From: an uncultured Muribaculaceae bacterium
GTDB taxonomy: Bacteria > Bacteroidota > Bacteroidia > Bacteroidales > Muribaculaceae
Direction of reading: 5' to 3'
NCBI GenBank assembly: GCA_944321685.1
Contig: CALUMH010000008.1
Location: forward strand, 1 to 64,000
DNA length: 64,000 nt
Positions 1 through 64,000 of this stretch are shown here, piece by piece. Position 1 is the first letter of the stretch. Each line of letters opens with the position of its first letter. The translations under genes were made by a program, and so were the position numbers. The notes beneath the pieces are model-generated. The model ran no database searches. It saw only the letters and a list, made by a program, of their open reading frames with translations, and was not told the origin of the DNA.

Positions 1-36
1 AACATTCGTTTCATATTTAAAAAATAATCCTATGGC

Positions 37-71
37 AGTTCCACGCAGCACTCCTGCGTGGAACTTTTTTT
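37..71 (+). terminator. Intrinsic terminator
   Basis: An 11-bp perfect stem (37-47 with 55-65) and a 7-nt loop are followed by seven T on the plus strand. It would end transcription of a plus-strand gene lying to the left of the window. It also separates that gene from the small plus-strand gene at 180. Confidence 0.8.
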
Positions 72-179
72 GTATTCACTTGCTGCAAGCAGGCCTTCCG
101 TAATCTTTTTATCTTTATTCACAAGAAACGGCGGATAATCACTATTATTTGCAATATCATAAACATCGAGTTACACAAT

Positions 180-521
180 ATGAGAGCAACAATTTCATTA
201 GACAGCCTGAGGGAAACCATACGATCGACGTCGATCGACAACCAACGGTGGCTTCTCGACAAATTACAAAACAACATCGACAATATGTGCAATGTAGTGG
301 CCGAAGACCGCACCGAATACATCAGCAAGCAGGAAATACTTGCCGGCATCGATGCCGGCCTGAAAGAACTTAAGTTGAAAAGAGAAGGGAAAATAAAACC
401 TGTTTCGGCCGAAGAAACCGAAATCGACTTGCTGTATATCTACGACAAGGCAGAACGAGCCTCAATCTCACGCAAAGAAATCGAAGAGCTGCTCATCAGG
501 AACGACATGAAGCAACGGTAG
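180..521 (+). CDS. Small antitoxin-like protein with a RelE-toxin-like C-terminal tail
   Basis: 113 aa, no signal peptide, highly charged. The first ~85 residues (opening MRATISLDSL, then NQRWLLDKL and EILAGIDAGLKELKL) have the look of the small Bacteroidetes antitoxins that precede RelE/ParE toxins. The last ~30 residues (IDLLYIYDKAERASISRKEI) look instead like the final strand and helix of such a toxin, which commonly end in a YLLSIYDKSE-DISDKEI pattern. No separate toxin gene follows: the frame ends inside the convergent flavoprotein gene, with a 26-bp overlap. I infer a fusion left by an in-frame deletion that removed the toxin core, so the product may be a solitary antitoxin. The family assignment is by remembered motif likeness only; a plain hypothetical protein remains possible. 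Confidence 0.6.
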   Translation: MRATISLDSLRETIRSTSIDNQRWLLDKLQNNIDNMCNVVAEDRTEYISKQEILAGIDAGLKELKLKREGKIKPVSAEETEIDLLYIYDKAERASISRKEIEELLIRNDMKQR

Positions 522-2073
522 CGGCAAGAGCCTCGGCACAACGCTCACCGTCGATGGCCGCCGACACTATACCGCCGGCATATCCCGCACCTTCACCACA
601 AGGATACAACCCTTTTACCGCAATATGATGCATTGCCGCCAAATTGCGCGGAATGCGCACAGGCGATGATGTACGAGTCTCAACGCCTATCACAATGGCA
701 TCGTTGGTGAGGAAACCGCGAGCCGAATTACCAAACACACGGAACCCCTTGCGCAACCTGTTGCCGATAAACGCAGGCAACCACATATCGAGCCGCGACG
801 GCTGCACTCCGGCCGGATAAGACGACGGCGGTAAATCCACGCTGTTGCGTCCTTCCACAAAGTCAATCATGCGCTGCGCCCCCGCCCGTTGCGTCATGCC
901 CGCCGCTTCGTAACACCGGCGTTCAAGCCGTTGCTGGAAACGCATCACGCAAAGCGCATCTTCGGAACTGTAGCCCGGCACATCTTCGGGATGAATTTCC
1001 ACTACCATTCCGGAATTTGCCCATCGGGAATTGCGACCCGAGGCCGACATTCCATTAACCACAAGTTGGCCGGTGCTGCTTGCCGCCGGCACAACTACCC
1101 CACCCGGACACATACAAAACGAATAGACCCCTCTGCCATCGACTTGCGTCACAAACGCATATTCCGCCGCGGGAAGATACTTTCCGCGCCCTTTAGGGCT
1201 GTGGTATTGTATCTCATCGATAAGCCGCTGCGGGTGTTCAAGCCGCACCCCGACGGCAATTCCTTTTGCCTCGATGCATATATGCTGCTTATAAAGCATC
1301 TCATAGATATCACGAGCCGAATGCCCTGTAGCAAGTATGACAGGCCCCAAAAACCGTTCTCCCGAACTGCATTCAACACCGGTGACTTCGCCTCCATCGA
1401 CCAGCAACGACGTGACTCGAGTTCCGAAGTACACCTCACCGCCACACCTCAATATAGTGCGACGCATGGCTTCAATCACACGAGGCAACTTGTCGCTGCC
1501 TATGTGCGGATGCGCATCCACCAATATATCTTGCGATGCTCCGTGTTGATGGAATATGTTTAAAATACGCTCCACCGAACCGCGTTTTTTGCTGCGCGTA
1601 TATAACTTGCCATCGGAATATGCCCCTGCACCGCCTTCACCAAAACAATAATTGGAATCGGGGTCGATGATGCCTTCCCGTGAAATACGCGCAATGTCGA
1701 TTATGCGTTCCGACACAGGCTTGCCGCGCTCAACCACAATCGGCCGCACTCCCAGCTCTATGAGCCGCAATGCGGCAAACAAGCCACCCGGTCCCATGCC
1801 GACCACAACAGCCTGCTGAGCGCAATCGGGCAACGGCACATAATCTATGGGGTGCGTAATGGGCGAAATTGCAGGTTGCGGCTCATCGACGTATGCAACA
1901 ACACGCAGGTTTACCATCACCCTGCGTTGACGCGCATCAATCGACCGCTTGGCAACCACCACGCCACACACACGGCCAACCTCGACCCCCACATTCCGTG
2001 CAACTTCCTTACGCAAATTCTCATCGACGTATGCCACCTCGGGCAAAACGCGCAATTGCAATTCCTTGACCAT
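496..2073 (-). CDS. FAD-dependent oxidoreductase, COG2509 family
   Basis: Flavoprotein of the uncharacterised FAD-dependent dehydrogenase family (COG2509). The start at 2073 (MVKELQLRVLP) is preferred over an in-frame start 75 bases upstream because it lies just after the stop of the preceding gene (7 bases) and matches the usual N-terminus. Residues 1-80 form the typical small N-terminal domain. A dinucleotide-binding GMGPGGLFAALR motif lies at about residues 92-103. The GEGGAGAYSDGKL segment is characteristic of the family, and a C-terminal CGEGAGYAGGI motif probably contacts FAD. The substrate is unknown for the family. It is the last gene of a five-gene minus-strand operon headed by nadE. 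Confidence 0.88.
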   Translation of the reverse strand: MVKELQLRVLPEVAYVDENLRKEVARNVGVEVGRVCGVVVAKRSIDARQRRVMVNLRVVAYVDEPQPAISPITHPIDYVPLPDCAQQAVVVGMGPGGLFAALRLIELGVRPIVVERGKPVSERIIDIARISREGIIDPDSNYCFGEGGAGAYSDGKLYTRSKKRGSVERILNIFHQHGASQDILVDAHPHIGSDKLPRVIEAMRRTILRCGGEVYFGTRVTSLLVDGGEVTGVECSSGERFLGPVILATGHSARDIYEMLYKQHICIEAKGIAVGVRLEHPQRLIDEIQYHSPKGRGKYLPAAEYAFVTQVDGRGVYSFCMCPGGVVVPAASSTGQLVVNGMSASGRNSRWANSGMVVEIHPEDVPGYSSEDALCVMRFQQRLERRCYEAAGMTQRAGAQRMIDFVEGRNSVDLPPSSYPAGVQPSRLDMWLPAFIGNRLRKGFRVFGNSARGFLTNDAIVIGVETRTSSPVRIPRNLAAMHHIAVKGLYPCGEGAGYAGGIVSAAIDGERCAEALAATVASCRS

Positions 2074-2080
2074 AAATATA

Positions 2081-2494
2081 TCAACGAGATAATATTTCAA
2101 CAAAAGTATCGGGCAGACAAACATTTTCCATCTCCATTGCCCCACCAAACAACGGAGCTATATCCGCATCGCGGAAACCTGCAATACCGCACCCTATGCG
2201 AGTAACGAAAAAGTATTTATCGGGATTACGGCGAGCAAAGTCGATAAATTCATCAACGTATGGCTTGATTGTTTCCACTCCGCCTTGCATGGTGGGTATG
2301 GCATAACTTTGCCCTTGCAACCCCACGCCTTTGCCCCATTCGGCACCAAACTTGCTGAATGCCACACGCGCGGCACCGCCGCCATGAAACCCGTCCAAGT
2401 TGCTTCCGAACACAAACACCTCGTCGGGCTGCAACGAACTTATGCACAATGGTGTGTATGACGGCTTTCCTTGCCTTGTTTTGTATTCATTCAT
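2081..2494 (-). CDS. A1S_2505-type phage non-structural / macro-like protein
   Basis: 137 aa soluble protein. The VFGSNLDGFHGGGAARVA stretch (about residues 28-45), then GLQGQSYAIPT and VTRIGCGIAGF and IAPLF, are the hallmark blocks of the A1S_2505 family, first named from phage-associated genes and related to macro domains that bind ADP-ribose-like ligands. The glycine-rich first block would form the ligand loop. Its activity is not established. Here it sits inside a housekeeping-looking operon, 14 bases after the DUF4421 gene and 7 bases before the flavoprotein, with nadE four genes upstream. An NAD or ADP-ribose related role is therefore plausible but is inference. No phage genes are nearby. 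Confidence 0.8.
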   Translation of the reverse strand: MNEYKTRQGKPSYTPLCISSLQPDEVFVFGSNLDGFHGGGAARVAFSKFGAEWGKGVGLQGQSYAIPTMQGGVETIKPYVDEFIDFARRNPDKYFFVTRIGCGIAGFRDADIAPLFGGAMEMENVCLPDTFVEILSR

Positions 2495-2508
2495 AAGCCA
2501 TATATTTA

Positions 2509-3705
2509 TTAAAACCTTACACCTGCCGTCAACGACAAATTTTCAATTGAATTAAAGAAATTGTATTGGCGACTTGCATACCAGTGCCCGTCCATTTTCC
2601 CGTGCAGCCCCACAAACAAATCGCGGTGGCTGTAAACCAAGGCAAACATACCCTTCACGTTCAGCGAGAACAAGTCGGTATTGCCCTCAACCGAATTATC
2701 AAGGCAATGCTTGAACCCAAAGGAAGGCAATGCCGATACGTTAAAAAGCCAATGCTTTGAAATCACCCAATTATAACCATAACCGGCAAGAAAACAATAA
2801 TCGAAATAACGGAACCGGTAATTCATGTTATCAGGCTCAGGCAGATACATTTTCATGTCATAGGGCAGGCAACCGAAATCTATATCGACATCTTGCGATG
2901 ATATGGTTATACCTGCTATCAACGACCCCGCACTGCGCTTTTGGATTTTCGAGAAACTGTAAGCGGCTCCGTGCGAATATCGCCTGTTATTGAAGAAATA
3001 ATACACATCGATACCATAAGATTCCAGTCGCAAGCCTGGAAAATCATACTTTAACCACTTGCCCTCGTTGTAATCACCGAGTCGCCGCAAATTAGTGCCT
3101 CCGGTATTCTTATTATAATATATATTTGCCGAGAGCAATGCACACGTAAAATTGAAATCAAACTTATTATGCGTCACTGGCTGGCCGAAAAATATATATC
3201 CCACATCGAACATATACCCAAGGCTGACTGCCATATAAGAAATATATCCGCCAATATTACAACACGGATCAGACATCATCCGTACGGGGGTACCACCTTG
3301 CTGCAAATTCATTGCGTAACTATCAAGCCAATTGTCACTCTTGAAAAAAAGTTTCCATCGCTTGCCGGTTCCCACAACGTAAGCCGAATCATATGAATTA
3401 AACACCCTGTCGGCCCAGTTATATGTATCCACGCAAAACTTTATGAACTTGGGATAATTCACATCCTTGTCTTTCATGTCGAGCTTTCCACGCAACATGG
3501 CACGATACCAATAGTCTTTGTCCTTTTTCATCATCTTTTGCACCATTCCCCGCTCGTTGCCGAATACTGTAGTATCTTCGGCACTTATCGACAATGCATC
3601 GACAATCGATGCGCTGTTCACGTCTCTCACCTGTTGCCCGTGCACAACCAATACGGATGCACAAAATAATACGACTAATATATATTTAAACAATCTATTA
3701 ATCAT
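2509..3705 (-). CDS. DUF4421 family exported protein
   Basis: 398 aa with an N-terminal signal peptide (hydrophobic ILVVLFCASVLVVHG, cleavage near residue 23, VHG-QQ). The rest is rich in alternating aromatic and polar residues (GGYISYMAVSLGYMFDVGYI, NFNFTCALLSANIYY) and ends in VRF. This fits an outer-membrane or surface beta-rich protein, and the pattern matches DUF4421, a Bacteroidetes-specific family of unknown function. It lies 6 bases downstream of tamB in the same operon, so dependence on envelope assembly is a reasonable but unproven guess. No catalytic motif was seen. Confidence 0.75.
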   Translation of the reverse strand: MINRLFKYILVVLFCASVLVVHGQQVRDVNSASIVDALSISAEDTTVFGNERGMVQKMMKKDKDYWYRAMLRGKLDMKDKDVNYPKFIKFCVDTYNWADRVFNSYDSAYVVGTGKRWKLFFKSDNWLDSYAMNLQQGGTPVRMMSDPCCNIGGYISYMAVSLGYMFDVGYIFFGQPVTHNKFDFNFTCALLSANIYYNKNTGGTNLRRLGDYNEGKWLKYDFPGLRLESYGIDVYYFFNNRRYSHGAAYSFSKIQKRSAGSLIAGITISSQDVDIDFGCLPYDMKMYLPEPDNMNYRFRYFDYCFLAGYGYNWVISKHWLFNVSALPSFGFKHCLDNSVEGNTDLFSLNVKGMFALVYSHRDLFVGLHGKMDGHWYASRQYNFFNSIENLSLTAGVRF

Positions 3706-3711
3706 AACCTC

Positions 3712-6700
3712 TCAATCACCGGCCTCCACCCGTTCCCGTATAAATTCATCATTGCTTCTTGTTACAGTATCGGCAGGAGCCGCATCAGCTTCCCTATTAG
3801 GTTTCTTTCGCCACAAGAAATCATATATATCATCGAAGTCATGTTTGAAAACCACACCCACTCCCTGGGTAGTCAATGCACTGCGCACATAATAGTTTTG
3901 GTCGTTATAATGATTATAAGCTTTCAACCTTATATTTCCATTTTTTGTCAACAGGTACTCTATATCAAAGTCGCCTATGAAATTTGAATTCCGCGTATTA
4001 AGTGCATTGTCACGATACCCGAAATTTCCGTTGAACAACAGCCTGTTGTTAAGCAACTGGCTCGACAAAGCAAGTTCCACTTCTATATCGGAAAAATCCC
4101 CGTTATCGCTCCTGAAATTAGGCGATATGCTCCAATTCTCGCTCATCTGCCCGAGCAAATTAGACAATTGTGAAGAAATAGTTGATGATGCCACCGATGC
4201 CAATTCGTTACTACGGCTGTTTTCTGCCATATAATCGGGAGTATAAAAACTATTCAACGCCAACAAATATATAATTTGCCTGTTCATCATGTCCTCGGTG
4301 CTTATTATGCTCATCACCTTACGGTAAACATCCGACGTAAGTGTGGGAAATTCCAAATCGAAAGATATTTCAGGCGCACTTATATCGCCTTGCAGGCGCA
4401 ACAGCGCATTCACCGGCACATTGGTGCGGTTAAGCTCGCCATCGGTAGCAAACGACTCATCAAGGTCGGCAATATTGGCATGAAGCGAATACATCGCCTC
4501 TATGTCCATCACAGCCGACAACGGATTGCCGTTAAACGTAAGGCTGCTGCCTTCCCTTATGGTAAAATCTTTTATGATGATATCTTGCAATGTGAAATTA
4601 TAGTTACCTCGGGTAAGGGTGTATGTTCCAAACATCGTCATCTCCTCGTCGGCACTGTTATAGCCTATGCGCAAGCTGCCGTTTCCTGCCGCCCTAATCC
4701 TGTCGCCTCCCGACGGATCCATGATAAGATTCATTTGAGCCTGTGGCGTGGCATCAATCATCAAGTTGATATTGAATTGCGACGAGCTGCCATCTTCGAC
4801 ATTCTTCTGTCGCTTCAAAAATTCCTTCACTTTTTCGGGACGCGAATCCAATTGTGACTCATCGGCATTCGCCCCACGATTTCTATCGACAAACGTTATA
4901 AAATCGTACTCGGTTGCAACCTTGGTATCAGAAAGCACAAATGTGAAACTGCTATTGTCGGCCGTAGCCATATTCACATCTATGTTCACAAATCCCGGCC
5001 GCCCTGTTATGAATGCCGAACCGTTACAAAATATCCTGCCGTACCATTCGGGGCTCATTTTTTGCGTGACATCGAAGCTCAGGAAATTCGCAGCATTGGT
5101 CAGGCTGAAATCGAAAGTTGCATCATGGAAATAATCATGCGTCACCTTGCCCGACAATCGTGCCGTATGCCCCATCGGGTCCTTGATTTCTATATCGTCT
5201 ATCAATATCAATCCGGGTAACATTTTTACCGAATCGCGGGCCGTGTAATATACATTGGTGTAATCTATTTTCATTCTCAACGAATCGGCAAATACATCTC
5301 CCTTGAGATTAATATTCTTGAATGTGCCGTAAAGCTCCACGTGCCCCGAGGCTTCACCTTGTATATCCGACGAAAACGCCTTCATAAACGGTTTCAAGAA
5401 AGCAATGTTCACACGTTCGGGCTTAAAATCAAAATAAAGCGAGTCTCTTGCAATGAATATACGCCCGTCTATCAATGTCTGCCTGCCGTTTTGCTGTGAC
5501 ACGTCGGCTTGAATGGTCACACACTTCTCTTCATTTTTCCACGAACTCAATATCTTCGCGTCGCCAAACACGGCTTGGTTATACGACAGTGACTTTACGA
5601 AAAGCCCCTCGGTGTACATTCGTGGAACACCCGAAAACAGGTCGGACGCATAAAACACTCCTGTTGCACGTCCGCCGAATGTCACATTATTGATGGCAAG
5701 TGTTTCAAACACATAATCAAGATTTATATCATTCAATTCCACCACCATCTCGTCGTCGGGGTTACTGCTTGCCGTCCCGTCGATTTTCAAGAATTGCTTT
5801 TCACAAGTCACATAAAAATCATTCACGCCTATACGACCCTTGTCCACGTCTATGTGTGCAGGATGCACTCGCCACACCGTGTCGTTAAACATCAATTCGG
5901 TGGGGTTCACATCGATATGTATCGACGGTCCGGCTGCAACTGTGTCGCGAGTGAAAAGCGACGACAGGCTCACCTCCCCGCTATATGATTTCTTGCCGTC
6001 AACCGTCCACGACACATCACTGTCGATGCGGTCGTTCACCCCGTTTGCCACCACCGTAAGTGCAAGTTTCCCTTTCTTCAATGGAATAATCGAATACGCA
6101 TCAACCTGTAAATTATCGTCGGTATTATTCAACGATGCTTGCAAACGAGTTCCTTCAATCAACTTGTTTTTTTGCTGCAAATACGGTGCATCCACAAGTA
6201 AATACATGGAATGGTTGCTATCGGTTATAAAACCGTCTATCGTAACCGCACTTAGCGGTTTTACAGGCAAGTTAAACATATCGGCCACCTCTGCAAGGTT
6301 GTCGATGTTAAAATTGAAATACACATTATTCGGCACAATCTCACGTTCCCTTTCCTTCTTGTGCCGACGACGCAATTTATGTTTATCATGTTCCTTCTCC
6401 ACTTCAATCGTATCGCCGAGCAGCACAGGGAAAGGCCTTGAAAGCATTGTCTTGACCGACCCGGCAAGGCTATACACATCATATTGCCCCGATATGCTGC
6501 CATTTAATATATCGGATGTCACTCTCACGACCTTAGGCTGCGAATTATTGTCGGCCTCCACAAGGAATTTCGATATGTGTACCCCGTCTCCCACCGAATC
6601 ACAGTAAGTCAAGTTGTTGCACGACACGATACCGGTGATATTGTTTATGTCATTCCCTTCAAAAGCCGCATCAAGGTCGAACGATAATTTCTTGCCAGGG

Positions 6701-8346
6701 AAACGCTCCGTAAGGTGCAACTTCGACAAATCGGCATTGTCAACCGATGCTGTTACATCTATTACAGTATTGGTTCCGTCCAATATGCCGGCACCCTCGA
6801 CAGCCAACGAACCATTCTCATCATCAATTTCAACACGCCCCTTGACGTTCTTTTTATCAAGCTCTATATTGGCAGTAATATCATTATACCGATATCCTTT
6901 TATATCGATATGTCCGAATTTTCCGATTACCTGCCCGCTTAACACCGAATGGCGGTTTGATACATTTACATCGATATTGCAAGCGAGCGTTCCCACCACA
7001 TCTTCTTTCGCCAATAATTTACCCACGTCAAACCCTGCGGTCTCCAATTTTCCCGCATAACTGTTGACAGCACCGTTACCCCTGTTGGCAAATACTCCGT
7101 TAAGCGACATCTCCCCCACCGAAGTTGATATCATGCCATTAAAATCTACAAACTTCGGATTACCTTTCAACTTACCGTTCAAACCTATGTTTCCACAATT
7201 GGTTATGATACGGCGCACTTCCCCACTCGCACCGGCAGTATTCGACAAAATGGCGGCCATGACATCGGCATCGGCCGAAAACCTGAGGCGACTTACTTCA
7301 CCTTGCACCGAGTCGGGCGACAAAACATCATTGAACCTACCGGCCATGTCGATCTTCAGTCCGCCGCCTGCCGACCGCAATTCAAATTTTGGCACATTCA
7401 ATTCACGCAATGTACCGCTAACGGCAAATGTGAAATTCAAAGGATCGTCAAAAGTTTCAAGCACCGGCACAAAAGCCTTGAAATCGGCCGGGGTGATATA
7501 ATTATCAGTAAATGCTATATCGATGGGCAAATCGGTAACAGAACCGGCAAGCCTCGTTATACCGTCTATCCGCAAAACCATGTCATCGGGGGCGATGTGT
7601 GTATTGGGCAATTCGATTCTTGTATTGCTCAACATTATGCAACTGTCATTTACGACAGCTTCGACCGATATATTTTTTACTTCAAATCCACAATGTTCCC
7701 TAAATGACAACCGCTTTAACTTCACTTCATAATCATTATTCCTTATGCGCGGTAACGAAATATCGGCCCTGAAATCTTCAATTCTCACATGACTGGCATT
7801 AAAACGATCGGTCGCCATGGTATCTGACAATGTTCCGACATCATAACTGAAACTACTGCGGCGCATAACTATGTTTTGTATATTCAAATCATATTGCTTC
7901 GGCTTGCTGTTTTTTTGCTTTGGAGACAACGCATCAATCAGGAACTGTATGTTCAACTCCCCATCGGGCGATTGCCTGCTCAAATGCACATCCACATTGA
8001 TCAACTCAGCATAAGTAAACACCAACCGCTGGTGAAGTATCAAATTAAACACGCTGAAACCCACTCCTACTTTATCGGCTTTCAATATAATGCCGCCTTG
8101 CCTGTCGGGCAAAAGCACATCATTAATCACCAGTTGGTTGAATGGCGTGATGTTCATATCGCCTACACTCACTTCCGTTCCGAGCAACCTGCTTAATTCC
8201 CGGCTGCCTATCTGCCTTATTTTATCCTGAACCGGCGGTATCGATATAAACAGGTACAAGACAACATACGTCATGGTGACAGCAAGAATTGCCGCCACCA
8301 GTATGCTGCGTATTACATTATAAATCCTGTACCCCGCTTTCTTCAT
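3712..8346 (-). CDS. tamB: Translocation/assembly module protein TamB
   Basis: 1544 aa. One N-terminal membrane anchor (about residues 12-36, VIRSILVAAILAVTMTYVVLYLFISI) is followed by a very long repetitive beta-rich periplasmic region. The C-terminal part (about residues 1100-1500) carries the conserved TamB/DUF490 domain, with blocks such as GNGSLRIGYNSADEEMTMFG and YTLTRGNYNFTLQDI. TamB spans the periplasm and helps insert outer-membrane proteins and, in newer work, move phospholipids. The anchor plus C-terminal domain and the length fit the Bacteroidetes form. No BamA-like TamA partner is adjacent. It is co-transcribed with nadE upstream (9 bases) and DUF4421 downstream (6 bases). Confidence 0.93.
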   Translation of the reverse strand: MKKAGYRIYNVIRSILVAAILAVTMTYVVLYLFISIPPVQDKIRQIGSRELSRLLGTEVSVGDMNITPFNQLVINDVLLPDRQGGIILKADKVGVGFSVFNLILHQRLVFTYAELINVDVHLSRQSPDGELNIQFLIDALSPKQKNSKPKQYDLNIQNIVMRRSSFSYDVGTLSDTMATDRFNASHVRIEDFRADISLPRIRNNDYEVKLKRLSFREHCGFEVKNISVEAVVNDSCIMLSNTRIELPNTHIAPDDMVLRIDGITRLAGSVTDLPIDIAFTDNYITPADFKAFVPVLETFDDPLNFTFAVSGTLRELNVPKFELRSAGGGLKIDMAGRFNDVLSPDSVQGEVSRLRFSADADVMAAILSNTAGASGEVRRIITNCGNIGLNGKLKGNPKFVDFNGMISTSVGEMSLNGVFANRGNGAVNSYAGKLETAGFDVGKLLAKEDVVGTLACNIDVNVSNRHSVLSGQVIGKFGHIDIKGYRYNDITANIELDKKNVKGRVEIDDENGSLAVEGAGILDGTNTVIDVTASVDNADLSKLHLTERFPGKKLSFDLDAAFEGNDINNITGIVSCNNLTYCDSVGDGVHISKFLVEADNNSQPKVVRVTSDILNGSISGQYDVYSLAGSVKTMLSRPFPVLLGDTIEVEKEHDKHKLRRRHKKEREREIVPNNVYFNFNIDNLAEVADMFNLPVKPLSAVTIDGFITDSNHSMYLLVDAPYLQQKNKLIEGTRLQASLNNTDDNLQVDAYSIIPLKKGKLALTVVANGVNDRIDSDVSWTVDGKKSYSGEVSLSSLFTRDTVAAGPSIHIDVNPTELMFNDTVWRVHPAHIDVDKGRIGVNDFYVTCEKQFLKIDGTASSNPDDEMVVELNDINLDYVFETLAINNVTFGGRATGVFYASDLFSGVPRMYTEGLFVKSLSYNQAVFGDAKILSSWKNEEKCVTIQADVSQQNGRQTLIDGRIFIARDSLYFDFKPERVNIAFLKPFMKAFSSDIQGEASGHVELYGTFKNINLKGDVFADSLRMKIDYTNVYYTARDSVKMLPGLILIDDIEIKDPMGHTARLSGKVTHDYFHDATFDFSLTNAANFLSFDVTQKMSPEWYGRIFCNGSAFITGRPGFVNIDVNMATADNSSFTFVLSDTKVATEYDFITFVDRNRGANADESQLDSRPEKVKEFLKRQKNVEDGSSSQFNINLMIDATPQAQMNLIMDPSGGDRIRAAGNGSLRIGYNSADEEMTMFGTYTLTRGNYNFTLQDIIIKDFTIREGSSLTFNGNPLSAVMDIEAMYSLHANIADLDESFATDGELNRTNVPVNALLRLQGDISAPEISFDLEFPTLTSDVYRKVMSIISTEDMMNRQIIYLLALNSFYTPDYMAENSRSNELASVASSTISSQLSNLLGQMSENWSISPNFRSDNGDFSDIEVELALSSQLLNNRLLFNGNFGYRDNALNTRNSNFIGDFDIEYLLTKNGNIRLKAYNHYNDQNYYVRSALTTQGVGVVFKHDFDDIYDFLWRKKPNREADAAPADTVTRSNDEFIRERVEAGD

Positions 8347-8355
8347 TACAGCTTG

Positions 8356-10290
8356 TTACAACTCGTCACATTCTTTTATCCACTGCGCCGATGCGGCATC
8401 ACTTGGCATTCGCCAATCGCCGCGTGGAGAAAGGCTGACACTGCCAACCTTGGGGCCATCGGGCATACACGACCGCTTGAATTGCTGATTAAAGAACCGG
8501 CGCATAAAGGTTTTAAGCCATTTTTTAATAGTGGCATCATCATAATCCCCCTCGAATGCCCGGCTTGCAAGCCAATATATCTTCCGTGGCGAAAATCCAT
8601 GCCGCAACATATTGTAAAGGAAGAAATCGTGCAATTCATACGGTCCCACAAGGTCTTCGGTCTTCTGCTTGATTTCTCCGTTTTCTTTAGCCGGTATCAA
8701 TTCAGGGCTTATAGGTGTGTCAACTATGTCATGCAATGCAGGAGATATACTCTCGTTACCTGCAAAATACACATCGGCAAACCACTTGACGAGATATTTG
8801 ACGAGCGTCTTTGGTACACCTGCGTTCACTCCATACATCGACATATGGTCGCCATTATAAGTCGCCCATCCCAAGGCTGATTCCGACAAATCGCCTGTGC
8901 CGACCACAATGCCGCCAACCTTGTTGGAATAGTCCATAAGGATTTGCGTGCGTTCGCGTGCTTGCGAATTCTCATACACCACATCTTGCACGGCCGGGTC
9001 ATGCCCTATATCGCTGAAATGCCTTTCAACGGCTCCTTTAATCGAAATCTCCTTGATTGTTATTCCAAGAGCCTGCATCAGTGTAACGGCATTGGCATGG
9101 GTACGCCCAGTGGTTCCGAAGCCGGGCATGGTTATTCCTACAATTCCTGTACGAGCCAACTTCAATCTGTCAAATGCCATTGCAGCCACAAGCAGCGCAA
9201 GCGTACTGTCTAAGCCGCCCGAAATTCCCATGACAACACTCTTGCAACCTATTGCCGACAATCGGCGGGCAAGTCCCGATACTTGAATGTTTATAATTTC
9301 TTCGCAACGCTCCGAGAGCAATTTGCCGTCGGCCGGAACAAACGGATAACGGTGCAACGGCCTCAGCAGTTTATCGCAGGCCCCTACCGAATCAAGTGTA
9401 AAATTCACCAAGCGGTATGGCTTACGATTTAATTCCATGCTATCGGCAAAACTCGTGGTAATCCTGCGGTCGTTGGCAATTCTTTCAATATCGACATCGG
9501 CAATAGTCATAACCGGCCCGTCGGCAAACCGGTCACTCTGCGTCAGGAACGCACCGTTTTCCGCAACAATTGCATTACCGGCAAACACAAGGTCGGTTGA
9601 CGATTCTCCGAAACCTGCCGATGCATACACATATGCCGCCATGCAACGTGCTGATTGCTGTTTCACAAGGCTGCACAAATATCCATGCTTGCCTATCACC
9701 TCGTTTGATGCCGAAAGATTTACTATCACATTGGCACCAGCAAGCGCGGCATAGCTGCTCGGTGGTATTGCAGTCCACGAATCTTCACATATCTCGGCAC
9801 CGATGACCAAATCTCCCGATCTGAACAACAAGTCGCATCCCATAGGTACAATCTCACCGCACAATTCCACTTGGTCCTGCACAAGCGACGTTGACGACGC
9901 AAACCAACGTTTTTCATAAAACTCCTTATAATTGGGCAGATATGTTTTAGGCACCACACCCAATATGTGCCCGCGGCTCAATGCAACGGCACAATTATAA
10001 ACGGCATTTACGCCACGCACCGGCATACCGACAAATACTATGGCATTCACCGACTCGGATGCCTTCCTGATTTCACCAAGGGCAGTTTCGGCTGATGCAA
10101 GCAGCTCTTGCTGGAAGAACAGGTCGCCGCAAGTGTATGCAGTCAACGACATCTCGGGAAAAACCACCACTTGTGCTCCCTTATTGCCGGCATACAACAT
10201 TTGTTCGACAATTTCTTTTGCATTAAAGCTGCAATCAGCTACATTCACCCGTGGCACAACAGCTGCCACCCTTATAATATCATAATCCAT
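8356..10290 (-). CDS. nadE: Glutamine-dependent NAD+ synthetase
   Basis: 644 aa two-domain enzyme that amidates nicotinate adenine dinucleotide to NAD+ using glutamine and ATP. The N-terminal nitrilase-type glutaminase has Glu46 (VVFPEMSLTAYTCGD), Lys115 (VVPKTYLPNYKEF) and Cys168 (GAEICEDSW). The C-terminal ATP-pyrophosphatase synthetase has SGGLDS at about residues 357-362. The start at 10290 (MDYDIIRVAAV) is chosen over one 54 bases upstream, which would add an unrelated leader. It heads a minus-strand operon with tamB and others. A -7 like box (10318-10325) lies about 30 bases before the start codon. Confidence 0.95.
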   Translation of the reverse strand: MDYDIIRVAAVVPRVNVADCSFNAKEIVEQMLYAGNKGAQVVVFPEMSLTAYTCGDLFFQQELLASAETALGEIRKASESVNAIVFVGMPVRGVNAVYNCAVALSRGHILGVVPKTYLPNYKEFYEKRWFASSTSLVQDQVELCGEIVPMGCDLLFRSGDLVIGAEICEDSWTAIPPSSYAALAGANVIVNLSASNEVIGKHGYLCSLVKQQSARCMAAYVYASAGFGESSTDLVFAGNAIVAENGAFLTQSDRFADGPVMTIADVDIERIANDRRITTSFADSMELNRKPYRLVNFTLDSVGACDKLLRPLHRYPFVPADGKLLSERCEEIINIQVSGLARRLSAIGCKSVVMGISGGLDSTLALLVAAMAFDRLKLARTGIVGITMPGFGTTGRTHANAVTLMQALGITIKEISIKGAVERHFSDIGHDPAVQDVVYENSQARERTQILMDYSNKVGGIVVGTGDLSESALGWATYNGDHMSMYGVNAGVPKTLVKYLVKWFADVYFAGNESISPALHDIVDTPISPELIPAKENGEIKQKTEDLVGPYELHDFFLYNMLRHGFSPRKIYWLASRAFEGDYDDATIKKWLKTFMRRFFNQQFKRSCMPDGPKVGSVSLSPRGDWRMPSDAASAQWIKECDEL

Positions 10291-10317
10291 ATACCGATCC
10301 CGTTTTGTGTTAGTATG

Positions 10318-10325
10318 CAAAATTA
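10318..10325 (-). promoter_or_regulatory. Putative -7 box for nadE operon
   Basis: TAATTTTG on the minus strand matches the Bacteroidetes -7 element TAnnTTTG. No well-spaced -33 TTTG is visible (a TTG lies 16 bases away), so this is a moderate call. Confidence 0.4.
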
Positions 10326-10426
10326 GCCATTTTTCCATTAGCAACGGCAGCTACTTGCCACATATTTCCTTTTTTTGCACATTTAATAGCCAATTCGGAC
10401 ATTCAAAGCATTTTTTTACTCGTAAA

Positions 10427-10459
10427 TTTGAAATAATCGAAAATGTTGATTTAACTTTG
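10427..10459 (+). promoter_or_regulatory. Putative promoter of the OMP-GT2 operon
   Basis: TTTG (10427-10430) and TAACTTTG (10452-10459) are 21 bases apart and match the -33/-7 form used by the Bacteroidetes primary sigma factor. The start codon at 10484 follows by about 24 bases. A second TAnnTTTG (10423-10430) overlaps the -33 element and could be an alternative. Confidence 0.5.
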
Positions 10460-10483
10460 AATATAAAATTACTGAAAATAGCA

Positions 10484-10957
10484 ATGAAACGATTTCTATT
10501 CATTATCATAGCCTTAATTACTGCTTCGACAAGCCTTATGGCTCAAAAAGGAGAAAAGACAGTGGGATTACTTGCAGGATACACAACCGAGAGCCATGCA
10601 GCAGTGGCCGGATTGTTTTTCCAGTATCGTTGCAACTCATTGTTGCGACTTGCCCCCGACTGCCAATTCGTTATTAAAAATAACAACCGCAGCGCATTCA
10701 TTTTCAACGGCAATGCACAATTTCTTATTAAGACGTCGGAAAGAACCAATATTTATCCCCTTGCCGGTATCACCTACCATAACTGGAAAACTTACAATAC
10801 TGGTATTGGCAACCAAAACCGATTTGGAGCAAACGTAGGTGCCGGTTTCGAGGTTATGGCCACAGCCACGCTGAAACTCTCGGTCGAGGCCAAATACTCC
10901 TTGATAAAAGATTTCTCATCGGGTAACTTTTTTGCAAGCATAGGTTACCTATTCTGA
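10484..10957 (+). CDS. Small outer-membrane beta-barrel protein
   Basis: 157 aa. The start at 10484 (MKRFLFIIIAL) gives a clean signal peptide with cleavage after SLMAQ-like residues near 21; the longer open frame upstream adds implausible sequence over the promoter. The mature part alternates hydrophobic and polar residues with many glycines (VGLLAGYTTE, FGANVGAGFEVM) and ends in ASIGYLF, a typical C-terminal outer-membrane beta signal with a terminal Phe. It resembles small 8-stranded OmpA/OmpW-like barrels. The substrate or role is unknown. It is followed by a glycosyltransferase 6 bases later, probably on one transcript. Confidence 0.75.
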   Translation: MKRFLFIIIALITASTSLMAQKGEKTVGLLAGYTTESHAAVAGLFFQYRCNSLLRLAPDCQFVIKNNNRSAFIFNGNAQFLIKTSERTNIYPLAGITYHNWKTYNTGIGNQNRFGANVGAGFEVMATATLKLSVEAKYSLIKDFSSGNFFASIGYLF

Positions 10958-10963
10958 AAAGAG

Positions 10964-11932
10964 ATGAACAACGAATTGCCATTGGTGTCGGTCATTGTTC
11001 CCGTTTACAATGTAGAACGCTACATTGAACAGTGCGCACGCTCCATATTCGAACAAACCTACCCTCGCCTTGAAATAATATTCGTCAACGACTGCACTCC
11101 CGACGGCAGCATCTACCTGCTTAAGACCTTGGTAACCAATTACCCTGCCCGTATGAGCCAATCAAAAATAATCGACACGGGGAAAAATAGCGGTTTAACT
11201 GTTGCACGGAGCATCGGCATCAAGAAATGCACTGGTGATTATGTGTTGTGCATCGATAGCGACGACTATATAGAGCCATGCATGGTTGAACAATTAACCG
11301 AAATCGCCATTACTGGCAATCATGATATTGTCGCTACACCTTATTTTACAAACAGCAATGGTAGCGAAAAAATAATTGACATGGGCGACTGCGACAAGTT
11401 CTTCTGCCTTAATTCAATGCCTATCGACACATTGCACTTTTCACTTTGGAACAAATTAATAAACAAAAGCATCATAGACCAAATACCCGAAATACCCAAT
11501 GCAAACTGTTGGGAAGACCTTGCCATGACATCACGGGCAATTGCCTTGGCCAAAAATCCTAAGGCCATAAATGTGCCTCTTTACCATTACCGAATAGGCG
11601 AGAACGCCAATTCACTCACATCGCAGCCTCATGAAAAACGGCTGCACGACCAGCTCACCGTGGCACGGTTTGTCGAACAATGGTTCATCGACAACAATCT
11701 TGACACAAAATATGCACCTTTCCTGCGCAACATGAAATTTTCGGCCAAAATAAAATTCCTGCGCGGACCTAACCGCGACTTTGCCGCATGGAAACGCACC
11801 TTCCCCGAAACCAACAACGGCATACTTCACTACCGCCACATACCGCTCCATTACCGCCTCCTTTTCTTCATGGCCGACATTCTGCCCACCCGGCTGTGCC
11901 AACGCATCTCCGACGCCATTTCCAAGAAATAA
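10964..11932 (+). CDS. Glycosyltransferase family 2
   Basis: 322 aa. The N-terminal GT-A domain opens with PLVSVIVPVYNVERYIEQC and carries FVNDCTPDGS (the nucleotide-sugar aspartate), followed by the metal-binding motif CIDSDDYIEP (about residues 94-103). These are hallmarks of GT2 enzymes that add a sugar from an NDP donor to glycans such as LPS or capsule. The C-terminal half (NCWEDLAMTSRAIA, YHYRIGENANS) is the usual acceptor-side region of bacterial GT2 proteins. It is the second gene of a two-gene operon and ends directly at a bidirectional terminator. Confidence 0.9.
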   Translation: MNNELPLVSVIVPVYNVERYIEQCARSIFEQTYPRLEIIFVNDCTPDGSIYLLKTLVTNYPARMSQSKIIDTGKNSGLTVARSIGIKKCTGDYVLCIDSDDYIEPCMVEQLTEIAITGNHDIVATPYFTNSNGSEKIIDMGDCDKFFCLNSMPIDTLHFSLWNKLINKSIIDQIPEIPNANCWEDLAMTSRAIALAKNPKAINVPLYHYRIGENANSLTSQPHEKRLHDQLTVARFVEQWFIDNNLDTKYAPFLRNMKFSAKIKFLRGPNRDFAAWKRTFPETNNGILHYRHIPLHYRLLFFMADILPTRLCQRISDAISKK

Positions 11933-11968
11933 AAAAATCCACCTCGCTAATTCACGAAGTGGATTTTT
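11933..11968. terminator. Bidirectional terminator between GT2 gene and glyA
   Basis: A 14-bp stem (11933-11946 with 11955-11968, one G-T pair) with an 8-nt loop, A-rich on the left and T-rich on the right. It serves the plus-strand GT2 gene and the convergent minus-strand glyA operon. Confidence 0.85.
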
Positions 11969-11986
11969 CCTAATATATCTTTTATT

Positions 11987-13267
11987 TTAGTAAGCAAACA
12001 TGGGGTACTCGTTCATGATGCTGTTGACTTTTTCGCGTACCGACTTGATTACGGCCTCGTTGTCAACATTCTGGAGCACGGTGTCAATCATTTCCACGAT
12101 TTCACCCATCAGATCCTCCTTGGCACCGCGAGTGGTTATGGCAGGCGTGCCAAGGCGTATGCCCGACGTGAGGAACGGCGAACGAGTGTCAAACGGCACC
12201 ATGTTCTTGTTTGCCGTAATGTCGGCAGCCACAAGCGCCCTTTCGGCAACCTTGCCGGTAAGTTCGGGGAACTTGCCTCGAAGGTCAAGCAAGATGCAAT
12301 GGTTGTCGGTTCCGCCCGATGCTATCTTATAACCCTTGTCAAGCAATGCCTGAGCCATGACTGCGGCATTCTTCTTCACCTGCATCTGATATTCCTTGAA
12401 CGACGGCTGCAATGCCTCGCCAAATGCCACGGCCTTGGCGGCAATGACGTGTTCGAGCGGGCCGCCTTGTACACCAGGGAACACGGCCGAGTCGAGCAGC
12501 GACGACATCATGCGCAATTCACCCTTGTTGTTCTTCTTGCCAAACGGGTTTTCAAAGTCCTTGCCCATCATTATCACACCGCCGCGCGGACCGCGGAGCG
12601 TCTTGTGCGTGGTGGATGTGACTATGTGCGCATACTTCACGGGATTGTCGAGCAGGCCTGCGGCGATAAGTCCTGCCGGGTGAGCCATGTCGAACATGAA
12701 GATAGCCCCTACCTCGTCGGCCACGCGGCGAATGCGAGCATAATCCCACTCACGAGAATATGCACTTGCGCCGCCTATTATCAATTTCGGACGCTCACGG
12801 CGGGCAACCTCTTCAAGCATATCATAGTCGATGAGATTGGTATCGGGAGTCACGTTATACTCAAGCGGCTGGTAAACCAACCCCGAGAAATTGACCGCGC
12901 TGCCGTGCGACAAGTGCCCCCCATGCGACAAGTTCAAGCCCAGGAATTTGTCGCCCGGTTTCATCACTGCCAGGAACACAGCCATGTTGGCCTGTGCACC
13001 CGAGTGAGGCTGCACATTGGCCCACTCGGCACCGAAAAGCTGTTTCAGGCGTTCGATGGCAATAGTTTCGGCCTCGTCAACCACTTGGCAGCCGCCATAA
13101 TAACGATGGCCGGGATAGCCTTCGGCATATTTGTTAGTAAGGCACGAGCCCATTGCCTGCATCACTTCATCGCTCACGAAATTCTCGCTTGCTATGAGTT
13201 CGATACCCTTCTTCTGGCGCAAATGTTCACGCTCAATGATGTCGAATATTACTTTGTCTCTCTCCAT
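11987..13267 (-). CDS. glyA: Serine hydroxymethyltransferase
   Basis: 426 aa PLP enzyme that converts serine and tetrahydrofolate to glycine and 5,10-methylene-THF in the cytoplasm, the main one-carbon source. The PLP-binding lysine lies in [15 protein letters not shown] (about residues 224-238). Other family blocks are [12 protein letters not shown], the N-terminal [15 protein letters not shown] and [14 protein letters not shown]. The length is standard. It is the last gene of pyrB-pyrI-flavin reductase-glyA, starting 30 bases after the reductase, so pyrimidine and one-carbon genes appear co-transcribed here. Confidence 0.97.
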
Positions 13268-13297
13268 TACTTGTTACTATTGTATTTATTATTGTTA

Positions 13298-13864
13298 TTA
13301 TTTATTCTTCTTCACCGACCAGCCGAAATGGCCTATCCTGTTCCCCAATCCAAAGTATTCGCCATGGCAATACACAAGCATCCCGGCCTGTTTCATGTCG
13401 AATTCCCCCGTTTCGGGATTGATATACCGGTCGTCGGCCACCACGTTAAGCACATCGGCGATAAACATATCATGCGAACCGAGCGACATAATTCCTTTCA
13501 CGCGGCACTCTATCGACAGCGGAGCCTCGGCAATGTAAGGCGAGGCGACCTTCACCCCCTTGACGGGAGTCAACCCCATCTCCTTGAACTTATCATAATC
13601 GCGCCCGCTGCGCACTCCACACCAGTCGGTAGCCCGTGCAAGAGCCTCGGTGGTCAGGTTTAAAGTAAATTCCATATTGCGCTTAATGATACCGTGACTG
13701 TAACGTTCGGGTCGAATCGAAACATAACACATGGGCGGATTGGTACAAACAGTTCCTACCCAACTCGCAGTAAAAACGTTATAATCTTCGGGCGAAGAAC
13801 CGCAACTCACCAATACCGCAGGCAGCGGATAAACCAGCGTTCCGGGTTTCCAATTTTGCTTCAT
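13298..13864 (-). CDS. Flavin reductase-like FMN-binding protein
   Basis: 188 aa soluble protein of the flavin reductase-like split-barrel family (FMN-binding). The pattern PLPAVLVSCGSSPEDYNVFTAS, then VCTNPPMCYVSIRPERYSH and FTLNLTTEALARATDWCG, matches the FMN-binding core. The family includes flavin reductases and flavoredoxins that reduce FMN with NAD(P)H or pass electrons; the exact activity cannot be fixed from sequence. It starts 6 bases after pyrI, suggesting co-transcription with the aspartate carbamoyltransferase genes. A functional link to pyrimidine synthesis is not established. Confidence 0.87.
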   Translation of the reverse strand: MKQNWKPGTLVYPLPAVLVSCGSSPEDYNVFTASWVGTVCTNPPMCYVSIRPERYSHGIIKRNMEFTLNLTTEALARATDWCGVRSGRDYDKFKEMGLTPVKGVKVASPYIAEAPLSIECRVKGIMSLGSHDMFIADVLNVVADDRYINPETGEFDMKQAGMLVYCHGEYFGLGNRIGHFGWSVKKNK

Positions 13865-13870
13865 CTCTTA

Positions 13871-14335
13871 TTATTCAAGCACGATATCGTCTTTTTCCAC
13901 TGCTCTTTCGCAATAATGGCACTTTAGCACCACATTTTCGCGGTCGATAACATGGAAATGTGTCCGCATAGGCTCGTTGTTGGTTATGCACTTGGGATTG
14001 TTGCACTTCACTATGCCATATATGTCATCGGGAAGTGAAACAGTGTGCTTGTCCACCACCTTATAATCCCTTATGATATTTATTTTGGCATTGGGGGCTA
14101 CAAGGGCTATGCGGTTTAGCGTGTCTTCATGCAAAAACACGTCGGCAACTTTTATTATACCCTTCTTGCCACATTTCTTGCTATTGAGATTGAAACCTAT
14201 TGTCACACTGCTTTTCATCTTGGATATGCCAAGCAAATCGACTACTTTGAAAAGCGACTCGGTGGGAATGTGGTCGATTACCGTACCATTCTGCAAAGCA
14301 GCCACAGCCAATTCTTCATTTTTTATTGTCGTCAT
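13871..14335 (-). CDS. pyrI: Aspartate carbamoyltransferase regulatory subunit
   Basis: 154 aa regulatory chain of aspartate transcarbamylase. It binds the allosteric nucleotides (CTP/ATP) through its N-terminal domain ([19 protein letters not shown]) and contacts the catalytic trimer through a C-terminal zinc domain. The four zinc cysteines are visible in KCNNPKC and LKCHYC. The length matches the E. coli chain. It follows pyrB by 17 bases. Its presence indicates the allosterically controlled dodecameric form of the enzyme. Confidence 0.96.
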
Positions 14336-14352
14336 GTTACATTCCTCCCTTT

Positions 14353-15270
14353 TTATTTATTATCGATACCCAATACTTTGCATATGATGGCCTGACGGGC
14401 ATAAAGTCCGTTTCGGGCCTGTTGGAAATAATATGCCTTAGGGTTACTGTCAACATCATATGAAATCTCGTTCACCCTTGGCAGCGGATGCAATACCCGC
14501 AAATTCTCTTTACTGCCAAGCAACATCGAGTTTTTAAGCGTGTACAGGTTTTTAACACGCTCATATTCCATGATATCGGTAAAACGCTCACGTTGCACAC
14601 GGGTCATATACAAGATGTCGGTCTGGTTTATCACCTCCTCCGAGAAATCGGTATATTCGTGGTACTCTATGCCATGCTTGTTGCAAAATTCTTTATACTC
14701 GCCCGGCATCTTCAATTCATCGCAAGCAATAAAATTGAACCGCGGCTTAAAGTAATACATGGCCATGAGCAACGAATGCACCGTGCGGCCGTATTTCAAG
14801 TCACCTACCATGGTAATGGTGAGATTTTCAAGCGAACCCTGCGTCTTGTATATCGAATACAAGTCGAGCATCGTCTGCGATGGGTGCTGGTTGGCCCCAT
14901 CGCCGGCATTGATGATAGGCACCGGGGAGAACTCGCTGGCATATCGTGCGGCACCTTCAAGATAATGCCGCATTATTATCAGGTCGGCATAATTGCTCAC
15001 CATCATTATGGTGTCGTGCAATGTCTCACCTTTCGACGAACTTGTGGTATTGGCATCCGAGAAACCTATCACTCTGCCACCAAGACGGTTTACTGCTGTC
15101 TCAAAACTTAACCGGGTGCGAGTTGACGGCTCGAAAAACAGCGTTGCCACCACTTTTCCTTCCAGTAAATTGCGGTTGGGATTAGCCTCAAACCGGCTTG
15201 CCGATTCAAGCAATGACAAAATTTCGTCTTTCGTGAAATCTGAAATCGAAACCAGACTTTCGCTATTCAT
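14353..15270 (-). CDS. pyrB: Aspartate carbamoyltransferase catalytic subunit
   Basis: 305 aa. Catalyses carbamoyl phosphate plus aspartate to carbamoyl aspartate, the committed step of de novo pyrimidine synthesis. Signature [15 protein letters not shown] (carbamoyl phosphate binding) is at about residues 50-64, [11 protein letters not shown] carries the 80s-loop residues, and [12 protein letters not shown] and HPLPRVNEI are also present. It is the first gene of the operon with pyrI. A 68-nt stretch separates the start codon from the T-run of a candidate structured RNA (15339-15469), so that RNA could be either an independent transcript or a leader/attenuator of this operon. Confidence 0.97.
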
Positions 15271-15338
15271 AATTCTTTATCGTTTTTATGTATGTTGAAC
15301 AGGTTTATGCATAACCATTCACCATGAAAACGGCATAC

Positions 15339-15469
15339 AAAAAAAGCCAATCACACTTGCCACCTCGACCGAAGCGACTTAATGACTGACTTCTCACGGC
15401 TGCGCTCTTCTTGTCGATTGCACCGACATAAGGCGTGTGGCAATGTATGTGTTGTATGCTCGATTTTCA
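15339..15469 (-). ncRNA. Candidate structured RNA upstream of pyrB
   Basis: On the minus strand a -7 like box (TATCTTTG, 15476-15483) is followed by ~130 nt with nested helices: TTGCCAC (15437-15443) with GTGGCAA (15357-15363), TCGAC (15413-15417) with GTCGA (15365-15369), and GAAG-A-GCG (15403-15410) with CGCTTC (15371-15376). The 3' arms are separated by single nucleotides. A run of seven T (15339-15345 on the complement) ends the element. There is no open reading frame of note. It could be a small RNA such as the Bacteroidales-1 class or a pyrB attenuator; I cannot match it to a known family from memory. Confidence 0.5.
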
Positions 15470-15475
15470 TTGCAA

Positions 15476-15483
15476 CAAAGATA
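15476..15483 (-). promoter_or_regulatory. Putative -7 box for the pyrB-upstream RNA
   Basis: TATCTTTG matches TAnnTTTG and lies about 7 bases before the apparent 5' end of the structured RNA. No good -33 TTTG is visible at 19-21 bases. Confidence 0.4.
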
Positions 15484-15544
15484 CGCATTTTTCAGCATTC
15501 CGACATTACCACCGCATGAATTTATTTTATTCAATTACAACGGC

Positions 15545-16813
15545 TCATTCCAATTCAAAACGCAACCCTATTTGCATATTGAAATTAAACGGCTTATCCT
15601 TGTATATCGTCAACACGTCGTTACCATCGTCGAAATAATACCCCACCCCGGGTTCTATGTAAACGCCTAAGTTTTTTATGAAATTATATTGGATGCCCAC
15701 TGCCCCCGAAACCGACCACTGCAGCCTGTCGATCTCGACATCTTCGGAATGGCTGCCAACCGATTGACTCCCCGTTACATATGTGGTTTCAACCTTGGCC
15801 GACAACGGTATCTCCATCATTCCCCCGGCATTTGCATACACCCTGAAACGACTGTTTTGCCACACCGTAAAATGCACCTTCAGCGGAATTCCCAAGTAAT
15901 GAATAGTTTGTTCCGATGTATAGTAGTCTTGCGCCTCGCCCGATGTAAGTTCCGACTTCAGCAATGTGTAAGCCACGCCGCTTTCCAAGCCCCAACGGCT
16001 CGTCAGTGAATACTTGACATTTGCACCGAAACGCAACGGCAAGTGGTGCTTGACTTTTGTTTCGGGGACCTTATTTAAGTTATTGAACATGATGTTTGCC
16101 ATGGCATTTGTGGTCCAAGTTTCTTGTTTTGGCATATTTCCAAACGGATTGGTTCCCATTCTGAAATTGCGGTACCCTATTGCCGAAGCGTCATTGCCGG
16201 TCATGTTTGAAGCATAAATTCCGGCACTCCATTTGCCGTTACTACCCTCACTGGTCTTATCCCCTCGGTACATTCCGGGGATTTCCCGTCCGGCATGCCG
16301 TTGCCTTTCGGCATAATTGTCCATCACCGAGTGCGCGTTTCGCACATCTTGCTCTTCAACGGACTTATTTGCCACATCGCTATCCTTAACCACAAAAGTA
16401 CTGTCACCAAATTGCTGTTCCGGCGCTTTTGTTTCTTCCGCAGCCATTTGCACATATTTGCTGCTTCTGTCATTTATAATTGGCTGTTGTAATGCCAATG
16501 TATGGTGGACAACTTCAACAGATGCCGTTTTCTCGACACTCTCGGTTTCGGCAACGGCTTTGCTTTCTTTCGGCATATTTTTTTGCAACGATATTTCATC
16601 ATTATGCAATACAACAAAACCTATAACTGCCGACAACAGCACGGCAGCAGCCACCATGCCGCGACGCAATACAAGCGGCATGATATTTCTCTTTTTCCTG
16701 ACAACACCACGCTCCTCCAACGACTGCATCACGCCATCCCATAACCCATCGGGAGCTTTCCGTTCAAAAGCCTCGGAACGTTCTTTCAAGTTATTTAGCC
16801 ATTGTTCTTTCAT
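15545..16813 (-). CDS. Outer-membrane beta-barrel protein with anti-sigma-like membrane-anchored N-terminus
   Basis: 422 aa. Residues 1-44 are charged and cytoplasm-like (MKEQWLNNLKERSEAF, then PDGLWDGVM), followed by Arg/Lys and one transmembrane helix at about 52-70. Residues 75-200 form a polar periplasmic linker. From about 240 to the end the pattern is a beta-barrel (LPLRFGANVKYSLTSRWGLE, GAVGIQYNFIKNLGVYIEPG) closing with IGLRFELE. Proteins of this build commonly follow ECF sigma genes in Bacteroidetes and are annotated as outer-membrane beta-barrel proteins. Its start overlaps the sigma gene's stop by 4 bases, so the two are translationally coupled. I infer a sigma regulator or target. 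The topology is puzzling, since one chain seems to have both an inner-membrane helix and a barrel. Confidence 0.75.
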   Translation of the reverse strand: MKEQWLNNLKERSEAFERKAPDGLWDGVMQSLEERGVVRKKRNIMPLVLRRGMVAAAVLLSAVIGFVVLHNDEISLQKNMPKESKAVAETESVEKTASVEVVHHTLALQQPIINDRSSKYVQMAAEETKAPEQQFGDSTFVVKDSDVANKSVEEQDVRNAHSVMDNYAERQRHAGREIPGMYRGDKTSEGSNGKWSAGIYASNMTGNDASAIGYRNFRMGTNPFGNMPKQETWTTNAMANIMFNNLNKVPETKVKHHLPLRFGANVKYSLTSRWGLESGVAYTLLKSELTSGEAQDYYTSEQTIHYLGIPLKVHFTVWQNSRFRVYANAGGMMEIPLSAKVETTYVTGSQSVGSHSEDVEIDRLQWSVSGAVGIQYNFIKNLGVYIEPGVGYYFDDGNDVLTIYKDKPFNFNMQIGLRFELE

Positions 16814-17385
16814 TTTCCTTCGTTTTTATTGGTTGTCAAGTATTCTTTGATATTAGTCGCCAACAAAGCTTTTGCCCGGTGGAACTGTGAAGCCGATGTA
16901 CTCTCTTTTATGTTCAATATTTCGGCTATTTCCTTGTGGCTTTTTCCTTCAAACACATATAAGTTAAACACGCTGCGATAACCCGGCGGCAAATGCCTTA
17001 TCATTTCATATATCACTTCAATCGGCACATTTTCCACTTCCGGCTCTTCCGGAGGCTCTTCCCGCCCGCAATCATCCGTTGTTTCAGGCTCAAGAGGCTC
17101 TATACATTTGCGGCTGCCCATGCAGTCGAGCGCTTCATTTATTACAATCCTTGTCATCCACGCCCTGAGTGAACCTCTTCCCATATACCTGAATTTCGCC
17201 ATCGATGTGAAGATTTTCACAAAAGCCTCTTGCAACACATCCTTCAAGTCGTCTTCATCGGGCACGTAACGCGAAGCCGCCGCTGTGAGGTATCCCACAT
17301 GGCAATCATACAAATACTTCATGGCCGAGGCATCGCCATCAAGTATTTTTTTTATCAGCTCTTTCTCTCTGACTTCTTCGTCCAT
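16810..17385 (-). CDS. ECF-type RNA polymerase sigma factor
   Basis: 191 aa from 17385 (MDEEVREKELIKKIL); an in-frame start 45 bases upstream is less likely. Region 2 (AMKYLYDCHVGYLTAAASRYV, DLKDVLQEAFVKIFTSMAKF, RAWMTRIVINEALD) and region 4 (IYEMIRHLPPGYRSVFNLYVFEGKSHKEIAEIL) are in the order of group 4 sigma factors. The linker contains an acidic Glu/Pro-rich stretch. Region 4 ends in a helix-turn-helix that would read the -35 element. It overlaps the downstream anti-sigma-like gene by 4 bases. An inverted repeat at 17421-17463 precedes it. Confidence 0.93.
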   Translation of the reverse strand: MDEEVREKELIKKILDGDASAMKYLYDCHVGYLTAAASRYVPDEDDLKDVLQEAFVKIFTSMAKFRYMGRGSLRAWMTRIVINEALDCMGSRKCIEPLEPETTDDCGREEPPEEPEVENVPIEVIYEMIRHLPPGYRSVFNLYVFEGKSHKEIAEILNIKESTSASQFHRAKALLATNIKEYLTTNKNEGK

Positions 17386-17420
17386 ACGATTTGCGCCACC
17401 CGATAATTTTATTTTTAAAC

Positions 17421-17463
17421 AAAGTTGCATAATGCGGTGCCTGCACTCACATCATGCAACTTT
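17421..17463. promoter_or_regulatory. Inverted repeat upstream of ECF sigma gene
   Basis: Ten-base arms AAAGTTGCAT (17421-17430) and ATGCAACTTT (17454-17463) are perfect complements, with an almost concentric inner palindrome GTGC-ct-GCAC (17437-17446). It lies 36-78 bases before the sigma start codon. It could be an operator or a leader hairpin; no consensus -7 box overlaps it exactly. Confidence 0.5.
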
Positions 17464-17530
17464 TCTCTAATTATCTATCCTCAAATTATAACTAACATAT
17501 TCCCTTTATTCAGGCAAAGCTGCAACACAG

Positions 17531-18076
17531 CTATTTTTTTAACAAGTCAAAATCGTACTTGAGGGTACTCGGTATATGCACATCTTCACCATCCAATGTC
17601 ACACTTTGCAGCAACAGTTCAAATGACAGCGAATTATCCATGCCGTTATAGTTCCCGCGCTTGTCGGTATAAAACACGGCATTCACTTCGTGCGGCAATC
17701 CTCCGTACTCAACTTCAAATACAAGCGGAGACAAATTTAATTCAATGAACAAATTCAACCCGAATATCCCTGTCGTGTATTCCACAGCGTATTCCTGTTT
17801 TTGCAACGATGCCACAGCTTCGCTGAAATTGCTTTCGGGAACTGCGATCTTTATAATCGAATCAACCGGGAAATCGCTTATGACTATTCTATCATCCACT
17901 ACAGCCACAACCGACGACGGTTCGCCTTTCCCCACAGTCAATGTTCCGCCGAAATCTCCTTTTACGCTGTCGGCCGTCAACGGCTCGATTGTTTCCTTGT
18001 CATCATCGCTGCAAGCCGTAGCTGCAAAAGCACACAGTGCAATCGTTACAAACAAATAATTTTTGATTTTTTTCAT
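17531..18076 (-). CDS. DUF4840-like lipoprotein
   Basis: 181 aa. Signal peptide with lipobox ATAC (Cys at about residue 22), followed directly by SDDDKE, an acidic lipoprotein export signal of the kind that sends Bacteroidota lipoproteins to the cell surface. The start at 18076 is ATG; the longer reading uses TTG. The mature domain (GDFGGTLTVGKGEPSSVVAVVDDRIVISDFPV) is beta-rich and matches DUF4840, a Bacteroidales family of unknown function. The next minus-strand gene upstream is a NigD-like lipoprotein about 100 bases away; co-transcription is possible. Confidence 0.72.
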   Translation of the reverse strand: MKKIKNYLFVTIALCAFAATACSDDDKETIEPLTADSVKGDFGGTLTVGKGEPSSVVAVVDDRIVISDFPVDSIIKIAVPESNFSEAVASLQKQEYAVEYTTGIFGLNLFIELNLSPLVFEVEYGGLPHEVNAVFYTDKRGNYNGMDNSLSFELLLQSVTLDGEDVHIPSTLKYDFDLLKK

Positions 18077-18180
18077 TTCCAAAAAATATGATTTTTCGTA
18101 TTTAAATGTCAGTCATATAAAAATGCGTTGTTCCAAATCATCGGCCTGTTTCCCCGTTCCACTGTATGCTTGGGTAAAAA

Positions 18181-18939
18181 TCAATCCACATTCAGCGACA
18201 GCGACTGCACATCAATCGGCACATTGGCAACATTGCCGCCCGAACTGCGACGAGTGCAATAATCAAACGTAGTTGACTTATCGCCGCTGTAACTTTTCCA
18301 CTTTAATGTCAATTTCACTATTTCGCCATCAGTGTCGGGCAACGCTCCCAAGTTAAATGCAATTATACCATCGGTTTCTATACCTGTCACATCACCTTTG
18401 GCATCATGTCTAAGTTCCACCGTATATGGATCATTTTCATCCACTCCCGTCACAAGGTTCACATAGTGTACATGGCCGCTGCGATTCGACAGAGTGCGAA
18501 AACGTAATGTCAAATAACCATCTTCGGCTATGGTCACCCAGTCATTGACAATTTCAATGGGATCGGAGCCATAAGTTTCATCGTTCAAGCTGCCGAGTGT
18601 AGGTACAGTCGATTTAGTTCTGATACTGTCAATCCAGTTGACATATACATCACGCGAATTGCCAGTATGGCTGTCCATATAACTGTAATTGGTCAGCGCG
18701 CGCACTTCTTTGCCGTCGAATATTGCGCCTTTTATATTAACCGGATTGAGCGTAGTATTGTCATCAAGCTGGAAATAGCAACTGTCGGTTCCTACCGGCT
18801 TCACAGTGACAAGGGCATTGGCTGCCGTATATCGATACAAATAATACGCATTGTCGTCGTTATTGCCACACGACACCACAGTCATCGACACCACTGCGGC
18901 AGAAATAAGCGACAGCAATAATTTAGCATTCTTTTTCAT
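18181..18939 (-). CDS. NigD-like lipoprotein
   Basis: 252 aa from 18939 (MKKNAKLLLSLI); an ATG 6 bases upstream is equally possible, and a longer frame adds non-signal sequence. The lipobox is VVSC followed by GNNDDN. The mature part has an N-terminal OB-like segment (ALVTVKPVGTDSCYFQLDDNTTLNP) and a C-terminal beta domain (YLTLRFRTLSNRSGHVHYVNLVTG), as in NigD, a protein first noted near a bacteriocin locus in Prevotella and widespread in Bacteroidales without known biochemical role. There are no bacteriocin genes nearby. Confidence 0.8.
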   Translation of the reverse strand: MKKNAKLLLSLISAAVVSMTVVSCGNNDDNAYYLYRYTAANALVTVKPVGTDSCYFQLDDNTTLNPVNIKGAIFDGKEVRALTNYSYMDSHTGNSRDVYVNWIDSIRTKSTVPTLGSLNDETYGSDPIEIVNDWVTIAEDGYLTLRFRTLSNRSGHVHYVNLVTGVDENDPYTVELRHDAKGDVTGIETDGIIAFNLGALPDTDGEIVKLTLKWKSYSGDKSTTFDYCTRRSSGGNVANVPIDVQSLSLNVD

Positions 18940-19027
18940 CGTCATTTTCTCATTAATTGTTTCAATCAATAAACCGGGAAACGATGAAACCTTGCACCGG
19001 GCTGCCGGCATTTAACACGCATTAACT

Positions 19028-19035
19028 CAAACCTA
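19028..19035 (-). promoter_or_regulatory. Putative -7 box for NigD-like gene
   Basis: TAGGTTTG on the minus strand fits TAnnTTTG. A TTG lies 18 bases upstream, inside the rplS terminator, giving a weak -33. Confidence 0.35.
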
Positions 19036-19045
19036 TAAAAAACAT

Positions 19046-19075
19046 GGGTGTACCAACTTTGCACTTGGCACACCC
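19046..19075 (-). terminator. Terminator of rplS
   Basis: GGGTGT-A-CCAA and TTGG-C-ACACCC form an 11-bp stem with one mismatch around an 8-nt loop. On the minus strand it is followed by ATG and six T. It lies about 40 bases after the rplS stop. Confidence 0.8.
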
Positions 19076-19117
19076 GTATTTTATAAATGAAAATTGTGTA
19101 TTACAACAACTGCTTCA

Positions 19118-19477
19118 TTACTTCACAATGTTGACACGACGCTCCTTGATACGAGCTTTCTTGCCGGTCAAGCCGCGAAGGTAATACAATTTTGCACGAC
19201 GAACTTTACCGTACTTGTTGATTTCAACGCTGTCGATAAACGGCGAGTCCATCGGGAAAATACGCTCAACACCGATGTTGTCGCTCATCTTCCTTACGGT
19301 GAAACGTTTCTTGTTTCCTTCACCGGTTATGCGGATAACAACACCGCGGTATTGCTGTACACGCTCCTTGTTGCCTTCCTTAATTCTATAAGAAACTGTT
19401 ATAGTATCTCCCGGACGGAATGCAGGGAGTTCTTTTCCGCTTTCAAAAGCCTTTTCTACAACTTTAATTAAATCCAT
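19118..19477 (-). CDS. rplS: 50S ribosomal protein L19
   Basis: 119 aa from 19477 ([11 protein letters not shown]), the usual L19 N-terminus in Bacteroidales; an ATG 24 bases upstream would add eight residues. Family blocks are [46 protein letters not shown] and [23 protein letters not shown]19 sits at the 30S-50S interface. In many genomes rplS follows trmD; here it lies downstream of the thrS-infC-rpmI-rplT cluster, 162 bases after rplT. Its leader holds a direct repeat of CGGAACAAC (19521-19529, 19563-19571) and has its own terminator. Confidence 0.95.
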
Positions 19478-19639
19478 TGTTGTCTGTAATTTCATTGCCA
19501 CGCAATATTAACAAGCAGCACGGAACAACTTAACATATGTCCTTTTGTCTTGCCAGAGATTGCGGAACAACATAAAGTTAATACTTAATTTTATTCTCTG
19601 TGATTGCTGTTTTTTTGATTGGTTACGACACAATCCCGA

Positions 19640-19996
19640 TTAAGCAACCGGAGTTTTCACCTTGTCAACAACAGCCTTGAAAGCCTCGGGATTGTTCATG
19701 GCCAAATCGGCAAGCACCTTACGGTTGATTTCAATTCCGGCTTTATGCAAAAGTCCCATCAGCTGAGAATATGAAAGGCCTTCCAAGCGGGCAGCTGCAT
19801 TGATACGCTGTATCCACAATGCACGGAAGTTGCGTTTCTTGTTCTTGCGATCGCGGTAGGCGTATGTTTGACCTTTTTCCCATGTGTTTTTGGCAACGGT
19901 CCAAACATTCTTGCGAGCACCGTAATTTCCCTTTGTAAGTTTTAAAATTTTCTTTCTACGTGCTCTTGAAGCTACATGATTTACTGATCTTGGCAT
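19640..19996 (-). CDS. rplT: 50S ribosomal protein L20
   Basis: 118 aa. The basic N-terminal helix ([21 protein letters not shown]) and globular part ([22 protein letters not shown]) are diagnostic. L20 is needed for early 50S assembly and in several bacteria represses its own operon by binding the mRNA leader. It lies at the end of the conserved infC-rpmI-rplT order, 116 bases after rpmI. Confidence 0.97.
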
Positions 19997-20112
19997 TGTA
20001 ATAATGTTTGTGAATGTCAGCGGCTTTTATGCTCTTTTTGTGTGCTGAGACATTCGGTTAATAAATGAAACTGATTTCTAAAAGAATAACTGTTTACTTT
20101 GCAACATCGGCA

Positions 20113-20310
20113 TTACTTCATTGCAAGCAACTTCTTCACATTCGAGTGGTCAGCTGTAGCAATTTCTGCGAAGTAACCAAGATTTCTCTTGCGCTTCTTC
20201 GATTTCTTGGTCAAGATGTGGCTTTTGTAAGCATGTTTTCTCTTGATTTTACCTGATCCGGTAAGGGCGAACCTCTTTTTGGCACCGGAGTTAGTCTTAA
20301 TCTTTGGCAT
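20113..20310 (-). CDS. rpmI: 50S ribosomal protein L35
   Basis: 65 aa, very basic, opening [23 protein letters not shown] and then [14 protein letters not shown], the L35 signature. A small component of the large subunit. The length is standard. It lies between infC and rplT; the intergenic space to infC holds a stable hairpin (20346-20373) that could be a regulatory leader. Confidence 0.97.
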
Positions 20311-20345
20311 TTTTCCTTTTTGTTTAAATTAAATTTATATTAACA

Positions 20346-20373
20346 GGGGCATGGCACTTACAAGCCATGCACC
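20346..20373 (-). promoter_or_regulatory. Hairpin in infC-rpmI intergenic region
   Basis: GCATGGC (20349-20355) and GCCATGC (20364-20370) form a 7-bp stem with an 8-nt loop, extended by two to three G-C pairs after one mismatch. The T-run (20375-20380) is on the plus-strand side, so for the minus-strand operon it is not a terminator. A site for L20 autoregulation is a reasonable guess. Confidence 0.4.
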
Positions 20374-20435
20374 CTTTTTTATCAAATGCGAATATGCCAC
20401 TTTTAAGTCTGCGCACCGTAACGGCTGTGTTCCCG

Positions 20436-21035
20436 TCACTTCGATTTCTTGGGCGTAAGCAATATTGTCATTCTTTTCCCTTCAAGAATAGGCATTTGCT
20501 CCACTTTTCCAAGTTCCTCAAGGTCGTTGGCAAAACGCAACAGCAACACTTCTCCTTGCTCTTTAAAGAGTATCGAACGACCGCGGAAGAAAACATATGC
20601 CTTCACTTTTGCGCCTTCTTTAAGGAATTCCATTGCGTGCTTCAACTTAAAGTTGTAGTCGTGGTCATCGGTTTGCGGACCGAAGCGTATTTCCTTCACC
20701 ACAACTTTCGTCGATTTGGCCTTTTGTTCCTTCAGCCTTTTGCGCTGCTGGTACAGGAATTTTTGATAATCCAGCACACGGCATACAGGCGGATTGGCGT
20801 TAGGCGAAATTTCTATAAGGTCAAGACCTTGCTCATCGGCTATTTTCATAGCCGCGGCAATCGGGTAAATACCCGGTTCCACATTGTCACCCACGAGCCT
20901 CACCTCTTTGGCGGTAATATCGTCGTTGATGGCGTGCGAGTCTTTGTCCTTGTCTCCTTTCCTTGCGCCCTTTGCCTGCGCGTTGTTATCGCTGCTTGGC
21001 TTCCTTGGGCCTGTCCATGACGGTTTTTTATCCAT
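20436..21035 (-). CDS. infC: Translation initiation factor IF-3
   Basis: 199 aa. A Lys/Asp-rich N-terminal extension (residues 1-33) precedes the core [18 protein letters not shown]. The N-domain/linker carries [20 protein letters not shown] and [17 protein letters not shown], and the C-domain [17 protein letters not shown]-3 keeps 30S subunits free and checks start-codon pairing. Enterobacterial infC starts at AUU; here an ATG at 21035 is available and used in the extended form. It follows thrS by 9 bases. Confidence 0.96.
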
Positions 21036-21044
21036 TCAGTTAAC

Positions 21045-22982
21045 TTAAAAGTTTGTCATTTTCTCAATTTCTCGAGCAAAATCGTCTGCAAAGGTAGTAA
21101 TTTTTTGCGAACCTTTATCACCTTCACCCTGTTTTCTCACAGAAACTTCTTCATTTTGTGCTTCTTTCTCGCCTACAACGAGCAAATAAGGAATTCTCTT
21201 AAGTTCGTTGTCGCGGATTTTTTTGCCTATTTTTTCGTTTCTGTCATCGACAAAGGCGCGAATATCCTTTTCTGCCAATACCTTCACCACCTTTTGTGCA
21301 TAATCGTTGTACTTCTCGCTGATAGGCAGCACCACCACCTGGTCGGGGGCAAGCCACAACGGCAAGCGTCCGGCAGTATGCTCAAGCAGCACGGCCACAA
21401 AGCGTTCCATCGAACCGAATGGCGCACGGTGAATCATTATCGGGCGGTGTTTTTGGTTGTCGGCACCTGTATATTCAAGGCCGAAACGCTCGGGCAGGTT
21501 GTAATCCACCTGAATTGTTCCAAGCTGCCAACGGCGGCCAATGGCATCTTTCACCATAAAGTCAAGCTTAGGCCCATAGAATGCGGCTTCACCTATCACT
21601 TTCTTGGCAGGCAGGCCTTTTTCTTCACAAGCCTCTACGATGGCACGCTCAGCCTTCTCCCAGTTTTCATCAGTACCCACATACTTTTCCTTGTTGTTCG
21701 GGTCACGCAGTGAAATTTGAGCTTCGTAATTGTCGAAATGCAAGGCCTTGAAGATATAGAATATGATATCCATAACCTTCAGGAACTCGCCCTTGAGCTG
21801 GTCGGGAGTACAGAAGATATGGGCATCATCTTGCGTAAAACCGCGCACACGCGTCAATCCGTGGAGTTCGCCGCTCTGCTCATAACGGTAAACCGTGCCG
21901 AACTCGGCATATCGCAACGGAAGATCTTTGTATGAACGTGGCGACACCTTGTAAATTTCACAGTGGTGCGGACAGTTCATAGGTTTCAAGAAGTACTCTT
22001 CACCCTCTTCCGGCGTGTGTATGGGCTGGAACGAGTCCTTACCATATTTTGCATAGTGACCCGAAGTAACATAAAGCATCTTGTTGCCAATGTGCGGGGT
22101 TATCACTTGCAAATATCCGTAACGCTTTTGAATCTTACGCAAGAATTGCTCCAGGCGGTCGCGCAAAGCAGCTCCCTTAGGCAACCACAAAGGCAACCCC
22201 GGGCCTACATTGGCCGAGAAAGCAAACAATTCCATCTCCTTGCCCAATTTGCGGTGGTCACGCTTCTTGGCCTCCTCAAGCATTGCAAGATACTCGTCAA
22301 GCATCTTTTTCTTTGGGAACGTGATGGCATACACGCGCAACATTTGCTTGCGTTTCTCATCGCCGCGCCAGTAGGCACCGGCAAGCGACAGCACCTTTAT
22401 GGCCTTTATCTTACCCGTACTTGGCAAGTGCGGGCCGCGGCAAAGGTCGGTGAAATTGCCTTGCGTGTATGTTGTTATATGACCATCTTCAAGGTCGTTG
22501 ATAAGTTCGCATTTATAAGTCTCGCCACGGTCACCGAAGTATTTTAATGCATCGGCTTTTGAAATGTCGCGGCGCACCACCGCCTCGTCTTTAGCGGCAA
22601 GTTCGGCCATCTTGGCTTCGATTTTCGGAAACTCGGCACTTGTTATCACATTATCGCCCGGGTCGATATCATAATAGAACCCATTTTCGATAGCGGGGCC
22701 GATGCCGAATTGCACCCCTTTGTAAAGTTCTTGTAATGCCTCGGCGAGCAAGTGTGCCGATGTGTGCCAATAGGCGTGCTTGCCTTCGGGGTCATCCCAC
22801 TTGAACAGTTTTATCTCGCCATCGTTACAAATCGGCCTTGAGATATCCCATTCCTCGCCATTGAATGTAGCGGCAAGCACATCTTGTGCAAACCGCTGGC
22901 TGATACTCTCGGCAATTCCAAGCGGCGTTATCCCGCTCTCGAATTGCTTTACGCTTCCATCAGGAAAAGTAATGTTTATCAT
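21045..22982 (-). CDS. thrS: Threonine--tRNA ligase
   Basis: 645 aa from 22982 ([17 protein letters not shown]), which begins directly with the TGS domain; a longer frame adds 13 unrelated residues. The editing domain contains [11 protein letters not shown] (the HxxxH motif). The catalytic class II core has the zinc-ligand region [12 protein letters not shown], motif 2 [26 protein letters not shown] and motif 3 [11 protein letters not shown]. The C-terminal anticodon-binding domain opens [12 protein letters not shown]. First gene of thrS-infC-rpmI-rplT. A TAAATTTG -7 like box lies at 23043-23050. Confidence 0.97.
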
Positions 22983-23042
22983 AAGTTTATTACAATTTTT
23001 CGCTGTGCCATACAACAACACAGCATTAGTTTAAATCGACCG

Positions 23043-23050
23043 CAAATTTA
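23043..23050 (-). promoter_or_regulatory. Putative -7 box for thrS operon
   Basis: TAAATTTG fits TAnnTTTG about 60 bases upstream of the thrS start. No clear -33 partner. Confidence 0.35.
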
Positions 23051-23126
23051 TATATTTATTTAATACATCGATGATGATTGCAAAGTTTTTTTGACTGCGC
23101 GACGCAAAATTATTGCATAATAAACC

Positions 23127-23134
23127 TACCTTTG
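23127..23134 (+). promoter_or_regulatory. Putative -7 box for corA
   Basis: TACCTTTG fits TAnnTTTG, about 40 bases before the corA start. The -33 partner is unclear. Confidence 0.4.
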
Positions 23135-23174
23135 CATGTAGCTAAGAAATAAGACACGGAAACAGACCTCAGGC

Positions 23175-24101
23175 ATGAAAAAATATTTATATTGCGAAAA
23201 TGGTTTCGATGAAAAAGCCGAATATGCACCCGGCTGCTGGACGAGCGTGGAATATCCCGATGACAGCGACCTTGACTTCCTGACAAAAAAGCTAAATATC
23301 CCGAAATCTTTCCTCGAAGATATCGCCGACACCGATGAACAACCGCGCATCGAAACCGAAGGCAATTGGTTGTTGACTATACTTCATATCCCGATGGAAA
23401 GCCCACAATCAAACGTGCCATTCCTGACCGTTCCAATAGGTATCATCACAGACTCAAGGACAATGGTTACAATATGCTTCCTGCGCACGAAATTCATATC
23501 AAATTTCATCCAATATTCCCACCGTAAAAACATATCTATAAAAGAAAACACCGATTTAATTCTTCATTTGCTATACTTTTCTACAGAATGTTTTCTAAAA
23601 CATCTTAAACAAATCAATCAATTCGTCAACACAAGTGAGCAAAAACTTGAAAACAGCATTCGTAACGAGGACCTGCTAAGCTTGATGAACATACAAAAGT
23701 CATTGGTATATTTCAACACATCTATTCACAGCAACGAAGTTATGGCAGACAGGTTGAAAAGCCATCTTATAAATAACAACTGCCTTAACGCAGCCTTACT
23801 CGAAGACGCGACCATCGAACTCGAACAAGCAGGCAACACCGTAAACATTTACAGCGAATTGCTGACGGGAACAATGGACACTTTTGCGTCTATCATATCG
23901 AACAATGTCAACGCTATAATGAAACGAATGACAAGCCTCTCAATCACATTGGCCATTCCCACGCTTATCGCTAGTTTTTATGGCATGAACGTAAATATAC
24001 ACGTAGGCGGCAACCCTTATGCATTCGTTCTCATAATCTTGCTATCTGTAGTTATTTCTACTCTCGCATTCTTTTTATTCCGTAAAATCAAATGGTTTTA
24101 A
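23175..24101 (+). CDS. corA: CorA family divalent cation transporter
   Basis: 308 aa. A large cytoplasmic N-terminal domain (residues 1-240) of mixed and helical character is followed by two C-terminal transmembrane helices. The pore signature GMN lies in ASFYGMNVNIHVGG at the end of TM1 (about residues 270-275), and TM2 runs through FVLIILLSVVISTLAFFLF. The chain ends in positively charged RKIKWF, as in CorA pentamers. It takes up Mg2+ (or Co2+/Ni2+; some relatives export). It is a single-gene unit, and its coding sequence is more A+T-rich than its neighbours. The stop codon lies within an A-T rich terminator hairpin. Confidence 0.9.
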   Translation: MKKYLYCENGFDEKAEYAPGCWTSVEYPDDSDLDFLTKKLNIPKSFLEDIADTDEQPRIETEGNWLLTILHIPMESPQSNVPFLTVPIGIITDSRTMVTICFLRTKFISNFIQYSHRKNISIKENTDLILHLLYFSTECFLKHLKQINQFVNTSEQKLENSIRNEDLLSLMNIQKSLVYFNTSIHSNEVMADRLKSHLINNNCLNAALLEDATIELEQAGNTVNIYSELLTGTMDTFASIISNNVNAIMKRMTSLSITLAIPTLIASFYGMNVNIHVGGNPYAFVLIILLSVVISTLAFFLFRKIKWF

Positions 24102-24118
24102 AAAGCCACTTGATTTTA
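24083..24118. terminator. Bidirectional terminator overlapping corA stop
   Basis: TAAAATCAAATGG (24083-24095) pairs with CCACTTGATTTTA (24106-24118), 13 bp with one G-T. The T-run is within the stem. It lies between convergent corA and the TPR gene and includes the last six codons of corA. Confidence 0.6.
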
Positions 24119-24155
24119 ACAAACAATATGCTGAATCGCGACAATGCGCAACTCG

Positions 24156-26285
24156 TTAATTGGTCATGCGCTTAAGCACGTTGTACGATGGCAGTATGCC
24201 CAGCTCGCCGGCCTTGCTCAGGTCTTCAATGCCCTTATCCTTGTTGCCGAGCCGCAAATACACAAGACCACGATTGTAATACGCCTCGCCGAAGTCGGGC
24301 TTTATGTTTATGGCTTCGGTGTAGCAGCTTATGGCGGCAGTGAGGTCTTGCATTCGCATATATATGTTACCCTTGTTGAACATCGCATATACATTGCGTG
24401 GCGACAGTTTTATCACACGGTCAAGGTCTTCTATTATCTGCTGCATGGCCACACTCGCCTTGCGTTCGCCAAGCGTGGGCAGTCCGCCGACATTTCCGCC
24501 CGGCAATGCCTGTTTCCCTGGCGTAATGTTACCTACGGAATGTACATCTGTACTTCCGGCACCGGTTTCGTCACCGGTTTCATCGATTTGCATCTGCATA
24601 TACCGGGCATACGACCGCCCCATATAAGCCAACGAGAAATCGGGGCTGAGTTCTATGGCACGTGTAAAATCATCTATCGCACCGGCCGGATTTTTCACCA
24701 TCATGAAATCCATGGCGCGGGCAAAATAATCGATGGAACGAGCCGACGAAGTTGCCAGCAACCCGTTATAATACTCTATCGACCTGAAATGGGCTTCTAT
24801 CTGATCCTCATACAAGCGGAACTGCGAATTGGTAAGCAACAACATAAACGGCAACAAGCGCAACGAGTTTAAGTCGGTCACTTCTTTTATATAGTATGTG
24901 TTTTCCACAACGTTGTCGCTGCGGTCGTAATACGACAAGAAGAACATAGGCTCAAGATCGATGTGATAATTAAAATCCTGTATCCGGCCTCGCGTGCGGT
25001 TTTCGTATTTCGGTTTTATTTCATTGTCATTTTCCACCGTCAGCAATGTATTGAACTTGTTCATCACAGCCTCGGGCGACTCCTTGCGTGTTTCTTCGGC
25101 TTGCTTTCCGTCATCGCCTTGTGCCAAAGTTTCATCGTTCTCATTTTCTTTTTGCCGTTCCTTGTTTTCGCGACTCAATTCACGGGCTCGGTTGTAATCC
25201 TGCTCCCCGCCTGCCATGTCGCCCATCTTGCGCTTGCACTCGCTGCGGGCAAACAACACCGCATCAAAGTCGGGGTAGGTTTCCAGCACCGCGTCAAAAT
25301 CGGCTATGGCATCACGGTACTGCCCCGTCTCGGAATACAACAATGCGCGGTTATACCGTGCAGCCATATTGCCGGGGTCGCTGCGAAGCACATAACTGAA
25401 GTCATAGATGGCCTTGTTGTTGTCACCCACTTCGGTTCGCAACAAACCACGATTGAAGTGTGCGGCCATGCTCGTTGGGTCGAGCTGAAGGGCATAGTCA
25501 TAATCGGCCATCGCACCGAAGTAATCATCTAAGTTGTACTTCATGAACGCACGGTTTATGAAATACCCCGAGAAGTGCGGCTCAAGTTTTATCGCCTCGT
25601 CCATGTCGGCAAGTGCAGCCTTGAAATCTTTGTTGTAATCCATGTTGATTTCAGCTCGCATGACATAAGCGCCCGGAATATTCTTGCTTATCGATATGCT
25701 TTTGTCGATATCGGCCATGGCTGCTACCGTATCGTGTTGCTCCATGCGCAGCTGCGCCCGGCCAAGGTAACCGTTGGCATAACCGGGATAAATCGACAAC
25801 AACCTGGTATATGTAGAATCGGCCTTGCCATACTCCCCTATTTCGCATTCACTCACGGCCTTGTTCATCAGGAACACACGATGCTGTGGCATTTGCTGCA
25901 ATCCTGCTTCATAATCGGCAATGGCACCATTGTAATCTTTAAGCGTCTGCCGCGCAATACCTCGCACTTGGTAGGCGTCCACTATGAATGGATTGCGCTC
26001 GATAGCCATCGAACAATCTTCCTCGGCACCTTTGTAGTCCTCAAGTTCCAACTTTGCAATAGCCCGATAGAAATAAGGGTCGGCAAGATAAGGCTTAGCC
26101 TTTATTACTTGGTTGAAATACTGTATCGACAAAATGTAATCCTCAAAATACAGTGCATTCCGCCCAATATTCATCACTTGGTCGGTATTAATTTGCGCAT
26201 GGCACTTCATGCTGCCGCTCACCATTACAGCAAAAACGGCAACAAGCATGACATGGAAACATATGTTAATGCGAAACAATTTCAT
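24156..26285 (-). CDS. Exported tetratricopeptide-repeat protein
   Basis: 709 aa from 26285 (MKLFRINICF). A signal peptide (FHVMLVAVFAVMVSGSMKCHA) is followed by about ten TPR units recognisable by repeats such as ALYFEDYILSIQYFNQVIKA, YFYRAIAKLELEDYKGAEED and MAAHFNRGLLRTEVGDNNKA. A charged low-complexity linker (about residues 375-410) separates these from a second TPR block ending GEAYYNRGLVYLRLGNKDKG. This build suggests a periplasmic scaffold for protein-protein contacts; no enzyme domain is seen. The partner is unknown. It has its own promoter (26323-26352). Confidence 0.85.
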   Translation of the reverse strand: MKLFRINICFHVMLVAVFAVMVSGSMKCHAQINTDQVMNIGRNALYFEDYILSIQYFNQVIKAKPYLADPYFYRAIAKLELEDYKGAEEDCSMAIERNPFIVDAYQVRGIARQTLKDYNGAIADYEAGLQQMPQHRVFLMNKAVSECEIGEYGKADSTYTRLLSIYPGYANGYLGRAQLRMEQHDTVAAMADIDKSISISKNIPGAYVMRAEINMDYNKDFKAALADMDEAIKLEPHFSGYFINRAFMKYNLDDYFGAMADYDYALQLDPTSMAAHFNRGLLRTEVGDNNKAIYDFSYVLRSDPGNMAARYNRALLYSETGQYRDAIADFDAVLETYPDFDAVLFARSECKRKMGDMAGGEQDYNRARELSRENKERQKENENDETLAQGDDGKQAEETRKESPEAVMNKFNTLLTVENDNEIKPKYENRTRGRIQDFNYHIDLEPMFFLSYYDRSDNVVENTYYIKEVTDLNSLRLLPFMLLLTNSQFRLYEDQIEAHFRSIEYYNGLLATSSARSIDYFARAMDFMMVKNPAGAIDDFTRAIELSPDFSLAYMGRSYARYMQMQIDETGDETGAGSTDVHSVGNITPGKQALPGGNVGGLPTLGERKASVAMQQIIEDLDRVIKLSPRNVYAMFNKGNIYMRMQDLTAAISCYTEAINIKPDFGEAYYNRGLVYLRLGNKDKGIEDLSKAGELGILPSYNVLKRMTN

Positions 26286-26322
26286 TTGCAACATTTATAA
26301 CGGTATAAAATTACAGCCGACG

Positions 26323-26352
26323 CAAAGTTAATACTAATAATTCTATGCACAA
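26323..26352 (-). promoter_or_regulatory. Promoter of the TPR gene
   Basis: ATTG (TTG 26350-26352 on the complement), 19 bases, then TAACTTTG (26323-26330) matches the Bacteroidetes -33/-7 form, 38 bases before the start codon. Confidence 0.55.
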
Positions 26353-26465
26353 TCGGCACACCTTGTTTTTTAGATTTTTCAACCAACAGGCAATTCTTGG
26401 CAAAATAAGCTATAATTTCTTACATTTATGATAATCATACCGCAATCGATAACAAGTAAAATGCG

Positions 26466-26473
26466 TAACTTTG
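26466..26473 (+). promoter_or_regulatory. Putative -7 box for pldA
   Basis: TAACTTTG lies only 15 bases before the pldA start codon, implying a very short leader. No clear -33. Confidence 0.4.
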
Positions 26474-26488
26474 CACAAATTGATTTTT

Positions 26489-27328
26489 ATGCCTAAAAAG
26501 ATTATATTTATAGCAATTCTTTTAATATCCAACCTGATTGCCGCGGCACAGATTGTCAACAACAAGGCTGTGGGCAGCTTTAATGCCGACAGCATACGTG
26601 CACAGTTTGACAACGGGCCGTATTTCACATTGTTCCGCGACAACTATTTTATTCTTGGCACTACACTTGGCGTACGACCGACGAGGACAAACTCGGATGT
26701 GAAATTCCAAATAAGCATAGCGCAACGTCTCACCAAGAGCACACTGCCCTTCAACACCTATTTGTTTCTCACATACTCGCAAAAATGCATGTGGAACGTG
26801 TTTGAAGAATCATTGCCGATGCGCGACCTTAACTTCAATCCGGGTATAGGTATCGCAAAATTGCTTATCGTCAAAGACAAACTGATAGGCAAGGCCATGC
26901 TCATGCTTGAACACGAATCCAACGGCCGCGACGGTGAAGATTCCCGCAGTTGGAACAAGGTGTCATTTGCCGCAAACATATATATCGACCCGCAATTCAT
27001 GGTACATGGCAAATATTGGATTCCCATTATCGATGGAAAAAACAATAAAGACATTTTAAAGTATTCGGGTATATACCAAACGGGGATACAAGTAACGTCG
27101 CGCGACAGGCGGTTTGGCATGGCTGTGACTGTTGTAAAAAGGCAAGGGTGGAACTTGAATTGCAACTTAATTGTGGAACTGAATTACCGGCTGTTTAAAA
27201 AAGACAACCAGTTTCTGTTCCTGCAATATTATAACGGATATGGCGAGAACCTGCTCGATTACAACAAATTTCACTCTCGCCTTCGCGCCGGGATTGTCAT
27301 AAAACCCGATTTCTTCAGCGACTATTGA
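26489..27328 (+). CDS. pldA: Outer-membrane phospholipase A
   Basis: 279 aa from 26489 (MPKKIIFIAILLI), giving a signal peptide cleaved near AAA-QI. Catalytic motif EHESNGRDGEDSRSWN at about residues 143-158 carries the His and Ser of OMPLA (H-x-S-N-G), and QYYNGYGENLLDYN near the C-terminus matches the second conserved block with a calcium-site residue. The enzyme hydrolyses phospholipids that leak into the outer leaflet of the outer membrane and acts as a calcium-dependent dimer. The short spacing (3 bases) to the following truncated glycosyltransferase suggests a shared transcript. Confidence 0.92.
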   Translation: MPKKIIFIAILLISNLIAAAQIVNNKAVGSFNADSIRAQFDNGPYFTLFRDNYFILGTTLGVRPTRTNSDVKFQISIAQRLTKSTLPFNTYLFLTYSQKCMWNVFEESLPMRDLNFNPGIGIAKLLIVKDKLIGKAMLMLEHESNGRDGEDSRSWNKVSFAANIYIDPQFMVHGKYWIPIIDGKNNKDILKYSGIYQTGIQVTSRDRRFGMAVTVVKRQGWNLNCNLIVELNYRLFKKDNQFLFLQYYNGYGENLLDYNKFHSRLRAGIVIKPDFFSDY

Positions 27329-27331
27329 CCG

Positions 27332-27865
27332 ATGATTGTATATCTCGACAATATCATATTCAGCCTGCAACCTTCAGGCTGTGAATGCAGCAGGCAGTGG
27401 GCAATAATGATACGCCACCTTCTCCCGATACCCGATGTCAAACTGCGTTTCATTGAATACCGCAATGCCTGCGACAACGACGAACGCTCCCTCCTCGACC
27501 TTGCCAGGCGCGGCCACTTATACTTCATGCGCAACCTGTGGCTCACACGCTACCTTGCCGTGCGCATCGACGGATACGACGGCAAGCCTTTCATATTCCA
27601 TTCCTCGGGTTACAGAATATGCGACAATCCTTGGGCCGTGAACATAATTACCGTAAACGATGATTTCAAGCCCACATATCACAGGCTAATGTCATTGCGC
27701 CGCTGCGACCTTATAACATGTACTTCGCGGCAGGTTTTAAGCCTGCTTCCTGCCGACTGCAAACACAAAGCGACAATCGTGTCAACAAAAAAGAGCAACA
27801 AAAACATTGCTCTTTTTACCCTTAAAGCATATCGCATGGCAATTCGCCGTCATGGCAACAAATAA
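27332..27865 (+). CDS. N-terminal fragment of a GT4-type glycosyltransferase
   Basis: 177 aa. It opens MIVYLDNIIFSLQPSG and continues VKLRFIEYRNACDN, FIFHSSGYRICDNPWAVNII and MSLRRCDLITCTSRQV, the order of blocks found in the N-terminal acceptor half of family-4 glycosyltransferases (D-N-I-I-F-S-L-Q, then FIEY, FHSSYYR, CIS). The C-terminal Rossmann half that binds the NDP-sugar and the E-x7-E motif are missing. The last ~25 codons run through a perfect terminator hairpin (27788-27817), and the frame stops inside convergent rdgB. I read this as a gene truncated by deletion; whether the stub is still made is unknown. Confidence 0.65.
   Translation: MIVYLDNIIFSLQPSGCECSRQWAIMIRHLLPIPDVKLRFIEYRNACDNDERSLLDLARRGHLYFMRNLWLTRYLAVRIDGYDGKPFIFHSSGYRICDNPWAVNIITVNDDFKPTYHRLMSLRRCDLITCTSRQVLSLLPADCKHKATIVSTKKSNKNIALFTLKAYRMAIRRHGNK
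27788..27817 (-). terminator. Terminator of rdgB
   Basis: AAAAAGAGCAA (27788-27798) and TTGCTCTTTTT (27807-27817) form an 11-bp perfect stem with an 8-nt loop; T-runs on both strands. It lies 33 bases after the rdgB stop, inside the GT4 remnant frame. Confidence 0.8.
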
Positions 27866-28428
27866 TCCACAAGTTTCTTAACGGCGCGGCCACGATGGCT
27901 GATGGCATTTTTCTGCTCATGCGTCATTTCGGCAAACGTCAATCCGCCGCCACCTTCAGGCTCGAAAATGCTGTCATATCCGAAACCGTCGGTACCTCTC
28001 CGCTCGGTTAATATCCGCCCGGCAACTTCACCCTCAAACGTCACTATATCGCTACCTGTGCACAAAGCAATGACGGTGACAAATCGGGCCCGGCGGTCGG
28101 TTTTCCCGTCCATGAGCCGCAACACCTTGTCTATATTATGCTCGCTGTTACAGTCTTCTCCCGCATATCGAGCTGAATACACACCGGGAGCACCGCCCAA
28201 GGCATCAATCATCAAACCAGTATCATCGGCAAAACAGTCATAACCGTAATGATCCTTTACATATCGTGCTTTTATAACGGCATTTCCCTCAATGGTGTCG
28301 GCATCCTCCACAATATCCTCGTGGCAACCTATGTCGGCAAGTCCCAGCACCTTTATGCATCCGCCTGCAAGCATTTCCTGCAATTCTCGTAATTTATTCT
28401 TATTATTGGTGGCAAAAACTATTTCCAT
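27850..28428 (-). CDS. rdgB: RdgB/HAM1 non-canonical purine NTP pyrophosphatase
   Basis: 192 aa from ATG at 28428 (MEIVFATNNKNKLREL); a TTG two codons upstream is less likely. Signature blocks are FATNNKNKLRELQEML, FADDTGLMIDALGGAPGVYSARYAG and GTDGFGYDSIFEPEG, with the C-terminal SHRGRAVKKL. It hydrolyses dITP, XTP and ITP to monophosphates, keeping deaminated purines out of nucleic acids. The length is standard. It is preceded on the same strand by a FadL-like gene whose stop lies 9 bases upstream. Confidence 0.95.
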   Translation of the reverse strand: MEIVFATNNKNKLRELQEMLAGGCIKVLGLADIGCHEDIVEDADTIEGNAVIKARYVKDHYGYDCFADDTGLMIDALGGAPGVYSARYAGEDCNSEHNIDKVLRLMDGKTDRRARFVTVIALCTGSDIVTFEGEVAGRILTERRGTDGFGYDSIFEPEGGGGLTFAEMTHEQKNAISHRGRAVKKLVDYLLP

Positions 28429-28437
28429 AATCAATTT

Positions 28438-30066
28438 TTAAAACCTTATTCCAAGTGTCCAAACTATTTGGTTGTCATAATTGTTGATACGAGCCATCGG
28501 CGGCAAATCACATCCACCATCGGTATAATATACCGGAGAATAAGCATGATAATCGGTCTGCCTGTCACGATGAACAAAAGCAAAGTCGGTATAAAAACGT
28601 TTATACTTATATCCCAAACCGAATGTTATGTGTTGAATATTATTTTCAGTCTCATAGCTCGCAGGCATATGTGTTGTATAAACATATTCAAGATTATCAC
28701 GCACACGGTCGGCCGAACCCGAAGTTTGGTAAGAATATCCGGCACGAATACTGAAGTTATCGGTCAACCTGTACTCGGCACCCACCTTAAATATATGTGA
28801 AGCCTTGTAATAATTGTCAACATCGGTATTCAGGTCGATAAAATCATTGCCATAATCATCTTCAGCCTCCATCGTCTGGTTGCCGATGTATTCATAATCA
28901 AAACTCAAAATTCCACGACCGCCAATCACGGCAGCTGCACTTGCCACAAATCTCCACGGTGTGCGCAAATTATAATTGAATTCCGATATGTAACCGTCAT
29001 CGGTAAACATCCTCTCGGCATTAATTATTCCGTCGGCTTCATAATGATAATCGACATCGGCATAATATTCGTTACACAGCGAATAATAAGTAGGCGTGTG
29101 AAATGCAAACCCCAATCGCAACTCGTTTATAGGCTTGAGGATTACTCCGAGGTTGAAATTAACACCCGTTCCTGTGGTACGGCTGTAATTGTGCACCCCA
29201 TAATCGGCAACACCCCGCCTTATCTCTTCATAATCGTTACCGTCGGTAGGATCGTTGTAAGTAACCGACACATATGCATTCTGCAAATTCTCATCGTAAT
29301 AAGTGTCAAGATTATGCTCTATCGAACTTATGCCGAGGCTCATGCCCCAATATAGCGTATTGGCAACATTGCCGCCGAAATTAAATGTAAAATCATCAAT
29401 TCCGCCCGATTCGAATGTCTCAAACGCTGCAGTTCCTTTTGTGCCATCACCCCAAAGGCCCTGGATGCTGTTGTCCACAACATTTGTCACATATGAGTTA
29501 TAAGCAAGTATGTCCATCCACCCGGCACTGCCGTCAAGATAAGGATTGAACCCCTTGTAATAACTGTCATATGTCAAATCATCGAGCGAGACACCGCTAC
29601 CGGCTGTCACTCCTGCCATATAATTGGAGAACGACCCCGACAAATTGTTAATCGTTCCACGGTAGTGGCGATTAAACGATGCCGCGCGGTTATAAGTAAA
29701 TCCCCAATTGATATTTGGCATTATGTCGGAATCAAGCCGCATTGCACCCACATAACCGGCATTATTGCAATAAAACTTGAAACGGTCGGTGGCGACACTC
29801 GAACTGCCACTCTCGGCTGTGGTGCTGCCTAAGTCGAAATCAAACGTAATACCGACATCCGAACTGCGATATATACCTATACCGCCGGGATTAAGGTTTA
29901 TAGCCGACAAGTCGCCTCCCAAGGCACCGAAAGCACCGGCCATCGACATATACCGAGCCGTGCCTCGCATTTCACGTTGCGAGAATTGATAAATATCGAA
30001 AGCCGACTGAGCCATCACCGATATCGGCAATAGCAACAGTGAATATGCTAAAATCTTCTTTTTCAT
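28438..30066 (-). CDS. FadL/OMPP1-type outer-membrane protein (hemin-receptor-like)
   Basis: 543 aa. The signal peptide ends SVMAQ-SAFD. The mature N-terminus (SQREMRGTARYMSMAGAFGALG, then INLNPGGIGIYRSSD) matches the Bacteroidetes branch of OMPP1/FadL-like porins often labelled hemin receptor. Long beta-barrel alternation follows, with aromatic girdle residues, ending IVWTLGIRF. FadL relatives pass hydrophobic compounds through the outer membrane; the substrate cannot be read from sequence. The start at 30066 (MKKKILAYSLLLL) is preferred over one two codons upstream. It sits between the aromatic/Arg-rich gene and rdgB on the same strand. Confidence 0.85.
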   Translation of the reverse strand: MKKKILAYSLLLLPISVMAQSAFDIYQFSQREMRGTARYMSMAGAFGALGGDLSAINLNPGGIGIYRSSDVGITFDFDLGSTTAESGSSSVATDRFKFYCNNAGYVGAMRLDSDIMPNINWGFTYNRAASFNRHYRGTINNLSGSFSNYMAGVTAGSGVSLDDLTYDSYYKGFNPYLDGSAGWMDILAYNSYVTNVVDNSIQGLWGDGTKGTAAFETFESGGIDDFTFNFGGNVANTLYWGMSLGISSIEHNLDTYYDENLQNAYVSVTYNDPTDGNDYEEIRRGVADYGVHNYSRTTGTGVNFNLGVILKPINELRLGFAFHTPTYYSLCNEYYADVDYHYEADGIINAERMFTDDGYISEFNYNLRTPWRFVASAAAVIGGRGILSFDYEYIGNQTMEAEDDYGNDFIDLNTDVDNYYKASHIFKVGAEYRLTDNFSIRAGYSYQTSGSADRVRDNLEYVYTTHMPASYETENNIQHITFGLGYKYKRFYTDFAFVHRDRQTDYHAYSPVYYTDGGCDLPPMARINNYDNQIVWTLGIRF

Positions 30067-30161
30067 AAGCACATCTGTTTTTTATGGTTATTTTAAATTT
30101 TGTGCCGTCACACACACTTCGCGGACGGCACAAATGCGTTTCTTAAATCTTTTCCGCCACA

Positions 30162-31571
30162 TCACCTGCGGCCACGACCGCCACCGCCGCCACCGCGCAT
30201 GGCTCCACTGCCACGTGAATATCCACTGCTGCGGGTGGTGCCGCGATAACTGCTACCGCTACGGTTATAGGTCGATGTACTGCGGTTAGTGCTGCGATAG
30301 GTCGATGTGTTGCGACTCCTGCTGTAACTTGGAGCCGTGCCGCGATAAGTCGATGTGCTGCGGTTAGGACTGCGGTAATACGACGTGCCGCGGCTTGTCG
30401 GGCGATATCCTGTCCTTTCAGTGCCCAAAGTCGATGTCGAGGCGGCTGGGCGGCGGTTAAGTTGGTTGGTTCGCCGCACCGTTGTTGTCGGTCTGCGTGT
30501 AGCAGAAGAAACCGAAGGTGTGCGATTAATCCTGTTACTTGTGACGGCATTCACACGGTTACCAGTTGTTCTTACATTATTTACACGGTTACCCGTAGTC
30601 ACGGTACCGACACGGTTTGAGGCCAAATTGCCGACAGAAGCATTTACCCTATTTACACGAGCCTTGTACCTATTAAGCGAATTACCTGTTGCAACACCGC
30701 TTCCAACCCTTCTATTTCCGGCCGAAGTTACGGCTTGCCTTCGTACCGGGGTATTTACACGTCCGCCCACGGTTGCAGGCCTGCGGTTGCCTGCCGCCAT
30801 CATGCGCCCGCCACCGCCACGTGTTGCTCCTGCGGAATAACCGCGATATCGTCCCGTGTTAGCATACAAGCGACGACCTCCGGCCGAATAATGTCTCGGC
30901 GGAGCCGGACGCCACCAATCGTGATAATGATGATGGTGATGATAAGCATAATATGGTGCACACCAGCCCCATCCCCAATATGGACGATACCATGATGCAT
31001 AATGCCAATACGGGCGATAGTACCATGGATCGTAATACCATGGGTCGAACCACGGGTCATACACACTCACGCCCCACCCCCATGTACCGACTGAAACCGT
31101 GGCACCCAACGGGCTGATATATGTCGTTGCGGGAGTACCTACGATAATATTAACATCGGGACGTGTATATACATACAAGTCAACAGCTTCTTCGTCGGCG
31201 CAACTGTCAATGACTTCCGGGTTGTGGAACCGCCTTATGCGTTCGGTGTAACGGAATGTGTCGCCATCGGCAAGCACAGTATCGATGCTTGCCGTGTCAC
31301 TTGTTATCGCCGCATAATGGCGATTATACTCGTCAACATCGCGCACGTCAACCACGCTGCCTTCCCACCCCGCCGTTTGGTCGGCGGTATAATAGTCGGC
31401 AATCATTTCGTCGTCGATTTCCTCCTCAACAGGAGCGGCAGGCGGTGTTGTAACTTCGACAGTCTCTTCCTCCTGCGAACTGTCGTAATAAATATCATCA
31501 TAATCTTGCGCCGCCACCATGGCAGTTGTGGCACAAAATATGCTCATCGTTGCAAAAAAGCGTAGTTTCAT
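30162..31571 (-). CDS. Exported low-complexity protein: acidic head, aromatic/His centre, Arg/Ser/Thr tail
   Basis: 469 aa from 31571 (MKLRFFATMSIFC). A signal peptide ends near VAAQD. Residues ~25-60 are strongly acidic (SSQEEETVEV, VEEEIDDEMIADYY). About residues 150-175 form a small ordered segment (TYISPLGATVSVGTWGWGV). The centre (~175-235) is a Tyr/Trp/His run (YDPWFDPWYYDPWYYRPYW, YAYHHHHHYHDWW). The last ~230 residues are Arg/Asn/Ser/Thr/Gly-rich with degenerate repeats such as STYRSTNRSTSTYNRS and a GGGGGGRGRR end. There is no known domain beyond a loose likeness to YXWGXW-type exported proteins. The surface or periplasmic role is unknown. The FadL-like gene follows 95 bases downstream. 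Confidence 0.75.
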   Translation of the reverse strand: MKLRFFATMSIFCATTAMVAAQDYDDIYYDSSQEEETVEVTTPPAAPVEEEIDDEMIADYYTADQTAGWEGSVVDVRDVDEYNRHYAAITSDTASIDTVLADGDTFRYTERIRRFHNPEVIDSCADEEAVDLYVYTRPDVNIIVGTPATTYISPLGATVSVGTWGWGVSVYDPWFDPWYYDPWYYRPYWHYASWYRPYWGWGWCAPYYAYHHHHHYHDWWRPAPPRHYSAGGRRLYANTGRYRGYSAGATRGGGGRMMAAGNRRPATVGGRVNTPVRRQAVTSAGNRRVGSGVATGNSLNRYKARVNRVNASVGNLASNRVGTVTTGNRVNNVRTTGNRVNAVTSNRINRTPSVSSATRRPTTTVRRTNQLNRRPAASTSTLGTERTGYRPTSRGTSYYRSPNRSTSTYRGTAPSYSRSRNTSTYRSTNRSTSTYNRSGSSYRGTTRSSGYSRGSGAMRGGGGGGRGRR

Positions 31572-31633
31572 AACAGCATTCTCCTTTTTAATTCTAATCA
31601 TTAGATATACAATGTAGCCACAAGTTTAATTTC

Positions 31634-31641
31634 CAAAGATA
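31634..31641 (-). promoter_or_regulatory. Putative -7 box for the aromatic/Arg-rich gene
   Basis: TATCTTTG on the minus strand, 62 bases before the start. No well-placed -33. Confidence 0.35.
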
Positions 31642-31656
31642 AAATTAGTCATTTGT

Positions 31657-31687
31657 TTTGTTATAACAATATAAAGTGGTACATTTG
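31657..31687 (+). promoter_or_regulatory. Promoter of the lipoprotein-DUF5723-dus operon
   Basis: TTTG (31657-31660), 19 bases, TACATTTG (31680-31687): an exact match to the Bacteroidetes -33/-7 consensus. The start codon is at 31795, so a leader of about 100 nt is expected. Confidence 0.65.
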
Positions 31688-31794
31688 TAGCATAATTTGG
31701 CATATCTTAACAGCCATAAGGTGAAGTGCTCTGTGCTACAAATAGTATGGGTATGAAACTTATTCAGTGACTTATTTTTTAATACAATACATAT

Positions 31795-33483
31795 ATGTTC
31801 AAATCTACACGTATTTTATCCTGCGCGGTAGCCTTGTCGGCTTTATGCCTCGCTGCCTGCGATGAAGAGTACGACCTGTCGAAAGACATAAACACCGATA
31901 TCCAAATCGGCAACCGGTTCAAAGTTCCGGTAGGTCGCACCGACACCATTTATGTGAGCCGTATCATCGAAGAGTCGGAAACACTCACCGAAAACAACGG
32001 AATTTATGAAGTAACTTCCGACGGGAACACCAACACCGGCATCGATCCTTTCGATGATGTTGAAATCCACAATTTCACCCCGGTACTCGAAAACGTGACT
32101 ATCAATATTCCACAAGGAGCAGTTGCGGGAACCGAAGTCAATGCCGGTTCGGTGAAATCATCGGGTACCTATAACATCGATGAAGAATTACCTCAAGAGG
32201 TTGAAGAACTGTATTGTGCCGGCTTCAAGGGTGGCGCAATATCAACACATTTGGAATTATCGCTCGGCTCATTATCAGGAGGAGTTGAAGCCGTGACACT
32301 TACCAACCTCACCATGACTTTCCCCGACTTTATTCGCCTGGCCGACGGTACAAGCCAATACCACATTGATAAAGTGGAACTGAACACCGCACAACAAACA
32401 GCATCTTTCACCATCAATATTGAAATGCTTGAAATAGGCCGCGATGAACAAAGCCGCTACATAATCGATGGGGCAAACGAACGCAAACACCTTATTGTAA
32501 CCGAAACAATCGACATTACAGCCGATGCTTCGATAACTCTCGGTGAAAGCACATCGGCTCAAGACCTCGAAGTGGTATTTGAATACTATATGGACGATGA
32601 AACTGCCAACTTGGAAAAAATCGCCGGAAAATTCAACACCACCGCCAACATAAGCTCGAATATCGAAATCAACGACATTCCCGACTTCTTGCGCAGCGAA
32701 AACACACAATTGTCTCCTCAAGAAGTGTATGTTTACCTTGACCTTGACAACCCGGTAAACATCACTGGCAACTTCTCGCTCGACATGACTTCGGCCAATG
32801 AAACTCAAACAAGCAACGCCTCGGCAAGCATCGAGGTGCTTCCGGCCGCAATGAATAACATTCTCGTCTGCAACTTCGATGCTTCGGTACCCGGTTATAC
32901 CACAGTCAAAGAGCCGTCGCTCGTAAACCTGTTCCAATTTGTTCCCGACAACATCGGAATAAACTCCGACGACCTCACTCTCACCAGTACCGACAACTCA
33001 CAAATGATTGAGTTGGGCCGAAGTTATGACATTGCAGCCGACTACCGCGCCGTAGTTCCGTTCAAGTTCAACAACCTGAACATAGAATACACCGACACCA
33101 TCGACGACTTGCTCTCAGACCTTGAAGACGTAGCCGACAAAACCGACCGGCTCATTGTGCGCGGCGTGGGTGTGACAAATATCCCGACCGACTTGGTGAC
33201 ATCGGTGAAACTTTATGACATAAATGGCAACGAACTCGACGGCATCGATGTAGATTTGTCAAAATTCCGCTTCACTGCCGCTCCCGATGGTGAAGAATCG
33301 ACCAACGAACTTGAAATGATTCTTACCGAACGTGAAGGCTCGGACGACCTCGAACGCCTCGAAACGATAGTTTACTTTGTCAACGCGGCTTCTACCGAAA
33401 ACATTACGTTGCGACCCAAGCAATACCTGCTCGTCAAAGATATTTTCATAGAAATACCCGACGGAATTAATCTGACACTATAA
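31795..33483 (+). CDS. Large beta-rich surface lipoprotein
   Basis: 562 aa. The lipobox CLAAC (Cys at about residue 22) is followed by DEEYD, an acidic sequence fitting export to the cell surface. The mature chain is rich in Asp, Thr, Asn and Val, with repeating beta-strand-like stretches (FKVPVGRTDTIYVSRIIEES, VTINIPQGAVAGTEVNAG, NNLNIEYTDTIDDLLSDLED). No enzyme motif was recognised. It starts a tight operon (13 bases to the DUF5723 gene, which touches dus). The acidic adhesin-like character suggests a partner of the DUF5723 outer-membrane protein, but this is inference. Confidence 0.72.
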   Translation: MFKSTRILSCAVALSALCLAACDEEYDLSKDINTDIQIGNRFKVPVGRTDTIYVSRIIEESETLTENNGIYEVTSDGNTNTGIDPFDDVEIHNFTPVLENVTINIPQGAVAGTEVNAGSVKSSGTYNIDEELPQEVEELYCAGFKGGAISTHLELSLGSLSGGVEAVTLTNLTMTFPDFIRLADGTSQYHIDKVELNTAQQTASFTINIEMLEIGRDEQSRYIIDGANERKHLIVTETIDITADASITLGESTSAQDLEVVFEYYMDDETANLEKIAGKFNTTANISSNIEINDIPDFLRSENTQLSPQEVYVYLDLDNPVNITGNFSLDMTSANETQTSNASASIEVLPAAMNNILVCNFDASVPGYTTVKEPSLVNLFQFVPDNIGINSDDLTLTSTDNSQMIELGRSYDIAADYRAVVPFKFNNLNIEYTDTIDDLLSDLEDVADKTDRLIVRGVGVTNIPTDLVTSVKLYDINGNELDGIDVDLSKFRFTAAPDGEESTNELEMILTEREGSDDLERLETIVYFVNAASTENITLRPKQYLLVKDIFIEIPDGINLTL

Positions 33484-33496
33484 CACCCCCGAAATC

Positions 33497-34855
33497 ATGA
33501 ACCGAATAAAAAAATATATACTGGTGGCAGCTGCAATGCTCGCATCCACCGCAGTTTGTGCCCAAACGCTCAATTCGCTTTATTTCCTTGAAGGAAACAA
33601 CCAACGCCACAAGCTCAACCCCGCGTTCACCTCGGACCACGGTTTTGTGACTTTCCCATTATTAGGCAACTTGAACCCGACACTCAACTCAAATATCGGA
33701 CTTGGAACTTTCCTTTATCCGCAAGGAGATGAAATGGTCACATTCATGCACCCTTCAATATCTAACGAAGAAGCCATGTCGAAATTCAATTCGATGAACG
33801 TGTTTGAGTTTGACCTTAACCTCGACATCGTAACCGTAGGCTTCAATGCCTGGGGTGGTTCCAATACCATAGGCCTGGCTTTGCGCAGTCAAAGCGGTTT
33901 TTACCTTCCCAAAGGCATATTCCAATTCTTGAAAGAGGGTCAAACCGCCAATGAACAAGAATACGACATCGACAATTTGGGTGCACAGACGCAAAATTAC
34001 GTGGAATTTGCACTTGGCCACTCGCGCCAAATCACCGACAAACTTTCGGTAGGTGCCAAAGTTAAATTATTGGTGGGCGCATTATATGCCAAAGCAAGTG
34101 CCGAAAATATGCGAATATATATGTCGGACAATGAATGGCGAATTACCGAACGCAGCCGCTTGATTGCCTCAAAAGGCATGAATTATGAATTTGACGAAGA
34201 CGGCAACCTGTCAAACCTCGACTTCAACAACTTCGGCGTTGCTGGTTACGGCCTCGGTTTCGACCTCGGTGCAGTTTACCGCATCAACGATGCCGCAACC
34301 GTGTCGCTGGCAATTACCGACATCGGCTTCATTTCATGGAAGGACTGCTCTATTGCTCAAAACGACAATGAAGAATTTGTATATAACGGTTTCGACAACA
34401 TTGGTGCCGAAGACAATCCCGATGGCAGTAACGACTTTGAAGATGCCGCCGATGATTTGGGTGACAGTGCCGAAGGATTGGTAAACTTTAAAGATGGTGG
34501 AAAGCAGGGACACACATCTTCGCTATACACCACAATACGTGCCGCCGGTGAATATGGCATCCTGAAAAACAAAATTTCATTTGGCGCACTTTACACATTA
34601 CGCGTGGGTACACCGAGAGTATATACCGAAGGCATGATCACGGCAAACTTCCGACCCACTGGTTGGTTCAATGCCGCCATCAACGGCTCATTCTCCAACG
34701 TGCGCAGTTCAATGGGTGCCGTGCTCAACTTCCATCCGGGAGCGGTCAACTTCTTCATCGGTACCGACTATATCCTTGCAAAATTCAGCAAACAAGTAAT
34801 TCCCGTAAATGCAGCAAAATTCAATTTTGCCATGGGATTGAGCTTTAACATTTGA
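33497..34855 (+). CDS. DUF5723 family outer-membrane protein
   Basis: 452 aa with a signal peptide (YILVAAAMLASTAVCAQ). The mature start LNSLYFLEGNNQRHKLNPAFTS is the hallmark of DUF5723, a PorV/FadL-like beta-barrel family common in Bacteroidales. Barrel-like alternation runs to the end (INGSFSNVRSSMGAVLNFHP, FNFAMGLSFNI, with a hydrophobic C-terminal residue). An Asp/Asn-rich insert (NPDGSNDFEDAADDLGD, about residues 310-330) may be an exposed loop. The function is unknown. The preceding lipoprotein gene is 13 bases away, and the dus gene starts within the stop codon (TGATG). Confidence 0.8.
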   Translation: MNRIKKYILVAAAMLASTAVCAQTLNSLYFLEGNNQRHKLNPAFTSDHGFVTFPLLGNLNPTLNSNIGLGTFLYPQGDEMVTFMHPSISNEEAMSKFNSMNVFEFDLNLDIVTVGFNAWGGSNTIGLALRSQSGFYLPKGIFQFLKEGQTANEQEYDIDNLGAQTQNYVEFALGHSRQITDKLSVGAKVKLLVGALYAKASAENMRIYMSDNEWRITERSRLIASKGMNYEFDEDGNLSNLDFNNFGVAGYGLGFDLGAVYRINDAATVSLAITDIGFISWKDCSIAQNDNEEFVYNGFDNIGAEDNPDGSNDFEDAADDLGDSAEGLVNFKDGGKQGHTSSLYTTIRAAGEYGILKNKISFGALYTLRVGTPRVYTEGMITANFRPTGWFNAAINGSFSNVRSSMGAVLNFHPGAVNFFIGTDYILAKFSKQVIPVNAAKFNFAMGLSFNI

Positions 34856-35775
34856 TGAAAATATTTTCAGCACCTTTACAAGGTTACACCGATTGTGCTT
34901 GGCGGAATATCCATTCACGGGTATTCGCCGGCACAATCGATTGTTATTACGCCCCTTTCCTGCGTCTTGAAAAAGGGGCTTTTCGCAACAAGGACTTACG
35001 TGACATTACCCCCGAGGCCAATTCCTCATATCGGCTCGTACCGCAAGTCATGGCCTGCCCACGCGAACACTTCTCGGTTCTTGTGGAAAAAGTCGCATCG
35101 ATGGGTTATCGCGAAATCGACATTAACATGGGTTGCCCGTTTCCTCCGGTGGTAAAACGGCATTGCGGGGCCGGTGTTTTACCTTACCCCGAAGAAGTGA
35201 AAGCCATGCTTGCCGTCCTCTGCGAATATCCCGACGTGGCATTCTCGATAAAAATGCGCCTGGGAGTGGAAAATTGTGAAGAATGGAGAACATTAATGCC
35301 GATAATAGCAGCCGTAAATCCCGTTCATGTGTCATTGCACCCCCGCACCGCACGGCAACAATATGGCGGAGAAATCAACATGGAACAGTTTGGTCGTTTC
35401 TACGACGAGGCCCCCTTCCCTGTGGTGTATAACGGAGACTTGCGCACCGGTGACGACATAACCTCGGTATCCACACGCTATCCACGCCTTTGCGCAATGA
35501 TGATAGGCCGCGGACTGCTTTACAATCCCGCATTGGCATACAGCGGCAACGATGCGCGGCATAAGATCATGGTAATGCACCGCCTGCTGTTTGAATACTA
35601 CCGTAACCACTTGTGTGGCGATGCGCACCTGCTTGCAAAAATGAAATCATTGTGGGAATATTTCCTTGCAGAAACCGGCGACCGGAAGTGCCGCAAGAAA
35701 ATACTCAAAAGTTCTTCGATCGAAAAATACAATGCTGCCGTTGAAGAATTCTGGCATTCACTCAATAACGACTAA
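34855..35775 (+). CDS. tRNA-dihydrouridine synthase
   Basis: 306 aa from the ATG at 34855, which shares one base with the preceding stop (TGATG). TIM-barrel flavoenzyme: SAPLQGYTDCAWR (FMN phosphate region), REIDINMGCPFPPVVKR with the catalytic Cys, KMRLGVENCEEW, HVSLHPRTARQQYGG, and VVYNGDLRTGDDI and MIGRGLLYNPAL. It reduces uridines in the tRNA D-loop using NADPH. The subfamily (DusB/C-like) cannot be fixed. It is an unusual neighbour of two envelope genes, being the last gene of their operon. Its 3' end overlaps the convergent CPBP gene by 14 bases. Confidence 0.92.
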   Translation: MKIFSAPLQGYTDCAWRNIHSRVFAGTIDCYYAPFLRLEKGAFRNKDLRDITPEANSSYRLVPQVMACPREHFSVLVEKVASMGYREIDINMGCPFPPVVKRHCGAGVLPYPEEVKAMLAVLCEYPDVAFSIKMRLGVENCEEWRTLMPIIAAVNPVHVSLHPRTARQQYGGEINMEQFGRFYDEAPFPVVYNGDLRTGDDITSVSTRYPRLCAMMIGRGLLYNPALAYSGNDARHKIMVMHRLLFEYYRNHLCGDAHLLAKMKSLWEYFLAETGDRKCRKKILKSSSIEKYNAAVEEFWHSLNND

Positions 35776-36643
35776 CGATTTTCTTCCCACACAACAGCAG
35801 GAATAAAACCGTTGTCACAAGACTCAACAGTGCCACCACGGGAAACTCCCCGACACCGGGAACTCCGTAGGAGTCGATATCGGCAAATGCCGGGCTGTTC
35901 ATTGCCAAATAACCAAATACCACGGCAAGCGAATTATTAAGAGCATGGGCAATCACCGGCAACCATATCGACCCACCTTTCCATGCAAGATAGCCGAAAA
36001 ACGCCCCCAGCAGCAAACGCGGGAAAAAGCCATAAAACTGGAAATGCAGCGCACTGAAAATCACAGCGGTCACCCACACCGCCACATGACCGTTGATGCC
36101 TCGCAGTAAAAAAATGCGTTGCTGTGCCCCGCGAAAAAAAAGCTCCTCGCCAAATCCGGTAAGCACTCCCGCAATCAACACCGAAACAGCAAGCGTTCCC
36201 ACCGACCGGGTAGCAAGCAACTCGTCGGTCACTGCACGGGCAGCAGCCTCGGTATTGCGGAACCATTCTTCGAGGGCCGAATCGGGCAAATCGATCGATT
36301 CATTCAAGTACACAAGGTAATTCATCGCAGGCATCGACAATATCAACGTCATCACCACGATAAATATTTGCCACCGGCCGGGCTTCTTGTCAAGTCCAAG
36401 GAATGCTGCAGGTTGAGGTGTGATATAATACGCAGCCATCAAGGCCGGCAAAATAAACACACATATATTTTGCAACGCCGATGACACGAAAATCAGCGAC
36501 AAGCGGTTACCGATTATACCACCAAGCCATGCCGTAATAATGGTGGTAAAAAGCAGGCACACTATGAATGCCCCCCACAACAAAAGAATACGTTTATAAT
36601 AAGGCTTAAATTCATGCCTGTATATCAATCCTTCCATATTCAT
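35762..36643 (-). CDS. CPBP family intramembrane metalloprotease
   Basis: 293 aa from ATG at 36643 (MNMEGLIYRHEF); the longer reading starts with TTG. Seven to eight hydrophobic helices. The CPBP/Abi signature GFGEELFFRGAQQ (EExxxR) is at about residues 167-179, followed by IFSALHFQF and VIAHALNNSLAV, which supply the His and Asn ligands. Members are Rce1-like prenyl-protein proteases or bacteriocin-immunity proteins; the substrate is unknown. It has no signal peptide beyond the first membrane helix. It is convergent with dus and divergent from DUF4251. Confidence 0.88.
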   Translation of the reverse strand: MNMEGLIYRHEFKPYYKRILLLWGAFIVCLLFTTIITAWLGGIIGNRLSLIFVSSALQNICVFILPALMAAYYITPQPAAFLGLDKKPGRWQIFIVVMTLILSMPAMNYLVYLNESIDLPDSALEEWFRNTEAAARAVTDELLATRSVGTLAVSVLIAGVLTGFGEELFFRGAQQRIFLLRGINGHVAVWVTAVIFSALHFQFYGFFPRLLLGAFFGYLAWKGGSIWLPVIAHALNNSLAVVFGYLAMNSPAFADIDSYGVPGVGEFPVVALLSLVTTVLFLLLCGKKIVSRY

Positions 36644-36686
36644 CAAAAACTTTCTACAAAAATACTAAATAATGCACAAATCATAG

Positions 36687-36716
36687 TTGCAATCAAAAAA
36701 CTAATACCTAATTTTG
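36687..36716 (+). promoter_or_regulatory. Promoter of the DUF4251 gene
   Basis: GTTG (TTG 36687-36689), 19 bases, TAATTTTG (36709-36716) fits the -33/-7 form. A purine-rich AAAGGAG (36727-36733), unusual for this phylum, precedes the ATG at 36742. Confidence 0.55.
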
Positions 36717-36741
36717 ACAATACATAAAGGAGAATTTGATT

Positions 36742-37359
36742 ATGAAACAGACGATGAGAATTTTAGCAATGCTGGCAATAATTGCCATTTCGGCACATAC
36801 TTTGCCTGCACAAGAGTTGCGGCAAATTACCGGTATCCCCGAAAATGAAACCAAAGAAGAACGCAAGGCGCGTGAAAAGAGGCTCGAAGCCATGCGCGAC
36901 TCTATTGCATTTGTCGAAGCACAAATGGCTCTCGATTCAAGTTATTTCGTAATTACTGCCGACCGCATAATGCTCGACAATCGCGTGAATATCATGTCGC
37001 CCGAAGCCGGAACCAACTTCGTGCTTGTACAAGGAGACAAGGCCGTAGTGCAATTGGCATTCAACACCGGCTTTTCGGGGCTTAACGGGCCGGGGGGCAT
37101 AACCGTGGAAGGAACCGTCGGAAAACGTAAACGAAAAGTCTCGAAAAAGGGCGACATCAGCTATGACTTCAGCGTGAACGGCACAAGCATTTCGGCGCAA
37201 GTGTATATAACCGTCTATAAAAACTCCAACCAAGCAATGGTTTACATCAACCCTAATTTCAACTCAAACTCGATGACGGTATATGGCCCGCTTATCCCCT
37301 ACGACCACAACGGCGACCGTTACGGCAACAAGGTGTTCCAAGGCCGTACTATTCCATAA
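36742..37359 (+). CDS. DUF4251 domain exported protein
   Basis: 205 aa from the ATG at 36742; a TTG two codons upstream is disfavoured. A signal peptide (ILAMLAIIAISAHTLPAQE) precedes a charged helical segment (ENETKEERKAREKRLEAMRD, about residues 32-51), then the DUF4251 beta domain (YFVITADRIMLDN, GDKAVVQLAFN, GITVEGTVG, YDFSVNGTSISAQVYITVYK, NQAMVYINPNF). The family is Bacteroidales-specific, small and of unknown function, probably periplasmic. It is a single-gene unit with a good promoter and a Shine-Dalgarno-like purine tract. Confidence 0.82.
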   Translation: MKQTMRILAMLAIIAISAHTLPAQELRQITGIPENETKEERKAREKRLEAMRDSIAFVEAQMALDSSYFVITADRIMLDNRVNIMSPEAGTNFVLVQGDKAVVQLAFNTGFSGLNGPGGITVEGTVGKRKRKVSKKGDISYDFSVNGTSISAQVYITVYKNSNQAMVYINPNFNSNSMTVYGPLIPYDHNGDRYGNKVFQGRTIP

Positions 37360-37392
37360 TAAGCCGACGATGTGCTGCACATAATATTGCAA

Positions 37393-38526
37393 TTACAACA
37401 ACTTCACGCCTATGCCCGGGCGGTCGAGGGGTACTGTGACTTGGCCGTCTATGATTTTTATCCCGTCGAAGCGGTCGTTTGAAATAAGCAAATTACCGTC
37501 AAGGTCGGCCCAATCAACCAGCGGAGCCAGTTGCGCAGCAGCAGTCACGGCACACGAAGTTTCGGTCATGCACCCTATCATCACTTTCATGCCCAGCGCA
37601 CGTGCAAGTGTCACCATTTTGTAAGCCTCGTGCATACCGGTACTTTTCATCAGTTTTATATTTATACCATCGTAATATTCGGCAAGCCGCGGTATATCGG
37701 GCAGGCGTTGGAACACTTCATCGGCAATTATCGGCAGCGGGCTGCGTTCCCTCAACCATGCAGTCTCCTTAAGCATTCCACCGGGCATAGGCTGCTCCAC
37801 AAACAGGCAATTCTTGTCGCTCAGCCATTCCACCATTTCAAGTGCATACTGCGGGTCGTTCCACCCTTGATTGGCATCTACGCAAATAGGCACGTCGGTC
37901 ATGCTGCGTATTATTTCCACAAGTTGCTTGTCGTTGTCAAGCCCCATTTTCACTTTTATCACTCTATACGGCTCGGCTTCCTGCATCTTCTGCCTCACCA
38001 CGTCCTCGGTGTCGATGCCTATCGTGAAACTGGTGCATGGCGACTTTTCGGGCGACAATCCCCAAATACGATACCAGGGCTGCCCCATTATCTTTCCCGT
38101 AAGGTCATGCAACGCAATATCTATCGATGCTTTGGCAGCACGGTTCCCCTCTTCTATGGAATCGACATACTGCAAAATCTCCTCCATGCGGAACGGGTCG
38201 CCGAATTGTCCCAAATCCACCTTTCCAAGGAAGCGGCACACACTCTCGACACTTTCGCCCAAATATGGCGGCATCGATGCCTCACCATATCCCACTATGC
38301 CGTCATATTCTATTTCAACCTGCACATCGGGTGTAGTGGTACGGCTTGATTTCGCGAGATTGAATGAATGCTTCAATTGCAACTCATATGGCATATACGA
38401 CAAATTTAACCGTCCCGACCTCCCTTTTATGTGGTGGGTGGCATTGCCAAATGCCGAAACCGATATTGGCGATGCAGCCGCCATCAACCCCATGCCGGCC
38501 AACCCTATGAATTTACGCCTGTCCAT
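37393..38526 (-). CDS. L-Ala-D/L-Glu dipeptide epimerase (enolase superfamily)
   Basis: 377 aa. A twin-arginine-type leader (DRRKFIGLAGMGLMAAASP) suggests export, unlike E. coli YcjG. Enolase-superfamily MLE-type barrel: KVKMG with the catalytic lysines (about residues 193-197), metal ligands in ICVDANQGW, LFVEQPMPGG and IIADEVFQ, then the second acid/base lysine in GINIKLMKSTG. The C-terminal DLDGNLLI matches the Asp-x-Asp that fixes the dipeptide amino group in these epimerases. It converts L-Ala-D-Glu from peptidoglycan to L-Ala-L-Glu. It overlaps the NlpC/P60 stop by one base, so the two work in sequence. Confidence 0.9.
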   Translation of the reverse strand: MDRRKFIGLAGMGLMAAASPISVSAFGNATHHIKGRSGRLNLSYMPYELQLKHSFNLAKSSRTTTPDVQVEIEYDGIVGYGEASMPPYLGESVESVCRFLGKVDLGQFGDPFRMEEILQYVDSIEEGNRAAKASIDIALHDLTGKIMGQPWYRIWGLSPEKSPCTSFTIGIDTEDVVRQKMQEAEPYRVIKVKMGLDNDKQLVEIIRSMTDVPICVDANQGWNDPQYALEMVEWLSDKNCLFVEQPMPGGMLKETAWLRERSPLPIIADEVFQRLPDIPRLAEYYDGINIKLMKSTGMHEAYKMVTLARALGMKVMIGCMTETSCAVTAAAQLAPLVDWADLDGNLLISNDRFDGIKIIDGQVTVPLDRPGIGVKLL

Positions 38527-39461
38527 TATTGCTTATTAAAATACCACGGATGCAATCTCACCGGAACAATACCCTTGTTGGTACCGACATTTCCGGCAAC
38601 GCGCCGTATCGAATGTAACGGTCTGCCAAGGTAATCGGCATCATCGGGGTCGATGCTGTTATACTTCACCATTCCCGAACAATGTATGCACTCGCCATCG
38701 GCAATGTACAACCCGACATGGGTCACCTGACCTGCCGAATTGCCCCAAAACAGCAAATCGCCTTTCCGGGCTTCCTTCCAATCCTCGGGCCTTATGCTTG
38801 TTCCATATAGTGCCTGTTCAGAAGCGTCGCGTTGCAATATTATGGCATTGGCAAAATAACAAGTTTTTGTAAACCCCGAACAATCAGCCATTTTAGTCGA
38901 AGTTCCGCCCCATAAATAAGACATTCCAAGCATACTGCGGGCAGTACTTATTATCAAATCGGCATCGAAAGCCTGCCGGGCCCATGTGTCAAAATCGGCT
39001 ACATCTTGCTTACGCACATATCCCACACGGCCGTCGGGCGTGGCTGCTTTCACCCATGCCCCGGCATCGCCCTTGTATTCAAGTATGCATCCAAGCACAA
39101 GGTCGCTTACGGCAAAATTTGCTAATGTGTCGGCGACAAGCGTCGATTGCATAGCAGTGACAACCACCCGGCGCGATTTACGCCACACTTTCATCTGTTC
39201 TTCGGTTACTGTTCTCACCAACGATGACGGAACATATGCCACATAATCATCAGGGCCTTGAACATAATACCACTCCCCTTTTTCTTTTAGGATTTTCAAC
39301 GGGGTACCCATAATCGCCTGGGTTGACATCTCGGACGAATGTCGCCCCTCGGTGCGCATTGATGCAACCGCTACATCCACTATTGCCCATCGGCCATAGC
39401 CGGGCACGGGCAGGGCAACGATTGCCAAAAACAATATTATGCCGAATATTTTTCTATTCAT
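38526..39461 (-). CDS. NlpC/P60 family peptidoglycan endopeptidase with SH3-like domains
   Basis: 311 aa. A signal peptide (FGIILFLAIVALPVPGYG) is followed by bacterial SH3-like segments (about residues 25-85 and 95-155), then the NlpC/P60 core. The catalytic Cys lies in KMADCSGFTKTCY, His in GQVTHVGLYIADG, and the third polar residue is His in ECIHCSGM. YLWGGTS precedes the Cys block as usual. Such enzymes cut gamma-D-Glu-diamino acid bonds in stem peptides, releasing L-Ala-D-Glu, the substrate of the downstream epimerase. It overlaps manC by 4 bases and the epimerase by 1. Confidence 0.93.
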   Translation of the reverse strand: MNRKIFGIILFLAIVALPVPGYGRWAIVDVAVASMRTEGRHSSEMSTQAIMGTPLKILKEKGEWYYVQGPDDYVAYVPSSLVRTVTEEQMKVWRKSRRVVVTAMQSTLVADTLANFAVSDLVLGCILEYKGDAGAWVKAATPDGRVGYVRKQDVADFDTWARQAFDADLIISTARSMLGMSYLWGGTSTKMADCSGFTKTCYFANAIILQRDASEQALYGTSIRPEDWKEARKGDLLFWGNSAGQVTHVGLYIADGECIHCSGMVKYNSIDPDDADYLGRPLHSIRRVAGNVGTNKGIVPVRLHPWYFNKQ

Positions 39462-40735
39462 AATCTTACCTCAATCAATTGCAACAGTGTTGACGCAGTG
39501 ATTTCATACATAGCACTTTTGGCTACCTTCACCACATCACCGGCCGACAATTCATTAGTGCCGCTTCCAGCAATATTAATAATTCCATGTCCCGACAGCA
39601 CAGTCAATACACAGTTATGCCCTTCTTCACAAAATTTCGCGGTCTTGCCTTGGAACACCGTCATGTGTGAAGTCTCGGTTCCATCAGTTGCATCAACAAC
39701 CCGACGGTTGCCCCAACCAAATTCCTCATATCGCGGTTCTTGCGGCAACTTATCGACGAAAGTTTTCAACTGTTCGCAATGTTCCTTATCGGCAACCAAT
39801 ATGCCATCGGGACTTGCCGCTACAATCAAATTACTTGTACCTATGCACAACAACGGTAATCCTAATTGGTTAACCACTTGCGACCCGCATTCGGGGTTAT
39901 CAACCACGGCATTGCCTATGCAATGGCCGGGCAACTCGTCAGCAAGAGTATTCCACGTGCCCAAGTCGCGCCACACGCCCGAAAACGGCAATACGGCAAT
40001 CGACCGAGCTTTCTCGGCTACCTCATAATCAAAACTTATCTTTGGCAACTCTCCATAACGGCTGCGCACCTCGGCAAACGACCCGGCTTGCACATACCGT
40101 GCCGTAATCGCCTTCATATATCCTAACCGGAACGCAAACACGCCGCCATTCCACAATGCTCCGCTTTTTATAAGTTCGGCGGCTCGCTCCTCGGTAGGTT
40201 TCTCGGTAAACCCGGCCACACGCATTACAGGTTTGCCGGCCTCGCCTTCTTGCGGCACCACATATCCGAACTTTGATGATGCATATGTTGGGCATATACC
40301 CATCAGCACCAAATCACCATCTCCTGCTTCAACAGCCTCGGCCATACGTCCGATAGTGGAAAAATAGCCTTCATCGGTAAACGGGTCACAAGGCATCACC
40401 ACGACCACTTCATCATCACCGCACCCTTTCTCCAATGCAAGATAAGAAGTTGACAAAGCTATCGCAGGGAAAGTATCGCGACGTTCGGGTTCGGTCACGA
40501 TGTCAACACCTTTGCCCAACTGGGCTTCTATCACACCTCGCTGAGCAGCACCGGTGGCAATTGTCACATCACAACCCAGGCCGGCCTCACGTATCTGCCT
40601 GACTACTCGTTGCACCATCGACTCCACATCACCTGCAGGAGATGGCAACACACGGACAAACTGCTTTGACCTTGCATTATTCGACACCGGCCAAAGCCTC
40701 TTTCCCGAACCTCCCGACAACAAAATAATCTTCAT
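39458..40735 (-). CDS. manC: Mannose-1-phosphate guanylyltransferase
   Basis: 425 aa. The nucleotidyltransferase signature LLSGGSGKRLWPVSNNARSK at the N-terminus, VTEPERRDTFPAIALS, VVVMPCDPF and FTEKPT identify a GDP-mannose pyrophosphorylase. The last ~100 residues (from about 330, SHMTVFQGKTAKFCEEGHNC) look like a cupin-type tail as in ManC. It forms GDP-mannose from mannose-1-phosphate and GTP for surface glycans. It is the first gene of an operon with NlpC/P60 and the epimerase, an odd pairing. A well-formed promoter lies at 40766-40796. Confidence 0.9.
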   Translation of the reverse strand: MKIILLSGGSGKRLWPVSNNARSKQFVRVLPSPAGDVESMVQRVVRQIREAGLGCDVTIATGAAQRGVIEAQLGKGVDIVTEPERRDTFPAIALSTSYLALEKGCGDDEVVVVMPCDPFTDEGYFSTIGRMAEAVEAGDGDLVLMGICPTYASSKFGYVVPQEGEAGKPVMRVAGFTEKPTEERAAELIKSGALWNGGVFAFRLGYMKAITARYVQAGSFAEVRSRYGELPKISFDYEVAEKARSIAVLPFSGVWRDLGTWNTLADELPGHCIGNAVVDNPECGSQVVNQLGLPLLCIGTSNLIVAASPDGILVADKEHCEQLKTFVDKLPQEPRYEEFGWGNRRVVDATDGTETSHMTVFQGKTAKFCEEGHNCVLTVLSGHGIINIAGSGTNELSAGDVVKVAKSAMYEITASTLLQLIEVRL

Positions 40736-40765
40736 ACTATTTTATTTATTAGATTTGTCATTCCA

Positions 40766-40796
40766 CAAAATTAATACTTTATACCATTACGGCAAA
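40766..40796 (-). promoter_or_regulatory. Promoter of manC operon
   Basis: TTTG (40793-40796), 19 bases, TAATTTTG (40766-40773) on the minus strand: an exact consensus. The start codon follows 31 bases on. Confidence 0.65.
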
Positions 40797-40883
40797 TTTT
40801 TCAACCCACATTGATGCCCCATTGAAATGGTTTTATCGAAGATTATTCGTAACTTCGTGCATTATAAATGCAAACCAAGAAAC

Positions 40884-41756
40884 ATGAGTAAAAAATTCTT
40901 TGCCATAATCACATTACTGTTATCCACAATTGCCGTAAATGCAGCTTCACAACAATGGATGCGTTTCCATTGCGAAAAGGACACCGCCGTCATAAACCAA
41001 TTGCTTAAAAGCGGGTATGACAGCAAAATCACCGACCCCGGCAAGCTGATGGCATTCTATGGCAACAAACTTTTAGGCACACCATACGTTGCTCACACGC
41101 TTGAATGCGATGAAGGTGAAGAATTGCTTACGATAAATATCGAGGAACTCGACTGCACCACTTTCGTGGAAACACTTTACGCCCTTACTCGCACCACGCT
41201 CAACGGCCGCTATTCATGGCGCGATTTTGCCAACAACCTTGAAAGCATAAGATACCGCAACGGCCAAATCGACGGTTATGCCGGACGATTGCATTACATA
41301 AGCGACTGGATTATCGACAATGCACACCGCGGGCTGGTTACCGAAATCACATCGTCGATACCCGGTACACGATATGAAACAAAAACTCTCGATTTCATGA
41401 CTTCGCACCGCGACCTGTATCCGGCCCTTGCCGACAGTGCCACATTTGCACAACTGAAATCGTTTGAAATCGCATACCGCTCCCACAGATTCCCTTACAT
41501 TAACAAGAACTCGGCCGGCTCAAAAAAAGTTACCGAAAAATTAAAAAACGGTGACATAATAGCATTAGTCACAAAAACCGACGGCCTTGACGTTTCGCAC
41601 ATGGCAATCATTGTCGCCGATGAAAAGGGCGTTTTCCATATGCTTCATGCCTCATCTGCCAAAAAAGAAGTGATACTTGAAAATGACGACTTGAAAGAGA
41701 CATTGCGACGCAACCGCAGTTGCTCGGGAATACGTGTAATCAGAATTAAGGAATAA
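40884..41756 (+). CDS. DUF1460 family N-acetylmuramoyl-L-alanine amidase-like protein
   Basis: 290 aa from 40884 (MSKKFFAIITLLL); the longer frame lacks a signal peptide. A signal peptide ends NAA-SQQ. Catalytic Cys in ELDCTTFVETLYAL (about residues 94-107) and His in GLDVSHMAIIVADE, with VFHMLHASS following, match DUF1460, an NlpC/P60-superfamily amidase shown to cleave short muropeptide fragments. It is divergent from manC-NlpC/P60-epimerase across 148 bp, completing a muropeptide-degrading locus. It is followed 6 bases later by a HAD phosphatase. Confidence 0.88.
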   Translation: MSKKFFAIITLLLSTIAVNAASQQWMRFHCEKDTAVINQLLKSGYDSKITDPGKLMAFYGNKLLGTPYVAHTLECDEGEELLTINIEELDCTTFVETLYALTRTTLNGRYSWRDFANNLESIRYRNGQIDGYAGRLHYISDWIIDNAHRGLVTEITSSIPGTRYETKTLDFMTSHRDLYPALADSATFAQLKSFEIAYRSHRFPYINKNSAGSKKVTEKLKNGDIIALVTKTDGLDVSHMAIIVADEKGVFHMLHASSAKKEVILENDDLKETLRRNRSCSGIRVIRIKE

Positions 41757-41762
41757 AAAATT

Positions 41763-42413
41763 ATGGAGAACTTTGGCTGCCTCTTCGATGTTGACGGCGT
41801 GATTATCGACAGCGAAACACAATATTCAGCTTTTTGGAACGAAATTGAAAGCATATATCCCACCGGAATACCAGGATACTCGATGAAAATCAAAGGCTCG
41901 ACATTACCGGTAATTCTAAACCGATATTATGCTTCCGAGGCAACAAGGCAAGATATTTTGCGCCGCCTTGAACAATTCGAGGACACCATGCCTTTAGGCA
42001 TATTTCCAGGTGTCATCGATTTCCTTGACGAACTAAAAGCCGCCAATATACCGTGTGCCATAGTCACCAGCAGCACACGCGCCAAAATGGAACGCCTGCA
42101 CTCACTGCACCCCGAATTATGGCAATACTTCACAAGCATAATCGACGGAGACATGGTAACCCATCCGAAGCCCGACCCCGAATGTTACCTGAAAGGTGCG
42201 GCGTCGATAAATGTCAGGCCGACACAGTGCGTGGTATTTGAAGACTCTATCAACGGCATCAAAGCAGGCAAGGCTGCCGGCTCATATCTTGTGGCTCTAT
42301 CCACCACACTGCCTGCCGATACTTTAAAAACAATGGAACCCGACATGATTATTCCATCATTTGCCGGATTCCACGTTTCGACGTTATTAAGCAAAGGCAT
42401 TAACAAGCCTTGA
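41763..42413 (+). CDS. HAD superfamily hydrolase, beta-phosphoglucomutase-like
   Basis: 216 aa cytoplasmic. HAD motif I FDVDGVIIDSE (nucleophile and acid/base aspartates at about residues 9 and 11), motif II IVTSSTRAK, motif III Lys in THPKPDPECY and motif IV VVFEDSINGIKAG are all in order. The cap sits between motifs I and II, making it subfamily IA (sugar or nucleotide phosphatase, or beta-phosphoglucomutase). The substrate is unknown. It lies 6 bases after the DUF1460 gene. The C-terminal 14 bases overlap convergent nadC. Confidence 0.9.
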   Translation: MENFGCLFDVDGVIIDSETQYSAFWNEIESIYPTGIPGYSMKIKGSTLPVILNRYYASEATRQDILRRLEQFEDTMPLGIFPGVIDFLDELKAANIPCAIVTSSTRAKMERLHSLHPELWQYFTSIIDGDMVTHPKPDPECYLKGAASINVRPTQCVVFEDSINGIKAGKAAGSYLVALSTTLPADTLKTMEPDMIIPSFAGFHVSTLLSKGINKP

Positions 42414-43248
42414 AACTCATATCCAACCCTTTCACCGAATGGGTAAGCGCACCCACCGAGATGTAATCTACACCACACTCGCCATATTGGCGCAAATTGG
42501 CAAACGTTATACCGCCCGACGACTCGGTTTCATAACGACCGTCAACCATCTCCACAGCCTTCTTGGTTAATTCGGGAGTGAAATTGTCAAACATTATACG
42601 GTCAACGCCTCCAAGGTCGAGAACCTGTTGCAATTCATCGAGATTGCGCACCTCGATTTCAATCTTCAAGTTCTTGCCCGTACGCTTCAAGTAATCGTGG
42701 CACTTATTGATTGCATTGGCAATTCCACCGGCAAAATCCACATGATTGTCTTTCAGCAAAATCATGTCAAACAAGCCTATGCGGTGATTCATGCCACCAC
42801 CTATCTTCACTGCTTCCTTTTCAAGCAATCGCATTCCGGGAGTAGTCTTGCGAGTATCCAGCACCTTGGTTTTCAAGCCTTTCAATTCCTCCATATACTT
42901 ATGCGTCACGGTTGCGATGCCGCTCATGCGCTGCATTATGTTAAGCATCAACCGCTCGGTTTGCAACAACGACTGCACACGGCCTTCCACCTCGAAAGCT
43001 ATATCGCCCGGTTTCACGTGAGCACCGTCACCAATGAAAACCGTCATTTTCAAATCCTTGTCAAAACGGTCAAACACCATGCGGGCAATCTCCACTCCGG
43101 CCAAAATGCCTTCTTCCTTTACCACAAGATGCGATTTCCCCATCTCGTCGGCAGGAATGCAGCACAATGTAGTATGGTCTCCATCGCCTATGTCCTCGGC
43201 AAAAGCCAAGTCGAGCAATTCATCTATAAGTTCTTCTCTTGTCTTCAT
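42400..43248 (-). CDS. nadC: Nicotinate-nucleotide pyrophosphorylase (carboxylating)
   Basis: 282 aa. It converts quinolinate and PRPP to nicotinate mononucleotide, in the NAD pathway that ends in nadE. Blocks LAEDIGDGDHTTLCC-like at the N-terminus (AFAEDIGDGDHTT), RLMLNIMQRMSGIAT, TKVLDTRKTTPGMRLLEKEAVKIGGGMNHRIGL and LLKDNHV, then IEIEVRNLDEL and ESSGGITFANLRQYGE are diagnostic. The length is standard. It has its own promoter (43283-43312) just after the antiporter stop. Confidence 0.97.
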   Translation of the reverse strand: MKTREELIDELLDLAFAEDIGDGDHTTLCCIPADEMGKSHLVVKEEGILAGVEIARMVFDRFDKDLKMTVFIGDGAHVKPGDIAFEVEGRVQSLLQTERLMLNIMQRMSGIATVTHKYMEELKGLKTKVLDTRKTTPGMRLLEKEAVKIGGGMNHRIGLFDMILLKDNHVDFAGGIANAINKCHDYLKRTGKNLKIEIEVRNLDELQQVLDLGGVDRIMFDNFTPELTKKAVEMVDGRYETESSGGITFANLRQYGECGVDYISVGALTHSVKGLDMSFKAC

Positions 43249-43282
43249 AATATTCTAAAACAATTTCTTATTTGTTGTGTTG

Positions 43283-43312
43283 CAAAGTTACTGCAAAAAA
43301 ACCAAACAGCAA
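43283..43312 (-). promoter_or_regulatory. Promoter of nadC
   Basis: GTTG (TTG 43310-43312), 19 bases, TAACTTTG (43283-43290) on the minus strand, 35 bases before the start codon. Confidence 0.6.
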
Positions 43313-43319
43313 CCATTTT

Positions 43320-44798
43320 TCAAGCCTTGTCGGCACCGGGAGCCGAAGATGATTGCTTGCGGTTTTCCGATATAACCAGCAACTTATCACCGGCGTGCAA
43401 TTCAAGGCTGCCATTGGGTATCATAAATTCATTTCCACGCTTAACGAGCATCACAAGTGTGCCGGCCGGAAGGTTCATGTCGGCAAGCCGGTTGCCGTCG
43501 AGCAAATCTTCGGCCGAAAGTGTCACATCACGTAATTGAGTATCTATCTCCTCGGGAATTTCCACGCCAAACTCGCTGCCCTCTCGCTGCAAAGGCAGGT
43601 CGAGCTTTAACCATCGAGCCACGGTAGAAATAGTCATGCCTTGCAACAATAATGACAACAGTGTTATGAAAAATACTACATTGAACACCGAGTCGGCACC
43701 GGGAATGTTTGCCACAACCGGATAAGTGGCAAAAATAATCGGTACTGCTCCTCGCAACCCTACCCACGACACAAACAAGCGAGCCTTGCCGCTCATTTTC
43801 CTGAATGGCAACAGACAGGCAAAAACGCTCAACGGACGAGCCACCACTATCATAAACACGCCTATTAGCAACGCGCTGCCTGCCATGCCCAACATTTCAT
43901 GAGGATTAACCAGCAATCCGAGCGACAGAAACATGACTATTTGCACAAGCCACGTAAGCCCGTTCATGAAAGTGTTGATTTCCTTGCGGTTAACTAATCG
44001 TGCATTGCCTACTATCACACCGGCTATATACACGGCAAGGTAGCCGTTACCCTTTACCAAATCGGTGAGTGTGAATGTCACAAAAACAAGGCTGAGCAAC
44101 AAAATGGAATACAACGATGCATTCGACAAATTCACTTTATTTATCAGCCAAACGCTGAACTTGCCTGCCGCATAGCCTATCACGCCGCCAAAAAGGAATT
44201 GCAACCCCAGGTCGCGGGCGACTATGCCTAAACTCCAGTCGCCACCGCTGCCTATTACTTGAATTAAAACTATGGTAAGCATATAGGCCATAGGATCGTT
44301 ACTGCCGCTTTCAAGTTCAAGCATCGGCCGCAGGTTATACTTCAGGTTCATGCGTTGAGAACGCAACAAGTTGAACACCGATGCCGAGTCGGTCGATGAC
44401 ATTGTGGCGGCAAGCAACATCGACGTAAGCAGGCTTAACTGTATGCTTGTACTGCTCCAACCCGAAATGTAATAGATAAACAATCCCGTGAGTACTGTGG
44501 TGAGCAGCACTCCTACAGTCGATAGCAATACCCCTTGCACAAGTACGGGCCTCACTTCGCTGATTTTGGTATCCATACCGCCCGAGAACAGTATGATGCT
44601 CAATGCCATCATGCCTATCAGCTGCGCATCTTCGGCACTGTTGAACTGAATACCAAGCCCGTCGCTGCCGAAAAACATTCCTATAAGCAGGAACAAGAAC
44701 AATGTGGGTATTCCAAACTTGTAGCCGGCCTTGCTTATCAAAATACTGATGAATATCAATACCGACCCGATTAATAGAAAATTTTCGGCTGTAATCAT
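43320..44798 (-). CDS. Potassium/proton antiporter, NhaP2/CvrA type
   Basis: 492 aa. Twelve or so hydrophobic helices of the CPA1 Na+(K+)/H+ exchanger fold; MSSTDSASVFNLLRSQ and LELESGSNDPMAYML carry the conserved acidic residues of the ion site (about residues 155-185). After the last helix (~385) comes a cytoplasmic region and a C-terminal TrkA-C domain (LPAGTLVMLVKRGNEFMIPN, HAGDKLLVIS), which defines the NhaP2/CvrA branch. It exports K+ or Na+ in exchange for protons. It lies 24 bases after the C_GCAxxG gene and may share its transcript. Confidence 0.93.
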   Translation of the reverse strand: MITAENFLLIGSVLIFISILISKAGYKFGIPTLFLFLLIGMFFGSDGLGIQFNSAEDAQLIGMMALSIILFSGGMDTKISEVRPVLVQGVLLSTVGVLLTTVLTGLFIYYISGWSSTSIQLSLLTSMLLAATMSSTDSASVFNLLRSQRMNLKYNLRPMLELESGSNDPMAYMLTIVLIQVIGSGGDWSLGIVARDLGLQFLFGGVIGYAAGKFSVWLINKVNLSNASLYSILLLSLVFVTFTLTDLVKGNGYLAVYIAGVIVGNARLVNRKEINTFMNGLTWLVQIVMFLSLGLLVNPHEMLGMAGSALLIGVFMIVVARPLSVFACLLPFRKMSGKARLFVSWVGLRGAVPIIFATYPVVANIPGADSVFNVVFFITLLSLLLQGMTISTVARWLKLDLPLQREGSEFGVEIPEEIDTQLRDVTLSAEDLLDGNRLADMNLPAGTLVMLVKRGNEFMIPNGSLELHAGDKLLVISENRKQSSSAPGADKA

Positions 44799-44822
44799 GA
44801 CTTTACTTTTATGATGTCTCTC

Positions 44823-45311
44823 TTATTCTTTTTCGGTATATCCGTTACGCTCGTTAAGCATTTCGGCATAAATGCGGCAACCAAGGCCCACCATGCCCAC
44901 GCATGGCCGCTTGCGGTAATATTCGTTCGTGCGGGCACTCGGCATGGTACCTTCTTTCACTCCGGGTTTCAACCCGAGCAACTCGGCACATATCAATGAG
45001 CCGGTTTCCTGCTTGAACCTGGCGGCAAGGTCCTGCACCAATTGGTAATTGTCGCCTCGGCCTTTAAGGTCGCCGGCAACCACCGACCCGTTTTCAAGCC
45101 CTGCAAGCAGGAACATCCCGTTGGCTCCGCCGCAAGTCAGCCTCATGCGGCCTATGCCGGCACCAAACGATGCCGAGACACGCAATGCCATATCCTCGCT
45201 CAATCCATACACATCGGCAAAAGCCAATACCACCGATTGAGCACAATTATACCCTTTCTTGAAATTCTCCATTCCGCGCCGTTCGCGCTCTTCAACATCT
45301 AATTTTTCCAT
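44823..45311 (-). CDS. C_GCAxxG_C_C family protein
   Basis: 162 aa soluble protein. Conserved cysteine pattern: GYNCAQSVV, then MRLTCGGANGM, then SLICAELLG and PCVGMVGLGCRI. The profile C_GCAxxG_C_C matches with GG replacing the usual GA after the second Cys. The cysteines could bind a metal or flavin-like redox centre; family activity is not established, though some members are annotated as redox-active. It starts on the last base of the GT4 stop (one base overlap) and is followed by the antiporter. Confidence 0.85.
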   Translation of the reverse strand: MEKLDVEERERRGMENFKKGYNCAQSVVLAFADVYGLSEDMALRVSASFGAGIGRMRLTCGGANGMFLLAGLENGSVVAGDLKGRGDNYQLVQDLAARFKQETGSLICAELLGLKPGVKEGTMPSARTNEYYRKRPCVGMVGLGCRIYAEMLNERNGYTEKE

Positions 45312-46450
45312 TATGCTTGTTTTCCTAATACTTTCTTATAAACGTCCATTGTATTCTTTGCTATCGATTCGCGTGTAAACCGGTTTGCATGGCTATATCC
45401 CTGTTCAATCATCGACTTGCGCAGCCTGTCATCGCTCAAAATCTCACCAATTGCCGTTGCCATTCCGGCTTCATCGTCGGGGTCAACATAACGGCTTCCC
45501 TCGCCCCCGGCCTCTTCAAGGCACGACCCTGTAGCAGCCACCACAGGAACGCCGCAGCATAAAGCCTCAAGGACTGGTATGCCGAATCCCTCGTAACGCG
45601 ACGGATATACAAATACAGCCGCCGACTGATACACCGCAGGCAAATCGTTGAAATGTATCTGCCTGAACAAGACATTGCTGCCAAGATTATACTTAGCAAC
45701 ATATTCTTTCACTTTTTGGGCATAGCCGGTTTCCCGGCCCACTATCACAAGGGGCAAAGCCATGTTACCCATGACCCTGAGAGCCTTCACCGCAAGCAGC
45801 ACATTCTTGCGCTCCTCGACCGTACCCACATATAGCATGAATTGCCCCTCGGGCAGATTGTATTTTTCCCTCACCGATGCCAATTCCTTTTGGCTGCGCT
45901 CAACCCTGAACCCATCGTCGCATCCCTGGTACACCACATCGATTTTATCGGCACTGATACCATAGCTTCTCACTATGTCACGCTTGGTGCATTGGCTCAC
46001 GGCAATTATGCGGTCGCTGTTTTCACACGCCCGCCTGAACTTGTAATCATATATAAGCCTGTCGGCCGGCTTGTAACAATGCGGATAATATAAAAATATC
46101 AAGTCGTGAATGGTTACAACCGTTGGCACTGTGTTATGCGAAAGCGGCAATTCGTTGCTGAGCCCGTGGAAGATATCAATCCCGTCTCGACTGTAATCTC
46201 GCACTATGCCACTACCCACACGCCACAGCCCCGACAGCATCCTGTCGATGCCTCGTTGCGGACCTGCAAGATTTATGTTTTTCCGACTTAGTAACGGTTC
46301 AAGCCGGTTGTTATATCGCAATTTAGGGGCATACAACACATATTCGTTTTCGGGATAATATTCCGAAAGCACATCCACAACAAGCCTGCTGTAATTGCCC
46401 AGCCCGGTCTTGTTGTTCACTGCACGCTTGGCGTCAAATCCTATCTTCAT
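45311..46450 (-). CDS. Glycosyltransferase family 4
   Basis: 379 aa from 46450 (MKIGFDAKRAVNNKTGLGNY), the standard start; the longer frame runs over a -7 box. Two Rossmann domains: N-terminal acceptor half (DIFHGLSNELPLS, TIHDLIFLYYPHCY, IAVSQCTKRDIV) and C-terminal donor half with YVGTVEERKNVLLAVKAL and SRYEGFGIPVLEALCCG (E-x7-E). It transfers a sugar, probably mannose, from an NDP donor to a surface glycan. It heads a likely operon with C_GCAxxG and the antiporter. This intact enzyme contrasts with the GT4 stub at 27332. Confidence 0.92.
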   Translation of the reverse strand: MKIGFDAKRAVNNKTGLGNYSRLVVDVLSEYYPENEYVLYAPKLRYNNRLEPLLSRKNINLAGPQRGIDRMLSGLWRVGSGIVRDYSRDGIDIFHGLSNELPLSHNTVPTVVTIHDLIFLYYPHCYKPADRLIYDYKFRRACENSDRIIAVSQCTKRDIVRSYGISADKIDVVYQGCDDGFRVERSQKELASVREKYNLPEGQFMLYVGTVEERKNVLLAVKALRVMGNMALPLVIVGRETGYAQKVKEYVAKYNLGSNVLFRQIHFNDLPAVYQSAAVFVYPSRYEGFGIPVLEALCCGVPVVAATGSCLEEAGGEGSRYVDPDDEAGMATAIGEILSDDRLRKSMIEQGYSHANRFTRESIAKNTMDVYKKVLGKQA

Positions 46451-46477
46451 TGTCTGGGTTGAGCTATGTAGTTTCCG

Positions 46478-46485
46478 CAAAGTTA
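46478..46485 (-). promoter_or_regulatory. Putative -7 box for GT4 operon
   Basis: TAACTTTG on the minus strand, 28 bases before the GT4 start; no clear -33. Confidence 0.4.
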
Positions 46486-46513
46486 CGCATAATTCGGGAG
46501 TAATACACATAAA

Positions 46514-46544
46514 AAAGCCCCGTACAATCACTGCAGGGGGCTTT
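46514..46544 (-). terminator. Intrinsic terminator
   Basis: AAAGCCCC (46514-46521) pairs with GGGGCTTT (46537-46544). On the minus strand it is followed by more T (six in all at the stem edge). It would end a minus-strand transcript from the methyltransferase or a small RNA. Confidence 0.75.
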
Positions 46545-46670
46545 CTCATAAACGATATTTACAGAATGTATTGCGATTGTCAATACACCATTTTCTCGTA
46601 TTAACCAACTCGTATTAGAAGGTGTGAAGTATCAAGCCTTTATTATTGAAAATATAGAACTCGGTTTTAT
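46514..46670 (-). ncRNA. Candidate small RNA between methyltransferase and GT4 genes
   Basis: In this 311-bp gene-free space (46451-46761) the minus strand shows a -7 like TAATTTTG (46678-46685), a hairpin TGTATTG/CAATACA (46567-46587), a direct repeat of TAATACGAG (46595-46603 and 46609-46617 on the complement, 14-bp period) and a strong terminator (46514-46544). No reading frame of length. It could equally be the 3' untranslated tail of the methyltransferase transcript. Confidence 0.35.
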
Positions 46671-46761
46671 TACGTTGCAAAATTAAATCCCGATTATTAC
46701 AAACCGGTAACAATCCCGTTAAAATAGCAATACAAATGCCGGCGCATATTTCTTATTCTCA

Positions 46762-47580
46762 TTATTGTATTTTATAGCCGAGCAATGAACTGAAACGATA
46801 GCATAACCGTGGTATCCTGCCAAGGATTTGACCAAAGAAAAATCCCCACCTGTGCCGGAAAAATTTCATATAGTTTGCCTGGTCGATAAGCTGCAGTGCT
46901 GGCTCCCAACGTTCAACTTCATGCCCGTCGTCTATCCCCGATAAGATGCGGGCCTGTTGCCGCTTCATCGAATCGGGTTTCACGCCACGCTTGCTCATCA
47001 TTGTACCGCACACGTCAAACCACAATTCACCTCCGCCGAAGCGCATGGCTATATTATGCAAAAACCACCGCACCTTCACCACAGGAAAATACATAAGCAC
47101 ACCTTCGGCTACAAATATGAAGTTGCAATCCCGGTGTACATCGCGCAACTCATCCATCCACCCGGTTTCGAGCAACGATGCCGCAATGTAACAATCATCA
47201 GGTTGCTCGGGAATGAATTCACGGCGCAAAGCAATGACTTCAGGCAAATCGAGTTCATAAAACATAGCGCCAGTATCACAGCCTATGCGTTGATAGCGCG
47301 TATCAAGCCCACAACCCACATTGACGACGACCGTTTTCTCATGTGATGCGACAAAACGCCTCACGGCATCATCAAAATACCGGCCTCGCACCAGACACCC
47401 GACTTCACTCAACGGTGCCCTGTCGAACTGTGAATAATCATACTCGATACTTTCCACAATGCGTTCCGCAGCCTTGTCGTCAAGAATGGGATTTTTGCGG
47501 TGACTCTCTTTGGCACGCATATAAAGCGGTATCAGCAGCGTCTCGGCCACAACACTCTTAAATTCATGTTTTTGTTTCAT
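46762..47580 (-). CDS. Class I SAM-dependent methyltransferase, leucine carboxyl methyltransferase-like
   Basis: 272 aa from 47580 (MKQKHEFKSVVAETLLIPLY). The blocks PLYMRAKESHRKNPILDDKAA, RYFDDAVRRF, VVVNVGCGLDTRYQRI (SAM-binding motif I), FYELDLPEVIALR and FIFVAEGVLMYFP match the LCM/PPM1-like methyltransferases, whose bacterial members act on small molecules or polyketides. The substrate is unknown. It is a single gene with its own promoter (47640-47670). Confidence 0.87.
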   Translation of the reverse strand: MKQKHEFKSVVAETLLIPLYMRAKESHRKNPILDDKAAERIVESIEYDYSQFDRAPLSEVGCLVRGRYFDDAVRRFVASHEKTVVVNVGCGLDTRYQRIGCDTGAMFYELDLPEVIALRREFIPEQPDDCYIAASLLETGWMDELRDVHRDCNFIFVAEGVLMYFPVVKVRWFLHNIAMRFGGGELWFDVCGTMMSKRGVKPDSMKRQQARILSGIDDGHEVERWEPALQLIDQANYMKFFRHRWGFFFGQILGRIPRLCYRFSSLLGYKIQ

Positions 47581-47639
47581 ATTTCTTTTATTATTAATGA
47601 ACATTCTTCGATTCGTTCATGAAAAAAAGACTTTATCTG

Positions 47640-47670
47640 CAAAAGTATCATACCGCTACTTCACCGGCAA
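47640..47670 (-). promoter_or_regulatory. Promoter of the methyltransferase gene
   Basis: ATTG (TTG 47668-47670), 20 bases, TACTTTTG (47640-47647) on the minus strand matches the -33/-7 form; the start codon is 60 bases downstream. Confidence 0.55.
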
Positions 47671-47710
47671 TCCCCATTAATAGGTATTTCAAACATTGCC
47701 ATATACCAAC

Positions 47711-47752
47711 AAAAAAAGGTTGCCGCCTCCAAGCAATCGGGAAACGGCAACC
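47711..47752 (-). terminator. Terminator of the receptor-lipoprotein operon
   Basis: GGTTGCCG (47718-47725) with CGGCAACC (47745-47752), then seven T on the minus strand (47711-47717). It lies 30 bases after the lipoprotein stop. Confidence 0.8.
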
Positions 47753-47782
47753 ACAAGTTGTTGCGTATTTCTTCAGTATCGA

Positions 47783-49330
47783 TTAATAATCGGTGTTGTT
47801 AGGATCGAAGTTTGTCCAACCGTCCATCCAGTTGTCATCGGCGGCAAAAGCTCCAATGTAGCTTACATTGTCCATGCCGTCAACTCCTTCAAACGAAGCG
47901 GCTGTCAGCAACGGGCTGCCTGCTTGCGGCATATAGCCGGCACCTATATTGTCGGGATCGGAAAGCATCAGCGAAGAAGCATCATCATATACTTTATTAC
48001 CCGATTGCGACAAGAAGTAAGTGTGAGAATAAGATACTTGATTTGCATCGATTACCGTATCGTTAACAGCATCGTAAAGGACATCTTCATATATGCCGTT
48101 GAAATCACTGCCAAGAATATCCATACCGGCAAACCAAACGTTTTGTACCTTTACAGTACCGTTCTTTGCCATGTCAACAGTGTTGCCGCGCTGACCGTCG
48201 ATGATGATACCAACGGGGAAACCTACTGCTACCGAATTGTGGCAGTTCAAGCGGCTGCCGCGACGAATTTGCATGGCCGACTGGAATTGGCCGAGGGCAG
48301 AACCGTTATTCGGGAAGTAATCACCACCGTTGATGAATTCATTGGCAGTATTTGCAAAATTGTCACGACCGCACGGGCCTACGAAAGTAACATTGCTGAA
48401 TGTGCAAGTGGTATAAGGCTCGATATCGGCACCATCGCTGCAGTTATCCGACTCAAAACCATTCGACCTTGAAGTATCGGCAATGCGGGGATCTCGGAAT
48501 GACAGACAGAACTGAACGTTTCCGCTGAAACCGTTGTCGGTATCGAAATCATCGTCCCAACCCCTATAAGCAATAAGATACTTGCAATCGACAGTACCGC
48601 CAAACCACTCGAACGAATCGTCGTTGCTGAACGATACCTGAACATGGTCGATCTTTGTGCCACTACCCACCGAACCGAGTGTCAATCCGTTGATTTCCTG
48701 ATCGGTTTGGAAAGGATAACCGGCAAACTCGATGCGAACATAGCTCAATACACCCGAGTTGTCGTCGTCGATGCTACCACCGTGATGACTGCGCGGGCCA
48801 CCTTCGATTTGCATATCATCCTGGTTGTTGCGAGCCTGGCCGCAGATGATTACACCACCCCAGTCACCCGGCTTGCGTTGTCCTTTCGGTGAATTAGAAG
48901 TGAACACAATAGGTTCGGTTGCCGACCCTTGGGCAATCAACTTACCGCCTTTTTCAACGATGAGCGATGCCATTGTGGTCTTGTCGCCCTTGATAACCGT
49001 ACCCGGTTCTATGGTCAATTGCGCTCCGTTGGCTATATACACCCAACCTTTAAGCAAATATGTTCCTTTTTTAAGCGTTTGGTTGCCGGTAAAAACAAAA
49101 TCTTTATCGCCATTACCAATAACAGTTCCTTCAGGATTTTCAGTACCATCTTCGTTAAACAATAGGTGATCACAGCTTACGGCACCATTGTCTGTTCCCC
49201 ACACATAATCACCTTCACCGGGTTCCTCGGTTCCCGGACCCGAAGGTTTCTCCTCATCATCACTACAAGACACCGAGAACATAGAGATACCGGCAATGAG
49301 TGCATAAACAAAATAACTTTTAAACTTCAT
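47783..49330 (-). CDS. Surface lipoprotein, parallel beta-helix-like, partner of TonB receptor
   Basis: 515 aa from 49330 (MKFKSYFVYALIAGI). The lipobox VSC is followed at once by SDDEEKPSGPG, a strong surface-export signal for Bacteroidota lipoproteins. The body has right-handed beta-helix features: GWVYIANGAQLTIEPGTVIKG, IVEKGGKLIAQGSATEPIVF, GGVIICGQARNN, YVRIEFAGY and VQVSFSNDDSFEWFGG. Acidic runs (WDDDFDTDNG) could bind cations. In databases such proteins appear next to TonB receptors without a fixed name. It follows the receptor by 61 bases with no terminator between, so the two form one operon; probably a capture protein. Confidence 0.75.
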   Translation of the reverse strand: MKFKSYFVYALIAGISMFSVSCSDDEEKPSGPGTEEPGEGDYVWGTDNGAVSCDHLLFNEDGTENPEGTVIGNGDKDFVFTGNQTLKKGTYLLKGWVYIANGAQLTIEPGTVIKGDKTTMASLIVEKGGKLIAQGSATEPIVFTSNSPKGQRKPGDWGGVIICGQARNNQDDMQIEGGPRSHHGGSIDDDNSGVLSYVRIEFAGYPFQTDQEINGLTLGSVGSGTKIDHVQVSFSNDDSFEWFGGTVDCKYLIAYRGWDDDFDTDNGFSGNVQFCLSFRDPRIADTSRSNGFESDNCSDGADIEPYTTCTFSNVTFVGPCGRDNFANTANEFINGGDYFPNNGSALGQFQSAMQIRRGSRLNCHNSVAVGFPVGIIIDGQRGNTVDMAKNGTVKVQNVWFAGMDILGSDFNGIYEDVLYDAVNDTVIDANQVSYSHTYFLSQSGNKVYDDASSLMLSDPDNIGAGYMPQAGSPLLTAASFEGVDGMDNVSYIGAFAADDNWMDGWTNFDPNNTDY

Positions 49331-49391
49331 GTTGTTTTGATTTTTGAAAATGTTTAACAAGTAATTATATTTCTCTCTTTTATAATAGTAG

Positions 49392-52178
49392 TTAGAACGA
49401 ATAGCTTACACTTACCGAATAGTTGCGTCCGGGATCGAATTGACGCGTAACCTCTTCAATTTCGCCATGCGATGTTTCTTCAAATTGCTTATAGCAAATG
49501 TCTTCCGACAAAATGTTGCGCAATGAGAGCTTAACCTCGAAGTGGTTGCCGAATTTCTTCGATGCGCTCAAGTCAAGTGTGTTGCGTGGCATTTCATACG
49601 AATCGGGTATATTCACCACGTTGTCGCCGCTGCCAAGGCTGCGCCCTACTCCAACAATGCGCTTGCCAATACGGTTGTAAAGCAACGCCACATTCAAGTC
49701 GAGGTTGCGGGGCTGATAGAAAATCCCTGCATTGACAAGATAAGGCGACTGGCCTTGCATGGGACGGTCTTTCTCTTTCGACCCTTCGGGGAAAACCACT
49801 TTACTTTTAATCAATGCGCCATTGAAATTGATGCCGAAATCATTCAGGCCGATAAAATCAAGGTTCTTCTTTATCTCGACTTCAACACCGTATGTGTCGG
49901 CACCTTCGGCATTCTCATACGAGTAGGTAAGACTCGTGCCGCCATTCACTGTATATGTCCATTCTATAGGGTTCTTGAAGTGCTTATAGAAAAGCGATAC
50001 CGATACCAGTTCACCCGATGCGGGATAAAACTCATAACTCAAGTCAACATTGTCGATATATGCAGCTTCAAGGTCGGTGTTACCCTGCACGTTGCTGGCA
50101 AGGTCGAAATCATAGTAAACCGACGGTGACACTTCACGAAACTCGGGGCGGTTGATGCTGCGGCCGTATGACACACGAGCCTGGTGCTTGTCCGAGAATT
50201 TATATGCTGCATTCACCGAGGGAAAGAAATCGCTCGTCTCATAGAACAGGCTTCGCGGGCTTTCTTGATAATCACGAGTATTGCTTATAAGTTCCATCTT
50301 GTTATATTCATATCTCACACCGGCATATACATTGAACTTGTTAACCGGTATGTTTATTCCCACATAACCTGCCATGAGCTTGTTGTTGCCATCGTAATTG
50401 TTGGTCCAACGCACATTTTCAAGCATATACAACTTGTCGGCACCGTAGTTTCCATCAACGAGCAATTCGGTGGGTATATCCATATACATGAATCCCGAGG
50501 GGAGTGTGCTGTTTACCGGGTTATAAGAGTAGATGAAATCCCTTGCCCTGTAACTGCGAGTGCGATAATCGCCATATAAGCCCACCCTGAGTTCGGGCTG
50601 TATTTCACCAATCCAATATTTGTCACGGAAATTCACGTTAAGCGATGCCGTGTGCTCGTTAAGGCGGGTAAACTCCCGTTCTATGTCATTGGCACTCGAC
50701 AATCCAAGGTGACCGCGATCAAGTGCGTCGTTTATCACATAACGGCGACGGTCGGGCATACAATTGTTGGCGTAAGCGTATCCCACGCTCCAGTCAAGGC
50801 GGCGGTCATCGGTAAGTTGATGGCGACCCGTGAACTGCCCGTTATATGTGGTGCGGCTCATATAGTAATATTCGGCACTCTGCTCGTTATTGCTCTGAGC
50901 ATCGATTCCCACACGCGAGGTGTAACGGTCGCGACCCACTTGGTTGAATATATTCTTGAACTCATAACGATTGTTGCCGTCGGCGCTCAAGTAAGTCAGG
51001 TTAAGCATTGCACCTATCTTGGCATAATGGTTATACTGGTTATCCCGGCTGTTACGCAGATACACAGGGCGGTCGTTTGCCACATCGTATGCACCAAACA
51101 GCGAGTTTTCCATATTCAATATTGTACGGTAACTGTTACCATAATTCAACGTTCCAAGCAGGGCAAACGTCTTTCCTTCATCGCTTATCCAGCGTCGGTT
51201 AAGTTCGGCGTTGAACGACACGTCGGCCACCGGCTTTTTATTGCGAATGCGCCAGTCGTTATTCAGCCCGTTCTTTTGCAAATCCACACTGTTGTCAATT
51301 CCCGGAATACCTGTAAGCGCACCGTTGATACCACCGTCAAGACTGCGGAAACCGCTGTCGAAGCCAAGGAAATCGGTACTGCTGCCAAGTGCATACCTGA
51401 AGTCGCTGAAGTGTGTATTATCGTTGATGCTGCCACCAAGCGAAATCTTGAAAAAATTGGTGGCAGGTATGTCCTTCGTATTAATCATGACAAAGCCACC
51501 ACTGAAGTCGGCCGGATACTCGGGCGACGGCGACTTGATGATAATCATGTTATCAAGCTGAGACGACGGTATCATATCAAACGAATATGCCCGCGAATCG
51601 GCCTCGCTACTGGGGACGGCGCTGTTGTTAAGCCACACATTATTATAGCGTTGCGACAATCCGCGCACCATCACAAACCGGTCTTCGATAAGGCTGATAC
51701 CCGGAACGCGCTTGATAACTTCCGACGCATCGCTGTCTTGCGTGCGGCTGATTTGCTGCGCCGACACACCCGACTGCACCACAAGGCTGTTTTTTTGCAA
51801 ATTGACAATGGTTCCTTCCGAATCGCGGCGGGCTTGCGCCGTAACCACCACTTCGCTCAGCGTTTGGCTCTCCGACTCCATCACAAAGTCGGTAACCGTC
51901 AATCCTTCCACGTTTACCTCTTTCGATTGTGTCTTATAAAACACATACGATGCTTCCACCACATACTTGCCATTGCGCAACCCAGGAATTTCATAATTCC
52001 CGTCAACGTCGGTTGCCACTGTTATGCCCGCACTCGGCAGCGACACAGTGGCACCTATCAGCGGCTCATTGCTCTCGTCGGTCACCCGGCCTTTCAATGC
52101 AGCTGCATCGGCAGCCAACGCAACCAATCCTGTAAATATCAAAAGAAAAAACCTCAAACAATTTCTACTTCTCCCCAT
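49392..52178 (-). CDS. TonB-dependent receptor
   Basis: 928 aa. A signal peptide (FFLLIFTGLVALAADAAA) is followed by a CarboxypepD_reg-like domain (residues ~28-105, LKGRVTDESNEPLIGATVSL). The TonB-box-like SEVVVTAQARRD is near residue 110. The plug has SDASEVIKRVPGISLIEDRFVMVRGLSQRYNNVWLN and the barrel runs to the C-terminal YSVSVSYSF. It is not a SusC type: there is no SusD partner. It imports a bulky or scarce compound through the outer membrane with TonB energy. The substrate is unknown. Eight 11-bp-phased repeats (52234-52315) lie 56 bases upstream of the start codon and hint at response-regulator control. Confidence 0.93.
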   Translation of the reverse strand: MGRSRNCLRFFLLIFTGLVALAADAAALKGRVTDESNEPLIGATVSLPSAGITVATDVDGNYEIPGLRNGKYVVEASYVFYKTQSKEVNVEGLTVTDFVMESESQTLSEVVVTAQARRDSEGTIVNLQKNSLVVQSGVSAQQISRTQDSDASEVIKRVPGISLIEDRFVMVRGLSQRYNNVWLNNSAVPSSEADSRAYSFDMIPSSQLDNMIIIKSPSPEYPADFSGGFVMINTKDIPATNFFKISLGGSINDNTHFSDFRYALGSSTDFLGFDSGFRSLDGGINGALTGIPGIDNSVDLQKNGLNNDWRIRNKKPVADVSFNAELNRRWISDEGKTFALLGTLNYGNSYRTILNMENSLFGAYDVANDRPVYLRNSRDNQYNHYAKIGAMLNLTYLSADGNNRYEFKNIFNQVGRDRYTSRVGIDAQSNNEQSAEYYYMSRTTYNGQFTGRHQLTDDRRLDWSVGYAYANNCMPDRRRYVINDALDRGHLGLSSANDIEREFTRLNEHTASLNVNFRDKYWIGEIQPELRVGLYGDYRTRSYRARDFIYSYNPVNSTLPSGFMYMDIPTELLVDGNYGADKLYMLENVRWTNNYDGNNKLMAGYVGINIPVNKFNVYAGVRYEYNKMELISNTRDYQESPRSLFYETSDFFPSVNAAYKFSDKHQARVSYGRSINRPEFREVSPSVYYDFDLASNVQGNTDLEAAYIDNVDLSYEFYPASGELVSVSLFYKHFKNPIEWTYTVNGGTSLTYSYENAEGADTYGVEVEIKKNLDFIGLNDFGINFNGALIKSKVVFPEGSKEKDRPMQGQSPYLVNAGIFYQPRNLDLNVALLYNRIGKRIVGVGRSLGSGDNVVNIPDSYEMPRNTLDLSASKKFGNHFEVKLSLRNILSEDICYKQFEETSHGEIEEVTRQFDPGRNYSVSVSYSF

Positions 52179-52233
52179 TACTGTTATACCTATTGTTTTA
52201 CAAATTTTTCACGGTGCAAATTTCCGCCTTTGG

Positions 52234-52315
52234 TGTAACAACGGTTTTTCATAGCTGTGACAATTCGGTTACGGGCGTAACAATCCCTTTACACCCCGGT
52301 AACATTACTATAACA
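52234..52315. promoter_or_regulatory. 11-bp-phased direct repeat array (candidate PhoB/OmpR-class operator)
   Basis: Reading the plus strand, T-N-A-C-A cores occur at 52236, 52258, 52269, 52278, 52289, 52300 and 52311 (TAACA, TGACA, TTACG, TAACA, TTACA, TAACA, TAACA). Spacings are 22, 11, 9, 11, 11 and 11; a degenerate unit (TTTCA, 52247) fills the 22-base step. OmpR/PhoB-family regulators bind 11-bp direct repeats, and B. subtilis PhoP boxes are TTAACA-like with this period. It lies between the LruC terminator and the receptor start codon. Confidence 0.55.
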
Positions 52316-52333
52316 CTCGCCGCGCAGGCAAAC

Positions 52334-52370
52334 AAAAAAGCCTGTTGGCCGCTAAGCTCAACAGGCTTTT
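52334..52370 (-). terminator. Terminator of downstream LruC gene
   Basis: AAAAGCCTGTTG (52336-52347) and CAACAGGCTTTT (52359-52370), a 12-bp perfect stem with an 11-nt loop; six T follow on the minus strand. About 60 bases past the LruC stop. Confidence 0.85.
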
Positions 52371-52432
52371 ACTAATTTATATGCGTAATCAGATGTTTGT
52401 TTTCTTCATACTATTTTCACTCTTATATAATT

Positions 52433-54424
52433 TCATTTATGCAGATACCAGTCGGTATTAGTCGTCGGGTCGGCAACCCAACCGTTAAATCCGGCATAGT
52501 TGCCCTCGCTGCCGATTCGCACGCCTTCATCCACAGGAATCCAGTTGGTTACGCCTTCTAACTTGATGGCAAACGGATACTTGCCATCTTCCGAGATATA
52601 ATAAGCATCATGCCCGCCTTCGGCAAGTGTTGCGTTTGCCCAACCGGTCATGGCATATCCCGGCAAGTGTATCTCGACGCGGTTCTTTGCCCCGGCAACA
52701 TATTGCGATACCACAAACGGATTGAAATGGTCGTCGAAATTGGTATTGCTCAGTGCCCCGTCGGCAAATGTGCGGTTCAGCGTGTAGGTATTGCCTATCG
52801 CAGCCTGTCCGTTTTCAAACATTATGAATTGACCCGGTTCTTCCTGCTTCGCATATCCCTCGACAGAACCGACCGCAGCGTTATCCACCGTAAAGCCGAA
52901 TGCATCGATATAGTCGGCACTGCCCTTCAAATTAGTCACCTTGAAAGCATCTTCAATCTTGGTAATATCATTGTCGGCATTGTAATATACCGTGCGAGTA
53001 TGCTCCACAAGCACGTCGTTCAAGTCATAGTCACCGCCATCGGGCCAAATATCCTCGAAACCGAGTGTCGATGTTTCTTGATACGGTTCCGGCACAACAG
53101 GTTCCGGATCGGGAATTACAGGACGGTCGGGATCATAAATCGCAGTTGCCGGATCAGCCTCCACATAGAACAGTATGTCGTTATACGACTTGTCGCCGCC
53201 ACCTTCTTGGAAAGCATCGTCTTCAAAACCTATAACCACACGTCCTGTGTCCGGGTCGGTCATAGTTATGCAACCGTAATGCCCATAATTGTTACATTCT
53301 TTATTGGAATATACTGCCTCACCATTGCCATACACTTTGGCAATTTGGCCGTTTATTGCATTCACTGCAAAATCGCTTGGCGGAGTATCGTTGGGACGCA
53401 AGTCTCCGGGATATATATTCGGGAACAAAATCCACCCGATAGTGTAACCTGCCGGGAAATCATCGGTACCCGGTTCATCATAATTGTCGCCAAAGTATTG
53501 CAATCTCACTTTAACAGGAGAGTCGGGAGTTCCATTATGTGTCAATGGGTAAACCACAAATTTAGGCATGGCCTTGATTTCGGCAGCCGACGGGTTCGAC
53601 TCCGAAGGATAGTAATAATAACCCATAGCATTTTCATACGTTCCGGTAGCATCAAGATACACAATATCGATATGCGCACTCGTCACGGTTTCACCACCGT
53701 CGGTGGTCTCGATTATCTTGACATTAGTTATATCCGAATCTTTGCATAAATAGGAATTATCTTGCTTCGGCAAACTTGCATTTATCCTTTGCACCAAACC
53801 GGCTGTTTCTTCATTATCCACCACTTGATACAGATTATCTGTTTTGCTGTTGTATGCCCACCATTTGACTCCAGTAACGGCATCAAACTCCGAGAACGAA
53901 TCATACAACCCATACAGATTATATTGCTCCGATACCACTATGCGGTTTGCCGCAATATCTATATGCGACTCATCACCTGCCGCCCTTGTTGCAACCATGC
54001 CCGGCAATACCGGCATTTCATAATGATAAATTACCGAATTATTTTCAACAGCCAATTCCATACACTTGGGCACACCCACGTAATCGGAGCATACATAAAC
54101 GGCACTCACATAAGCGGGCAACTTTATCGACCCGTCAAACTTGCTGTTGCCGTCGGTAAACGCCCCGTAAATCGGCCGTAAATTCTCTTTGCGTGTACCG
54201 TCCTCGTTATAAGGATTTTCGGCATACACCTCAAAGTTTACCGAATAGTCGCTGAAACCATAGTCAAGCGACAAGTCCACTACTTGCTCGGTCGAGAAAT
54301 CAAAAACCTCACCCGGCATTCCCGTTCCCGGTTCATTGCCTGCACCGGGTTCTTTGTCAACGCACGACGGCATCGCCATCATGCCCAAAGATGCAATTGT
54401 CAATAAAAAATGTGATTTACGCAT
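52433..54424 (-). CDS. LruC-domain lipoprotein (copy 2)
   Basis: 663 aa. The signal peptide has lipobox MPSC at about residue 21, then VDKEPGAG. The N-terminal beta-rich domain shares blocks with its neighbour (FEVYAENPYNEDGTRKE, IKLPAYVSAVYVCSDYVGVP). A middle DUF4114-like block contains VVIGFEDDAFQEGGGDKSYN and ILFYVEADP. The C-terminal LruC/DUF4842 domain holds LGFEDIWPDGGDYDLNDVLV, whose spaced Asp residues suggest calcium, then KVTNLKGSADYIDAFGFTV. LruC proteins are known in Leptospira and Bacteroidota and have no defined function. A tandem paralogue lies upstream; both have their own terminators. Confidence 0.85.
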   Translation of the reverse strand: MRKSHFLLTIASLGMMAMPSCVDKEPGAGNEPGTGMPGEVFDFSTEQVVDLSLDYGFSDYSVNFEVYAENPYNEDGTRKENLRPIYGAFTDGNSKFDGSIKLPAYVSAVYVCSDYVGVPKCMELAVENNSVIYHYEMPVLPGMVATRAAGDESHIDIAANRIVVSEQYNLYGLYDSFSEFDAVTGVKWWAYNSKTDNLYQVVDNEETAGLVQRINASLPKQDNSYLCKDSDITNVKIIETTDGGETVTSAHIDIVYLDATGTYENAMGYYYYPSESNPSAAEIKAMPKFVVYPLTHNGTPDSPVKVRLQYFGDNYDEPGTDDFPAGYTIGWILFPNIYPGDLRPNDTPPSDFAVNAINGQIAKVYGNGEAVYSNKECNNYGHYGCITMTDPDTGRVVIGFEDDAFQEGGGDKSYNDILFYVEADPATAIYDPDRPVIPDPEPVVPEPYQETSTLGFEDIWPDGGDYDLNDVLVEHTRTVYYNADNDITKIEDAFKVTNLKGSADYIDAFGFTVDNAAVGSVEGYAKQEEPGQFIMFENGQAAIGNTYTLNRTFADGALSNTNFDDHFNPFVVSQYVAGAKNRVEIHLPGYAMTGWANATLAEGGHDAYYISEDGKYPFAIKLEGVTNWIPVDEGVRIGSEGNYAGFNGWVADPTTNTDWYLHK

Positions 54425-54590
54425 TGTAATTAAGTAATTAGTAGGTAATTAAATCTGCACTAAAAAACATGGTAAAATTAACTATATTATTCCATGTATA
54501 CAACTTTATTCACACCAATAAACACAACCAATCGACATATTTCATTATTTCACATACGAAATAAGCGCATTATAGAATTGCACCGACCTC

Positions 54591-54639
54591 AAAAAAAACT
54601 TCGTAGATGCCGAATGGTGTTTATTCGGCATCTACGAAG
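54591..54639 (-). terminator. Strong terminator between LruC genes
   Basis: A 17-bp perfect stem (54599-54615 with 54623-54639) and a 7-nt loop, followed on the minus strand by eight T (54591-54598). It ends the upstream LruC transcript, so the two paralogues are separate units. Confidence 0.9.
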
Positions 54640-54677
54640 CCATAATCTGCCTCTTTAGAATTCTTTACGCAGATTTT

Positions 54678-56672
54678 TTATTTCTTGTTTTTATACCAGT
54701 CGGCATATTGCCCCGATGTTGGGCATCCGGCCTCTACCCAATTGTTGTAAGTCGGGTACTCGCCTTCGCTACCAATAGTAACCGTTTCGGTTACAGGTTC
54801 CCAACCGGTAACGCCGGCAAGGCTTATGGCAAACGGATATTTGCCGTTTTTGTTTACATAATAAGCGTCATCGGCCTGGCCTTGTTGTGATGCATCGGCC
54901 CAACTTGTGGCAGCCATCTTGGGCAAATGCACTTCCTTGCGGTTCTTGCTGCCTGCAACATAGTTGATAACTATGAACGGATTGAATTCATCATCAAATC
55001 CCTTGTGTGCAAGCTCGCCGTCTTTGAACGTGCGGGTCAACGTATATGTCTCCCCTATCGAAGACTGAGCATCGGTAAACATGATGAACTGGTTGCTCTC
55101 TTCTATCGCAGCTGCACCGGTTACAGCACCAACGGTACTCGATGTCACGGTAAAGCCAAATGCATCGGTGTAATCGGCACTACCCTTTAAGTTAACCACC
55201 TTGAAAGCATCTTCAATCTTGGTAATGTAACCATTGCTGTTGTGGGTTACGGTGTGGGTTTGCTCCACAACCACGTCGTTAAGGTCATAGTCACCGCCGG
55301 TAGGCCAAATATCCTCAAATGCAATTGTGGCAGTCTCGGTGTATGAATCCTCGGTAGGTTCTTCCGGCTCTTCGGGTATATCCGGACGATCGGGGTTTTG
55401 AATTACATCGGGATTTGACTCTACATAGAACAAGATGTCGTCAAACGATTTGTCGCTGCCTTTCGGATTATTAGTCTGATCTTCAAAGCCTATGATTACA
55501 CGACCCGAATCGGGATCATTAAGCGTGATGCAACCTTTCTTTTGACTATGGTTATATTCGCTGTTGGAATATATAGCCATATTATCACTGTAAACCTCGG
55601 TAATACCTTTGTTGATTACATCTATGTCCCATGAGTTCTTTCCACTGCCAAACGGCCACCAAGAATCAACCGTGCGATCGAGATTCGGGAACAACACCCA
55701 ACCTATAGTATATCCACCCGGGAAATCATCGGTTCCTTTTTCATTATAGTTCTCACCGTAAAATTGCAAACGAGCCTTCACAGGATGGTCAGGATTGCCA
55801 TCGGTAGTCAACGGGAATACCACATACTTGGGAATATTTCTTACATCGGGCGTGGTACCTGTCTTATAGTAATAATACCCCATTGCGTTCTCATATTCGC
55901 CGGTAGCCGAAAGGAACACAAGGTCGAGGTGACAACTTTCAAGTTCCTCTCCGTTATAAGTGGCAGGAATAGTAACATTGGTGTCTTCCGAATCACTCGT
56001 ATATTGGCTGTTATCTTTCTTATTGCCACGCTTGTCGGTCAAAGAATTTTGTACCCGGCGAAGCAAGTTTGCAGTCTCGTAACTGAGATCTACGGCATAC
56101 AGCCCTGATACATTCTCATTATATGCCCAATAACTTGTTTTATTTACATATGAATATCTTGAAATATCGGTATATAAAGCATACAAATTCTTTGAAATAC
56201 GGTCGGCCTTGCTGACGCTGTAGCAAGGATCTTCACTGCCTGCACGTGTTACCAATGTACCCGGCAGTTCAGGCAACTCATACTTATAAGTTACGGCATT
56301 GTTTTCAACTTTCAGTTCCAAGCAGCGCGGAATACCGTAAGAATTCGAGCACAGATACACTGTCTCAACATAGGCAGGCAATGTAACCGTGGCTTGATAA
56401 CGGCTGTTTTCATCGGTGAAACCTCCGTAATACGGTTCTACATCTTTCTTGGTTCCATCTTCGTTATATGGGTTTTCAATATACAGTTTGAAATTGGCAC
56501 TGTACCCCGCATAACCATAATCAATGTTAAGCGCTACTTCATTCTCGGTCGAGAAATCAGAAATCTCTGCAGGAGTAGGCATCCCGCCACCCACCGCAGT
56601 CGGTTCTTTATCAACGCACGAAGCCATCATGCACAACAAAGCACCTGAAACTAAACAAAGTGATTTACGCAT
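54678..56672 (-). CDS. LruC-domain lipoprotein (copy 1)
   Basis: 664 aa. Lipobox MASC (Cys about residue 18), followed by VDKEPTAVGG. Same architecture as the downstream copy: N-terminal beta domain (FKLYIENPYNEDGTKKD, VTLPAYVETVYLCSNSYGIP), a DUF4114-like segment (VIIGFEDQTNNPKGSDKSFD), then LruC/DUF4842 (IAFEDIWPTGGDYDLNDVVV, KVVNLKGSADYTDAFGFTV). The conserved blocks are near-identical while linkers differ (a Pro/Glu hinge IPEEPEEPTEDSY here), pointing to an old tandem duplication. It is probably surface-attached; the ligand is unknown. A consensus promoter lies at 56737-56768. Confidence 0.85.
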   Translation of the reverse strand: MRKSLCLVSGALLCMMASCVDKEPTAVGGGMPTPAEISDFSTENEVALNIDYGYAGYSANFKLYIENPYNEDGTKKDVEPYYGGFTDENSRYQATVTLPAYVETVYLCSNSYGIPRCLELKVENNAVTYKYELPELPGTLVTRAGSEDPCYSVSKADRISKNLYALYTDISRYSYVNKTSYWAYNENVSGLYAVDLSYETANLLRRVQNSLTDKRGNKKDNSQYTSDSEDTNVTIPATYNGEELESCHLDLVFLSATGEYENAMGYYYYKTGTTPDVRNIPKYVVFPLTTDGNPDHPVKARLQFYGENYNEKGTDDFPGGYTIGWVLFPNLDRTVDSWWPFGSGKNSWDIDVINKGITEVYSDNMAIYSNSEYNHSQKKGCITLNDPDSGRVIIGFEDQTNNPKGSDKSFDDILFYVESNPDVIQNPDRPDIPEEPEEPTEDSYTETATIAFEDIWPTGGDYDLNDVVVEQTHTVTHNSNGYITKIEDAFKVVNLKGSADYTDAFGFTVTSSTVGAVTGAAAIEESNQFIMFTDAQSSIGETYTLTRTFKDGELAHKGFDDEFNPFIVINYVAGSKNRKEVHLPKMAATSWADASQQGQADDAYYVNKNGKYPFAISLAGVTGWEPVTETVTIGSEGEYPTYNNWVEAGCPTSGQYADWYKNKK

Positions 56673-56736
56673 AGTATCTCGATAAATTAGTAGTTCGATG
56701 TAATAACAAAAAACAATAGTATGTTTTTTCCTTGCG

Positions 56737-56768
56737 CAAAACTATGCTAAAACAGCCATTAAAACAAA
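56737..56768 (-). promoter_or_regulatory. Promoter of LruC copy 1
   Basis: TTTG (56765-56768), 20 bases, TAGTTTTG (56737-56744) on the minus strand: an exact Bacteroidetes consensus, 64 bases before the start codon. Confidence 0.7.
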
Positions 56769-56798
56769 CTTTTACCATTAATGTACGTTAAAATGCAC

Positions 56799-56831
56799 AA
56801 AAAGTGCGCTCCCGACTATTCGGGAACGCAC
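56799..56831 (-). terminator. Terminator of glgP
   Basis: GTGCG-C-TCCCGA and TCGGGA-A-CGCAC (56804-56815 with 56820-56831) form a stem with one mismatch; five T follow on the minus strand. It lies about 30 bases after the phosphorylase stop. Confidence 0.8.
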
Positions 56832-56863
56832 CTTTATGACATATTGCAATTCAAACTAAGGAA

Positions 56864-59419
56864 TTACAACCACTTAACATATGCGAAATCTTGACGGTGC
56901 GGAAGATCGCTGTTGTTGGGATATACGCGGAACGAATAACGGAACGAACCTGCATACTTGATCTTGTCCTTCACATAATATGTGAGATTGTCACCATCAA
57001 CATTGGTAATCGTAAGCGGAATTCTATCAACCAACTTCGAATCACGGTCGGCATCGCTGTAAACAACGAGTTCCACGCCAAGGTCTTTGCCAAGACCTGC
57101 AGTATAGAGCACCACCGTAGCCTCAAATTCGTCACCGTTAACGGCAGTCGTCTTCAATGCATCCGATACTTGGATGTCAACGGCATGAATATCGTTCCAC
57201 TTCGATGCAACGTTTTCCTTCCACGCAACTATTTCCTTGGCCTTGGCATAATTGTTTGCCATAAGCTCGGCCGAACGCTTGCCTTCCTTGCAGTAGAAAC
57301 GGTCGATGTAATCGTTAATCATGCGCGTCATGGTGTAGTGAGGCGCAATGTGAGCGATAGAATTCTTGATATATTGTACCCACTCGGGCGAATAACCCTT
57401 GCTGTTCTTTGCAAAGTAAAGCGGAATAATCTCGTTTTCGAGCATCGAATAGATAGTGGCAGCATCGAGCTTGTCTTGCTGGCCCTGGTCGGTGTAAGTG
57501 CGTTTGTCGGTCAAAGCCCAACCTGCACCTTCACGGTAGCCTTCATACCACCAACCATCTTTTACCGAGAAGTTAAGCACACCATTCATTTCGGCCTTTT
57601 CGCCCGATGTACCCGATGCTTCGAGAGGACGGGTAGGTGTGTTCAACCAAATATCAACGCCGCTGACAAGGCGCTTTGCAAGAATCATGTCGTAGTTTTC
57701 GAGGAAGATAATCTTGCCAAGGAACTGCGGCATACGAGAAATTTCGATGATGCGCTTTATCAAGCCTTGACCGCCGCCATCGGCAGGGTGAGCCTTACCG
57801 GCAAAAATGAATTGCACGGGGAACTTCTCGTTGTTTACAATCTTCGACAAGCGGTCGAGGTCGGTAAAGAGCAGGTGAGCACGCTTGTAAGTTGCAAAAC
57901 GGCGGGCAAAACCTATCATCAACGCATTGGGGTTGATTTTCTCCACAATCGACAAAATGCGAGTCGGGTCACCCTGGTTCTTAAGCCATGATGCGGTGAA
58001 ATCTTTCTTTATGAACTCGATGAGCTTGTTTTTCAACTTCATGCGAAGTGCCCAAATATCTTCGTCCTTGGCCTTGAGAATGGGAGCCCAGGTCTTTTCG
58101 TCGCTTTGAGCTTCAAGGTAACCTTCACCGAATATGTCGGCATAGAATTCCTTCCACTCGGTGGCTGCCCACGTCTGCATATGCACACCGTTGGTTACAT
58201 ACGACACGTGCGACTCTTCCCAAGTATAACCCTTCCATATGCCTTGGAACATCTTCTTCGACACTTCACCGTGCAACCAGCTCACACCGTTGGCTTCCTG
58301 GCAAGTGTTAAGAGCAAATACGCTCATGCTGAAACGTTCGTTGGTATCGGGATTTTCACGACCCATGTTCATCAAGTCGGCCCACGAAATACCCAACTTT
58401 TCGGGGAACTCGCCCATGTACTTGCCAAACAACGACTCATCGAAATAGTCGTGGCCGGCAGGAACCGGAGTGTGAACAGTATAAAGCGAAGTAGCGCGTA
58501 CCACTTCAAGAGCCTGATTGAATGTGAGGTGCTCGTCTTGAACATAGTCAACAAGACGTTGCAAGTTGAGCAATGCGGCATGACCTTCGTTGCAGTGGTA
58601 AAGTTGCGGTTTGATACCAAGTTTCTTGAGCATCAACACACCGCCTATGCCCAACAAGTATTCTTGCTTGATGCGGTTTTCCCAGTCGCCGCCATAAAGC
58701 ATATGGGTGATTGAACGGTCATATTCCGAGTTCAAGTCGATGTCGGTATCCATCAAGTAAAGGTTCATGCGACCCACGTTTACTTTCCAGATGCGGGCAT
58801 AGATTATGCGGCCGGGATAAGGCACTTCGAGCAACATATGGTTGCCATTCTCATCAAGAACCGGCTCGATTGGCAATTGGTTGAAGTTCTGCGGCTCATA
58901 GTTTGCAATCTGCTGGCCGTCCATGGCAAGCGTCTGCGTGAAGTAGCCGTAACGGTAAAGGAAGCTCACTGCCACCATGTTGATGCGCGAGTCTGAGGCC
59001 TCCTTGATGTAGTCGCCGGCCAATATGCCAAGGCCGCCTGAATATATCTTTAATGCGCCGCACAAACCGAATTCCATGCTGAAATAAGCAATCGAAGGAA
59101 CATCGGTGCGCATAGGCACTTTCATATACTCCTTGAAGTCGGAATATACCTTCTCGATGCGAGCCATCATTGCCTTATCCTTGAGGATGGCTTCATAGCG
59201 GTCATATCTCAATTGTTGCAAAAGCATAACCGGATTTTGCCCTGTTTCCCTCCACAGGTCACGGTCAAGGTCGTGGAACAATGCTTTGCCTTCGCTATTC
59301 CAAACCCACCAAAGGTTCTTGGCCAATTCTTCCAGCATTTTCAATTTTGCGGGAAGTTCTGATTTAACAGTCAAATCCCTCCATGCAGGGGAATTGGTGT
59401 TACTAACTTGTAGTTTCAT
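56864..59419 (-). CDS. glgP: Alpha-glucan (glycogen) phosphorylase
   Basis: 851 aa GT35 enzyme of the shorter bacterial alpha-glucan phosphorylase type, with the N-terminal DUF3417 region ([20 protein letters not shown], about residues 33-52). [27 protein letters not shown] and [13 protein letters not shown] belong to the active site, [13 protein letters not shown] follows, and the PLP lysine lies in [18 protein letters not shown]. It releases glucose-1-phosphate from alpha-1,4-glucan with phosphate. The glycogen synthase gene lies 39 bases upstream on the same strand, so synthesis and breakdown genes are co-transcribed. Confidence 0.95.
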
Positions 59420-59458
59420 TTTCGATTTTGTGATATTTTGGGTTAGTTAATTTTTCTT

Positions 59459-61126
59459 TTAGATATTCGCACCTTGGTTGTTCACGTTGGCCAAGGCTTC
59501 GGAATATGCCTCATAATAGAACTTCATGAATTGCTTCCATTGTGCCTGCTTCGAGGTGGCCGATGCTGCCGCTCTTATGCCGGCAGTCGTCTTGGCATCG
59601 GTCGAGAGCAGTTGCAACACATTGCTTGCTATTTGCGATACCACATCGTTGTAATTGGAATCGTTGCGATGAAGCACTTTCACACCGCAAGTGGTGAAGC
59701 CGTTTTCAAAATCGTCAAGCACCCATTGCCCGAAACCTGCAAGGTCGGTGGTGATGGTCGGCACGCCGAATGCTATACTTTCGAGCGGAGTGTAGCCCCA
59801 AGGCTCGTAATATGATGCAAACACGGTGCAATCAAGCCCGGGCAACAAATCATAATAAGGCATATCGAATATGCCATCAGTTCCATTCAGATATGACGGC
59901 ACATATATAATCATGAAATGGTCATCGTTAGCATAATGCATTCCAAGGTAATTGATTTTACCGTAAATGGCATCTTGGGAATAATTATGCAACGTGTGTG
60001 TTATCATCGAATTTTCAAGACGTTCGCACTTGCCTGTCTTCATGGCAGCCATAAGGTCGCGGCGAGCCTCATCGACCCACGCCGGCACAAACATGAACGC
60101 AAGCACCTTTTTACCTTCGCGTCCGGGCGTGTTGCGAATACTGTTCATTGCATCGATAAACACATCATAACCTTTATTCCTGAATTCGTTACGGCCGGCC
60201 GTGGCAATGATGAAAGTATCATCATCGGCAAGGTCTATTCCCGTCAGCGCACGAGCCACCTGCAACATCTTTCCGCGAGCGGCGGCACGCCTTGTGGGAT
60301 AATCTTTCTTTGTAGGCACAAATGTTTGTTCAAATCCGTTGGGAGTAACCAGCGGTCTGCGCCCGAGCAGCTGTACACACTCCCTTGCAGTGACTTCACT
60401 CACAGTGGTAAAGCTGTCGGCATTCCATGCGGCGGCTTTCTCAAGCGAATGTTTCGACTGCATATTAAGCTCACCTGCCATTTGATCGCCGTTATATCCG
60501 GCAAGATAATCATACAGTGGCTTATTGTTGCAGCAAATGCTGCGGCCTATGCTTGTGGCGTGGGTGGTGAACACCGTTGCAATGCTCGGCATATGCGATT
60601 TCAGGTAGAGCAGCCCCATTCCGGTGGTCCACTCGTCGAAATGAGCAATCACCTTGCTCTTGCCGTCGTTGTATTTGTCGAGATATATGCTCTCTATAAC
60701 CAACGCTGCAGCATAAGCAAACATGCAACTGTCGTCATAGTCGCCGTAAGCGTGCAACGAATCTACGCTGAACTTATTCCACATTTGGGCATAAAGTTCA
60801 TCCTTGTAGGTAAACAACGCCTTGTAGTCAACAAGTATCACTATCGGGTTGCCCGGAATAGTCCACCGGCCGACACGTATTTCCATTCCAAGCGGAAACA
60901 CGGCCTGCTTGCGCCAATCCTGCAATAATGTCTTTGATTCTTTGAAGCAAGGACACGGATTGTCCTTGCTCCATATATCAGGTCCTATAAAAATAACCTT
61001 GTCTTTGAAATCATTCTGTAAAGTCTTTGCTTTCGTGGAAAGGACGGCATATATGCCGCCTACTTTATTACACACTTCCCAGCTTGTTTCAAATATCAAA
61101 TCCGGCTTTTCTGTGTTTTCTAACAT
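59459..61126 (-). CDS. Glycogen synthase, GT3 (eukaryote-like) type
   Basis: 555 aa. Unlike GlgA of enterobacteria (GT5) this resembles the eukaryotic GT3 synthase: FETSWEVCNKVGGIYAVLSTK at the N-terminus, HFDEWTTGMGLLYLKSH, VFTTHATSIGRSICCNN and TTVSEVTARECVQLLGR, then LVTPNGFEQ and a C-terminal SYYEPWGYTPLESIAFGVPT. It elongates alpha-1,4-glucan, probably from UDP-glucose as in other GT3 enzymes. This form is usual in Bacteroidales. It heads the operon with glgP. A TATATTTG -7 like box (61162-61169) precedes the start by 35 bases. Confidence 0.93.
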   Translation of the reverse strand: MLENTEKPDLIFETSWEVCNKVGGIYAVLSTKAKTLQNDFKDKVIFIGPDIWSKDNPCPCFKESKTLLQDWRKQAVFPLGMEIRVGRWTIPGNPIVILVDYKALFTYKDELYAQMWNKFSVDSLHAYGDYDDSCMFAYAAALVIESIYLDKYNDGKSKVIAHFDEWTTGMGLLYLKSHMPSIATVFTTHATSIGRSICCNNKPLYDYLAGYNGDQMAGELNMQSKHSLEKAAAWNADSFTTVSEVTARECVQLLGRRPLVTPNGFEQTFVPTKKDYPTRRAAARGKMLQVARALTGIDLADDDTFIIATAGRNEFRNKGYDVFIDAMNSIRNTPGREGKKVLAFMFVPAWVDEARRDLMAAMKTGKCERLENSMITHTLHNYSQDAIYGKINYLGMHYANDDHFMIIYVPSYLNGTDGIFDMPYYDLLPGLDCTVFASYYEPWGYTPLESIAFGVPTITTDLAGFGQWVLDDFENGFTTCGVKVLHRNDSNYNDVVSQIASNVLQLLSTDAKTTAGIRAAASATSKQAQWKQFMKFYYEAYSEALANVNNQGANI

Positions 61127-61161
61127 ACAGCATCTAATCCAATCTAATTATTTTGACGGGG

Positions 61162-61169
61162 CAAATATA
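61162..61169 (-). promoter_or_regulatory. Putative -7 box for the glycogen operon
   Basis: TATATTTG on the minus strand fits TAnnTTTG, about 35 bases before the glycogen synthase start. A poly-T run lies immediately upstream; the -33 is unclear. Confidence 0.45.
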
Positions 61170-61263
61170 GTCAAAAAAAAAGAATTATCCTAAACAGCCC
61201 CCTGCCGCTTATTGCCCTATCCGGGGTGAAGTTTATTAAAATCACCCTATTATTTCTCGCTTG

Positions 61264-61311
61264 GCAAAGCCGCAGTGGCTTATTTTCCCACGTCGGGAAA
61301 CGGCTATTTGC
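61264..61311. other. Interrupted hairpin between amylase and glycogen synthase
   Basis: GCAAA-GCCG (61264-61272) pairs with CGGC-TA-TTTGC (61301-61311), enclosing TTTCCC-acgtc-GGGAAA (61284-61300) and an 11-nt one-sided bulge. No T-run follows. Role unknown. Confidence 0.4.
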
Positions 61312-61337
61312 AAAAATGTTAAAGTATCCTAATACTA

Positions 61338-61395
61338 TAATGTTGCAATGCTGCAAACCAATGAATAATATCACGTTTGCAGCATTGCAACATTA
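61338..61395. repeat. 21-bp perfect inverted repeat after amylase gene
   Basis: Arms 61338-61358 and 61375-61395 are perfect complements (TAATGTTGCAATGCTGCAAA and one more base) around a 16-nt loop, starting 9 bases after the amylase stop. There is no T-run on either strand, so it is not a classic terminator. Confidence 0.75.
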
Positions 61396-61403
61396 AAGTG
61401 AAA

Positions 61404-62825
61404 TCAATTCTTAACCAATATATAAGATGTGTGCGGCTTTACTGTTCCGGTGAGCTTCCCACCTTTCACGGTGAATTGAGTTCCGTGAACGGCATCTTTA
61501 TATTTACCGCCGGGCAACGCAGTATCGATCGACAAGGCAACTTCATCACCGCTCACATTCACTATGGCTGCGCCTTTTTTGCCTCGGCACACTTCGGCAA
61601 CCTTATTGTCGGCACTGAAATATAGTGTTTCAGCCTCACCATGCATCAGGCGGCGGAATTTATTGGCAGCAACCACTTCGGGATGGAAAAATTCATCACT
61701 GCCACGTGCGCCCACAATGTTGTCGCCCCACACATTTTCGGGAGAGCTGTTGTTGGGGCGTGAATAAAACAGCGGAGTACCATTTTGCCGTGCGGCAAGG
61801 AACACCCACCCCATGCGTATCTGCTCACTCGTAAGCCCGGCCGACTCGTGCGCATTGCAATAGGTATCGTGTGACTCCACCCAAGTCACGAGGTTATAAG
61901 GATTTACCGGGTGGCTCCAATTGGTAACATCAGCAGCACCCCAACTGCCGTTTGCAAGCACTTGGCGCAATGTGTGGCCGTAATTGCTGGCAGTGAGGTT
62001 GATATATTGCCCATATTCGGTCTCTTTCACATTCCGATCTTGCAGCACTTCGCCATACACAAACAGGCTGTCCATGGGCAACGCCAATCTCAACCCCATT
62101 ACTGCTTTGCGACCGGTAGCAACATCCCAAAAGTCGTTTTGCTTCGACTTTTCATCAAGAGGATCGCTCGGCAAACCTATGTGCTTGGCCGTATCGTAGC
62201 GGAACCCACGGGCACCGCAAGCCAACAAGTCGTTGACATACGTCATGTAATAATGCTGGAAATAAGGGTTCTCGGTATTTACATCAGGCAGGCCGCCCAT
62301 TTGCCCCGTTGTACATTCGCGACGGTCGTTATAATCACGTATCTCGGTAAAACCCGAGGCGTGATACAAATTTTCATGCCCGCCCACAGCGGCATCAAGG
62401 TCGTCGCTCACTTTCGTGTCGTCAACAGCTGTATGATTGGGCAAAACATCCACAATCACTTTCACGCCATATTTTTCGGCTTCGGCACACATATCGATGA
62501 AATCTTTGCGGGTACCCATCTGGTAATTGCCTATCTTCCAGTCAACCGGTTGGTACTGGTAATACCACCTACCGTGGCCGAAGAGCTGGTTGCCTCCGCC
62601 CTTGTCACCTTGCACCTCGGTGACGCAATGCTGCGCAGGAGAAGTTTGCACATAACGATATCCGGCATCGGCTATCTGCTTCATGTTTTCCTTGATTGTG
62701 TTGAACGACCAGCACCATGCGTGCAATATCACATCGTCGTTGGTAACTGTTTCCGAAGGCTTGTCGCCTGCATAACCACTCAGCCCTAAAGCTATGGCGA
62801 GTGATGTCAAAAATAAATGTTTCAT
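61404..62825 (-). CDS. Alpha-amylase, GH13, exported
   Basis: 473 aa. The signal peptide (LFLTSLAIALGLSGYAG) places it outside the cytoplasm. TIM-barrel with the GH13 regions: VIVDVLPNHTAV (region I), GARGFRYDTAKHIG with the nucleophile Asp (region II), LFVYGEVL with the acid/base Glu (region III) and VTWVESHDTY with the third Asp (region IV). The tail domain C ends TVKPHTSYILVKN. It cleaves alpha-1,4 links in starch-like glucans in the periplasm or outside. It lies upstream of the glycogen operon, separated by a structured 277-bp gap, so probably independently expressed. No SusCD genes are adjacent. Confidence 0.94.
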   Translation of the reverse strand: MKHLFLTSLAIALGLSGYAGDKPSETVTNDDVILHAWCWSFNTIKENMKQIADAGYRYVQTSPAQHCVTEVQGDKGGGNQLFGHGRWYYQYQPVDWKIGNYQMGTRKDFIDMCAEAEKYGVKVIVDVLPNHTAVDDTKVSDDLDAAVGGHENLYHASGFTEIRDYNDRRECTTGQMGGLPDVNTENPYFQHYYMTYVNDLLACGARGFRYDTAKHIGLPSDPLDEKSKQNDFWDVATGRKAVMGLRLALPMDSLFVYGEVLQDRNVKETEYGQYINLTASNYGHTLRQVLANGSWGAADVTNWSHPVNPYNLVTWVESHDTYCNAHESAGLTSEQIRMGWVFLAARQNGTPLFYSRPNNSSPENVWGDNIVGARGSDEFFHPEVVAANKFRRLMHGEAETLYFSADNKVAEVCRGKKGAAIVNVSGDEVALSIDTALPGGKYKDAVHGTQFTVKGGKLTGTVKPHTSYILVKN

Positions 62826-62969
62826 AAGTTAGTTATGTATTGGTATTAAAACAAATAATCGCCGTAAAGTTACATAAAAAATCAAAGCCGACGCAAACAT
62901 TTTCTTTGCAACTCACCATATTTTTTATAACTTGCGGTTGATTGATAATTAAAAAAACACCTAACGCTT

Positions 62970-63314
62970 ATGAAAATCAAAATCACACTCGTGAGATATT
63001 CTGAAAACGACTGGGAAGGATACTCGTCACACGTAGAAGATGAAAAAATTTTGCCGGTCAAAACAGGCATAGTAGAAGAATACCCGATATTCAAAATCAC
63101 CGAAATAAACGATAATTCAATAAAGGTAGTGTATAACGACGGTTGCCACGCAAGCATCGGTACTTTTTCATCGGTTGGAGAAGCCGAATGGGAAAACGAC
63201 TATGCACAAGAGAAAGAAATAGGAATTAACGAGATGGTTACCGCAAGCCGCAGCACACAGTATAGCGAAAGTATGCATGGAGAATCGTTAAGCCTGCAAC
63301 TCATCGAAGATTAA
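62970..63314 (+). CDS. Hypothetical small soluble protein
   Basis: 114 aa, no signal peptide or membrane segment, acidic, opening MKIKITLVRYSENDWEGYSS. Predicted beta strands alternate with charged turns (FKITEINDNSIKVVYND, GCHASIGTFSS). No recognised family. It lies alone between minus-strand genes, with an A+T-rich upstream region but no consensus -7 box. The codon use is more A+T-rich than its neighbours, so it may be a recent acquisition or a fast-evolving small gene. The start at 62970 is the first ATG. Confidence 0.6.
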   Translation: MKIKITLVRYSENDWEGYSSHVEDEKILPVKTGIVEEYPIFKITEINDNSIKVVYNDGCHASIGTFSSVGEAEWENDYAQEKEIGINEMVTASRSTQYSESMHGESLSLQLIED

Positions 63315-63336
63315 AGCTCTCTGCGGCGCATACGCA

Positions 63337-64000
63337 TCACTGCTTTTCACTAAGTTCAAGCCAACGCATTTCTTTCTCGTCGAGCAACTGCCGCACCTCG
63401 TCATATCGAGCCGATTTCTCGGCAATGTCATTTATTACCTCGCCACTGTTAAACAGTGCGTCAAGTGAATTTTTTTCTGCCGTCAGTTGCTCTATTTCAG
63501 TTTCGAGTGCTTCAAACTCTTTTCGCTCCATGAATGTCATCTTGTTGGCATTCCGTTGTCGAGGCTGCGGAGCCGTTTTAGGCTTCTCAGCCTCTTTGCG
63601 TCTCGCATTTTCCTGTCGTTGCTCTTCTTGCTTCACTTCGCGGTAATCGCTGTAATTACCCGGGAAGTCGCGTATCACACCGTTCCCCTCAAACACAAAC
63701 AAGTGATCGACCGTGCGATCCATGAAAAAGCGGTCGTGCGAAACTATTATCACGCAACCTTTGAAACCTGCAAGGTAATTTTCGAGCACTTCAAGTGTCT
63801 TTATGTCAAGGTCATTGGTAGGCTCATCGAGTATCAGGAAATTAGGTTTCCGCATAAGCACCGTAGCAAGGTAAAGCCTGCGCTTTTCCCCACCGCTGAG
63901 TTTGGCAATAAATTTTTGCTGGTCGGCAGGCGTGAACAGGAAAAGTTGCAGGAATTGAGATGCAGTATATGCCGTTTTCTCGTCAAATCTCACATATTCG
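63337..64000 (-). CDS. ABC-F family ATPase (Uup-like), C-terminal part
   Basis: Partial: the reading frame runs off the right edge, so only the second nucleotide-binding domain and tail are visible. LSGGEKRRLYLATVLMRKP (ABC signature), FLILDEPTNDLDIKTLEVL (Walker B and D-loop) and IVSHDRFFMDRTVDHLFVFE (switch His) are intact. After them a Lys/Glu/Arg-rich linker leads to a C-terminal coiled coil (ERKEFEALETEIEQLTAEKN), typical of Uup/ABC-F proteins that act on ribosomes or branched DNA rather than in transport. The true start is beyond position 64000. Confidence 0.92.
   Translation of the reverse strand, partial: EYVRFDEKTAYTASQFLQLFLFTPADQQKFIAKLSGGEKRRLYLATVLMRKPNFLILDEPTNDLDIKTLEVLENYLAGFKGCVIIVSHDRFFMDRTVDHLFVFEGNGVIRDFPGNYSDYREVKQEEQRQENARRKEAEKPKTAPQPRQRNANKMTFMERKEFEALETEIEQLTAEKNSLDALFNSGEVINDIAEKSARYDEVRQLLDEKEMRWLELSEKQ

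Follow-up and report, generated by a model that had tools for sequence, protein, structure and literature searches.

An array of eight direct repeats lies upstream of a TonB-dependent receptor gene in the window, by which is meant the whole 64,000-nucleotide stretch of Muribaculaceae DNA that was analysed. The array is confirmed as real and non-random, and in all likelihood it is a Pho box for the regulator PhoB, placed at an operon that would help the cell to capture phosphate or phosphorylated compounds. A sequence-only reading of the region had proposed control by the OmpR/PhoB family and a role in uptake of phosphate or a phosphorylated nutrient, and it was very probably right about both regulator and nutrient, with the array now found at orthologous receptor genes and at pst, phoB, Pit, polyphosphate kinase and phosphate-selective porin genes. 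The Pho-type switch itself is a known kind of system; what is added here is a promoter rule for the Bacteroidales and a predicted RNA that a second promoter of this type would drive.

The receptor is encoded on the minus strand, and direct reading of that strand gives an array of eight TGTNAC-like units running from 52315 down to 52235, the functional unit being TGTNAC(N5). The steps between them are 11, 11, 11, 9, 11, 11 and 11 bp, with the lone 9-bp step in the middle dividing the array into four plus four units. All seven of the TNACA-type cores that the sequence-only reading had listed are present and six read TNACA exactly, whereas the core at 52269 is right in position only, its sequence being TTACG; the degenerate unit supposed to fill a 22-base gap is also there, as TGAAAA. 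Within the 254-bp intergenic region the best eight-unit chain scores 35 out of 40, against a mean of 19.8 (sd 1.4, maximum 27) for 300 dinucleotide shuffles of the same region. Genome-wide, three adjacent units with no more than two mismatches occur at 11 sites compared with 4 for the reversed pattern, and the only three-unit site with a single mismatch is the receptor array.

Promoters of Bacteroidota carry TAnnTTTG at -12 to -5 (PMC9723704), and a -7 box of this consensus follows the array. The last unit begins exactly 20 nt ahead of TTTG (52220-52217), so that the two promoter-proximal units span about -39 to -23, the place of the -33 element, and the array appears to replace that element. 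Transcription of the receptor operon would start at about 52212. Across the congeneric genomes the distance from the units to the -7 box is fixed and the sequences of the units are conserved, with the spacers between them variable.

Table 1. Features of the receptor operon, its promoter and the predicted small RNA, in window positions.
Feature	Sequence	Positions	Strand	Basis
Predicted Pho-box array	eight TGTNAC-like units	52235..52315	minus	direct reading, shuffle test, congeneric genomes
Unit 1	TGTTAT	52315-52310	minus	
Unit 2	TGTTAC	52304-52299	minus	
Unit 3	TGTAAA	52293-52288	minus	
Unit 4 (then the 9-bp step)	TGTTAC	52282-52277	minus	
Unit 5	CGTAAC	52273-52268	minus	
Unit 6	TGTCAC	52262-52257	minus	
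Unit 7 (the degenerate unit)	TGAAAA	52251-52246	minus	
Unit 8	TGTTAC	52240-52235	minus	
-7 box of the receptor operon	GAAATTTG (consensus TAnnTTTG)	52217..52224	minus	position from PMC9723704 consensus, congeneric comparison
TonB-dependent receptor, 928 aa, not SusC-type		49392..52178	minus	Pfam/NCBIfam
Surface lipoprotein, 515 aa, predicted right-handed beta-helix, ElpS/FII-like		47783..49330	minus	AlphaFold2, pairing with receptor
Intrinsic terminator past the lipoprotein gene	GGTTGCCG...CGGCAACC + T7	47711..47752	minus	direct reading
Terminator of the upstream LruC-domain gene		52334..52369	minus	inverted repeat
Second predicted Pho box	TTTAAC-N5-TGTTAC-N5-TGTAAT	46696..46723	minus	pattern search; kept in relatives
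-7 box of the second predicted Pho promoter	TAATTTTG	46678..46685	minus	direct reading, pattern search
Predicted non-coding RNA, ~160 nt		46511..46673	minus	conservation, no Rfam family, covariance-model search
Hairpin and T-run terminator of the predicted RNA		46511..46544	minus	direct reading, fold
Separate promoter box of the glycosyltransferase gene	TAACTTTG	46478..46485	minus	direct reading, relatives

The receptor matches the Plug, barrel and CarbopepD_reg_2 models of Pfam/NCBIfam. The lipoprotein gene follows it after a short gap in the same operon, its product having no match to any Pfam or NCBIfam model. The AlphaFold2 model of the lipoprotein is confident (pLDDT 91.1) and rich in short strands. 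Its best fold matches in the PDB are weak, all having E values of at least 0.001, and most of them are right-handed beta-helices, among them pectate lyase, alginate lyase and tailspikes. The unit had been said to lack SusCD genes, and this holds: the N-terminal match of the receptor to TIGR04056 reaches 64 bits where 368 are needed for SusC-family status, and the lipoprotein appears to be a beta-helix. A pectin-lyase-like beta-helix lipoprotein gene adjoining a TonB-dependent receptor (TBDT) gene is a feature of ElpS/FII-type units, and by architecture and neighbourhood the pair would be classed as one. Transcription of the unit stops at a strong terminator 3' of the lipoprotein gene, and a further terminator parts the LruC-domain gene upstream from the array promoter. 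On that upstream side two adjoining genes (52433-54424 and 54678-56672) encode LruC/DUF4114/DUF4842 surface proteins of identical domain layout. Between the lipoprotein gene and the predicted small RNA lies an LCM-type methyltransferase gene (46762-47604), for which no relative was found in the 80 other receptor loci and which is therefore probably an insertion.

Orthologues of the receptor were found in 16 of 61 genomes of its own and related species, and a wider sample was made of 80 receptor loci from named Bacteroidales genomes, in 76 of which the lipoprotein is paired with the receptor. Eight units with a single 9-bp step are kept in seven of eight congeneric genomes; six of the seven have the pattern of four units, 9-bp step and four units, and in the other the best path shifts the 9-bp step one unit earlier. 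The eighth genome has an array without the 9-bp step. Of 77 Bacteroidales loci, most have phased arrays 5' of the receptor, the mean score being 14.7 against 12.8 for reversed sequence (Wilcoxon p 1e-11). A composite promoter is found at the receptor in 52 of 78 loci, at a lax threshold that gave 4 reversed-control hits over all positions; among the distant receptor loci, roughly one in three shows no clear composite promoter. A scan of relatives had been proposed as the check on the sequence-only reading, and its outcome favours that reading, since orthologous receptor genes are likewise preceded by the array, which recurs at pst genes.

The composite pattern used here, three units and a -7 box at 20 nt with up to three mismatches, occurs at six places in the 2.67-Mb genome and at none in the reversed control. 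The six are the receptor, the promoter at 46678-46723, phoB, a second receptor/lipoprotein pair (C19), pstS and one site at C17, the last of these (G000:C17:45156-45201) being a weak match with 3 mismatches. The promoters of pstSCAB-phoU, phoBR and the phosphate-selective porin gene are looser fits to the composite geometry. At both pstS and phoB the two exact units begin 42 and 31 nt before TTTG, distances that equal 20 plus multiples of 11, and the position at 20 is degenerate; the composite match at pstS is off register, the true -7 box being 11 bp further on. Of two exact units at the Porin_O_P gene (C10), the one closer to TTTG begins 42 (20+22) nt before it. A looser version also stands at a TonB-like gene (C5) that lies opposite a gene for an endonuclease/phosphatase. 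The operon on C19 (L057 3594-7802) is a second TonB receptor and beta-helix lipoprotein operon with a putative Pho promoter, the sequence of which is found again in each of the nine congeneric genomes.

In the nine congeneric genomes the composite pattern gives 62 matches, compared with 4 in controls, and a gene-blind scan of 1.02 Mb of receptor loci gives 88 matches (one promoter may yield more than one) and none in reversed sequence. Away from the receptor, matches stand ahead of the genes for three Pit-family phosphate transporters, for two polyphosphate kinases, for a metallophosphoesterase and for one lipoprotein of the same family as that of the window, and ahead of one phoB gene; a few more stand before other genes or before none. 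In content the matched genes look like a phosphate regulon. No Bacteroidota Pho-box consensus was found in the literature searched, so the link between motif and regulator rests on this regulon content.

The array thus has the direct repeats at 11 bp and the TGT-A core of a Pho box, it is conserved upstream of orthologous genes, and within this genome the same element also stands at pst and phoB. Its identification as a Pho box draws on the module shared with phosphate genes, on conservation, on the near-zero reversed controls and on the regulators available, as the genome encodes only two of the OmpR family, one together with a PhoR-like kinase (PhoB/PhoR-like) and the other in an RprXY-like pair. 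Half-sites spaced by 10-11 bp are shared by OmpR-family proteins and would suit the RprY-type regulator of this genome too, which might then bind the array in response to another stress. This is quite improbable given that the same module precedes phoB, pst, Pit, polyphosphate kinase and phosphate-porin genes, and that it is phoB, not rprY, that adjoins the receptor in several other Bacteroidales loci; the products of these adjoining phoB genes score 180-224 bits to the PhoB of this genome against 104-124 to the RprY type. It is scarcely credible that the repeats arose by chance or are a compositional or structural feature that no regulator reads. In favour of such an origin are the degeneracy of the units and the fact that bent DNA often has A/T tracts spaced at about a helical turn, but the shuffle test and near-zero reversed controls refute it as far as sequence can tell, and conserved units between variable spacers at a fixed distance from the -7 box also speak against it.

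With PhoB as the probable regulator, the array may be viewed as four pairs of 11-bp half-sites. On exhaustion of phosphate PhoR would phosphorylate PhoB, whose dimers would occupy the units head-to-tail, and RNA polymerase would be recruited to the -7 box through the pair closest to the promoter. The operon of receptor and surface beta-helix lipoprotein would then be switched on, allowing phosphate or phosphorylated compounds to be captured at the outer membrane. Because four units lie on either side of the 9-bp step, it is likely that PhoB would form two separately cooperative blocks.

The second predicted Pho promoter (46678-46723) precedes no gene directly. Its geometry is that of the receptor promoter, with the last unit 20 nt before TTTG, and transcription from it would start at about 46673 and express a short RNA. 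The core of this predicted RNA (46511-46647) has a mean column identity of 94% across six genomes, with diverging flanks. The RNA is found in seven of nine congeneric genomes and its Pho-box units are kept in all seven; it is missing from G004 and G007, whose assemblies are 79% and 83% complete respectively. The predicted fold is moderately stable (z about -2) and shows no two-sided base changes, the sequence being too conserved for covariation. Small ORFs within the RNA were dismissed because by inspection their frames break between species. The predicted RNA combines the marks of a trans-acting small RNA, namely a promoter of its own, no conserved ORF, an intrinsic terminator and conserved sequence. 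Comparison with Rfam gave sub-threshold chance hits only, and no credible copy outside the genus came from covariance searches that covered 297 genomes of the family and 295 of the order. Two of the hits were rejected, that in G175 lying inside a coding sequence which reads by eye as the end of a Lon protease and that in G428 being an intergenic terminator. When the genome was searched for sequences complementary to the invariant, unpaired part of the RNA, nothing beyond its own gene and hits at chance level came up, so no target is proposed.

In a genome of another genus (G034) a putative Pho promoter at 4491 of locus L070 is followed by a short terminator-ended non-coding stretch (4375-4509, minus strand), which lies just 5' of the receptor's own Pho promoter and has weak similarity to the RNA of the window (24.8 bits). 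Local alignment without the terminator scores 20 against 13.2 +/- 2.4 for shuffles (maximum 20.5), and as this score is within the shuffle range the match is taken as a lead only, hinting at a wider class of such RNAs.

The next gene on the strand encodes a glycosyltransferase, and the conserved stretch ahead of it ends in a terminator, so the second array could be thought to drive this gene through a long leader or attenuator with no free-standing small RNA. That is unlikely, since the glycosyltransferase gene has its own promoter box past the terminator, and the RNA and its Pho box persist in G002 and G008, where the sequence that follows is unrelated. The glycosyltransferase ORF has its likely start at 46450, the first ATG (46549) overlapping the RNA terminator. 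The balance tips slightly towards the window encoding a PhoB-controlled regulatory RNA of ~160 nt, linked to the receptor, that would form a post-transcriptional arm of the phosphate response in gut Muribaculaceae. To our knowledge it would be the first PhoB-controlled small RNA in Bacteroidota.

From these observations comes a rule, open to test, by which the phosphate regulon of Bacteroidales may be recognised in sequence: TGTNAY units recur at 11 bp, and the last of them lies 20 nt before TTTG or further off by a multiple of 11. Bacteroidales dominate the gut, and the rule predicts phosphorus scavengers among the many TonB receptors without an assigned substrate, whilst the small RNA flagged here may tune the phosphate response.

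Pho boxes include CTGTCAT of E. coli and TTAACA of B. subtilis. In common with the boxes bound by PhoB or PhoP, the window array is made of 11-bp direct repeats with a TGT(N)A core, and as in known Pho regulons the element serves pst, phoBR, porin and scavenging genes and lies over the upstream promoter element. It differs in its greater length of eight units (4+9-bp+4) and in its set spacing from the Bacteroidota -7 box, which is 20 nt or exceeds this by a multiple of 11 (31 at pstS and phoB, 42 at the porin gene). In other phyla, small RNAs under PhoB control have a Pho-box promoter, a short transcript and an intrinsic terminator, a layout that the predicted RNA shares, although it has no Rfam family and has been found in one Muribaculaceae genus only.

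Within the Bacteroidota, PhoB of B. fragilis binds the pstC promoter (PMC3547664), and in F. johnsoniae the TBDT Fjoh_0545 and lipoprotein FII (Fjoh_0546), encoded beside phoBR, rise strongly on phosphate depletion (PMC8115612). The likeness of the window pair to these proteins and to ElpS is one of architecture, gene order and published description. It shares with PUSIV of F. johnsoniae a TBDT with a pectin-lyase-fold lipoprotein, membership of a probable phosphate regulon and, in several Bacteroidales, adjacency to phoBR, although in the window's own genome phoBR is unlinked to the receptor operon. ElpS of Caulobacter (CC0170) is a phosphate-starvation lipoprotein beside the TonB receptor CC0171, it is tied to extracellular phosphatase activity, and its authors report homologues in Bacteroides (PMC2996285). 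The lipoprotein gene adjoins a TonB-dependent receptor gene in both cases, but in Caulobacter the pair has type II secretion genes as neighbours and a receptor that is constitutive (PMC2996285), unlike the window pair, in which receptor and lipoprotein would be switched on together.
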